Shown here: in pieces, positions 1 to 33,775 of the stretch
Numbering within the stretch: the first letter of the stretch is position 1
How the letters are laid out: each line of letters begins with the position of its first letter
Source of the DNA: Acidobacteriota bacterium
GTDB taxonomy: Bacteria; Acidobacteriota; Terriglobia; Terriglobales; Acidobacteriaceae
DNA: 33,775 nt
Assembly: GCA_021793405.1 (NCBI GenBank)
Contig: JAJYSV010000046.1
Coordinates: forward strand, 1-33,775
Direction: 5' to 3'
Program-made: the position numbers and the translations under genes
Notes under the pieces: generated by a model
The model's database searches: none
What the model was told of the DNA's origin: nothing
What the model saw: the letters and a program-made list of their open reading frames with translations, nothing else

Positions 1-221
1 AATGTTCCCGCGTCCGCTCTACTCGTGGATCGCGCATCTCGGCAAAATACTTCATGGGACTGTCCATCTCCCCATCTCATCTCGCCAAACCCCTCACGCA
101 TATAGCAATTAAGATGCGTTTGCCCTGAGATGGAAGGCCTACCGCTGGCGCCTGAGGCACTACGCCATTTATCCTAGTAGAAGCGATGATTTCAGAAGAT
201 CTACGGGCAAAGGGAAACGAC

Positions 222-2894
222 ATGGCGACGAAGGTGGAACAGGCTGTTCAGCAAGACATGACCGCTGAGGTCGCAGAGTGGATCGAAGCGTTTGACGAGG
301 TTGTTGCGCAGGATTGGGAGCAGGGAGCCGCTCTCCTCTCCGCTCTGCGCGCTCGCGCTCGCGAAGCTGGCGTACCCGCCGTAGGAGAGGTCGTCACGCC
401 CTATGTGAACACCATCCCCAAACATGACGAAGTTCCCTATCCCGGCGACCGGCATTTAGAGCGGCGCATCGAGGCTCTGCTGCGCTGGAATGCGATGGCG
501 ATGGTGCATGGGCAAAACAAGAACGACGCCGGCATCGGTGGCCATATCTCCACCTATTCCTCCCTGGCGACGCTGCTGGAAGTCGGGTTTAACCACTTCT
601 TTAAAGCCAGATATGGAGATCAACCCGGGGATTTAGTCTACTTTCAGGGCCATGCATCTCCCGGAGTTTACGCGAGGGCGTATTTAGAAGGCCGCTTCGA
701 CGAAGCCCGTCTAGGCAATTTTCGCCATGAACTGCGTGGCCAGCCGGGACTTTCCAGCTATCCGCACCCTTGGCTCATGCCGGACTTCTGGCAGTTTCCA
801 ACGGTCTCCATGGGCATCGGTCCGCTGAACGCGATTTATCAAGCCCGATTCATGAAGTATCTAGAGAATCGCAATCTGATAGAAAAAACCGAACGCAAAG
901 TCTGGGCATTCGTCGGCGACGGCGAGACAGACGAAGTCGACACCCTGGGCGCTATCTCTCTCGGTTCGAGAGAGAAATTGGACAACCTCATCTTCGTTGT
1001 GAACTGCAACCTGCAGCGGCTTGACGGCCCGGTGCGAGGCAACAAGCGGATCATCGATGAACTGGAGGCGACGTTTCGAGGAGCGGGTTGGAACGTCATC
1101 AAAGTCATCTGGGGTTCAGACTGGGATGAGCTATTCGAACGCGACCACCAGGGGCTGCTGGTCAAGCGCATGGAAGAGTGCGTCGATGGTGACTACCAGG
1201 CTTTCAAAGCCAAGAACGGCCGCTATGTGCGGGAACATTTCTTCGGCAAGTATCCCGAGTTGCTGAAACTGGTCGAAGACTGGACCGACAAACAGATTTT
1301 CAAGCTCCATCGCGGCGGCCATGATCCCGCGAAAATTTATAACGCCTACAAACGCGCGCTCGAGCACAAGGGCAGCCCGACAGTCATCCTGGCAAAAACC
1401 ATCAAGGGCTACGGACTTGGCTCTGCGCAGGCTCGCAACGCCACCCACTCGGAAAAAAAGCTCACCGACGAGAGCCTTGCAGAGTTCGTCAAACACTTCG
1501 ATATCCCGCTTCCCGAAGGCGCGGCGAAACATGCAGATTTCTATCGTCCCGACCCGAGCGATCCGGCAATCCAGTACCTGCAGTCGCGGCGAGCCGAACT
1601 CGGAGGATACGTTCCAAAGCGTGAAGTCCCGAAGACCAACTTCGACGCTCCTAAGCTGGAGTTCTTTCACGAATGGCTGGCGGGTTCCAAGGGTCGTGAA
1701 GTCTCTACCACCGGCGTCTTCGTCGCGATGCTGCGCGGACTCATGAAGGATCCGAGGATTGGGAAGCTTATTGTCCCAATTGTTCCTGACGAAGGCCGCA
1801 CCTTCGGCATGGAATCGGCGATCAAGCAGGTTGGCATTTACGCTCACGAAGGTCAAAAGTACACGCCCCACGACGCAGATATGCTGTTATCGTATCGAGA
1901 AAATGTCGACGGACAGATACTGGAAGAAGGCATCACCGAAGCGGGCTCAATGGCCTCATTCACGGCGGCTGGTACGGCTTACACCAATTACCGGATTCCC
2001 ATGGTGCCGTTCTACATGTACTACTCGATGTTCGGCTTTCAGCGCATCGGAGACATGGCGTGGGCATTTGCCGATTCGCGGGGCAAAGGCTTCATGATGG
2101 GCGGCACCGCTGGTCGTACCACAATGCTGGGCGAAGGCCTGCAGCACCAGGACGGCCACTCTCCGGTACTCTCCGGCACAATCCCCACCTGCCTTACCTA
2201 CGATCCCGCGTTTGCCTACGAGATGGCCGTGATCATCCAGGATGGCCTGCGCCGAATGTACGAAGCCAGCGAGGATTGCTTCTACTACCTCACGATGTAC
2301 AACGAGGCGTACCCTATGCCAGCGATGCCACACGGTGAGGGCGTTCAGAAAGGCATTCTGCGCGGCATCTACAAGTACAAGGCCGCCGAGAAGGGTGCAT
2401 CCCAGGCGCAACTTTTCGGCTCCGGCGCAATCTTGAACGAAGTCGTTCGCGCCCAGCAGATTCTCGCCGAGAAGTACGAAATCGCGGCCGATGTCTGGAG
2501 CGTTACCAGCTACAACGAGCTACGCCGTAACGCGTTGGATGTCGAGCGCTGGAACCGGCTGCACCCCGCCGAGAAGGAACGCGTGCCGTACATTGTCACT
2601 GCTGTGGGCAACTCTGCCGGTCCTATTGTTGCAGCCAGCGATTACATGAAATCGATGCCCGATAGCCTTGCGCCGTGGCTGGGTTCGCGATTGGTTTCGC
2701 TCGGCACCGATGGCTTTGGCCGCTCCGACAATCGCGCGCATCTGCGCCGGCACTTCGAGGTGGACGCCGAGTCCATCGTTGCGGCCATGCTCTCGAAGCT
2801 CGCGCGTGAAGGTGTCATCCAGCCCGATGTGGCGGATAAAGCCTTCGCGGAACTCGGTCTGTCGACCGAAGGCGCAGGGGCTGCTCGCGCTTAG
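222..2894 (+). CDS. aceE: Pyruvate dehydrogenase E1 component, homodimeric type
   Basis: Thiamine-diphosphate enzyme that decarboxylates pyruvate and passes the acetyl group to the lipoyl E2 of the cytoplasmic pyruvate dehydrogenase complex. The product is about 890 residues, normal for the E. coli-type homodimeric E1. The ThDP motif is visible as GDGETDE near residue 232 followed by NCNLQRLDGPVRGN near residue 260, and LGEGLQHQDGHSP is typical of the central domain. An ATG at 186 would add 12 residues. I prefer 222 because AAAGGGA lies 8-9 bases upstream and the N-terminus then lines up with AceE proteins (WIEAFDEVV near residue 20). No aceF or lpd follows within the window, so E2 and E3 must lie elsewhere. 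Bases 1-185 hold no gene I can support. Identification is secure; only the start is uncertain. Confidence 0.97.
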   Translation: MATKVEQAVQQDMTAEVAEWIEAFDEVVAQDWEQGAALLSALRARAREAGVPAVGEVVTPYVNTIPKHDEVPYPGDRHLERRIEALLRWNAMAMVHGQNKNDAGIGGHISTYSSLATLLEVGFNHFFKARYGDQPGDLVYFQGHASPGVYARAYLEGRFDEARLGNFRHELRGQPGLSSYPHPWLMPDFWQFPTVSMGIGPLNAIYQARFMKYLENRNLIEKTERKVWAFVGDGETDEVDTLGAISLGSREKLDNLIFVVNCNLQRLDGPVRGNKRIIDELEATFRGAGWNVIKVIWGSDWDELFERDHQGLLVKRMEECVDGDYQAFKAKNGRYVREHFFGKYPELLKLVEDWTDKQIFKLHRGGHDPAKIYNAYKRALEHKGSPTVILAKTIKGYGLGSAQARNATHSEKKLTDESLAEFVKHFDIPLPEGAAKHADFYRPDPSDPAIQYLQSRRAELGGYVPKREVPKTNFDAPKLEFFHEWLAGSKGREVSTTGVFVAMLRGLMKDPRIGKLIVPIVPDEGRTFGMESAIKQVGIYAHEGQKYTPHDADMLLSYRENVDGQILEEGITEAGSMASFTAAGTAYTNYRIPMVPFYMYYSMFGFQRIGDMAWAFADSRGKGFMMGGTAGRTTMLGEGLQHQDGHSPVLSGTIPTCLTYDPAFAYEMAVIIQDGLRRMYEASEDCFYYLTMYNEAYPMPAMPHGEGVQKGILRGIYKYKAAEKGASQAQLFGSGAILNEVVRAQQILAEKYEIAADVWSVTSYNELRRNALDVERWNRLHPAEKERVPYIVTAVGNSAGPIVAASDYMKSMPDSLAPWLGSRLVSLGTDGFGRSDNRAHLRRHFEVDAESIVAAMLSKLAREGVIQPDVADKAFAELGLSTEGAGAARA

Positions 2895-3190
2895 GCCACT
2901 TCTCCTACTAGTGTAGAGGGTGACAAAACGACCCCTCACCCCGAGCAAAGCGAAAGGACTCGATAAAAGCCAATGCACAGATTCTTCGCGGAATATTTGC
3001 TGGAAGAGATTTTTGGGGTGGCCATCCAGAAGACTCATCAAACCCGCTGGCCTCCCGGAAAGGGGATGGTGGCTGAGTCAGCCTTCGACCTCGACTAAGT
3101 ATCTGAATATCACGCCATCAGATTATAAGAGCCACAACCCAAACAACTGTCAAGAGTTAGATTGTGCCTCTCCTGCTTTCAAAAAATCTC
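2895..3190. other. Intergenic region after aceE, no gene seen
   Basis: About 300 bases between aceE and the sugar-acid operon promoter. Short open frames here have no recognisable content. A CCCCGAGCAAAGCGAAAGGA-type stretch near 2939 resembles the short intergenic repeats seen elsewhere in the window. I see no convincing intrinsic terminator for aceE. Confidence 0.4.
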
Positions 3191-3243
3191 TTTACAATCT
3201 GCACTCACTTCCATATGATCGCGTCATATGATGGTATGATATC
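3191..3243 (+). promoter_or_regulatory. Sigma-70-type promoter overlapped by a palindromic operator
   Basis: TTTACA at 3191-3196 and TATGAT at 3214-3219 are separated by 17 bases, a good -35/-10 pair. The -10 lies inside a perfect inverted repeat, CATATGA (3212-3218), 5-base spacer, TCATATG (3224-3230). TATGAT recurs at 3227-3232 and 3235-3240, and GGTATGATATC resembles operators of GntR/FCD-type sugar-acid regulators (family knowledge). A repressor bound here would block the polymerase. No regulator gene is adjacent, so the binding protein is unknown. The site lies just upstream of the bicupin start at 3254 and probably controls the whole 3.2-9.1 kb operon. Confidence 0.6.
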
Positions 3244-3253
3244 TAAGTTGAGG

Positions 3254-4084
3254 ATGTTAGCTTTGAATCAGCACGAAAGCCGGGAGCACATCTTCTCTGG
3301 ACATTGCGCTTCCATGAAACAGAGCCCGCCGGGCGTGGCGCTCCGAACATTTGCGTCGAGCGCATGCGGAGCGCGAAACTTCTATACCGGCACAGCGACT
3401 TTTCTACCCGGAGCGACATAACCATTGCACACGCATCAGGTCAGTGAGGCTGTTATTGTTCTCGAAGGTCATGCCACAGTGTTTGTTGAAGGTAGGAGAT
3501 ACCGTCTCAGTCCGTTGGATAGCCTTCATATTCCCGCTTTAATTGCTCACAGTGTTTGGAATGACGATCTGGATTCCGCCATGATTGCACATTCCACGTT
3601 CGCCGAACCGCAGCCGACCAGAGCCTTTACAAGCCAGGCATTCGACGTGCAGCATCGTGGCACCAATATCCCCACCGGCCCGGAGTATCTCCGGAGATTC
3701 GAGACGAGCGAAATCTACGAGTTGGCAGATGGAGCAGTTTTTTGTGATCTCTTTGCAAAACGATTCGGAGCTGTTGGAATCTGCGGTGGATATGGACGTT
3801 TTCGTCCAGGGTCTTCTCTTCCGTGCCACGTACATAAATTTGACGAGTCGATCACCATTGTGACCGGCGAGGCTCTTTGCCAGGTGCAGGGCCAGGAATA
3901 CAAGCTTAGCGGATACGATACTGCTTTTGTTCCTGAAGGCCGTGCTCACCGTTTCTTCAACGTCTCGGAACAACCGATGGCCATGATTTGGGTATATGCG
4001 GGTGACGAACCGGACAGGACTCTTGTGGATGCGGGCTACTGCTCAGGCTCTATTTCAAACTCGGAGGACAGTCGGATCGATTAA
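3254..4084 (+). pseudogene. Bicupin-domain protein interrupted by an in-frame stop
   Basis: Two cupin barrels, probably a cytoplasmic sugar or sugar-acid binding or isomerising protein of the operon; exact reaction unknown. Reading one frame from ATG 3254 gives MLALNQHESREH through FYTGTATFLPGAT, then TAA at 3419-3421, then in the same frame PLHTHQVSEAVIVLEG. The conserved first-cupin motif (G-X5-HXH-X3-4-E) runs straight across the stop, so the stop looks like a point mutation within one gene, not a gene boundary. The second cupin motif is LPCHVHKFDESITIVTGEA. Without the stop the product would be 276 residues. A TTG at 3425 could restart translation but would lose the first strands of cupin 1. 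It is followed 21 bases later by the aldehyde dehydrogenase gene. A sequencing error or recoding of the stop cannot be excluded from sequence alone. Confidence 0.75.
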
Positions 4085-4105
4085 ATCAGGAAGGTTTCTT
4101 CCATT

Positions 4106-5389
4106 ATGCAACATTACGATGACTTCATTAACGGGGAGTTCCGCACATTTAGCGGAAGGGACCGCATCGAGGTGCGGAATCACCCCAATGGGACCCTCAC
4201 CTGCACGGTTCTCGATAGCGGCAAGCAAGAAATGGATGAAGCTACAGAGATGGCTGAAACCGCTCAATGCGGCTGGGCTAAATTCCGAGCTGTCGAGCGC
4301 TCGAAGGTGCTCCGCTCTATAGCCGCTAAGATTCGGGAACGAATTGACATGACCGACTACTCCGACTATACGGCCGAATGCGCCCGCCGAATTGAAAGTG
4401 AAATCCTTGAGAGTGACCGGCCCGGTGAAACGATCCTGCTCTTTCGTCAGCCCATCGGGGTCGTTGGCGGCATCCTGACCTGGAATTTCCCGTATTTTCT
4501 TATCGCTCGAAAGGTTGCTCCGGTCCTGTTGACGGGCAATACTATCGTCAGCAAACCGAGCGAGGAAACGTCGCATAACGCGGTAGAGTTTTGCGAGATT
4601 CTCAAGGAAGTCGGCGTGCTGGCGGGCATCATCAATATAGTGCATGATCGAGGAGCTCTAGCGGGTCATGCGGTTGCTTCGTCTCATACTGGCTTAATAA
4701 CCTTTACGGGAAGTGTTCAGACATGCACAGTTATCATGCGGGCGGCAGCCGACCATATTACGGAAGTAAATCTTGAGCTGAGAGGCAAAGCTCCGGTGCT
4801 TGTTATGGCTGATGCCGACATAGATTTGGCGGTGAGAGCGGTGAAGGCGTCGCGCATTATCAATAGCGGACAGGCTTGCAACTGCGTAGAGCGCCTATAT
4901 GTTCAAAATCAAGTTGCGGAGGAATTTGCGAATAAGCTGACTATACCCATGAAGGTGACACGCTATGGCGATTCCTTTCGAGACGAGTCGGTGGAATACA
5001 GGTCACTTATCAACGAAGGCGGTTATCAAAAGGTGGACAAGCTGGTCCAGAGCACCATCGCTCAATGTGCAACGCCCACAATGGGCCGCAAGCGAGGGCG
5101 GGATGAAGGCGGGTTTTACTACGAGTCTACGGTCCTGACCAATTGCAGGCAGGACATGGAAATTATCCGTAACGAAATATTTGGCCCAGTTGTTCCCAAC
5201 ATAACATTCAACGATCTCGAAGAAGCGATCCACTTCGCACATGACTCTGAATACGGGCTTATTCCATCCATCTATACTTGCAACCTTAACATTGCATTAG
5301 AGGCGTGTCAGGAAATCCGATCTGGTGAGACTTACATTAACCGCAAACACTTCGAAGCGATGGAGGGTTTTCACGCAGGTTGGTTGTAA
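4106..5389 (+). pseudogene. AldA-like aldehyde dehydrogenase, degenerate
   Basis: Closest in pattern to E. coli AldA (lactaldehyde/glycolaldehyde dehydrogenase, NAD-dependent), about 480 residues in the family; here 427. Recognisable pieces are WNFPYFLIARK, GNTIVSKPSEE, FTGSV, catalytic Cys in GQACNCVER, EIFGPV and GETYINRKHFEAMEGFHAGW. Three defects stand out. About 25 residues are missing between IRER and DYSDYTAECARR. The catalytic-loop motif ELGGK reads ELRGK, a one-base Gly-to-Arg change. The protein stops right after FHAGWL, losing the ~27-residue C-terminal segment needed for the oligomerisation arm. I therefore call it a probable pseudogene, although the frame is still open. In the operon it would oxidise the aldehyde released by the aldolase at 8231-9031. 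Confidence 0.7.
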
Positions 5390-5447
5390 AGTTACAGCCG
5401 ATTACGGTTCCTCTCAACTGAGCATTCTATGAGAAAGGCTCGATATT

Positions 5448-7151
5448 GTGACGTCTAGACGAACGTTCTGTCAAGCTCTTGCTGCTTGTGCGCTTTCCTC
5501 GTCCGCCACACGCATAGCCGTAGGACAATCAGGATTTGCAATGCAAAGCGACTCTGGGCAATCGGGATTCGCGATGCAAAATTGTCCTACCGAATGGTCG
5601 TATCGAACGAGCAAACAATATGCGGATCCTTTTAATGAGGTGGAACTCGACGTGGTCTTCACAACACCGTCCGGCCAGCAGCATCGGGTTCCGGCATTCT
5701 GGTCAGGCGGATCGATATGGCGCGTGCGCTATGCTCCACCGGATGCGGGTGACTACAAGTTTCAGACTTTTTGTACTGATGTGTCCAACAGAGATCTGCA
5801 TGGGGTCAGCGGGACACTGACCGTTGCACCCTATGCCGGTGAGGATTCCCTATACCGGCATGGCTCTATTTATGTTGCAAAAGATAAGCGTCACTTCGAG
5901 CAGGCCGACGGCACTCCATTTTTCTGGCTTGGGGATACCTGGTGGATGGGATTGTGCAGGCGCCTTGGTTGGCCTGATGATTTTGAAGCCTTGACTGCCG
6001 ATCGCGTGCAGAAAGGTTTCACGGTCGTACAGATCGTGGCGGGGCTTTATCCGGATATGGATCCATTTGATCCTCGCGGAGCCAACGAAGCCGGTTTTCC
6101 GTGGCAGCAGAGTTACTCCAGGATCAACCCCGCGTATTTCGACATGGCGGATCTCCGTATCCGGTACCTTGCCGATCGGGGAATCGCGCCTTGCATTGTT
6201 GGCTGCTGGGGCTATTTTCTTCCCCTGATGGGCATCAAGAAAATGAAACAACACTGGCGCTATCTGATCGCGCGCTGGGGTGCGTATCCGGTATTTTGGT
6301 GTCTCGCGGGGGAAGCGACGATGCCCTTCTATCTCTCAAAGACGCGCGATCGAGACACGGCGATGCAGAAGCAGGGATGGAGTGAGATAGCTCGCTATGT
6401 ACGAGCGACTGATCCTTATCACCACCCGATTACCGTTCATCCTTCGCACAGTGCACGGGACTCGGTCAACGACTCCGCTCTTCTCGATTTCGATATGCTT
6501 CAGACTGGCCATGGCGGCCGTGAAAGCGTGCCGAATACGATCGACAGTGTAGATCATTCTTTGGCCTCAAGTCCCAAGATGCCAGTTCTGGTCGGTGAAG
6601 TCTGCTATGAAGGAATCATGCAGGCAAGCTGGCAAGAGGTTCAACGATTTATGTTTTGGTCTTGCATCCTCAGTGGAGCAGGTGGACATACCTATGGCGC
6701 CAACGGCCTCTGGCAGATCAACACACGAGAAAAACCTTACGGTCTTTCGCCGCACGGTCATTCCTGGGGAGGTCCTCCTTGGGAAGTCGCCGCTCAGTTG
6801 CCCGGGTCCAGGCAGCTTGGAATCGGAAAGTCTCTCCTGGAGAGATACTCCTGGTGGAAATTGGAACCGCGACCAGACTTAGTAGAACCGCATTGGACCC
6901 GCGAGAACTATTGGCAACCTTTTGCGGCTCAAATTCCGGAAGAAGCGGTGATCGCATTTAGTCCTACAGGTGGAAAGGCACTTCAATTTCGTAATCTTGA
7001 ACCCAGGAGATATAAAGGTGCTTTCTTCAACGTAAGTGATGGAACAGAACAAAGCTTCGGCGACGTGCAACCGGATGCCACAGGCATGTGGCAGGCGCCT
7101 GAATTTCCGATTTTCCGCGACTGGGTGATAGTCCTTGATTCGAAAGGATGA
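5448..7151 (+). CDS. Secreted DUF5060/DUF4038 (GH140-like) glycoside hydrolase
   Basis: Predicted extracytoplasmic glycosidase of 567 residues. The N-terminus MTSRRTFCQALAACAL has a twin-arginine-like motif and hydrophobic core, suggesting Tat export. A beta-sandwich DUF5060-like domain follows (about 45-130, FWSGGSIWRVRYAPPDAGDY), then a DUF4038 TIM barrel (HFEQADGTPFFWLGDTWW, with ERVQKGF-type RVQKGFTVVQIVAGL) and a C-terminal beta domain. Candidate catalytic acids are the Glu in WCLAGEAT and the Glu in VLVGEVCYEG. DUF4038 overlaps GH140, whose known member is an apiosidase (family knowledge); the substrate here is not known. The start is GTG, with AGAAAGG upstream. An in-frame 33-base direct repeat after the signal region duplicates GQSGFAMQ. 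The next gene starts 12 bases downstream. Confidence 0.8.
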   Translation: MTSRRTFCQALAACALSSSATRIAVGQSGFAMQSDSGQSGFAMQNCPTEWSYRTSKQYADPFNEVELDVVFTTPSGQQHRVPAFWSGGSIWRVRYAPPDAGDYKFQTFCTDVSNRDLHGVSGTLTVAPYAGEDSLYRHGSIYVAKDKRHFEQADGTPFFWLGDTWWMGLCRRLGWPDDFEALTADRVQKGFTVVQIVAGLYPDMDPFDPRGANEAGFPWQQSYSRINPAYFDMADLRIRYLADRGIAPCIVGCWGYFLPLMGIKKMKQHWRYLIARWGAYPVFWCLAGEATMPFYLSKTRDRDTAMQKQGWSEIARYVRATDPYHHPITVHPSHSARDSVNDSALLDFDMLQTGHGGRESVPNTIDSVDHSLASSPKMPVLVGEVCYEGIMQASWQEVQRFMFWSCILSGAGGHTYGANGLWQINTREKPYGLSPHGHSWGGPPWEVAAQLPGSRQLGIGKSLLERYSWWKLEPRPDLVEPHWTRENYWQPFAAQIPEEAVIAFSPTGGKALQFRNLEPRRYKGAFFNVSDGTEQSFGDVQPDATGMWQAPEFPIFRDWVIVLDSKG

Positions 7152-7163
7152 CTTCGACTGGCA

Positions 7164-8234
7164 ATGACTTCAAGCCATAGTAAAAAATTTCGCATCGGCT
7201 TTTCCGCCGACTTTTGCGACGATGCCGGCGCTCTGATTTTCCCGGATATCGGCTTGTCGTTGCTGGATACTATCGCCGGTCTCTCCTATGAGTTTATCCG
7301 GGGATATAGGGACGAATACACGCCGGAACAGTTGCAGGATTACGATGTATTGATCTCACTCAAGCCGCGCATCACCGTCGGATCACTCGTAGGCGTTGAG
7401 CGGCTATGCGCGATCGGTCGATGCGGCGTCGGCTACGATAATGTCGATCTACCCGCTTGTACGGCAAATGATATTGCTGTGTTCATTACGCCTGGCGGCG
7501 TGGTGCGACCAGTAGCCGAATCCATTGTGCTTTTCGTGCTGGCGCTCTCCCATAACCTGATTCGAAAGGATCGACTGGTTCGACAAGGAGGCTGGACAGA
7601 AAGCACCCGCCCGCTGGGGCGAGAACCGCGCGAGCGAATAGTCGGCACCATCGGTCTCGGCAATATTGCATCGGCAGCTATTCAGCTCTTAAAAAACTTC
7701 GATGTCGCTCGTTTCCTTGCCTTCGACCCGTATGCGTCGGAGGAAACGGCTCATCGACTTGGTGTAGAACTGGTCGGCATCGACGAATTACTGCGTGAAT
7801 CGGATTACGTTCTGATCAACTGTCCGCTCACACCCCAAACTAGAGGCCTGATCGGCAAGCGTGAATTCAGTCTGATGAAGGCTGACTCCGTGCTGATCAA
7901 TACGGCGAGAGGTCCAATCGTTAATGAACAGGCTCTGGTAGAAGCACTCGAAAACAAAATAATTCGCGGAGCGGCACTTGATGTTTTTGAGCAGGAACCC
8001 GTGCCCGCCGACTCCCCCTTGATGGCGATGGACAACGTGATATTGACCTCACATTCCATTGCATGGACAGAGGAACTCTTCCGGGACATGGGGCGCATCG
8101 ACTGTGAAGGCGCCCTGTCCATCTATCGAGGCGAGGCTCCGAAAAATGTTGTCAACCGGGAGGTGCTCAACCGGCCCGGTTTTCTGAAGAAGCTCGAGAA
8201 TTATCGATCGTTATCTGAAGGGTCCAATCGATGA
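7164..8234 (+). CDS. NAD-dependent D-2-hydroxyacid dehydrogenase family protein
   Basis: Cytoplasmic oxidoreductase of the phosphoglycerate dehydrogenase-like family, interconverting a 2-hydroxyacid and 2-oxoacid. At 356 residues it is slightly longer than usual. The substrate-domain signature CGVGYDNVDL is followed by the Rossmann motif GTIGLGNIASA, the Arg-containing LINTARGPIVNEQALVEAL, the Glu region AALDVFEQEPVP, and a catalytic His in LTSHSIAWTEE. The exact substrate is not evident. In this operon it would fit reduction of a keto acid or oxidation of a sugar-derived hydroxyacid. The last four bases overlap the start of the aldolase (ATGA), indicating translational coupling. Unlike the two genes at the head of the operon, this one looks intact. 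Confidence 0.87.
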   Translation: MTSSHSKKFRIGFSADFCDDAGALIFPDIGLSLLDTIAGLSYEFIRGYRDEYTPEQLQDYDVLISLKPRITVGSLVGVERLCAIGRCGVGYDNVDLPACTANDIAVFITPGGVVRPVAESIVLFVLALSHNLIRKDRLVRQGGWTESTRPLGREPRERIVGTIGLGNIASAAIQLLKNFDVARFLAFDPYASEETAHRLGVELVGIDELLRESDYVLINCPLTPQTRGLIGKREFSLMKADSVLINTARGPIVNEQALVEALENKIIRGAALDVFEQEPVPADSPLMAMDNVILTSHSIAWTEELFRDMGRIDCEGALSIYRGEAPKNVVNREVLNRPGFLKKLENYRSLSEGSNR

Positions 8235-9031
8235 ATCCGTTTCGACAGCGACTCCAGCAGGGAGACGTCGTGCTCGGCCAGATGGTTCTGGAACTCTTCA
8301 CGCCGGGTATAGGTCCGATGCTGGCCGCCTGCGGAATGGAGTTTGTCATATTCGATATGGAGCATGGGCGGTGCGACATTTCTCTGCTGGCGGAAATGAT
8401 CGCCTCCTGCCGTGGCAGCGACATCGTCCCCATAGCCCGGATCCCAGACGTGTCGTTTCGTCCACTATCGCGCGTTCTGGATATTGGCGCGCGCGGCGTG
8501 ATGGTTCCCCGCGTGGAAACTAGGGAGCAGGCGCAGGACATTGTCGCTCAACTGAAGTATGCGCCGCAGGGACGGCGCGGCGTCGCCTTGGGAATAGCGC
8601 ACGATCTCTATCAGGCAGGAGATCGGAGTGCCTTCGCAAAAATCAACGAGGACATCGTCGTCATTCTTCTCCTCGAAACAGAGAAGGCCTTTGAGAACCT
8701 CGAGGATATTGTCTCGGTTCCGGGCGTGGATATCGCATGGATGGGGCATTATGACCTCACCGTCTCGATGGGGATTCCGGCACAGTTCGATCATCCGCGT
8801 TTTCTCACCGCCATGGATTCACTGATCTCCGTTTGCCGCCGCCATGGAGTTGCTCCCGGGTTTCTTCCGCCAACGGCGGAGTCGGCGGTGCATTGGATTC
8901 AGAAAGGCTTTCGCGCGATCAGTCTGGGCAGCGATATTGGAGTGTTTCTCGAAGCACTACGCAGGTTTCGCGCTTCTGTTTCAGAAAGTATTTCGGATCT
9001 TCAACCAAGCACCGAAGTCAGGAAATCATGA
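8231..9031 (+). CDS. HpcH/HpaI-family class II aldolase
   Basis: Metal-dependent aldolase (266 residues), typically cleaving 2-keto-3-deoxy sugar acids to pyruvate plus a small aldehyde. Expected residues are present: His in FDMEHGRCD (general base), Arg in IARIPD, Glu in MVPRVETREQA, metal-binding Glu in LLLETEKAFENL and Asp in WMGHYDLTVSMG. It is translationally coupled to the gene before (ATGA) and its stop overlaps the start of the fragment after it (ATGA at 9028). A lactaldehyde or glycolaldehyde product would feed the AldA-like enzyme at 4106-5389, which fits a KDR- or KDG-type pathway. Substrate assignment is inference. The gene looks intact, so it may still work even though upstream operon members are damaged. 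Confidence 0.88.
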   Translation: MNPFRQRLQQGDVVLGQMVLELFTPGIGPMLAACGMEFVIFDMEHGRCDISLLAEMIASCRGSDIVPIARIPDVSFRPLSRVLDIGARGVMVPRVETREQAQDIVAQLKYAPQGRRGVALGIAHDLYQAGDRSAFAKINEDIVVILLLETEKAFENLEDIVSVPGVDIAWMGHYDLTVSMGIPAQFDHPRFLTAMDSLISVCRRHGVAPGFLPPTAESAVHWIQKGFRAISLGSDIGVFLEALRRFRASVSESISDLQPSTEVRKS

Positions 9032-9105
9032 AATATTCTGTACAAGCGTTCAATGCCGGAACGTTCTGGGTTCTAGGGCCAGAAGTGTACTGGATGGAGG
9101 TCTGA
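9028..9105 (+). pseudogene. Truncated N-terminus, possibly of a metallo-beta-lactamase-fold lactonase
   Basis: A 25-codon frame starts with ATG overlapping the aldolase stop and reads [20 protein letters not shown] then YWMEV, stop. The N-terminal 'AGTxxxxGPEVxWM' pattern resembles acyl-lactone-hydrolase-like proteins of the metallo-beta-lactamase fold, from memory, so this is tentative. Everything after codon 25 is missing and replaced by the alcohol dehydrogenase remnant, so a deletion junction lies near 9100-9110. Confidence 0.4.
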
Positions 9106-9106
9106 C

Positions 9107-9254
9107 TCCCCCATTGGCGGCATTGCGGAGACGCAGAAGATGCTCGACTTCTGTGGTGCGAATAGCATTACTGCCGATGTCGAAGTGATTCCGATCCAGA
9201 AGGTGAATGAAGCATCGATTCTCCATCGATATGGCGTCGTTGAAGAGCGCCTAG
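9107..9254 (+). pseudogene. C-terminal remnant of a YahK/AdhC-type zinc alcohol dehydrogenase
   Basis: From about 9113 one frame reads [20 protein letters not shown] followed by [13 protein letters not shown], the C-terminus of NADP-dependent cinnamyl-alcohol-dehydrogenase-like enzymes (YahK family). After KVNE about 10 codons are lost and the frame shifts by one. In the shifted frame the tail reads [12 protein letters not shown] and stops at 9252-9254, the normal family ending. The catalytic and zinc-binding domains are absent, so it cannot be functional. A GAAG microhomology sits at the internal deletion. Confidence 0.75.
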
Positions 9255-9317
9255 TTTTTGGAAAGGCAGAAACGTTCCCGGCTGGTCTGCAAGCAGGTTG
9301 CAGGGTGGCCGAGAATT
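9209..9317 (+). repeat. Direct repeat copy A (alcohol dehydrogenase tail plus 3' flank)
   Basis: About 109 bases match 10120-10228 with roughly five mismatches and no gaps, at a constant offset of 911 bases. The unit holds the last ~45 bases of the dehydrogenase frame and ~63 bases beyond its stop. Copies A and B bracket mtgA. Confidence 0.9.
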
Positions 9318-9374
9318 CGCGTGCGCAAGATCAAGCCATAAGCAACCACGCAGCCCAGACGATTATTCTGTAAT

Positions 9375-10082
9375 GTGACGACAAAGCCATCCACTCCCCC
9401 GAAGATCCGGCTTCGGAAGAGTTTGCGCCGATCCTTTGTTCGATGGCTTGGCCTCGGTGTGGCGCTTCTGTGGTTGCTTGCCGCGGTGCTGCTGGTGGCC
9501 GTGCGGTGGATCGATCCGCCGACAACCGCGGTGCACATCGAGCGCCGCATGCAGGCCTGGATGCACCACAGGCCGTATCGCGAACGCTACAAATTCATTC
9601 CGCTGAGACAGATCTCGCCCAATTTACAGCACGCTGTCGTCTCCGCAGAGGACGCGCGCTTCTATCAGCACCATGGATTCGACTGGCACCAGGTGCAGAT
9701 CGATACGGCCGGGGATTTGGAAGGCGGTCGTATTCGCGGGGCTTCGACGATTACGCAGCAGCTGGTGAAAAACCTATTCTTCGGAACGGGCCGCTCGATC
9801 CTGCGTAAGGGCGCGGAGTTCACGCTGGTACCGGTGACGGAGCTGGTGCTGGGGAAGCGGCGCATTCTGGAGATCTACCTGAACGTGGTGGAATGGGGCC
9901 CGGGTATTTATGGTGCAGAGGCGGCGTGTCGCTACCACTACGGAATCTCGGCCCGGAATATCGGCAGGGAACAGGCGGCACGGCTGGCCGCGATTTTGCC
10001 AGCTCCGCTGAAGCGAAGGCCGGAGCGCATGAATCGCTACAGCGAGATCATCCTGAAGCGGATGAGCCAAGTGGGCTGGTAA
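9375..10082 (+). CDS. mtgA: Monofunctional biosynthetic peptidoglycan transglycosylase
   Basis: GT51-family glycosyltransferase that polymerises lipid II into glycan strands at the outer face of the inner membrane. The 235-residue length is normal for MtgA. A basic N-terminus precedes one membrane anchor (about 20-45, LGLGVALLWLLAAVLLVAV). Family motifs appear in order: EDARFYQHHGFDW with the catalytic Glu near residue 91, GASTITQQLVKNLFF, RKGAEFTLVPVTELVLGKRR and EIYLNVVEWGPGIYG. There is no transpeptidase domain. The start is a GTG with no clear ribosome-binding site. The gene is bracketed by the 109-base direct repeats, so it may have been inserted between, or duplicated with, alcohol dehydrogenase fragments. 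Confidence 0.95.
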   Translation: MTTKPSTPPKIRLRKSLRRSFVRWLGLGVALLWLLAAVLLVAVRWIDPPTTAVHIERRMQAWMHHRPYRERYKFIPLRQISPNLQHAVVSAEDARFYQHHGFDWHQVQIDTAGDLEGGRIRGASTITQQLVKNLFFGTGRSILRKGAEFTLVPVTELVLGKRRILEIYLNVVEWGPGIYGAEAACRYHYGISARNIGREQAARLAAILPAPLKRRPERMNRYSEIILKRMSQVGW

Positions 10083-10114
10083 TTCGGAGCAACATTTATT
10101 CTGAGCCGGTCTTG

Positions 10115-10165
10115 GACGTGAAGTATCGCTTCTCCATCGATATGGCGTCGTTGAAGAGCGCCTAG
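10115..10165 (+). pseudogene. Second alcohol dehydrogenase C-terminal tail
   Basis: The frame reads [16 protein letters not shown] then TAG at 10163-10165, the canonical YahK-family C-terminus. Nothing upstream of it in this frame belongs to a dehydrogenase: mtgA ends only 32 bases before. It is therefore an isolated tail, in the correct frame, unlike the shifted copy near 9254. Confidence 0.75.
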
Positions 10166-10228
10166 TTTTTGGAAAAGCAGAAACGTTCCCGGCTGGTCTG
10201 CAAGCAGGTTGCAGGGTGGTCGGGAATT
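10120..10228 (+). repeat. Direct repeat copy B flanking mtgA
   Basis: Partner of 9209-9317 at an offset of 911 bases and about 95% identical by eye. Confidence 0.9.
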
Positions 10229-10512
10229 AGTGGTGTGTGGTTGCGTCATGAGAACCCAGGTCTATCGCTGTGGCGACCGAAACCTGGGCACGGGATGCGG
10301 CGTCTTCCGCGATCTGCTGGTGGCGCGGAGACCATTGAACTTCTCGATGCGGTTGACGGTGGAGAGCAAACAGCGATCGATGATCTCTGCACACACGCGC
10401 GATTGAAATTTTTGCGAATGTGAATGATTCTTGGCGTTCCCGCACGTCTAAATGAAGCAGGTCCGAGAAAATCCGGATCTATTTCCACTTTTTGTGAATG
10501 GAGAAAATCGAC
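10229..10512. other. Intergenic region, a hairpin but no supported gene
   Basis: CCCAGGT at 10255-10261 and ACCTGGG at 10282-10288 can form a 7-bp stem with a 20-base loop. Small open frames cross the region but I recognise none of them. TTGAAA near 10404 could be a -35 element for the downstream secreted-protein gene, but I see no matching -10 box at the right distance. Confidence 0.35.
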
Positions 10513-10950
10513 ATGCGGACACAATCGAAGGTGATCCTACCTGTAGCATTATTGGCGCTTGTGCCTATGTTCGCCGCACAGCTCTCACACGCCCAAATTA
10601 CGAATGTAATTCAAGCTACCATATCTCATCCATTCGTCATAGACAACACGACACTCCCGCCGGGGAAGTACAACTTCCGCATGCTGCCCGGATCAACCCA
10701 GACGGCAATGATAGCGGCCAGCGTGGATGGAGGAACTGCAGTCGAATTTCTGGTCAGGAACGCATACGACACTCATGTTCCTCAGCATACTGAATTGGTA
10801 TTCAACCGGTACGACGGCAAGGAATTCTTGCACAAGATTTTTGAGGGGGGAAGACGCAGTGGAGTGGCCGCTGTACTGGTTTCAAGAGAAGAAAGTCGCT
10901 TACAGAAGAGCGGCAAGCACGCCGTTACGCACACGGAATCTCAACCATAG
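10513..10950 (+). CDS. Small secreted protein, acidobacterial conserved family of unknown function
   Basis: A 145-residue protein with a clear signal peptide (MRTQSKVILPVALLALVPMF, probable cleavage after SHA before QITNV). The mature part has ISHPFVIDNTTLPPGKYNFR, a beta-rich pattern I associate with a family widespread in Acidobacteriota, ending in SREESRLQK. No catalytic motif is visible and function is unknown. I chose ATG 10513 because GGAG lies 10 bases upstream; the ATG at 10498 overlaps that Shine-Dalgarno sequence. It is a single gene facing the minus-strand ABC operon, with a strong hairpin between them. Confidence 0.75.
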   Translation: MRTQSKVILPVALLALVPMFAAQLSHAQITNVIQATISHPFVIDNTTLPPGKYNFRMLPGSTQTAMIAASVDGGTAVEFLVRNAYDTHVPQHTELVFNRYDGKEFLHKIFEGGRRSGVAAVLVSREESRLQKSGKHAVTHTESQP

Positions 10951-11045
10951 CACTCCAGGCGCCGATAGCGAATCGTTCGATGCGACGATCTGTGCGTCAT
11001 CGGTTTTCAGGCAGCAGCGCACAGGTGGATCGCGAGGGAAATCAA

Positions 11046-11073
11046 CCCCACATCTCAGAAGCGAGATGTGGGG
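11046..11073. repeat. Perfect 11-bp hairpin repeat with GGGCACCC tail
   Basis: CCCCACATCTC (11046-11056), loop AGAAGC, GAGATGTGGGG (11063-11073), followed by CACCCC. It lies between two convergent genes and could act as a bidirectional terminator-like structure, but there is no U-tract. The same design recurs at 20978-21012. Confidence 0.7.
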
Positions 11074-11152
11074 CACCCCAATCTGAGGAGACTGGCGGCT
11101 GTGAGTCACCCGGCATTCTTGTCCCGGTTACTTGTGGGGGAAAGGCGGAGGA

Positions 11153-11995
11153 TTACTGTTGGAGGTATTGCTGGATGTAGGGGTCTTTGGAGCGGAGGAG
11201 ATCGACTAATGAGCCGGTGAAGGCGATGCGGCCGTCCTTCAGCACCATGATGGTGGTGTTGGGATCGATGCCGTCGTTCTCGATGCGCTCCATGCGATTT
11301 TCCTTGAGGTTGAAGCGGTGGGTAGCCAGGGTGAAGGCGTCCTGCAGGCGATGGGTGACCAACAGGGCGGTGCTCTCATAGACATCGCGCTGCTTCATGA
11401 CCAGCTCAATAATGGTGGTGGACGTGATAGGGTCGAGGCCGCCGGTGGGCGAGTCATAGAGGAAGAGTTTGGGTTGCGTGATGATGGCGCGCGCAATGGC
11501 GACGCGGCGTTTCATGCCGCCGGATAGCTCGTCGGGAAATTTGTCGATCGCATCCTCGAGTTCCACAAATCGCAGACATTCGAGCACGCGGCGCGCGATG
11601 TCTGCCTCGTTATCATGCTCTTCGATCAAGCGATAGGAGACGTTGTCGCGCACGGAAAGAGAGTCAAACAGGGCGCTCTCCTGAAAGACCATGCCAATGT
11701 GGCCGCGGAAGGCGAACAGTTCTTCCGGGGAGAGGGTATTGATGTCCTGGCCGAAGAGCCGGACACGTCCCGCATCGGGCGGAATCAGCCCATTGGCCAG
11801 CTTGAGGAGGATGCTTTTCCCGCCTGCGGCAGGGCCGAGGATGATCACCATTTCTCCGGAGCGCGCCTGGAAGGTGATGTCGAGCAGCACGGAATGGCCA
11901 TCGAAGCCGATAGACACATGCTCAAAGGAAACAACGGGCTGGGTGGGATCGATGGGAGCGAGATCCGGGAACGGGATGGTTTGTGCGGTGGACAT
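11153..11995 (-). CDS. MlaF-like ABC transporter ATP-binding protein
   Basis: ATPase of an MCE/Mla-type phospholipid transporter, working on the inner face of the cytoplasmic membrane with the MlaE-like permease encoded 3 bases upstream. The 280-residue protein has Walker A GPAAGGKS (54-61), a Q-loop in MVFQESALFDSL, signature LSGGMKRR (157-164), Walker B LFLYDSPTGGLDP (177-189) and a switch His in LLVTHRLQDA. Two positions are unusual. The Walker B catalytic Glu is Ser (YDSP, not YDEP), and Walker A has Ala-Ala where Ser-Gly is usual. No MCE (MlaD) or MlaB gene follows in the window. The gene ends facing the small secreted protein gene. Confidence 0.9.
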   Translation of the reverse strand: MSTAQTIPFPDLAPIDPTQPVVSFEHVSIGFDGHSVLLDITFQARSGEMVIILGPAAGGKSILLKLANGLIPPDAGRVRLFGQDINTLSPEELFAFRGHIGMVFQESALFDSLSVRDNVSYRLIEEHDNEADIARRVLECLRFVELEDAIDKFPDELSGGMKRRVAIARAIITQPKLFLYDSPTGGLDPITSTTIIELVMKQRDVYESTALLVTHRLQDAFTLATHRFNLKENRMERIENDGIDPNTTIMVLKDGRIAFTGSLVDLLRSKDPYIQQYLQQ

Positions 11996-11998
11996 GTT

Positions 11999-12766
11999 CT
12001 AGCGTCCAAAGAGATCGATGGTCAAGCGGCTGAGCAGGAAATCGCTGAAGATGATCAATACTGAACTGACGACGACGGCCTGGGTGGTGGAACGGCCCAC
12101 ACCTTGTGTTCCGCCGCGGGTGGACATGCCGAAATAGCAGCCCACGGTGGCGATGATGAACCCGAAGAGGAGTGGCTTGACCAGACCTTCCAGGATGTCG
12201 GGATAACGGAGCGACTGGTATGCCATGTGGAAGTACTGGGAAACGTCGATGCCCATGGTGCTGGAGATCCAGCCGCCACCGAGCGTCCCCAAGCCGTCGG
12301 AAATAATGGTGAGGAAAACCAGCATGAAAATGGTGGAAAAAACGCGAGGCGTGACCAGCTTCTTGAGTGGGTCGACGCCGAGGGCGCGCATGGCGTCGAT
12401 CTGCTCGGTGACCTGCATGGAGCCGAGTTCGCTGGCCATGCCGGAGGCGTTGCGGCCGGAGACCATGAGACCGGTCAGCACCGGGCCCAGCTCTTTAATC
12501 ATGGAGAGACTGACCAGTTCACCGGTAACGGCCTTGGCGCCAAACTGCGCCAGCGTGGTGGCGGAGTTGAGAGCCAGCACGCCTCCGGTAAAGAAGCCGG
12601 TGAGAATAACGATGGGAACGGAGCCGAAGCCGATCAGATCGGCCTGTGTATAGAGGTCCGCCCAGTAAAAAGGGTGACGAAAAACATTCGTAAGGGCCGT
12701 CCAGGAGAGAAGGGAATACTCCTGCACAGCCAGGACCTTTTCTCGGACGAACTCGCCGATCTGCAT
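11999..12766 (-). CDS. MlaE/YrbE-family ABC transporter permease
   Basis: Integral membrane permease of an MCE-type lipid transporter, 255 residues, normal for the family. MlaE-family signatures are ELGPVLTGLMVSGRNASGMA, ELGSMQVTEQIDAMRALGVD and KLVTPRV, followed by hydrophobic segments such as VFSTIFMLVFLTIISDGLG and YFGMSTRGGTQGVGRSTT near the C-terminus. It is first in a two-gene operon with the ATPase, 3 bases apart. It likely moves phospholipids or another hydrophobic substrate between membranes; direction and substrate cannot be read from sequence. Downstream partners (MlaD/MCE) are not here. Confidence 0.92.
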   Translation of the reverse strand: MQIGEFVREKVLAVQEYSLLSWTALTNVFRHPFYWADLYTQADLIGFGSVPIVILTGFFTGGVLALNSATTLAQFGAKAVTGELVSLSMIKELGPVLTGLMVSGRNASGMASELGSMQVTEQIDAMRALGVDPLKKLVTPRVFSTIFMLVFLTIISDGLGTLGGGWISSTMGIDVSQYFHMAYQSLRYPDILEGLVKPLLFGFIIATVGCYFGMSTRGGTQGVGRSTTQAVVVSSVLIIFSDFLLSRLTIDLFGR

Positions 12767-12954
12767 ATTGGCATTATGGCATCTGGAGCGCGATTGGCCT
12801 AGAAAATGGCGAATCTTGCGGGAAAGGACTGTTCAGCATTTTCACCGTTACTGCAGTGGGAGCTGAATCGCGTCCCACACTTCGCCGTTCTAAAAAATTC
12901 CAGGTCTCAAAATCGAGACTTGCGAGACCCGCCTATCCAGGAGGGAAGGAAGGG

Positions 12955-15108
12955 TTACGGCATTTTGTTCAATGTGGCGGCGGCGCGATCCAATGCGCGC
13001 GTGAGAGCTTCCAACTGACTGCTGGCGCGGGCTGCGTCCTTGGCGTCGATGGCCTCGTTGACTCCTGGAATGACGACAGCGGCGTAGCCGGTGTATTCCC
13101 CGGGCGCGTAGATAGTGTGCTTATACCAGGGGCGATTAGGAAGGCCGTGCTGCGAGAGCAGGTCTTGTTCCGCCTGGCGGAGGATGCGATTTTCCTCGGG
13201 CAGCGGGCCGGCGGGGTCGCGTTCGGCGGCCAGCGCCTTGGCGCCCGCGTCTTGAAAGCGTCGGGCGGCGGCCAGGGCCGGTGCGAAGTCGAGCGATTGC
13301 ATACCGGCATTGGTCGCCTTGAGCTGGGAGGCTTGCAGATAGCCCACAACCTGGCTGCCGTAGACCTGGTAGTCGTAGGGGAGCAGGTCGGCGTCCGCCA
13401 TGGTCATACCTTCCAGGCCAAGAAAGCGGGCCTGCTGCTGCAGATAGACGAATGTCGGATCCGCAAACTTGGTGAACCATGCGTAATTGTCGAATGCGGA
13501 GTGATACACGCCGTAGTGGCCGCTGGATTCGATGTCGGTCGAAGGCACGCCGAGGTGCTGCAAAAACGGAGTGTAATCGGAGCCGCTGCCCAAATCGTCG
13601 ATGTGAATTCCATCCAGCCGCGGCAGAGTTTTCTGCAGGTCTTCGGCCGGTTGATCCTCGTTCGGATGCTCCGCCGGCTTCTTCTGCTGCTCGCGCAGCC
13701 ACGCGTCGAACACGGTGCCGCCCTGCGGGCTGGGCACGCGCTTGGCGATGCTGACGAGAAATGGTTTGAGCGAGGGAACAGCCCCGGCAGTGAAATTCGG
13801 CCCGGAGACGCCGACATCAATATTGAAGTAGCCGTCGGCGTGGGCCAGTTCCGCAGCATGATCTTCGGCCCACTCGGTGGAACCGATGAGCCCCGGCTCT
13901 TCCGCGTCCCAACTGGCGAACATCAAGGTGCGTTTCGGCTTCCAGCCATGCTGGAGCAGGGTTCCAACTCCGTGGACAGCTTCCAGCATGGCGGCGGTGC
14001 CGCTGTTCGGGTCGACTGCGCCGAAGGTCCAGGCATCGCGATGGTTGCCGACAATGACCCAGTCGTCGGGATATTCCGTGCCGGGAATTTTTCCGATGAC
14101 ATCCCAGATTGTATGCAGCTCATAATCTTGATCGAGCACCATATGCACCTTCACGGGACCAGGGCCGAGGTGATAGGTGAAGGGTAGCCCTCCCTGCCAG
14201 GATCGAGGAGAATCCGGGCCTTTCAGTGCTGCCAGAATGGGCGCGGCATCATGATAAGACAATGGCGTCGAAGGGATCTTGGCCTGGTCGGCGGCGTCTT
14301 CGAGAGAGATGCGCTTGCCGAGGGGGAGATTGGGCGTTGAGGCAAAGCCCGGCGTGGTGGGATCGCCGGGATATTTGAAGAGGTATTGAACCGAGCCGCG
14401 CTGCACGCCAGCCTCCGGGCGGTAGGGGCCGTCGGGATAGATGTCACCGCGAACATAGCCGTCGTCGGCGGGGTCGGAGTAGATGATGACGCCCGCCGCG
14501 CCATGCTGTTGCGCCACGTAAACCTTCACTCCTCGGAAATTCTGGCCATAGCGGACGATGACGATCTTGCCGCGCACGCTGATGTGTTGGGCCTCGAGCT
14601 CGGCAAAATCCTGCGGCCTGCCGTAGTTGGCGTAGACCACTTCCGCGTTCACGTCTCCGGAAGGCGAGTAAGCGTTGAAGGCGGTCACAATGCGCTTGTC
14701 ATCCTGATATGGATCGTCGCTGACATGTTCTGGCGTGGGGCCGGACATGAGTTGTTTTCCATCCGCAGAGAAGGCGGTTACTTGAATCTTTTTGGGGAGA
14801 TTCATCATGATGCGGTAGGGGATGATTTTGGTTGTCAGGCCAGCGGCGCGGAACTTCTGGGCGACGTATTCTGCGGTCGCATAATCTTCCTTCGAGCCGG
14901 CGACATGGGGGGCTGCGGTCAGAATTTTCAGCTCCTCACCGGCGAGCGTGGCGCTAAGAACCTGGAGAAATTCCTGATCCAGTTTTGCCTCGGCTGCGCT
15001 GTTTTGAAAGCCGAGCATAGCGGAAGTATCTGGAGATGTTGTGGGGGCGTTGGTTTGGCCGAAGGCCACGGTGGCGAACAGCAGAATGGCCCCGGTGCGC
15101 ATGAACAT
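12955..15108 (-). CDS. Secreted M28-family metallopeptidase (glutamate carboxypeptidase II-like)
   Basis: Predicted exported di-zinc peptidase of 717 residues. The signal peptide is MFMRTGAILLFATVAFGQT. A PA-domain insert (about 150-260, HISVRGKIVIVRYGQNF, QQHGAAGVIIYSD) precedes the M28 core. Zinc ligands and catalytic residues fit the family: His/Asp in GNHRDAWTFGAVDPNSG (about 355), Glu-Glu in ASWDAEEPGLIGSTEW (about 400), Asp in YFNIDVGV, and His in SSGHYGVYHSAFDNY (about 530). A C-terminal transferrin-receptor-like dimerisation domain follows. I chose ATG 15108 over the upstream in-frame ATG at 15183 because GGAG sits about 9 bases before it and the signal peptide starts cleanly. The likely role is peptide scavenging outside the cytoplasm. 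Single gene; an IS element lies upstream. Confidence 0.92.
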   Translation of the reverse strand: MFMRTGAILLFATVAFGQTNAPTTSPDTSAMLGFQNSAAEAKLDQEFLQVLSATLAGEELKILTAAPHVAGSKEDYATAEYVAQKFRAAGLTTKIIPYRIMMNLPKKIQVTAFSADGKQLMSGPTPEHVSDDPYQDDKRIVTAFNAYSPSGDVNAEVVYANYGRPQDFAELEAQHISVRGKIVIVRYGQNFRGVKVYVAQQHGAAGVIIYSDPADDGYVRGDIYPDGPYRPEAGVQRGSVQYLFKYPGDPTTPGFASTPNLPLGKRISLEDAADQAKIPSTPLSYHDAAPILAALKGPDSPRSWQGGLPFTYHLGPGPVKVHMVLDQDYELHTIWDVIGKIPGTEYPDDWVIVGNHRDAWTFGAVDPNSGTAAMLEAVHGVGTLLQHGWKPKRTLMFASWDAEEPGLIGSTEWAEDHAAELAHADGYFNIDVGVSGPNFTAGAVPSLKPFLVSIAKRVPSPQGGTVFDAWLREQQKKPAEHPNEDQPAEDLQKTLPRLDGIHIDDLGSGSDYTPFLQHLGVPSTDIESSGHYGVYHSAFDNYAWFTKFADPTFVYLQQQARFLGLEGMTMADADLLPYDYQVYGSQVVGYLQASQLKATNAGMQSLDFAPALAAARRFQDAGAKALAAERDPAGPLPEENRILRQAEQDLLSQHGLPNRPWYKHTIYAPGEYTGYAAVVIPGVNEAIDAKDAARASSQLEALTRALDRAAATLNKMP

Positions 15109-15356
15109 TGGTGATTCTCCAGGAGGAAGTAGAAAGTCAAGGATACAGCAATGCGGTCGAGAATCCATGAAGAACAACCGCAAGGTCCTTCCCCTTCATT
15201 TCGTTCAGGGTCAGGACGACAAGTTTCGATCCCACCCTAGCCGGTCGCCGCGGCGACGACACGGCGAGGATTGATGGGATAAGGACGAAGGCTTCTACGA
15301 TGAAGCAGTAGTTTTTGGTTGAGGACCATGAGCTGCTGGATCAGGAGAAGCCTTCA

Positions 15357-16458
15357 ATGAAAATTATAGGATGTGATTTTCATCCGAGTTGGCAACAGGT
15401 GGCGGTTTTCGATGCGGAGACCGGCGAAGTGACGGAACGGAAGTTGGTCAATGGCGATGGCGAAGCGGAGCGGTTCTATCGCGAGCTGGAGGCGCCGGCG
15501 CTGGTTGGAGTCGAGGCGTGCGGCAACAGCCAGTGGTTCATCGATTTGCTCGAGCGGCTGGGTCACCAGGTGTGGGTCGGGGATGCGGCCCAGATTCGTG
15601 CCAGTGGAGCCTGCCCTGAGCTTGCCGAAGGGTGCGCAAGCAGAAGACCGACAAGCGCGATGCATCGCACATGCTGAAGCTGCTGCTGGAGGGGCGGTTT
15701 CCGCGCTTGTGGACGCCGAGTGCGGAGCAGCGCGACCTGCGCCAGTTGTTGGTGCATCGGCACAAGCTGGTGGAGATCCGGACGCGGGTGAAGAACGGAT
15801 TGCAGCATCTGGCGCTGAACCGCGGGGTGCAGAAGAAGAGTTCCCTGTGGAGCGTTCGGGGGAGGGCTGAGTTGGAAAGACTTCCCTTGGATGGCTGGAC
15901 GGCGCGGCGGCGAAAAGATTTGTTGCGGCTGCTGACGGAGTTGGATCGGCAGATCGGCGAACTGGACAAAGCGGTGGGCGATGCGGCGGAGCAACACGCG
16001 CAGGCGCGGCTGCTGATGACGCAGCCGGGCGTGGGTCCGATTACGGCGCTGGCCTTTGTCTTGACGATCGGGGAGGTAAGCCGATTCAAGCACAGCAAGC
16101 AGGTGGCCAGCTACCTGGGACTGATACCGCGCGAGCATAGCTCGGGCGGTATCAGCGGCTGGGCGCGATCACCAAGCAGGGCAACCGGTTTCTGCGCCAG
16201 TTGCTGGTGGAAGCGGCGCAGAGCGTGACCCGGCTGGATGAGGGATTTCGCAAGCAGTATCAGGCTCGTTGCCACCACAAGCCGAAGGGCGTGGCCAAGG
16301 TGGCGGCGGCCAGGAAGTTGGCAGTGCGACTCTACTGGATGTTGCGGCAGAACGTTGGTTATCCAGAGATCGCCCATATCGAGAGCAGCCCGCGGGTGGC
16401 CCTGGTCGGCGAAAACCAGACCGAAGGATTGATTGGGCGCTCTCGCATCCAGCAGTAG
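15357..16458 (+). pseudogene. IS110-family transposase with two frame disruptions
   Basis: DEDD-type recombinase (RuvC-like N-terminal domain plus Transposase_20 C-terminal domain). ATG 15357 has AGGAG 9 bases upstream. Frame one reads MKIIGCDFHPSWQQVAVFD, with the acidic VGVEACG, to AAQIRAS. A 26-base insertion at 15607-15632 then shifts the frame. Frame two resumes at VRKQKTDKRDASHMLKLLLE and runs through MTQPGVGPITALAFVLTIGE and SYLGLIPREHSSGG. A one-base loss near 16150 shifts again, and frame three continues with RLGAITKQGNRFLRQLLVEA to the stop at 16456-16458. Repairing both would give a product of about 358 residues, normal for the family. All pieces are on the plus strand and collinear, so this is one dead gene. 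Confidence 0.9.
15607..15632 (+). repeat. 26-base short-repeat insertion inside the transposase
   Basis: The inserted unit contains AGCCTGCCCTGAGC and GCCGAAGGG, a repeat type found in intergenic DNA of many bacteria. GTG occurs at both edges (15604-15606 and 15632-15634), consistent with a 3-base target duplication. A related copy in inverted orientation lies at 19335-19357. Confidence 0.75.
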
Positions 16459-16635
16459 GCTGGATGTCCGCATGGAAGCATCATGGTTGATGTTGTAGCC
16501 GTATCGATGGTTGGTGGGGCGTAATTGCCCGCCGTTTGGTGATGCAGCGTGAATCTACCGGAGCTCTGGTCCTCAACCTCTCTGGAAAGACAAGCGGTGC
16601 TCACGCACCGCACAGGCGATCTGTGCCTTGACAAC
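16459..16635 (+). ncRNA. Candidate bridge-RNA region of the IS1111-like element
   Basis: About 177 bases of non-coding DNA lie between the transposase stop and the right outer inverted repeat. A strong hairpin, GCGGTGC (16594-16600), loop TCAC, GCACCGC (16605-16611), is visible, along with a GGGC/GCCC stem near 16517-16532. IS110-family recombinases use an RNA encoded in the element's non-coding end, on the 3' side in the IS1111 group (established knowledge). That this element still makes one is inference. No promoter is obvious. Confidence 0.35.
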
Positions 16636-16722
16636 GCCTTCGTCCTTATCGAGGGGCACCCGGCGTAAATCGAAGTAGATCGAGATGTTATGCAGACGAC
16701 AGGCAGGCCTATCGGTGCGAGA

Positions 16723-18324
16723 CTAATCTGCCGATCTAGACCAATCATCGATGGTCTTGACGAGAGCCGGATGACACCTTTGTGGATATACCAATAGAAA
16801 AAATGCTGCAAAGGAACCGTATGCGGTGAGATTTTCTGGCAGATTTGCGGAGGCCTGACTTGTCGCCGCCTCTATGAGGGCATTCCAATGCTCTGGCTGA
16901 TTTGGGGCACGCGTGTCGAGGACGGCCGTTCTTGCCTTCCATGCAAGCCACTCGAAGGAATCCCTAAATATGAGGGTTGCACAGTCAACCGTAGTCAAGT
17001 CCGCCCACAGTAGCTTCAGCGTGTGCTTTAACCCGCGGCGAGCGAGCATGTGGACCAACGATAGGAGCGTGTATGAAGTTCCCAAAAACTCTTCTCGGTT
17101 CTGCGGATCGAGACCGAGGTAAAGCCGCAAGCTGCGCTCGATGCTCCAATAGGGATTTGTCAGTCCGGGTGCGGGTGCTTTCTTGCCGTTAACCGCGCAT
17201 ATGGTCCCCACTAGCTGCACGATTGTGCGCTCTGATAGGGCATGGTGTCCCCTGCGTTCGAGCCCCAGCGCTGTCATGATGAAACAGGGAACGGCCGCTT
17301 CGCCCCAGAGTTGCATTTTCGCGTGGTTCGCGAGCAGAAAGTCATCGATGAACGCAACTGTCTTTTTCCAGCCGTCTCCTTGTTTATCTGGTCCAGGTGA
17401 CAACCGAAGAGCTGCCAGCAGACCGCAAAGCAGAGTCATTCGCACGCGATACACATATCCATCGCTGAATGGTGAACCCTGGACGAACTGGCCGCGTCGC
17501 TCTTGGCATTCGTCGGATAAAGTGTTTAGTGCAAGTTGCGCCTGCTCGCGGCAAAGCTCGAACGAATATAACCAATATGGCTTGGGCGACTTGCTCTTGG
17601 TCGCCAAGCACAGGATGGCGCCGCCGGTGACGATCCACCCTTCGAAAACCGCCCAGTGATTGTTTTCACGGGTTTGATTTTGTAGCGCGTAGGTCGCGAT
17701 CAACACCGAGCTCGCTGCGGCTCGTCGGACGTCCAAATTGCTCGGGCTGCCTCCGACAGTGCTCAGAAGGCCTTCGATGAACTCGGCGAATTTTTCTTTT
17801 TCCAGTGGCGCTTGCCCGCTTGACGTGTACAGCTCCAAAAAGCTCTTTAGATCGACAGGGTCTATGGGGAAGAATTTTCCTTGCGCATCTCGAAAGCGTG
17901 TTACCAGTTCATGTTTCTGCAGGCACCGCAATGGGCCATAGCCGCGTTTTGCCCAGGTGGCATTCTTATGCGATATGGCATTGAGCACGGGATCGCTGAT
18001 AGTCCCGCTCGTCACAAAGTAAGATTCGTGTCTCGGTGGGTCGGCTGGAAGGCTGGGGTGATGGGGGTCGATCTCAACCAACTGGTTGATCTCACCTTCA
18101 AACCCACGCCACCCTTTAAGGTCGATGTCGCCTCTTTTTAGCTGATAGCATTTTGGCGTGCCGTTGGAATCGACAGTTATGACGTCCTTGCCGAGTTCAG
18201 CTGGCCCATGTTTTGAGACGTAGATAACCGTCTCGCCTTCAGCAGCAAGCATTTGGCAAAACTGGAGCTGATATTGGCGTTCATTGACGCTAGCCAACCA
18301 GTTTTCTATTACTCTCTCGATCAC
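16723..18324 (-). CDS. Predicted PD-(D/E)xK nuclease with a large helical C-terminus, possible defence effector
   Basis: A 533-residue protein I cannot assign to a named family. Residues 1-110 look like a restriction-endonuclease fold: AAEGETVIYVSKHGPAELGK with Asp47 (ELGKD) and, after a turn, YQLKRGDIDLKGW with Gln61-x-Lys63. This is an E...GKD...QxK arrangement similar to Mrr/Cap4-like effector domains. Residues 110-533 are mostly helical with no ATPase motif. I start at GTG 18324, preceded by AGGAAGAG about 8 bases upstream. A longer open frame to 18609 only reads through the neighbouring gene in another frame. It overlaps the upstream gene by 35 bases, so the two form one unit. Function is inferred only from the N-terminal motif. 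Confidence 0.6.
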   Translation of the reverse strand: MIERVIENWLASVNERQYQLQFCQMLAAEGETVIYVSKHGPAELGKDVITVDSNGTPKCYQLKRGDIDLKGWRGFEGEINQLVEIDPHHPSLPADPPRHESYFVTSGTISDPVLNAISHKNATWAKRGYGPLRCLQKHELVTRFRDAQGKFFPIDPVDLKSFLELYTSSGQAPLEKEKFAEFIEGLLSTVGGSPSNLDVRRAAASSVLIATYALQNQTRENNHWAVFEGWIVTGGAILCLATKSKSPKPYWLYSFELCREQAQLALNTLSDECQERRGQFVQGSPFSDGYVYRVRMTLLCGLLAALRLSPGPDKQGDGWKKTVAFIDDFLLANHAKMQLWGEAAVPCFIMTALGLERRGHHALSERTIVQLVGTICAVNGKKAPAPGLTNPYWSIERSLRLYLGLDPQNREEFLGTSYTLLSLVHMLARRGLKHTLKLLWADLTTVDCATLIFRDSFEWLAWKARTAVLDTRAPNQPEHWNALIEAATSQASANLPENLTAYGSFAAFFLLVYPQRCHPALVKTIDDWSRSAD

Positions 18325-19018
18325 GCCACTCTTCCTTTTTGTGGACCATGAGATCGTTGAACTTCGCCATGAACGCGCGGTCTTTTTCCCATTCCTTCCA
18401 TTGTTTACCCATTGCTTCAGCCATCGCAGGATTCGCAAGGAAGACGGACTGGGGAGTCCATTCCACTCGTTCGAACATCCGGAGCGCGAGTTCCTGCGAC
18501 AGCGGTTTGCCTCCCGCGTTGAATGCATTGCCCACCTTCGCTGATTCCTCGGTAAGCCGGGAGTAGAATTGCGCGCTTGCTTGTCTGGCCATATCGGCGG
18601 CGATCTCATCCAGTTTTTGAAATAGCTTTTCCCCGACGAGTTCGGGAATCTCGGCTAGTTTGATCTCTACCCGTGTCTGGTGCATCTCCGGCGCCTGGAC
18701 AATTGTGCCGAATCCCTCCTGATGAAACGAGTGATCGCCACCTTCGTGTTGGGTGATACCTCGAATCGATTTTAGAAGGGGCCAATGCTCGCGCGTCCTG
18801 GCGTGGATTCGGAGGATCGCGATGTCGTCAAGAGATTCTCTGAGAGATGGGAAATCCGGGAGCATTTGCTGATGATTGTATGCCTCCGGCCTTTCATGGT
18901 CGGGCAGTCTGTAGCCCGGAACCTTCAATCTCAGGTGGCGACTACAGGGCGAGTCGCTCATTGAGGACTGCCGCTTGCCCATTGGTTTTGCGAAACACCA
19001 TTGGGTTGACCTAGGCAC
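18290..19018 (-). CDS. Unknown protein, first gene of a two-gene module
   Basis: Up to 242 residues and not recognised. The N-terminal half has HLRLKVPGYRLPDHERPEAY and an alternation of strands and helices. The C-terminal half (about 120-242) is charged and helical, e.g. LVGEKLFQKLDEIAADMARQ and EAMGKQWKEWEKDRAFMAKF, likely coiled coil, suggesting a protein-protein role. The start is unclear: GTG at 19018, ATG at 18982 and ATG at 18961 are all possible, none with a good ribosome-binding site. Its 3' end overlaps the predicted nuclease gene by 35 bases, which implies co-translation. It could be a partner, sensor or inhibitor of the nuclease; this is speculation from context. Confidence 0.6.
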   Translation of the reverse strand: MPRSTQWCFAKPMGKRQSSMSDSPCSRHLRLKVPGYRLPDHERPEAYNHQQMLPDFPSLRESLDDIAILRIHARTREHWPLLKSIRGITQHEGGDHSFHQEGFGTIVQAPEMHQTRVEIKLAEIPELVGEKLFQKLDEIAADMARQASAQFYSRLTEESAKVGNAFNAGGKPLSQELALRMFERVEWTPQSVFLANPAMAEAMGKQWKEWEKDRAFMAKFNDLMVHKKEEWRDRESNRKLVG

Positions 19019-19180
19019 AGGAAAATTAGGCGAATGACGTCGAGGGGCGCATTGAGAGCCACGCTACGCTGGCGCGCGAGAGCCTCTCAGCGGCTATTTG
19101 ATACCTGCAGATGTAAAGTCCGGTAGGCTCCATTCTGGCGACAGGGACTTTTTATAAGGAAAATCGACGAAGTAATCATG

Positions 19181-19242
19181 CCCCAGGGGCTAAAGCCCGC
19201 ATTTTTATTGGTCTTTCTTCGGCACGACTGAAGTCGTGCCCT
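19181..19242 (+). repeat. Intergenic repeat of the 'CAGGGGCTAAAGCCC' family, copy 1
   Basis: CAGGGGCTAAAGCCC (19184-19198) is followed ~22 bases later by a GGCACGACTGAAGTCGTGCC hairpin (19221-19240). The same two-part design occurs at 33603-33660. Confidence 0.8.
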
Positions 19243-19334
19243 GTTACAAAGCGGTTTTGTCGAGTCTGGAGTACTCGGACATTCGTTTTGTAGTGATCGA
19301 TAAAGCTGTATTTATTTTGGAGCTTTTGTGGACA

Positions 19335-19357
19335 CTTCGGTGGGCTCAGGGCAGGCT
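19335..19357 (-). repeat. Second copy of the short repeat that broke the transposase
   Basis: Read on the minus strand this is AGCCTGCCCTGAGC, then CCACCGAAG, matching 20 of 23 bases of 15608-15630. With AGCCTGTCC at 19364-19372 it can also form a GGGCAGGCT hairpin. Confidence 0.7.
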
Positions 19358-19480
19358 CGCTGAAGCCTGTCCCCTTCAAACCAGAGATACCCAGGTCTTC
19401 AGTTCCGGCTGGAAAGGATGTCGCCAGCGGATGTGGGGATTGGGTATAATGCATCCCTATTAGATAGCGGGCGGGCCGCC

Positions 19481-20968
19481 ATGAACATTTTGCTCTTGTC
19501 GATGCCGGATTCGTTTGAGCATATGCCCTCGATCGTGATCCGGATGCCGAATGGAGCGTTGACGTCGCTGGCCGGCAACGTGGATGAGCATCACAGAGTG
19601 GCGGTCGCCGATCTGATCCTGTGCCAGCGACAGGTGCGGGAGACGGTTACGCGCCTGGTCGAGGAGCTGGATCCTGAGGTGGTTGGGCTCTCGGTGATGA
19701 CGTTCCAGCGCAGGACGGCCGAACGCATCATCCATCTGATTCGCCGCCTGAAGCCGGAGGCCAAGATCGTCGTCGGCGGGTATGACCCGAGTCTGGCGGC
19801 GGAGGCATACTTCGCCATGCCGATCGACTTTATCGTGCGGGGCGAGGGGGAAATACCCTTCCGCGAGCTGACACGCGCGCTGGAAGGGAAGGGCGAGATG
19901 CACTTTGTTGCCGGCCTGTCGCATCGCCATGAAGGCAAGTGGATTCACAACCAACTGCGCGCGCCCAGCAGCCTGGACAGTGGGGAGATCCGTCTGCCGA
20001 AGAGAAGCGCGCGCGTGCTGCAGGGGTATACGATGCTGGGGCGGCAGGTCGACGTGATCGAGACGTCGCGCGGGTGTACCTTCGATTGCAGCTTCTGCTC
20101 CATCATTGAAATGCGGGGCCGCAATTTTCACACCTACTCCTTCGACCGGGTCATCGCGGACATTCGGGACGCGAGGGAGCACGGAGCGCGCACACTTTTT
20201 CTGGTGGATGACAACATCACATTGAATGTTCACCGTTTTGAAGCGCTGTGCCACGCGATCATCAAGGCCGGTCTGCATACGCTCGACTACTTTGTTCAAG
20301 GCATGACGTCGGCGATCGCCAACCATGGAGAGCTGCTGGCTCCGCTGATGAAGCGCGCGGGATTCCGCTACGTGTTTCTGGGAATCGAGAACATTCTGGA
20401 GAGCGACTTGAAGCTGCTGCAGGCGAGCGCGAAGAACACCGCTCGCGCGAATGGACATAACACCGGCAATGCAACGCTGCAGGCGATCGAATATCTGCAT
20501 CGCAACGACATGTACGTCGTGGGAGGGCTGATCGTGGGCAGTCCGAACGATACGGTTGAGTCGATCGAGGCCAACCTGGCGTTTGCGCGCAAGTATGTGG
20601 ACTGGCCGTATATTCAGCATCCGACGCCGTATCCTCGCACGCCGATGACGGACGATTTTCGCCGCCGCGGGCTGATCGAGCATGAGCGATTCGAAGAGTA
20701 CGATGGGACGACTTCTGTGGTGCGCAATGAAACCCTGTCGGCGGACGAGATCGAGTATCTGCGCTGGAAGGCAGAGCGCGGGATGAAGACGCGTCACCTA
20801 CCCACGGTATTCCGGCACGATCCCTGGTTCGTGGCGCGGAATGCACTGGCCATGGCGGCGCACACCTATCGCGGCTCGACGCTGCGCACGGTGCTCAAGT
20901 TGGAAGACGACCGGCAAGCCTTCGGCCGGTACAAGCAGATTCGGGGCAGAGAGCGCGAATACCTCTGA
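19481..20968 (+). CDS. B12-binding-domain radical SAM protein
   Basis: A 495-residue enzyme with an N-terminal cobalamin-binding-like domain (about 1-150, VVGLSVMTFQRRTAERIIHL, KIVVGGYDPSLAAEAYF, FIVRGEGEIPFREL). A radical SAM barrel follows, whose [4Fe-4S] motif CTFDCSFC gives Cys199, Cys203 and Cys206, and whose SAM region includes LFLVDDNITLN. Such enzymes generate a 5'-deoxyadenosyl radical, often for methylation or C-C bond formation on lipids, cofactors or natural products. The substrate cannot be read here. ATG 19481 (MNILLLSMPD) is the natural start; an upstream ATG at 19418 would add 21 unrelated residues. There is no operon partner: repeats lie on both sides. Acidobacterial membrane-lipid radical SAM enzymes are one possible home, but unproven. 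Confidence 0.85.
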   Translation: MNILLLSMPDSFEHMPSIVIRMPNGALTSLAGNVDEHHRVAVADLILCQRQVRETVTRLVEELDPEVVGLSVMTFQRRTAERIIHLIRRLKPEAKIVVGGYDPSLAAEAYFAMPIDFIVRGEGEIPFRELTRALEGKGEMHFVAGLSHRHEGKWIHNQLRAPSSLDSGEIRLPKRSARVLQGYTMLGRQVDVIETSRGCTFDCSFCSIIEMRGRNFHTYSFDRVIADIRDAREHGARTLFLVDDNITLNVHRFEALCHAIIKAGLHTLDYFVQGMTSAIANHGELLAPLMKRAGFRYVFLGIENILESDLKLLQASAKNTARANGHNTGNATLQAIEYLHRNDMYVVGGLIVGSPNDTVESIEANLAFARKYVDWPYIQHPTPYPRTPMTDDFRRRGLIEHERFEEYDGTTSVVRNETLSADEIEYLRWKAERGMKTRHLPTVFRHDPWFVARNALAMAAHTYRGSTLRTVLKLEDDRQAFGRYKQIRGREREYL

Positions 20969-20977
20969 TCCTTCTCT

Positions 20978-21012
20978 CCCATCCTTTGAGCAAAAGGCGC
21001 ACAAAGGATGGG
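20978..21012. repeat. 11-bp hairpin repeat with GGGCACCC tail
   Basis: CCCATCCTTTG (20978-20988) pairs with CAAAGGATGGG (21002-21012), then CACCC. A shorter relative, TCCCATCC (21079-21086) with GGATGGGA (21098-21105) then ACCC, lies 67 bases further on. It could help end transcription of the radical SAM gene. Confidence 0.7.
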
Positions 21013-21153
21013 CACCCACGACATGGCGCGACGGGCATCGGGCGTTTTCACTGTTATTGTGATGCGAGGATCGTTCTATCCCATCCCAGCTGCGCCAGGA
21101 TGGGAACCCGGCGTGTACGCAGGCGGGAGCGGTACCTTGCGACTTCTTCAGGT

Positions 21154-21194
21154 GTGATGGTGATCACCGCCAGTTTTCAATCAAGTTTTATATT
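21154..21194 (+). promoter_or_regulatory. FNR/CRP-type site with class II promoter geometry, upstream of cytochrome c
   Basis: GTGAT-GGTG-ATCAC at 21154-21167 is a perfect palindrome of the TGAT-N4-ATCA kind bound by FNR/DNR-type regulators. TATATT at 21189-21194 is a good -10 box. The implied start near 21201-21202 places the palindrome centre at about -41.5, the classic class II activator position. A GGTGATCACC palindrome is embedded in the same stretch, so the exact register is ambiguous. It would drive the cytochrome cluster from 21275. Confidence 0.65.
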
Positions 21195-21274
21195 CTTCAC
21201 GAGTTAGGAATGAAACAGTGTTGTGGATGCAGTTCTTTTAGGAACTCACTTTCCTTTGTCAAAGGATCCCTGGT

Positions 21275-21595
21275 ATGAATCGAAATAAACTCGTACTTGC
21301 CACCCTGATGTTTACCGGCTTCGCGACCTGCACTGTGTTTGCGCAAAGCGGCGGCGCGGATGTCTACAAAAGCAAATGCGCGATGTGCCATGGGGCCGAC
21401 GGCACTGCCAGTTCGCCGGCGGGGAAGGCGATGAAGACGCCATCCTTTAAGGATCCGGCGGTGATGAAAATGTCGAGCGCGGAGCTGGCTGGGATCGTGA
21501 AGGCCGGCAAGGGAAGAATGCCGGCGTATGGCAGCCAGCTTTCGGATGCGCAGATCAAGTCGGTCGTCGCGTACATCCACACGTTGCAGAAGTAA
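21275..21595 (+). CDS. Monoheme class I cytochrome c
   Basis: Exported electron carrier of 106 residues. The signal peptide is MNRNKLVLATLMFTGFATCT (cleavage after VFA). The heme site CAMCH is at 35-39 and the probable axial Met82 is in GRMPAYG. The rest is a small helical c-type fold ending VVAYIHTLQK. AAAGGA lies 8 bases before the ATG. The gene is first in the cytochrome cluster, 97 bases before the 11-heme protein gene, and sits behind an FNR-like site. It probably shuttles electrons in the periplasm for the neighbouring multiheme proteins. Confidence 0.93.
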   Translation: MNRNKLVLATLMFTGFATCTVFAQSGGADVYKSKCAMCHGADGTASSPAGKAMKTPSFKDPAVMKMSSAELAGIVKAGKGRMPAYGSQLSDAQIKSVVAYIHTLQK

Positions 21596-21692
21596 TGGTG
21601 GTCGCACGGAGGGCAATGGCGGCGTGATGAAATTTGTTGCATTGCAGGCTTTTTCATTCCGCGCATAGAACGCGGCAAGGGTCAGAGACCCA

Positions 21693-23057
21693 ATGAATCT
21701 TTTTTCCTTCGTACCGGCGAGGTTCCTCCACAGCAGTCCGGCTGGACGCGGCCCTGATGAGTTCCGCAGAGGCAACGCCAGCCGGATGCTTGAACCTGGG
21801 CAGCTTTCCGCAGGGATTGAGTTGCCGCGGCGGGGTCGAAGGCTGAACCGCGGAACATTGAATTGTGCGCGTCCCGCCGCCGGCTGGAAGATGCTGGCGG
21901 CGGGTATTTTTGTTTTGCTGGTGTTGTCGTTGCCGTGCGCGTTATATGCGGCGAATAACGCGGACTGCCTGGCCTGCCATGCGGACAAGACGCTGCAGAA
22001 CGCGGCGGGAAAAAGCGTTGCGGTGGATGGAGATACCTTCCACGCTAGCGTTCATTCCGGGCTGAGCTGCACCGACTGCCACAGCTCAGTGAAGGGCTTT
22101 CCGCATCCGGATCATCCGGCTGCGGTACAGTGCACGACCTGCCATGCGGACCAGACAAAGGGGCTCGAGGGCAGCGTTCATGCGGCTGCGAGTCCGGGCG
22201 GATGTCTGAGCTGTCATGGAAGCCCGCACGCGATTTTCCCGAAAGATGATGCGCGATCGGCGGTCTATCCGTTGAACATTCCGCGCACCTGCGGTACCTG
22301 CCATGGCAGCGAGAGGCTGGCGAAGAAGTACGGCTTGCAGAATGTGTATTCGGTGTACATGGATTCGATCCATGGGTACGCGGTGAGCAAAGAGGGGCTG
22401 CTGGTGGCGGCGAACTGCATGAGCTGCCATGGATCGCACCACATTCTGAGCCATAAAAATCCGAAAAGTCCCACGTACAAGGCTAATATTCCGGCGACCT
22501 GCGGAACCTGTCATGGAGGGGTGAACGACGAATACCTTGGCGGCGTGCATGGCAAGGCTGTCGCGAGCGGAAACATGAAGGCGCCGGTATGCACGGACTG
22601 CCACACGGCGCACGCGATTCTGCAGCCGACACTGGCGACGTTTCGTATGCAGTCGACGCCGATCTGCGGCTCGTGCCATCAGGGCAGGTTCGCCACCTAC
22701 GGAGACACGTTCCACTCGCAACTGGGCCTGCTGGGCGGCTATGTGCAGACGGCGCGATGCTGGGACTGCCATGGAGCGCACGAAATTCTACCCGCATCCG
22801 ATCCTCGCTCGCCGGTGGCGCCGGGCAACTTGATCAAGACCTGCGGCAAGTGCCATGCGGACGCGAACGCCAGCTTCGTCCAGTATCAGCCGCACGCGAA
22901 CCCACGCAATCGCAGACTGAATCCGGCGCTCTATTACATCCGGCTCTTTATGAATCTTTTGCTGTGGAGCGTGCTGGGATTCTTCGCTCTCCATACCCTG
23001 CTGTGGTTTATTCGTTCCAAGCGGGAACAGGATAGGAACGGACACGCCGGGAGGTGA
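21693..23057 (+). CDS. Undecaheme (11 CxxCH) membrane-anchored cytochrome c
   Basis: Multiheme electron-transfer protein. Eleven CxxCH sites occur in order: CLACH, CTDCH, CTTCH, CLSCH, CGTCH, CMSCH, CGTCH, CTDCH, CGSCH, CWDCH, CGKCH. Several are spaced as CH-(SS/GS)-H pairs typical of cytochrome c7/c554-like repeats. A C-terminal helix (LLLWSVLGFFALHTLLWFI) anchors it with a short basic tail inside. The longest frame begins at 21693, but its first 66 residues lack a signal. ATG 21891 (MLAAGIFVLLVLSLPCALYA) gives a perfect signal peptide and is the more likely start. It is followed after 3 bases by a cytochrome b gene, so the two probably form one membrane complex passing electrons between the quinone pool and periplasmic or outer carriers. 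Confidence 0.92.
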   Translation: MNLFSFVPARFLHSSPAGRGPDEFRRGNASRMLEPGQLSAGIELPRRGRRLNRGTLNCARPAAGWKMLAAGIFVLLVLSLPCALYAANNADCLACHADKTLQNAAGKSVAVDGDTFHASVHSGLSCTDCHSSVKGFPHPDHPAAVQCTTCHADQTKGLEGSVHAAASPGGCLSCHGSPHAIFPKDDARSAVYPLNIPRTCGTCHGSERLAKKYGLQNVYSVYMDSIHGYAVSKEGLLVAANCMSCHGSHHILSHKNPKSPTYKANIPATCGTCHGGVNDEYLGGVHGKAVASGNMKAPVCTDCHTAHAILQPTLATFRMQSTPICGSCHQGRFATYGDTFHSQLGLLGGYVQTARCWDCHGAHEILPASDPRSPVAPGNLIKTCGKCHADANASFVQYQPHANPRNRRLNPALYYIRLFMNLLLWSVLGFFALHTLLWFIRSKREQDRNGHAGR

Positions 23058-23060
23058 AAC

Positions 23061-23948
23061 ATGACTGAGCAGACAGAAACTGAGATCGTGCCAGCGGCGC
23101 AGCCGGCAAGTGGGAAGGATGAGAAGTACTATCTGCGATTCACATTGCCGCAGAGATATCTGCACGCGGTATTGTTCACTTCGTTCCTGGGGCTGGCGGC
23201 GACGGGCCTGCCGATGCGGTTCAGCGACAATGCCGGGGCGCGATTTTTCGCGCGTGCGGTGGGTGGCTTTGGAGCCATCCTTTTCTTTCATAAATTTTGC
23301 GCGATCATCTTGACTCTGGCATTTCTCTATCATCTAAAGGACATCTTTACCCGCGCTGTGGTCCATAAGGAAAAGGGAATGTTCTGGGGTCCGACTTCCA
23401 TGGTGGCGAATTGGAAGGATGTGAAGGACCTGGTGGGACACCTGCGGTGGTTTGTGGGACTGGGGCCCAAGCCGCAGTTCGATCGCTATGCGTATTGGGA
23501 GAAGTTCGATTACTGGGCGGTCTTCTGGGGCATGGTCGTCATCGGATTTTCGGGATATGCGATGTGGTTTGCCCCATTCTTTGCAAAGTTTTTGCCGGGG
23601 TGGGCGTTGAACGCTGTCCTGGTGGTCCATGGCGAGGAAGCGCTGCTGGCCATTCTGTTCATTTTTTCCATCCACTTCGTCAACACGCATCTGCGCCCGG
23701 ACAGTTTTCCGATGGACATGGTGATCTTCACCGGCAAAGAGACGGAAGAGGAATTCAAGAAAAAGCGTGCGCTCGAATACCAGCGGCTGGAGCGGCAAGG
23801 GAAACTGGAGGCCAAGCTCGCGGACAAGCCTGTGTATTGGTGGGTAAATTTCGCCAAGGTGGTGGGGTTTACCGCCATACTGATTGGTCTGGTCCTGCTT
23901 GTGTTGACATTGATTGCCTACTTTCAGCTGAACGGGGGAGTAGGCTAG
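23061..23948 (+). CDS. Cytochrome b561/FdnI-type membrane subunit
   Basis: A 295-residue integral membrane protein. About five helices are visible (e.g. HAVLFTSFLGLAATGLPM, FCAIILTLAFLYHLKDI, FDYWAVFWGMVVIGFSGYAM, ALLAILFIFSIHFVNTH, VGFTAILIGLVLLVLTLIAY). Candidate heme-b ligands are His in QRYLHAV, FFHKF, LYHLKD, VVHGEE and SIHFVNTH, the usual b561-like pattern. It would oxidise or reduce quinone and exchange electrons with the 11-heme protein encoded 3 bases upstream. The cytoplasmic loop (EKGMFWGPTSM) is unremarkable. I am confident of the fold, not of the electron direction or terminal acceptor. Confidence 0.9.
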   Translation: MTEQTETEIVPAAQPASGKDEKYYLRFTLPQRYLHAVLFTSFLGLAATGLPMRFSDNAGARFFARAVGGFGAILFFHKFCAIILTLAFLYHLKDIFTRAVVHKEKGMFWGPTSMVANWKDVKDLVGHLRWFVGLGPKPQFDRYAYWEKFDYWAVFWGMVVIGFSGYAMWFAPFFAKFLPGWALNAVLVVHGEEALLAILFIFSIHFVNTHLRPDSFPMDMVIFTGKETEEEFKKKRALEYQRLERQGKLEAKLADKPVYWWVNFAKVVGFTAILIGLVLLVLTLIAYFQLNGGVG

Positions 23949-24186
23949 CAGCCATAGCCTAGTCCAGCTGGAGTGGGTTGCATGGTAGGCGCGGAGGGTC
24001 ATTCTGAGCGAAGCGAAGAATGCATTTGATGGTTTCTGCAATACGAGAGAGCCTTCGCCGCGCTCAGGAGGAAGAACTCTCTCAAATTCGCACTCGATTG
24101 CAACAGGGATACATTCTCGCAGGGCATTCCCGGTTCGATCATGATCGACTTAGCTCGGAGCGTACTACAACCTATTTGAGGCCAGC
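23949..24186. other. Intergenic region in the cytochrome cluster, short repeat only
   Basis: ATTCTGAGCGAAGCGAAGAAT (approximately 24001-24021) is an inverted-repeat unit of the short intergenic type. TTCGATCATGATCGA near 24133 is a palindrome of unknown meaning. No gene is supported and no clear promoter is seen, so the downstream cytochrome may be transcribed from the upstream genes. Confidence 0.45.
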
Positions 24187-25611
24187 ATGTTCGGTAAATT
24201 AGAGAAGAACCTTCGCCCGGTCCTGTTTTATGGGAACAATCCGCTCAGCTTGATTGGCGGCGCACTAACGAGCGCCTCGGCCTTTGTCCTGATCGGTTTC
24301 TGGGTGGTCTCGGTCTTCGGTCGTGGCGGTTCCACAAACCCCTATCTCGGCATTGTTTTCGATCTATTTTTGCCAGGTCTGTTTATTCTTGGGCTCATTC
24401 TGATTCCCATCGGCATCGGATTGCGCCACAGTCATCTCAAAGCCGCAGGACAATTGCCTGCGGTCTATCCACAGATCGATCTGCAGGACCCGGTCTTTCG
24501 CCGTGGGATTGAAGTGGTGATTGCGGCCACCTTCATCAATTTTGTGATCGTGGGCACGGCGACGTATCGCGGTGTTTCCTACATGGACTCTCCAAATTTC
24601 TGCGGTCAGTCTTGCCATGTGATGGCGCCGCAATGGGCCGCATACCAGGTTTCCCCGCACTCGCATGTGGCCTGTGTGGAGTGCCACATCGGCTCCGGAA
24701 TATCCGCAGCAGTAGAGGCGAAAGTGAACGGCACAAAACAACTGCTGGAAGTGACGTTCGGCACCTATCCGCACCCGATCGAGGCCCCGCTTTCCGCGTT
24801 GCGTCCAGCGCGCGCCACTTGCGAGCAATGCCACATGCCAACCCGGTTTGTGGGCGACAAATTGCTGGTGTTGACCAAGTTCGGCGATGACCAAAAGAAT
24901 TCCATTACCCGCAGCGTGGTGGTGCTGCACCTGGGCGGGGTCGATTCTCTGTCGCACCTGAGCGGCATCCACGGCCATCATCTCGACGACTACGAGTATG
25001 TGGCTACCGACCCCAGCGACCAGACCATCATTTCGGTCAGCAAGCGCAATGCGGATGGCTCGGTGACACAGTATGTCAGTTCCGACTGGAAGGGGCCGGT
25101 GAAGGGCGTGGTGCGCCGCATGGATTGCATGGATTGCCACAATCAGGCGACCCATGTCTTTCAGACCCCGGAGCAGGCGCTCGACGAGGTCATGGTGGAT
25201 GGGACGCCCAGCGCAAATCTCCCGTTCGTCCACAAACAGGGAATGCAACTGATTCAGGCGAAGTACAGCTCGCAGGCCGATGCGGCGGCGAAGATCACCT
25301 CCGGGCTGCAGGACTACTACAAAACGCAATATCCCGATGTGTGGAATGGCCAACACGACACAGTGGAGAATGCCGCACGGATGCTGGTCACTATTTACGA
25401 CCGGAACGTTTTCCCTTCGATGAAGGTTGCGTGGGGCACGTATCCAGACAACATAGGGCACATGGACTATCCCGGCTGCTTTCGCTGCCACGATGGCAAT
25501 CACGTGGCCAAGGGCGGCAAGGTTCTTACCAACGATTGCAGTGTGTGCCACAACCTGCTGAATGTGGATGATCCGAATCCCAAGGTGCTGACCGAACTCG
25601 GCATGCAGTAG
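24187..25611 (+). CDS. NapC/NirT-type six-heme cytochrome c
   Basis: A 474-residue membrane-anchored multiheme cytochrome. N-terminal helices (LIGGALTSASAFVLIGFWVV, LFLPGLFILGLILIPIGIGL, VVIAATFINFVIVGTATY) precede heme sites FCGQSCHVM, CVECH, CEQCH, CMDCH, CFRCH and CSVCH. The first is C-x3-C-H followed by Met, seen in some NapC/NrfH relatives, while the other five are normal CxxCH. Such proteins take electrons from menaquinol and give them to periplasmic partners. The start is ATG 24187. It follows the cytochrome b gene after a 238-base gap and belongs functionally with the cluster. The terminal acceptor (nitrite, metal oxide, other) is not evident because no reductase is encoded nearby. 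Confidence 0.92.
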   Translation: MFGKLEKNLRPVLFYGNNPLSLIGGALTSASAFVLIGFWVVSVFGRGGSTNPYLGIVFDLFLPGLFILGLILIPIGIGLRHSHLKAAGQLPAVYPQIDLQDPVFRRGIEVVIAATFINFVIVGTATYRGVSYMDSPNFCGQSCHVMAPQWAAYQVSPHSHVACVECHIGSGISAAVEAKVNGTKQLLEVTFGTYPHPIEAPLSALRPARATCEQCHMPTRFVGDKLLVLTKFGDDQKNSITRSVVVLHLGGVDSLSHLSGIHGHHLDDYEYVATDPSDQTIISVSKRNADGSVTQYVSSDWKGPVKGVVRRMDCMDCHNQATHVFQTPEQALDEVMVDGTPSANLPFVHKQGMQLIQAKYSSQADAAAKITSGLQDYYKTQYPDVWNGQHDTVENAARMLVTIYDRNVFPSMKVAWGTYPDNIGHMDYPGCFRCHDGNHVAKGGKVLTNDCSVCHNLLNVDDPNPKVLTELGMQ

Positions 25612-25867
25612 CTACCACGCGCGCGTAAAGTTCTCTCGCTGGAAATACAGCTTGTCCTTCGCGTAAACGCTGCAATCGACCTGATTCTTCGCTGCGCTCA
25701 CAATGACTTCTTCCATTTTTGATTACGGTCTCTGTAGGTGCGCTCTGGATTCTTCACTCCGGTCGCGATGGCGAGTTTCGTCCAGAATGACTCCGTCCGA
25801 TACGGAATTGCAGCACATGTACATCCGGGTTCGCCGGGGGGGAGGGGTCGAACCCGGGAGGGTAGGG
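25612..25867. other. Intergenic region between convergent genes, no gene seen
   Basis: It holds CTTCGCTGCGCTCACAATGAC-type repeat sequence near 25686 and another short-repeat fragment near 25750. CCGGGTTCGCC near 25827 and a nearby CGAACCCGGGAG look tRNA-like at first glance, but no cloverleaf can be drawn. No terminator is obvious. Confidence 0.4.
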
Positions 25868-26818
25868 TCAGTTCCGCGGTGCGATCTCCCGATCATGCGC
25901 GGAGTGCCTGGGAGCACTTTGCCAGGGGGACTCTTCCTTCAGAACGAGAACAGGGCAGTGGGCTTCGCAAAGAACGCGATACGCGTTTCCGGGGATAAAT
26001 TTTGGATTGAATGAGGAATGCGCGGACGCCCCCAGAAGAATCATGTCGGCGTGGTGATGTTTGGCGTAGGCGAGAATCGATTCCGCGGGTTGGCCGTACG
26101 CGACATCGCACTGCGTTTTGCATTTGTGTGTTGGCCGTACCGTCAGCAAATCCTCCAGCATCTTCCAGGCATATGCGCGGGCTGAAGCCGTGGTGGGGTG
26201 TTCGGGCACAACATTTTGCAACACGTGGAGCAGGGTCAGGTCCGCACTGTGCATTTCGGCAACGCTAAGGGCAAACTCCGCAATTCTTTGCGAACAGTGG
26301 TTCAGGGAAGCGGCAAACACAATGCGCATATGTCCCTCGACGGAGATGTCGCGTGGAGCCGTTTTCGGCCCCACCGCGAGCACGGGGATATCGATGCGAT
26401 GGAAGAGGGCCTCGGCGACCGAGCCAAGAATGTGGTGATGGAATTTCGATTTCCCGTGGGAACCCGCGATCAGGCGATCCGCTTTCCATTCGCCGGCGAT
26501 GTGGAGAATTTCCTTGACCGCGTCCCCGGCTACCAAGTGAAACGAGCTGTCGATCCCAGCGGCCCTAGTTTCAGCAACCACCTTCTCCAAGGTAGTTTCC
26601 GCCGACTTCTTCATGCCATCCGCATCGCAATAGACCATCAAGACTGGATCGATGAGAGAGCTAGTCGGGTCGGGCAAGATGTGGACGATTTGCAGTTCGG
26701 CCTTGTAGGCAAGCGCCTGCTGCTTGGCAATTGGAAGAGTAAACCCTAAGTCTGCGAGGTCCGTGGCCAGAAGAACGTGGCGCGGATGAGCCCATTCCCG
26801 GATCTGTTTGCTGGACAT
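25868..26818 (-). CDS. Tandem-domain universal stress protein (UspA family)
   Basis: Cytoplasmic stress protein of 316 residues with two Usp domains. Domain 1 (about 10-155) begins HPRHVLLATDLAD and keeps the ATP-binding motif G-x2-G-x9-G-S in GSHGKSKFHHHILGSVAEAL. Domain 2 (about 165-300) begins MRIVFAASLNHCS and ends LGASAHSSFNPKF...PVLVLKEES, where the nucleotide motif is degenerate. ATG 26818 has CAGGAG 8 bases upstream. A longer open frame to 27043 has no plausible N-terminus. An FNR/CRP-like palindrome lies about 79 bases upstream of the start. The second Usp gene upstream is on the same strand with its own similar site, so the pair is probably co-regulated, not one simple operon. Confidence 0.92.
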   Translation of the reverse strand: MSSKQIREWAHPRHVLLATDLADLGFTLPIAKQQALAYKAELQIVHILPDPTSSLIDPVLMVYCDADGMKKSAETTLEKVVAETRAAGIDSSFHLVAGDAVKEILHIAGEWKADRLIAGSHGKSKFHHHILGSVAEALFHRIDIPVLAVGPKTAPRDISVEGHMRIVFAASLNHCSQRIAEFALSVAEMHSADLTLLHVLQNVVPEHPTTASARAYAWKMLEDLLTVRPTHKCKTQCDVAYGQPAESILAYAKHHHADMILLGASAHSSFNPKFIPGNAYRVLCEAHCPVLVLKEESPWQSAPRHSAHDREIAPRN

Positions 26819-26890
26819 AGGAACTCCTGACGTCAATTCATTGTCAACGAGAGGAGATATATCTGGATGTGCCACGTAGCACCCATGACG

Positions 26891-26904
26891 GTGATCTCCA
26901 TCAC
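26891..26904 (-). promoter_or_regulatory. FNR/CRP-type palindrome upstream of the first stress-protein gene
   Basis: GTGAT-CTCC-ATCAC is a perfect inverted repeat with a 4-base spacer, centred about 79 bases before the ATG at 26818. AGATAT/TATATC on the minus strand (26864-26856) could be the -10 box, placing the site near -45 to -48. The spacing to the start codon is almost the same as for the second stress-protein gene. Confidence 0.55.
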
Positions 26905-26984
26905 AACAACGGCGGTTGAGGATGTGTTCTTCTACATGGTACGTATGGGACGATTCGCTTGCCGGCGGCGTCTGTGGCAACGCG

Positions 26985-27887
26985 TTACGGCACTCCCTTC
27001 CGATGGGTTGCAAGGTGCGCCGCCGGCAAAGGCTGCGCAGCATGGACGTCGCGCAGGATCATGGCAGGGCAACGAGACATGCGCAAGACCTTGGCGATAA
27101 TTCCAGTCCGCAGATGCGTGAGCATCCCGCCGCCGCAATGCGCGCTCATCACCAGCAGGTCTGCCTGCGTATCTTCCGCCATGCGAATGATCTCCTCGGC
27201 GGGATCTCCCTCGCGAATCAGGCATTGCGGCTTGACCGTGAGCCAGGCGTCGCGGCTCATCATTTTTTCAAGGGCGTCGAACTGGCTTTCCGAGGGACTG
27301 GCAATGCCTTCTTCTCGGACCGTGAACAGCGTCAGGCGCGCCTGGTGGCGGCTGGCAATCTCACCGGCCAGACGGGCAGCCAGGGTCACTCCTTCGGCTG
27401 TGTCGCACGCTAGCATCAAATGCTTCCATGGAATTGTTTTTTTCGCCATGGCCGCGGCATGTGGGCCGACGACGATGACCGGGTGATCCGACCTCCGGAT
27501 CACCGCCTCGGCGACGGAACCCAGAAGCAGTCGCTCCAGTCCGGTGAGTTCATGCGTGCCGACGACAATGCAGTAAGCCTTCAACTCGTCCGCCAGTTTG
27601 AGGATCTCGTGGGCGGGCATACCTAGAATGAGGGTGCCGTCGACCGTGAGGCCCGTGCCTTTCAGCGTTTGTTCGGCGGCATGGACTTGCTGCTGAAGTT
27701 CGAGTTCCTGGATGCGCAGCAGGTCCGGAGAATCTTCCGGGATGATGGGCATGACATAGATGAAGTGGAGAGATTTCGATTCCTGTACGGCGAGCTGGGT
27801 GGCATACTCTAAAATGGATCTCGACAACAGGGAGAAATCTGTTCCAACGACGATGGGTCCATGGGTGAGCGGCGAGTCGATGATCAT
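26985..27887 (-). CDS. Tandem-domain universal stress protein (UspA family)
   Basis: A 300-residue cytoplasmic protein with two Usp domains. Domain 1 begins GPIVVGTDFSLLSRSILEYA and contains VVGTHELTGLERLLLGSVAE then HPVIVVGP. Domain 2 begins WKHLMLACDTAEGV and ends LLVMSAHCGGGMLTHL...CPAMILRDV. Neither domain has a perfect G-x2-G-x9-G(S/T) ATP motif: in domain 1 the second Gly is replaced. ATG 27887 is preceded by AGAGGAG, a strong ribosome-binding site. It is divergent from the phosphotransacetylase-like gene at 28210, and the shared 320-base intergenic region carries two FNR/CRP-like palindromes, one near each gene. Confidence 0.92.
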   Translation of the reverse strand: MIIDSPLTHGPIVVGTDFSLLSRSILEYATQLAVQESKSLHFIYVMPIIPEDSPDLLRIQELELQQQVHAAEQTLKGTGLTVDGTLILGMPAHEILKLADELKAYCIVVGTHELTGLERLLLGSVAEAVIRRSDHPVIVVGPHAAAMAKKTIPWKHLMLACDTAEGVTLAARLAGEIASRHQARLTLFTVREEGIASPSESQFDALEKMMSRDAWLTVKPQCLIREGDPAEEIIRMAEDTQADLLVMSAHCGGGMLTHLRTGIIAKVLRMSRCPAMILRDVHAAQPLPAAHLATHRKGVP

Positions 27888-27960
27888 GCGTTAGACTCCT
27901 CTCAAGTGCCATCATAGGAGGGATTTGAACGGAATCCAGTGATAGGCCATACACGGGGAT

Positions 27961-27974
27961 GTGATGGCTATCAC
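27961..27974 (-). promoter_or_regulatory. FNR/CRP-type palindrome upstream of the second stress-protein gene
   Basis: GTGAT-GGCT-ATCAC is centred about 80 bases before the ATG at 27887. I see no strong -10 box at the ideal distance. The match to the other three sites and the repeated spacing support a role. Confidence 0.55.
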
Positions 27975-28051
27975 CAATCTGTTGCGGGCGATCGAGGAGA
28001 GTGGAGGGGTAACTATCGTTCGGTCAGCCTACCCAGGAAAAAACGGTCGAG

Positions 28052-28093
28052 GTGACCGCCGTCACGGAAGAGCGACTCCCACGAAGGTATTCT
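28052..28093 (+). promoter_or_regulatory. FNR/CRP-type site with class II promoter geometry, upstream of the acyltransferase
   Basis: GTGAC-CGCC-GTCAC at 28052-28065 is a perfect palindrome. TATTCT at 28088-28093 is a good -10 box. A start at about 28100 puts the palindrome centre (28058.5) at -41.5, as for the cytochrome promoter at 21154-21194. It would drive the gene at 28210 with a leader of about 110 bases. Confidence 0.6.
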
Positions 28094-28209
28094 GAACAGG
28101 AAAGCGACGCCAGGGTGGCACTGGGGGTAGGTACGCTGCCATATAGCCTGCAAGGCAGGCATATGAAACATCGAGAAACCCAACTTGGAAAGCGTGAAAG
28201 AAGGCGCCC

Positions 28210-29172
28210 ATGTCCGTAGAAACCAGCACCGCTGTCAGCCGCTTTGACGTACTACTGGAGCGCGCCCGGCAGCTTCCGGCGATTCCAGTCGCTGTTTGCT
28301 ATCCGTTGACAAAGGTCGCGCTGGCTGGTGCGCTGGAGTCCGCAGTTTGTGGCGTGATCCGGCCGATCCTGGTGGGACCGAAGGAGAAGATACAGCGTCT
28401 CGCCGCGATGGAAAAGTTCGATATCTCGTCCTGTGAGATGGTTGATGCCGAAGACGAAATTCAGTCGGCAAAGATTTCTGTGGAACTTTGCCGCTCCAAA
28501 GTGGCCGACGCGCTGATGAAGGGAAGTTTGCATACGGATGCGTTTATGCGCCCGGTGCTGGCCAAGGAAACCGGCTTGCGCACGCTGCGCAGGATCAGCC
28601 ATTCCTTTGTGATGGAAACGCCGGCGTACGATCGCATTTTGCTGATTACCGATGCCGCGATCAATATTCTGCCGACGTTGGACGACAAGGTGGACATTGT
28701 GCAGAATGCCATCGACCTGGCCCATGTGCTGGGAGTTCCAATGCCGAAGGTGGCGATTCTGTCGGCGGTGGAGACGGTTCAATCCAGTATTATTTCGACG
28801 ATTCACGCGGCAGCGTTGTGCAAGATGGCGGACCGGGGACAGATTATCGGAGGCATTCTGGATGGCCCGTTGGCGTTCGATACTGCGGTGAGCCCGGAAG
28901 CGATGAAGATCAAGCATTTGGTTTCCGCAGTGGCAGGGCAGGCGGATATCGTTGTGGTTCCCGATCTCGAGTCGGGCAACATGCTGGCGAAACAATTGGA
29001 GTACCTGGGCGGCGCCAGCCTGGCCGGCATCGTGACCGGAGCTTCGGTTCCGATCATTCTTACCAGTCGCGCGGACTCGGCCAAGACGCGGATGACCTCC
29101 GCGGCGGTTGCGTTGCTGATGCACGCGAGCGCGATGTCGAAAGACACTACGCACGACGAGCCGGAGTGTTGA
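28210..29172 (+). CDS. Phosphate acetyl/butyryltransferase family protein
   Basis: Cytoplasmic acyltransferase interconverting acyl-CoA and acyl-phosphate, 320 residues, the size of phosphate butyryltransferases and stand-alone Pta domains. Typical features are an N-terminal region with IRPILVGPKEKI, ADALMKGSLHTDAFMRPVL, RRISHSFVME, ITDAAINILPTLDDKVDIVQ, and the C-terminal GGILDGPLAFDTAVS with PDLESGNMLAKQLEYLGGA. The acetyl versus butyryl preference is not readable. AAGAAGG precedes the ATG. No acetate or butyrate kinase gene is adjacent. Placed behind an FNR-like site beside stress proteins, it may serve substrate-level ATP formation or acetyl-phosphate balance under low oxygen (inference). 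A strong terminator follows. Confidence 0.9.
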   Translation: MSVETSTAVSRFDVLLERARQLPAIPVAVCYPLTKVALAGALESAVCGVIRPILVGPKEKIQRLAAMEKFDISSCEMVDAEDEIQSAKISVELCRSKVADALMKGSLHTDAFMRPVLAKETGLRTLRRISHSFVMETPAYDRILLITDAAINILPTLDDKVDIVQNAIDLAHVLGVPMPKVAILSAVETVQSSIISTIHAAALCKMADRGQIIGGILDGPLAFDTAVSPEAMKIKHLVSAVAGQADIVVVPDLESGNMLAKQLEYLGGASLAGIVTGASVPIILTSRADSAKTRMTSAAVALLMHASAMSKDTTHDEPEC

Positions 29173-29195
29173 ACGGCCATCGTTAGGATGGTGTG

Positions 29196-29234
29196 AAAAA
29201 GCCGGGACCGGGGGCATGGGTTCCGGCTTTTTTT
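29196..29234 (+). terminator. Intrinsic terminator after the acyltransferase gene
   Basis: AAAAAGCCGG (29196-29205) pairs with CCGGCTTTTT (29223-29232), extended by GGACC/GGTTCC, and runs into TTTT. This is the clearest rho-independent terminator in the window; the A-tract suggests it can also work on the other strand. Confidence 0.88.
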
Positions 29235-29337
29235 GAGCGACGCTCGACAGCGACACATGAGATGTTCGCTTCGAGAGACATTTCCGGTCCAGCCTTACCC
29301 TTTCCGCAGCAGACCATTTATCGTTAATGAAGTGACT

Positions 29338-30636
29338 ATGAGTCAGATCAAGGCAGTACGGGGCACGCGCGATTTGCTGCCGCCGGAAACAGAGCTGTGG
29401 AACGCAATTGAGGCAACGGCGCGCGGCGTATTCCGGCGCTACGGCTTCGGTGAAATCCGCACGCCGATTTTTGAAGATACGCAGCTGTTTGCCCGGGGTG
29501 TGGGCGAAGAGACCGATATTGTTGCCAAGGAAATGTACACGTGGGAAGATCGCCCGCGGGCGCAGTCGGAAAAAGCGCAGATGCTGACGCTGCGGCCGGA
29601 GAATACCGCCGGCGTGGTGCGGGCCTACATCGAGCATAAGCTGGGCGACACCGGACTGCTGCAGAAGCTGTATTACATTGGGCCGCAATTTCGCCGCGAG
29701 CGTCCGCAGAAGGGGCGGTATCGGCAGTTTTTTCAGATTGGGGCGGAGGTGATTGGGCCGGTAAGCGCCGGCAGCGAATCTCCGCTGCGCGATGCGGAAA
29801 TTCTGGAGATGCTGGCGACCTTTCTCGACGAGCTGGGAGTGAGGGGCTGGACGCTGGAATTGAATTCGGTGGGCTCGGCGGAGGACCGTCCGCGTTATGT
29901 GGAGGCGCTGCGGGAAGCGCTGACGGATGTGGCTCCGACACTGTGCGTCGATTGCCAGCGGCGGGCGGTGACGAATCCGTTGCGCGTGCTGGATTGCAAA
30001 GTGCTGGAGGACCAAGAAAAGATCAACGCATTGCCGAAGATGGCGGATTTTCTGGATGAGGATTCGCGGGCGCATTTTGCCGCTGTGCTGGGTGCGCTGG
30101 ACGCATGTGGGGTGCCGTACAGTGTGAATCCGAGACTGGTACGCGGGCTCGATTACTACACGCGGACGACGTTTGAGTTTACGCATGGAGGTCTGGGCGC
30201 GCAGAATGCGCTGCTGGGCGGCGGCCGGTACGACGGGCTGAGCGAAGCGATTGGCGGCCCAAAGGCGCCGGGGATTGGATTCGCGATCGGCGCGGACCGG
30301 CTGGTGTTGACGTTACAGGCTGCGGGTTCCACCGTCGCGGGGGATGCGGAAGGCGCGCTGCTGGATGTGTATGTTGCTCCCATTGGCGACGCGCAGCAGT
30401 CGGACGCGCTGGTGCTGGCGCGGGAATTGCGCCGTGCTGGATTGCGTGTGGAGTTGGGCGATGGATCGTTCCGGCTGAAGAAGTCGTTTGAAGTGGGAAA
30501 CAAAATCGCGCGCTCGATTGTGCTGTTTGGGGAAGACGAAGCCAAGTCGGGCATCGTGACGGTCAAAGATTTCAAGACCGGGCAACAGACGAAAGTGGCG
30601 CGCAGTGAACTGGCAGGAATTCTCCGCAAAACATAA
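29338..30636 (+). CDS. hisS: Histidyl-tRNA synthetase
   Basis: Class IIa synthetase charging tRNA-His, 432 residues, normal. Motif 2 reads FRRERPQKGRYRQFFQIGAE, the histidine signatures are LVRGLDYYTRTTFEF and GGGRYDGL, motif 3 is GIGFAIGADRLVLTL, and a C-terminal anticodon domain follows (LDVYVAPIGDAQQSDALVLA). ATG 29338 (MSQIKAVRGTRDLLPPE) is the family start; an upstream in-frame start at 29233 adds 35 unrelated residues and lies inside the terminator. The ribosome-binding site is weak (GAAGTGAC). aspS follows after 57 bases, a common hisS-aspS pairing. Confidence 0.98.
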   Translation: MSQIKAVRGTRDLLPPETELWNAIEATARGVFRRYGFGEIRTPIFEDTQLFARGVGEETDIVAKEMYTWEDRPRAQSEKAQMLTLRPENTAGVVRAYIEHKLGDTGLLQKLYYIGPQFRRERPQKGRYRQFFQIGAEVIGPVSAGSESPLRDAEILEMLATFLDELGVRGWTLELNSVGSAEDRPRYVEALREALTDVAPTLCVDCQRRAVTNPLRVLDCKVLEDQEKINALPKMADFLDEDSRAHFAAVLGALDACGVPYSVNPRLVRGLDYYTRTTFEFTHGGLGAQNALLGGGRYDGLSEAIGGPKAPGIGFAIGADRLVLTLQAAGSTVAGDAEGALLDVYVAPIGDAQQSDALVLARELRRAGLRVELGDGSFRLKKSFEVGNKIARSIVLFGEDEAKSGIVTVKDFKTGQQTKVARSELAGILRKT

Positions 30637-30693
30637 TCGCGTGCTGGTCGGACGCAGCATCAAAAATTCAACGAGTATCGCAATAAGGAAACG

Positions 30694-32526
30694 ATGGCAC
30701 TGGATCTTCTAGGAAATTTGCAGCGAACACATATGTGCGGAGAGCTGCGGCTATCTGCGGACGGTCAGCAAGTTGTGTTGATGGGGTGGGTGAATCGTCG
30801 CCGCGATCATGGAAATTTAATTTTTCTCGATCTGCGGGACCGCGCCGGGATTGTGCAGATTGTGCTGGACAAGGAACTGTGTCCGGAGGCGCATGCGAAG
30901 GCGGAGGCGGTGCGGCCGGAATATGTGGTTGCGGTGCAAGGGAAGGTGCGGCGACGCGATGCGGCGTCCATTAATCCGAATATGCCGACGGGCGAAATTG
31001 AAATCGACGTGGATGAATTGCGCATCTTGAACGATGCCAAGACGCCGCCGTTTTCGCCGGCGGAAGAGGCGATCGGCAACGAAGAACTTCGCTTGAAATA
31101 TCGTTATGTCGACCTGCGCCGGCCGGCCATGCAGGAGAACATGATCCTGCGACACAAGGTTGCGCTGGCGATTCGGCAGTATCTTTCGGGCGAAGGATTT
31201 CTGGAGATTGAAACGCCATTTATGACGCGGTCGACGCCGGAGGGCGCGCGCGATTACCTGGTGCCGAGCCGGGTGCATCCGGGAGAATTTTACGCGCTGC
31301 CGCAGTCGCCGCAGATGTTCAAGCAGATCCTGATGATCGGCGGACTGGACCGGTATTTCCAGATTGCGCGCTGCTTTCGTGATGAAGATTTGCGCGCCGA
31401 TCGGCAGCCGGAGTTTACCCAGATTGACCTGGAGATGACGTTTCCGCAGCAGGAGACGGTGTTTCGCATGGTGGAAGGATTTTTGACGGCGGCCTTCCGA
31501 GAGGCGGGGATCAACTTATCGACTCCGTTTCCGCAGATCACCTATGACGATGCGATTCGCCGGTTCGGCATTGATAAGCCGGATATGCGATTGCCGGAGT
31601 TGACGGATGTTCGCGGTGAGTTTGAGGCGGCCGAGCTTGAGTCGCTGAAGATAGAGCCGGGTCTCCCGATTGTTGCCATCGTGATTCCCAACAAGCAGGC
31701 GATGAGCAATACGCAGAAGAAGGCTTTCATCAAGGAAGTGGAGGCGGGACTGGGGCCGGATCTTGCGTACCTGGATGTAGAGCGGCTGGCAAGCAGCGCG
31801 CAATACGCCGGGCTGGCGCAGAGAATCGATCGCGCGGCGGCAGCCAATTGCAAGTTTGAACGGATCGAGCCGGAACATCGGCTGGTCGTGGTGAGCCCGC
31901 GGGTCGGGACAGACAAGTCACGCGACCACGCGTGGATTTATAAGAAGGCGGGACAGCTGCGGCTGGAGCTTGCGAAGCGATTCCGCGAGGAACACGGAGC
32001 GTTCGAAAAGAAGGGCACTCCGGAGGATTACAAATTTCTGTGGGTGACGGATTTTCCATTCTTCGAATGGGATGAGGAGTCGCGCACGTGGACGTTTGCG
32101 CATCACCCATTCACCTCGCCGCACGAGGACGATTTGCAGGCGGGGCGCATGGAGTCTGACCCAGGTGCGGTGCGGGCTCTGGCCTACGACATTGTGCTGA
32201 ATGGGATTGAGCTGGGTTCGGGATCGATCCGTATCCATCGCCAGGAAGTGCAGCAGCAGATCTTCCGCTCGCTGGGGATGAGCGAGGCAGAAGCCAAGGA
32301 GCGGTTCGGGTTCTTCCTGGAAGCGCTGGAGTACGGGACGCCTCCGCACGGCGGCATTGCGCTGGGGCTGGACCGCATCGTGATGATTCTGGCCGGGGCG
32401 CAAAGCTTGCGCGAGGTGATTGCGTTCCCAAAAACAGCGAAGGCCGTGGACCTGATGGTGGACGCTCCGTCTCCTGTGAGCGAAACGCAACTGAAAGAGT
32501 TACATATCCAGAGAAGACGGACTTAG
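30694..32526 (+). CDS. aspS: Aspartyl-tRNA synthetase, bacterial type
   Basis: Class IIb synthetase of 610 residues with an N-terminal OB anticodon domain (MGWVNRRRDHGNLIFLDLRD), catalytic core (YRYVDLRRPAMQENM, FRDEDLRADRQPEFTQIDLE), a bacterial GAD insertion (about 290-420) and motif 3 HGGIALGLDRIVMILAG. His replaces the Leu found in E. coli-type RRRDLGS at the tRNA-contact loop. His at this site is associated with non-discriminating enzymes that also charge tRNA-Asn (family knowledge), so this AspRS may work with GatCAB in a transamidation route. It probably forms an operon with hisS. Confidence 0.98.
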   Translation: MALDLLGNLQRTHMCGELRLSADGQQVVLMGWVNRRRDHGNLIFLDLRDRAGIVQIVLDKELCPEAHAKAEAVRPEYVVAVQGKVRRRDAASINPNMPTGEIEIDVDELRILNDAKTPPFSPAEEAIGNEELRLKYRYVDLRRPAMQENMILRHKVALAIRQYLSGEGFLEIETPFMTRSTPEGARDYLVPSRVHPGEFYALPQSPQMFKQILMIGGLDRYFQIARCFRDEDLRADRQPEFTQIDLEMTFPQQETVFRMVEGFLTAAFREAGINLSTPFPQITYDDAIRRFGIDKPDMRLPELTDVRGEFEAAELESLKIEPGLPIVAIVIPNKQAMSNTQKKAFIKEVEAGLGPDLAYLDVERLASSAQYAGLAQRIDRAAAANCKFERIEPEHRLVVVSPRVGTDKSRDHAWIYKKAGQLRLELAKRFREEHGAFEKKGTPEDYKFLWVTDFPFFEWDEESRTWTFAHHPFTSPHEDDLQAGRMESDPGAVRALAYDIVLNGIELGSGSIRIHRQEVQQQIFRSLGMSEAEAKERFGFFLEALEYGTPPHGGIALGLDRIVMILAGAQSLREVIAFPKTAKAVDLMVDAPSPVSETQLKELHIQRRRT

Positions 32527-32594
32527 GACTGTTTTTCTGTTCCTGTAATGCGGCCATTCTACTAGATTACCGGGGTTACCCTGACAGGGAAGTG

Positions 32595-33371
32595 CTATTG
32601 TTTGAACGATTTTTTCATCTCCTCAAGGATAAAGGCTCTCTTCTCCCGGTCCATCAGGGGAATCTCTTCTCCGTAGTCTGCGTAGACATGCTCTATCAGG
32701 TAGTCCACATTTCCTCTAGTAACTTCCACATGGCCTATAGGATTACTTGCTTCAAGGATAGGAGCAGTGATCCTAGCTTTTTGGGAATCAGGGTCTATTA
32801 GCTGCTGCAAGATCGCATAGGCGAGGTAATCCGAAGCCTCTAAAAGAGGAGACTTTTCCATCGCACTATCTTTGCCGACTCGGCTTTTGCCGTGGTGGGT
32901 CTTGTATTTTTCAACCTGCCTGAAACTGTGAAAGGTTGCCGCCCTGGGGACCGCGAATTGTATTTGATCTTCAAACGTGAACTCAATCCGTTCTCGTTTT
33001 GGGATCAGTTTACTTTTAAGCACGGCATCAACCATTGCAACGAGTGCAATGCTATATCCAGCTAAGCCTATCTCGGCTATGGTGCCTTTTATCTTGTCCG
33101 CATAGTGCGCGGTCCTAACGGAACCCGCGAACGCGCGAAGGTTGGCTTGACTTGGTACTGAGCCAAGGCGAAGTAGTAAATCGCCATGTCTTTTAGTGGC
33201 TTTGGATGAGCCTAAGCGCATCTCCGCCAAGTGTAAGAATGGCCGATCACCCAATTCTTGGCGCCATAGTTTAAGGAATTGTTTCCAGTCCTTTCGCCTA
33301 CCGACTAATCCAGCGACCACGACAAAGCCGTCGCCCTTCTCGCCGCTTTCATCAAAGTAACCAAAGATCAT
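32595..33371 (-). CDS. DUF3800 domain-containing protein
   Basis: A 258-residue protein of unknown role whose start MIFGYFDESGEKGDGFVVVA matches the DUF3800 signature (FDESG), a predicted RNase H-like fold often carried by mobile or defence regions. A second conserved acidic site is in SPLLEASDYLAYAILQ. A longer open frame begins at 33479, but its extra 36 residues do not look like part of the domain. The ribosome-binding site is weak (GTGGGCGG). It is convergent with aspS and has AT-richer codon use than the synthetase genes. The flanking repeat at 33603 suggests a variable boundary. Confidence 0.85.
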   Translation of the reverse strand: MIFGYFDESGEKGDGFVVVAGLVGRRKDWKQFLKLWRQELGDRPFLHLAEMRLGSSKATKRHGDLLLRLGSVPSQANLRAFAGSVRTAHYADKIKGTIAEIGLAGYSIALVAMVDAVLKSKLIPKRERIEFTFEDQIQFAVPRAATFHSFRQVEKYKTHHGKSRVGKDSAMEKSPLLEASDYLAYAILQQLIDPDSQKARITAPILEASNPIGHVEVTRGNVDYLIEHVYADYGEEIPLMDREKRAFILEEMKKSFKQ

Positions 33372-33602
33372 TGCCGCCCACTTTGCCGGGAAGGCGATCG
33401 GCGAAACACATGGATCTTCGATTTCAAGAGATACCTGGGCATAGAGACCTCTGCGGACACCTGCCGATGAAGACGCCACAGTCCGCCAAGAATGTCAGCA
33501 GCGACTCGGAGAACTTCACAAATTTCATGCGGCGCTTAATGCAAGTGCCGCACTTGGAAATCAGAGGTAAGGAAACTCTGATTAAGTCTATCGAGAGTCC
33601 CT

Positions 33603-33660
33603 CAGGGGCTAAAGCCCTGGGGATTTTCATCCATTTACGGCACGGCTGAAGCCGTGCCCT
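33603..33660 (+). repeat. Intergenic repeat of the 'CAGGGGCTAAAGCCC' family, copy 2
   Basis: CAGGGGCTAAAGCCC (33603-33617), a short spacer, then GGCACGGCTGAAGCCGTGCC (33639-33658) and CT. It is the partner of 19181-19242, with compensating stem changes (ACGACT...AGTCGT versus ACGGCT...AGCCGT). Bases 33661-33775 hold no gene I can support. Confidence 0.8.
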
Positions 33661-33775
33661 GGAGTTTCTACATTTGCCTGGACGATTGTTAGCTGAGTCA
33701 TCCGGGTAAATAGGTCTGACAATAGATTATTATGTTGACATACCGACGTAACTAGACTACATTATTCTGAGTCCA

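Follow-up and report, generated by a model that had tools for sequence, protein, structure and literature searches.

The small dispersed repeats (SDRs) of Nostoc and its relatives, which Elhai et al. reportedly described in 2008, are elements of 21-27 nt for which no mover is known, and their reported targets include other repeats as well as copies of the SDRs themselves. Other short elements are known to interrupt genes or to serve as landing sites: passages of PMC3733652 describe short palindromic repeats, such as the RPE of Rickettsia and other REPs, that are inserted inside genes, as well as REPs that are inserted within palindromes in T. roseum and other organisms, while insertion sequences (ISs) landing in REPs are mentioned in the same source and are reportedly the subject of a 2006 BMC Genomics paper. 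Here, we describe a 24-nt repeat that interrupts a transposase gene in an acidobacterial draft genome. By analogy, its best reading would be that of a very small mobile repeat like the cyanobacterial SDRs, which appear to be its closest analogues in size and behaviour, and it is filed here as a new member of this SDR-like kind, not of a sequence family.

The DNA that was analysed is a stretch of 33,775 nucleotides (the window), which is contig C40 of a draft genome totalling 4.6 Mb in 137 contigs. It contains a broken copy of an IS110-family insertion sequence at 15270..16664 (plus strand), the extent of which was taken from what it has in common with other copies in blastn alignments (L061/L044, L064, L065 and L015). 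The host gene encodes an IS110-family transposase, with both the DEDD_Tnp_IS110 (PF01548) and the Transposase_20 (PF02371) domains found by Pfam. Its nearest intact copy (L061, the same as L044), which is 96% identical to the window copy and comes from a genome of the same genus (G066), matches PF02371 with an E-value of 3e-29 and PF01548 with an E-value of 4.8e-15. In the window, the list of open reading frames (ORFs) gives a 5' piece of this gene (MKIIGCDFHPSW...QIRAS) at 15357..15605 (plus strand), whose 83 residues are 100% identical to those of L061 and which matches neither PF01548 nor PF02371 in Pfam on its own. A middle piece (VRKQKTDKRDA...) is then found at 15632..16150 on the same strand, according to the ORF list and to alignments, and extends up to a second lesion near 16150, where one base is missing in the alignments; the downstream transposase piece matches both Pfam families. 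Considering this missing base together with the insert, the window copy has at least two frame-breaking lesions. Relatives of this transposase are mostly found in acidobacterial MAGs, and a search for the IS110 DNA in plasmids gave no match.

Several side observations concern the surroundings of these IS110 copies. By eye, they often adjoin half-palindromes (for instance at window 15270 and in L009, L015, L019-L025, L045, L050, L052 and L080) of the type CCCACTCAAGCC..GGCTTGAAT or CCCATGTCTC..GAGACAT, and their far side reads GGGGCACC in the few right ends that were printed. Many of the distinct left flanks resemble half palindromes, again by eye, and the IS110 element of the window may be one that targets REP-like palindromes, which would make it similar to the ISs landing in REPs mentioned above; this similarity concerns the IS and not the 24-nt unit. 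Just upstream of the IS, the sequence CCTTCATTTCGTTCAGGGTCAGGACGACAAG at 15195-15235 looks like a further dispersed repeat that somewhat resembles the 24-nt unit. Several contigs of the source draft end at the IS110 element.

A first-pass annotation of this DNA had singled out 26 bases at 15607-15632 as a mobile short repeat, and these bases are present exactly as it described them: they interrupt the conserved QIRAS/VRKQKTDKRDA stretch and the ORF list shows that the reading frame is shifted. The dispersed unit that they contain, AGCCTGCCCTGAGCTTGCCGAAGG, is 24 nt long and lies at 15608..15631 (plus strand), as found by an exact pattern match and with borders taken from an excision grid over 117 copies that is presented below. 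The related copy that had been claimed at 19335-19357 was confirmed as well, since pattern matches located a second and diverged unit copy, AGCCTGCCCTGAGCCCACCGAAGT, at 19334..19357 on the minus strand, between GGGGACAGGCTTCAGCG and GTCC. As for the edges of the insert, GTG is indeed present on both sides (15604-15606 and 15632-15634), but these are not the 3-base target duplication for which they had been taken. Among the loci collected, 20 of 20 distinct intact IS110 copies with the motif read AGY-TAY-GTR, encoding Ser-Tyr-Val, without an insert. The pattern used for this count demanded exactly one residue between the Ser and the Val, other lengths being uncounted; with a wider pattern of 1-45 bases, nothing but the TAT form and the insert turned up. 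At this place, L061 reads GCC AGC TAT GTG CGC without the insert, and the window reads GCC AGT GG[AGCCTGCCCTGAGCTTGCCGAAGG] GTG CGC, so that the AGT-GG-[unit]-GTG junction of the window (15604..15634, plus strand) can be compared with the intact form base by base. The right GTG is the ancestral valine codon (GTA in three intact copies) and the left GTG is made of AGT plus a new G, the ancestral TAT being lost. A target duplication is thus ruled out, as only the right GTG is ancestral and as TAT has been replaced by GG plus 24 nt. The net gain at the window site is 23 and not 24 bases, and the rule of exactly 24 nt that emerges from other copies fits this site only with the extra change of TAT to GG. 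The insertion itself was not refuted: we searched for the possibility that all copies of this transposase contain the sequence, and intact relatives were found without the unit.

Looking beyond the window, searches were carried out with the unit, whose consensus is AGCCTGCCCTGAGCTTGYCGAAGG, and with the same unit read backwards as a control. With up to 3 mismatches, the 4.6 Mb of its own genome gave 2 matches, both in the window, versus 0 for the control; when at most 1 mismatch was allowed, matches were present in 25 of the 60 family genomes (own genome included), versus 1 of 60 for the control. The occurrence of the unit is therefore above chance. Two further places in its own genome share the first 14 bases of the unit, one of them in a GGCACGGCTTCAG repeat. 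Across the phylum, the exact 24-mer was found in 10 of 396 genomes, with 9 of 44 inside the family and 1 of 352 outside of it. These data also showed that exact copies are patchy between close relatives: in genus g35, only 3 of 21 genomes have one (6 copies in G034, 8 in G642 and 1 in G263), and a genome without an exact copy can have a near copy (G256). Elsewhere, 29 stretches of viral contigs carry the exact unit pattern, tandem copies were seen at two loci (L133 and L136), and one apparent case of self-nesting was found in G006 (L161), where the unit lies in a reverse copy of the unit. The window had no match in Rfam at gathering scores, and no paper on the 24-nt unit was recognised in the open-licence PMC literature, where searching for the sequence gave either nothing or papers with titles on unrelated topics.

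The unit was also seen in a second IS110-type gene, which belongs to another genus (L113/L158; G006 C7 134226-134249) and where it occupies another codon. It preserves the frame of this gene but adds an in-frame TGA, and IS110 relatives with CACAAGCTGGTG at the same insertion place exist.

To see how the unit joins its hosts, 117 copies with their flanks were collected from 112 loci, which were mostly the best matches of earlier searches; copies with identical 15-nt flanks were merged, which makes a single entry of the window copy and the G066 copy (L125), and tandem matches that overlapped were combined as well. The flanks of these copies are diverse and many of them are, by eye, halves of other repeats; many of the hosts look palindromic. 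The two flanks of each copy were then joined into a 20-mer that was sought elsewhere, with up to 2 mismatches, in 1.4 Mb of collected stretches. When exactly 24 nt were removed, such an empty site was found for 35 of the 117 copies (32 of 117 when shifting one base further left), the other 82 having none in this 1.4-Mb pool. In the excision grid of 49 start/end offsets, the seven offsets that remove 24 nt scored 12, 22, 32, 35, 20, 13 and 12, compared to 0-14 with a median of 2 for the other 42, and a control with mispaired flanks gave an empty site for 8 of 117 copies. When the commonest host type (left flank ..CGAAG) was left out, 24 of 102 copies still had an empty site, and a looser version of the test gave 46 of 117 versus 23 of 226 for mispaired flanks. 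In G034 alone, mispaired flanks matched as readily as the true ones, with 166 matches in 30 pairs, and for this reason the test relies on the wider pool alone. Copies that share one host within a genome, which is the case for most of those of G034, are not independent.

Examples of empty sites are GGTGCCCCAG^GTCTCG, GTCGAAG^GACCTGCATT, GACAGCCGAG^GGCGGCTGTC and AGCGACGGGC^GTCCCC, and no target duplication was seen at empty sites beyond a one-base ambiguity. Of the 117 copies, 63 sit at AG^G and 102 have a G on the right, the latter figure being biased upwards by search patterns that contained this G. In the one orthologous spacer that was compared, G063 and G064 both carry the unit and the spacer of G062 is rearranged, which shows retention of the unit and not a clean empty site. 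Altogether, at the sites with an empty counterpart, these comparisons showed exactly 24 additional nt and no target duplication. The view of the insert as a mobile short repeat is thus borne out in that a short dispersed unit is present in a transposase gene whose intact relatives lack it and in that empty sites indicate a precise insertion into unrelated contexts.

We also compared how the insertion sites may fold. Joined empty sites fold at a mean of -15.1 kcal/mol, versus -13.2 kcal/mol for mispaired joins (standard deviation of the mean 0.24), and 694 shifted control windows fold at a mean of -9.3 kcal/mol. A test of the duplex between left and right flanks was flat (-13.4 versus -12.8, with a standard deviation of 0.28 and 10 of 117 copies beyond the 5% threshold), and a spanning stem of at least 4 pairs was about equally frequent in empty sites (88 of 117) and in control windows (501 of 694). 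The preference of the unit for hairpin repeats is therefore moderate and not proven, and a selective loss of insertions in genes could add to it.

These features can be set against those of the described systems. With its 24 nt, the unit falls within the size range of SDRs, and it is dispersed in many contexts, as the 117 collected copies illustrate, with a precise insertion supported by the empty sites; it differs from SDRs in that it has no known sequence likeness to them and comes from another phylum. Like the RPE, it is a short repeat found in coding sequence, but it is only weakly palindromic, is 24 nt long, shifts the frame in the window and brings an in-frame TGA in G006. It is short and dispersed like the GTAG/CGTC REPs and the REPINs, as these are presented in parts of PMC3733652 and PMC3116915, but, unlike REPs and REPINs with their RAYTs, it has no GTAG/CGTC tag, and its exact copies do not follow the distribution of Y1_Tnp genes among the tested genomes. 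Another likeness, with E-values near 0.01, is found in CCCTGAGCTTGTCGAAGGG repeats of a Comamonas plasmid (L378 3001-3022) and of a Sphingobium plasmid (L379 3001-3025), whose core of about 19 nt is identical to the unit and matches at 7 places per plasmid; this core follows GTTCG in the plasmids, whereas that of the unit follows AGCCTG (one place read per plasmid). The unit also lacks the traits of a classical cut-and-paste transposon or MITE, as no inverted ends were seen in it and as empty sites show no duplication beyond a one-base ambiguity.

The first-pass annotation had also presented the window as an insertion caught in the act, and this is contradicted by what is found in other copies of the element. 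Among the loci collected, the unit is present at this codon in 3 distinct IS copies versus 20 intact ones: the window copy, a truncated IS on contig C58 of G064 (taken as JA1.bin47) and a copy on contig C185 of G066 (taken as YS5.bin43). All three have the altered AGT-GG junction in common and their left flanks are all different, indicating movement of the IS copies that carry the unit, presumably in trans. As a side observation, the G066 copy (L073, about 2914-3282) is a MITE-like deletion derivative of the IS of ~370 bases with the unit inside; it keeps the left end of the IS and a right end of 79% identity. Over the ~556 bases at 15330-15885, the window differs from the intact L061 only in an island around the unit, no difference being found at 15330-15595 or at 15662-15885. 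The smallest patch that explains this island, from an alignment with L061, L062 and L073, lies at 15596..15661 (plus strand) and consists of T15596, T15605, the unit and T15661. Its letters agree with both other unit-bearing copies (L062 of G064 and L073 of G066), those of L073 having been read from the flank alignment, as the main alignment gapped this copy at two places. Left of 15553, the window shares only 90% identity with the G064 copy, compared to 99.6% with L061, and when separate trees were built for the left and right parts of the IS, the tree of the left part grouped the window with the intact L061 and not with the other unit-bearing copies. The junction shared by two diverged copies and the island relative to L061 thus speak against a recent event, and the island suggests that the patch was probably exchanged. 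The simplest reading of these alignments would then probably be a single old insertion, with a short patch exchanged between IS copies. This reading rests on three substitutions and the unit; since L015 also has a T at two of the three positions (15596 and 15661), the patch may have been either gained by the window or lost from L061.

What moves the unit can be discussed from the same data. HUH transposases use hairpin targets and join DNA without target duplication, so that the hairpin-rich targets of the unit and the absence of a duplication would fit a REP that a RAYT or another Y1 (HUH) transposase joins to single-stranded hairpin DNA. Y1_Tnp matches are indeed common, being found in 9 of 10 and in 18 of 20 genomes tested, and the unit's own genome has seven, some of which belong to genes that were called RAYT by eye. 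Some units even lie close to such matches: one in G063 at 1.3 kb, three of six in G027 at 0.8-1.9 kb (C18:48688, C18:54039 and C17:43169), one in G150 (C13:56738) at 0.4 kb from a Y1_Tnp copy with an internal stop and, in the unit's own genome, a 14-base partial relative (L004) at 2 kb from a Y1_Tnp fragment. However, this closeness may simply reflect that REPs, which are frequent hosts of the unit, gather near Y1 genes, and exact copies of the unit do not follow Y1_Tnp from genome to genome: in G034, ten units (with up to 1 mismatch) were found but Y1_Tnp has no match, the eight exact units of G642 are accompanied by one match, and in genus g35 Y1_Tnp is found in 13 of 15 tested genomes that lack the exact unit, one of the other two (G256) having a near copy. 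Only 2 of the 30 Y1_Tnp loci fetched (from 61 matches in ten genomes) contain the unit, both at ~1.3 kb, and 0 of the 7 loci of its own genome, with up to 1.5 kb of flank, contain even CCTGAGC. One of these seven genes (in L007) instead adjoins a different REP, the palindrome GGCACGACTGAAGTCGTGCC (L007 1907-1926), which is also found in the window at 19221..19240 as an element distinct from the unit; a variant, GGCACGGCTGAAGCCGTGCC, was seen at window 33639-33658. Moreover, neither a GTAG nor a CGTC tag is present at the ends of the unit, which forms only a weak hairpin of about -3.8 kcal/mol. A RAYT, one of the enzymes that the first-pass annotation had proposed to look for, is thus a poor fit as far as tested, as exact units do not track Y1_Tnp genes: it is disfavoured and probably not the mover, and we consider a Y1-type mechanism quite unlikely.

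It could also be that no dedicated enzyme is needed, if template switching or gene conversion among hairpin repeats made the copies and the unit spread with the turnover of these repeats. Empty sites that fold better than mispaired joins, the resemblance of the 3' half of the unit to a common host repeat (CCTGAGC..GTCGAAGG) and the patch exchange seen in the IS110 element itself all point in this direction, but template switching without homology does not predict that exactly 24 nt would be removed across unrelated hosts, which makes such copying a possible but not a likely source of the repeat. IS110-type recombinases, which target similar palindromes in the genus, might otherwise deposit or mobilise the unit occasionally. 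IS110 elements join without long duplications and some members insert into REP-like palindromes, which would be compatible with such a role, and one kind of host repeat contains both an IS copy (L015, at GGGTGCCCC^ATGTCTC) and the unit (at GGTGCCCCAG^GTCTCG). Their join points nevertheless differ by about 2 bases, the unit has no likeness to the IS ends in an alignment inspected by eye, and many of its hosts were not seen as IS110 targets, so that we regard a role for these recombinases as very improbable. An insert that would not exist in the organism, arising by mis-assembly or by chance, is harder still to believe: repeats could be mis-joined in a 137-contig draft in which several contigs end at the IS110 element, but the same insert and junction are found in the assemblies of two other genomes.

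Altogether, we favour, with some reservation, the explanation that this acidobacterial family harbours a non-autonomous dispersed repeat of 24 nt and that the insert represents one of its copies. According to this explanation, a single insertion would have hit an ancestral copy of the IS110 element, and defective IS copies bearing the unit may then have been moved in trans by intact copies, as their three different flanks suggest, with gene conversion possibly carrying a patch from one IS copy to another, in whichever direction. The unit itself would have been moved in trans by a candidate enzyme, probably not a local RAYT, that makes precise joins without duplication and favours hairpin DNA. 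Of the first-pass interpretation, the short dispersed repeat that interrupts a gene thus remains, whereas the target duplication, the timing and probably the RAYT do not. More tentatively, the unit may rank among the smallest mobile DNAs: a system other than a RAYT or any known transposase, perhaps acting through RNA, would join it base-exactly to hairpin DNA at AG^G, with no duplication of the target. We hold this as a possibility only.

The window itself is of modest use, being a broken IS110 copy with a shared and inherited lesion. The part worth following is rather the exact 24-nt joins, mostly at AG^G, that are found across unrelated hosts. To our knowledge, the mechanism by which non-coding DNA pieces of 20-30 nt spread is still open, and the sharp borders of this unit, its target and its copy-number differences between relatives make a search for the enzyme feasible, by genome comparison combined with an assay.
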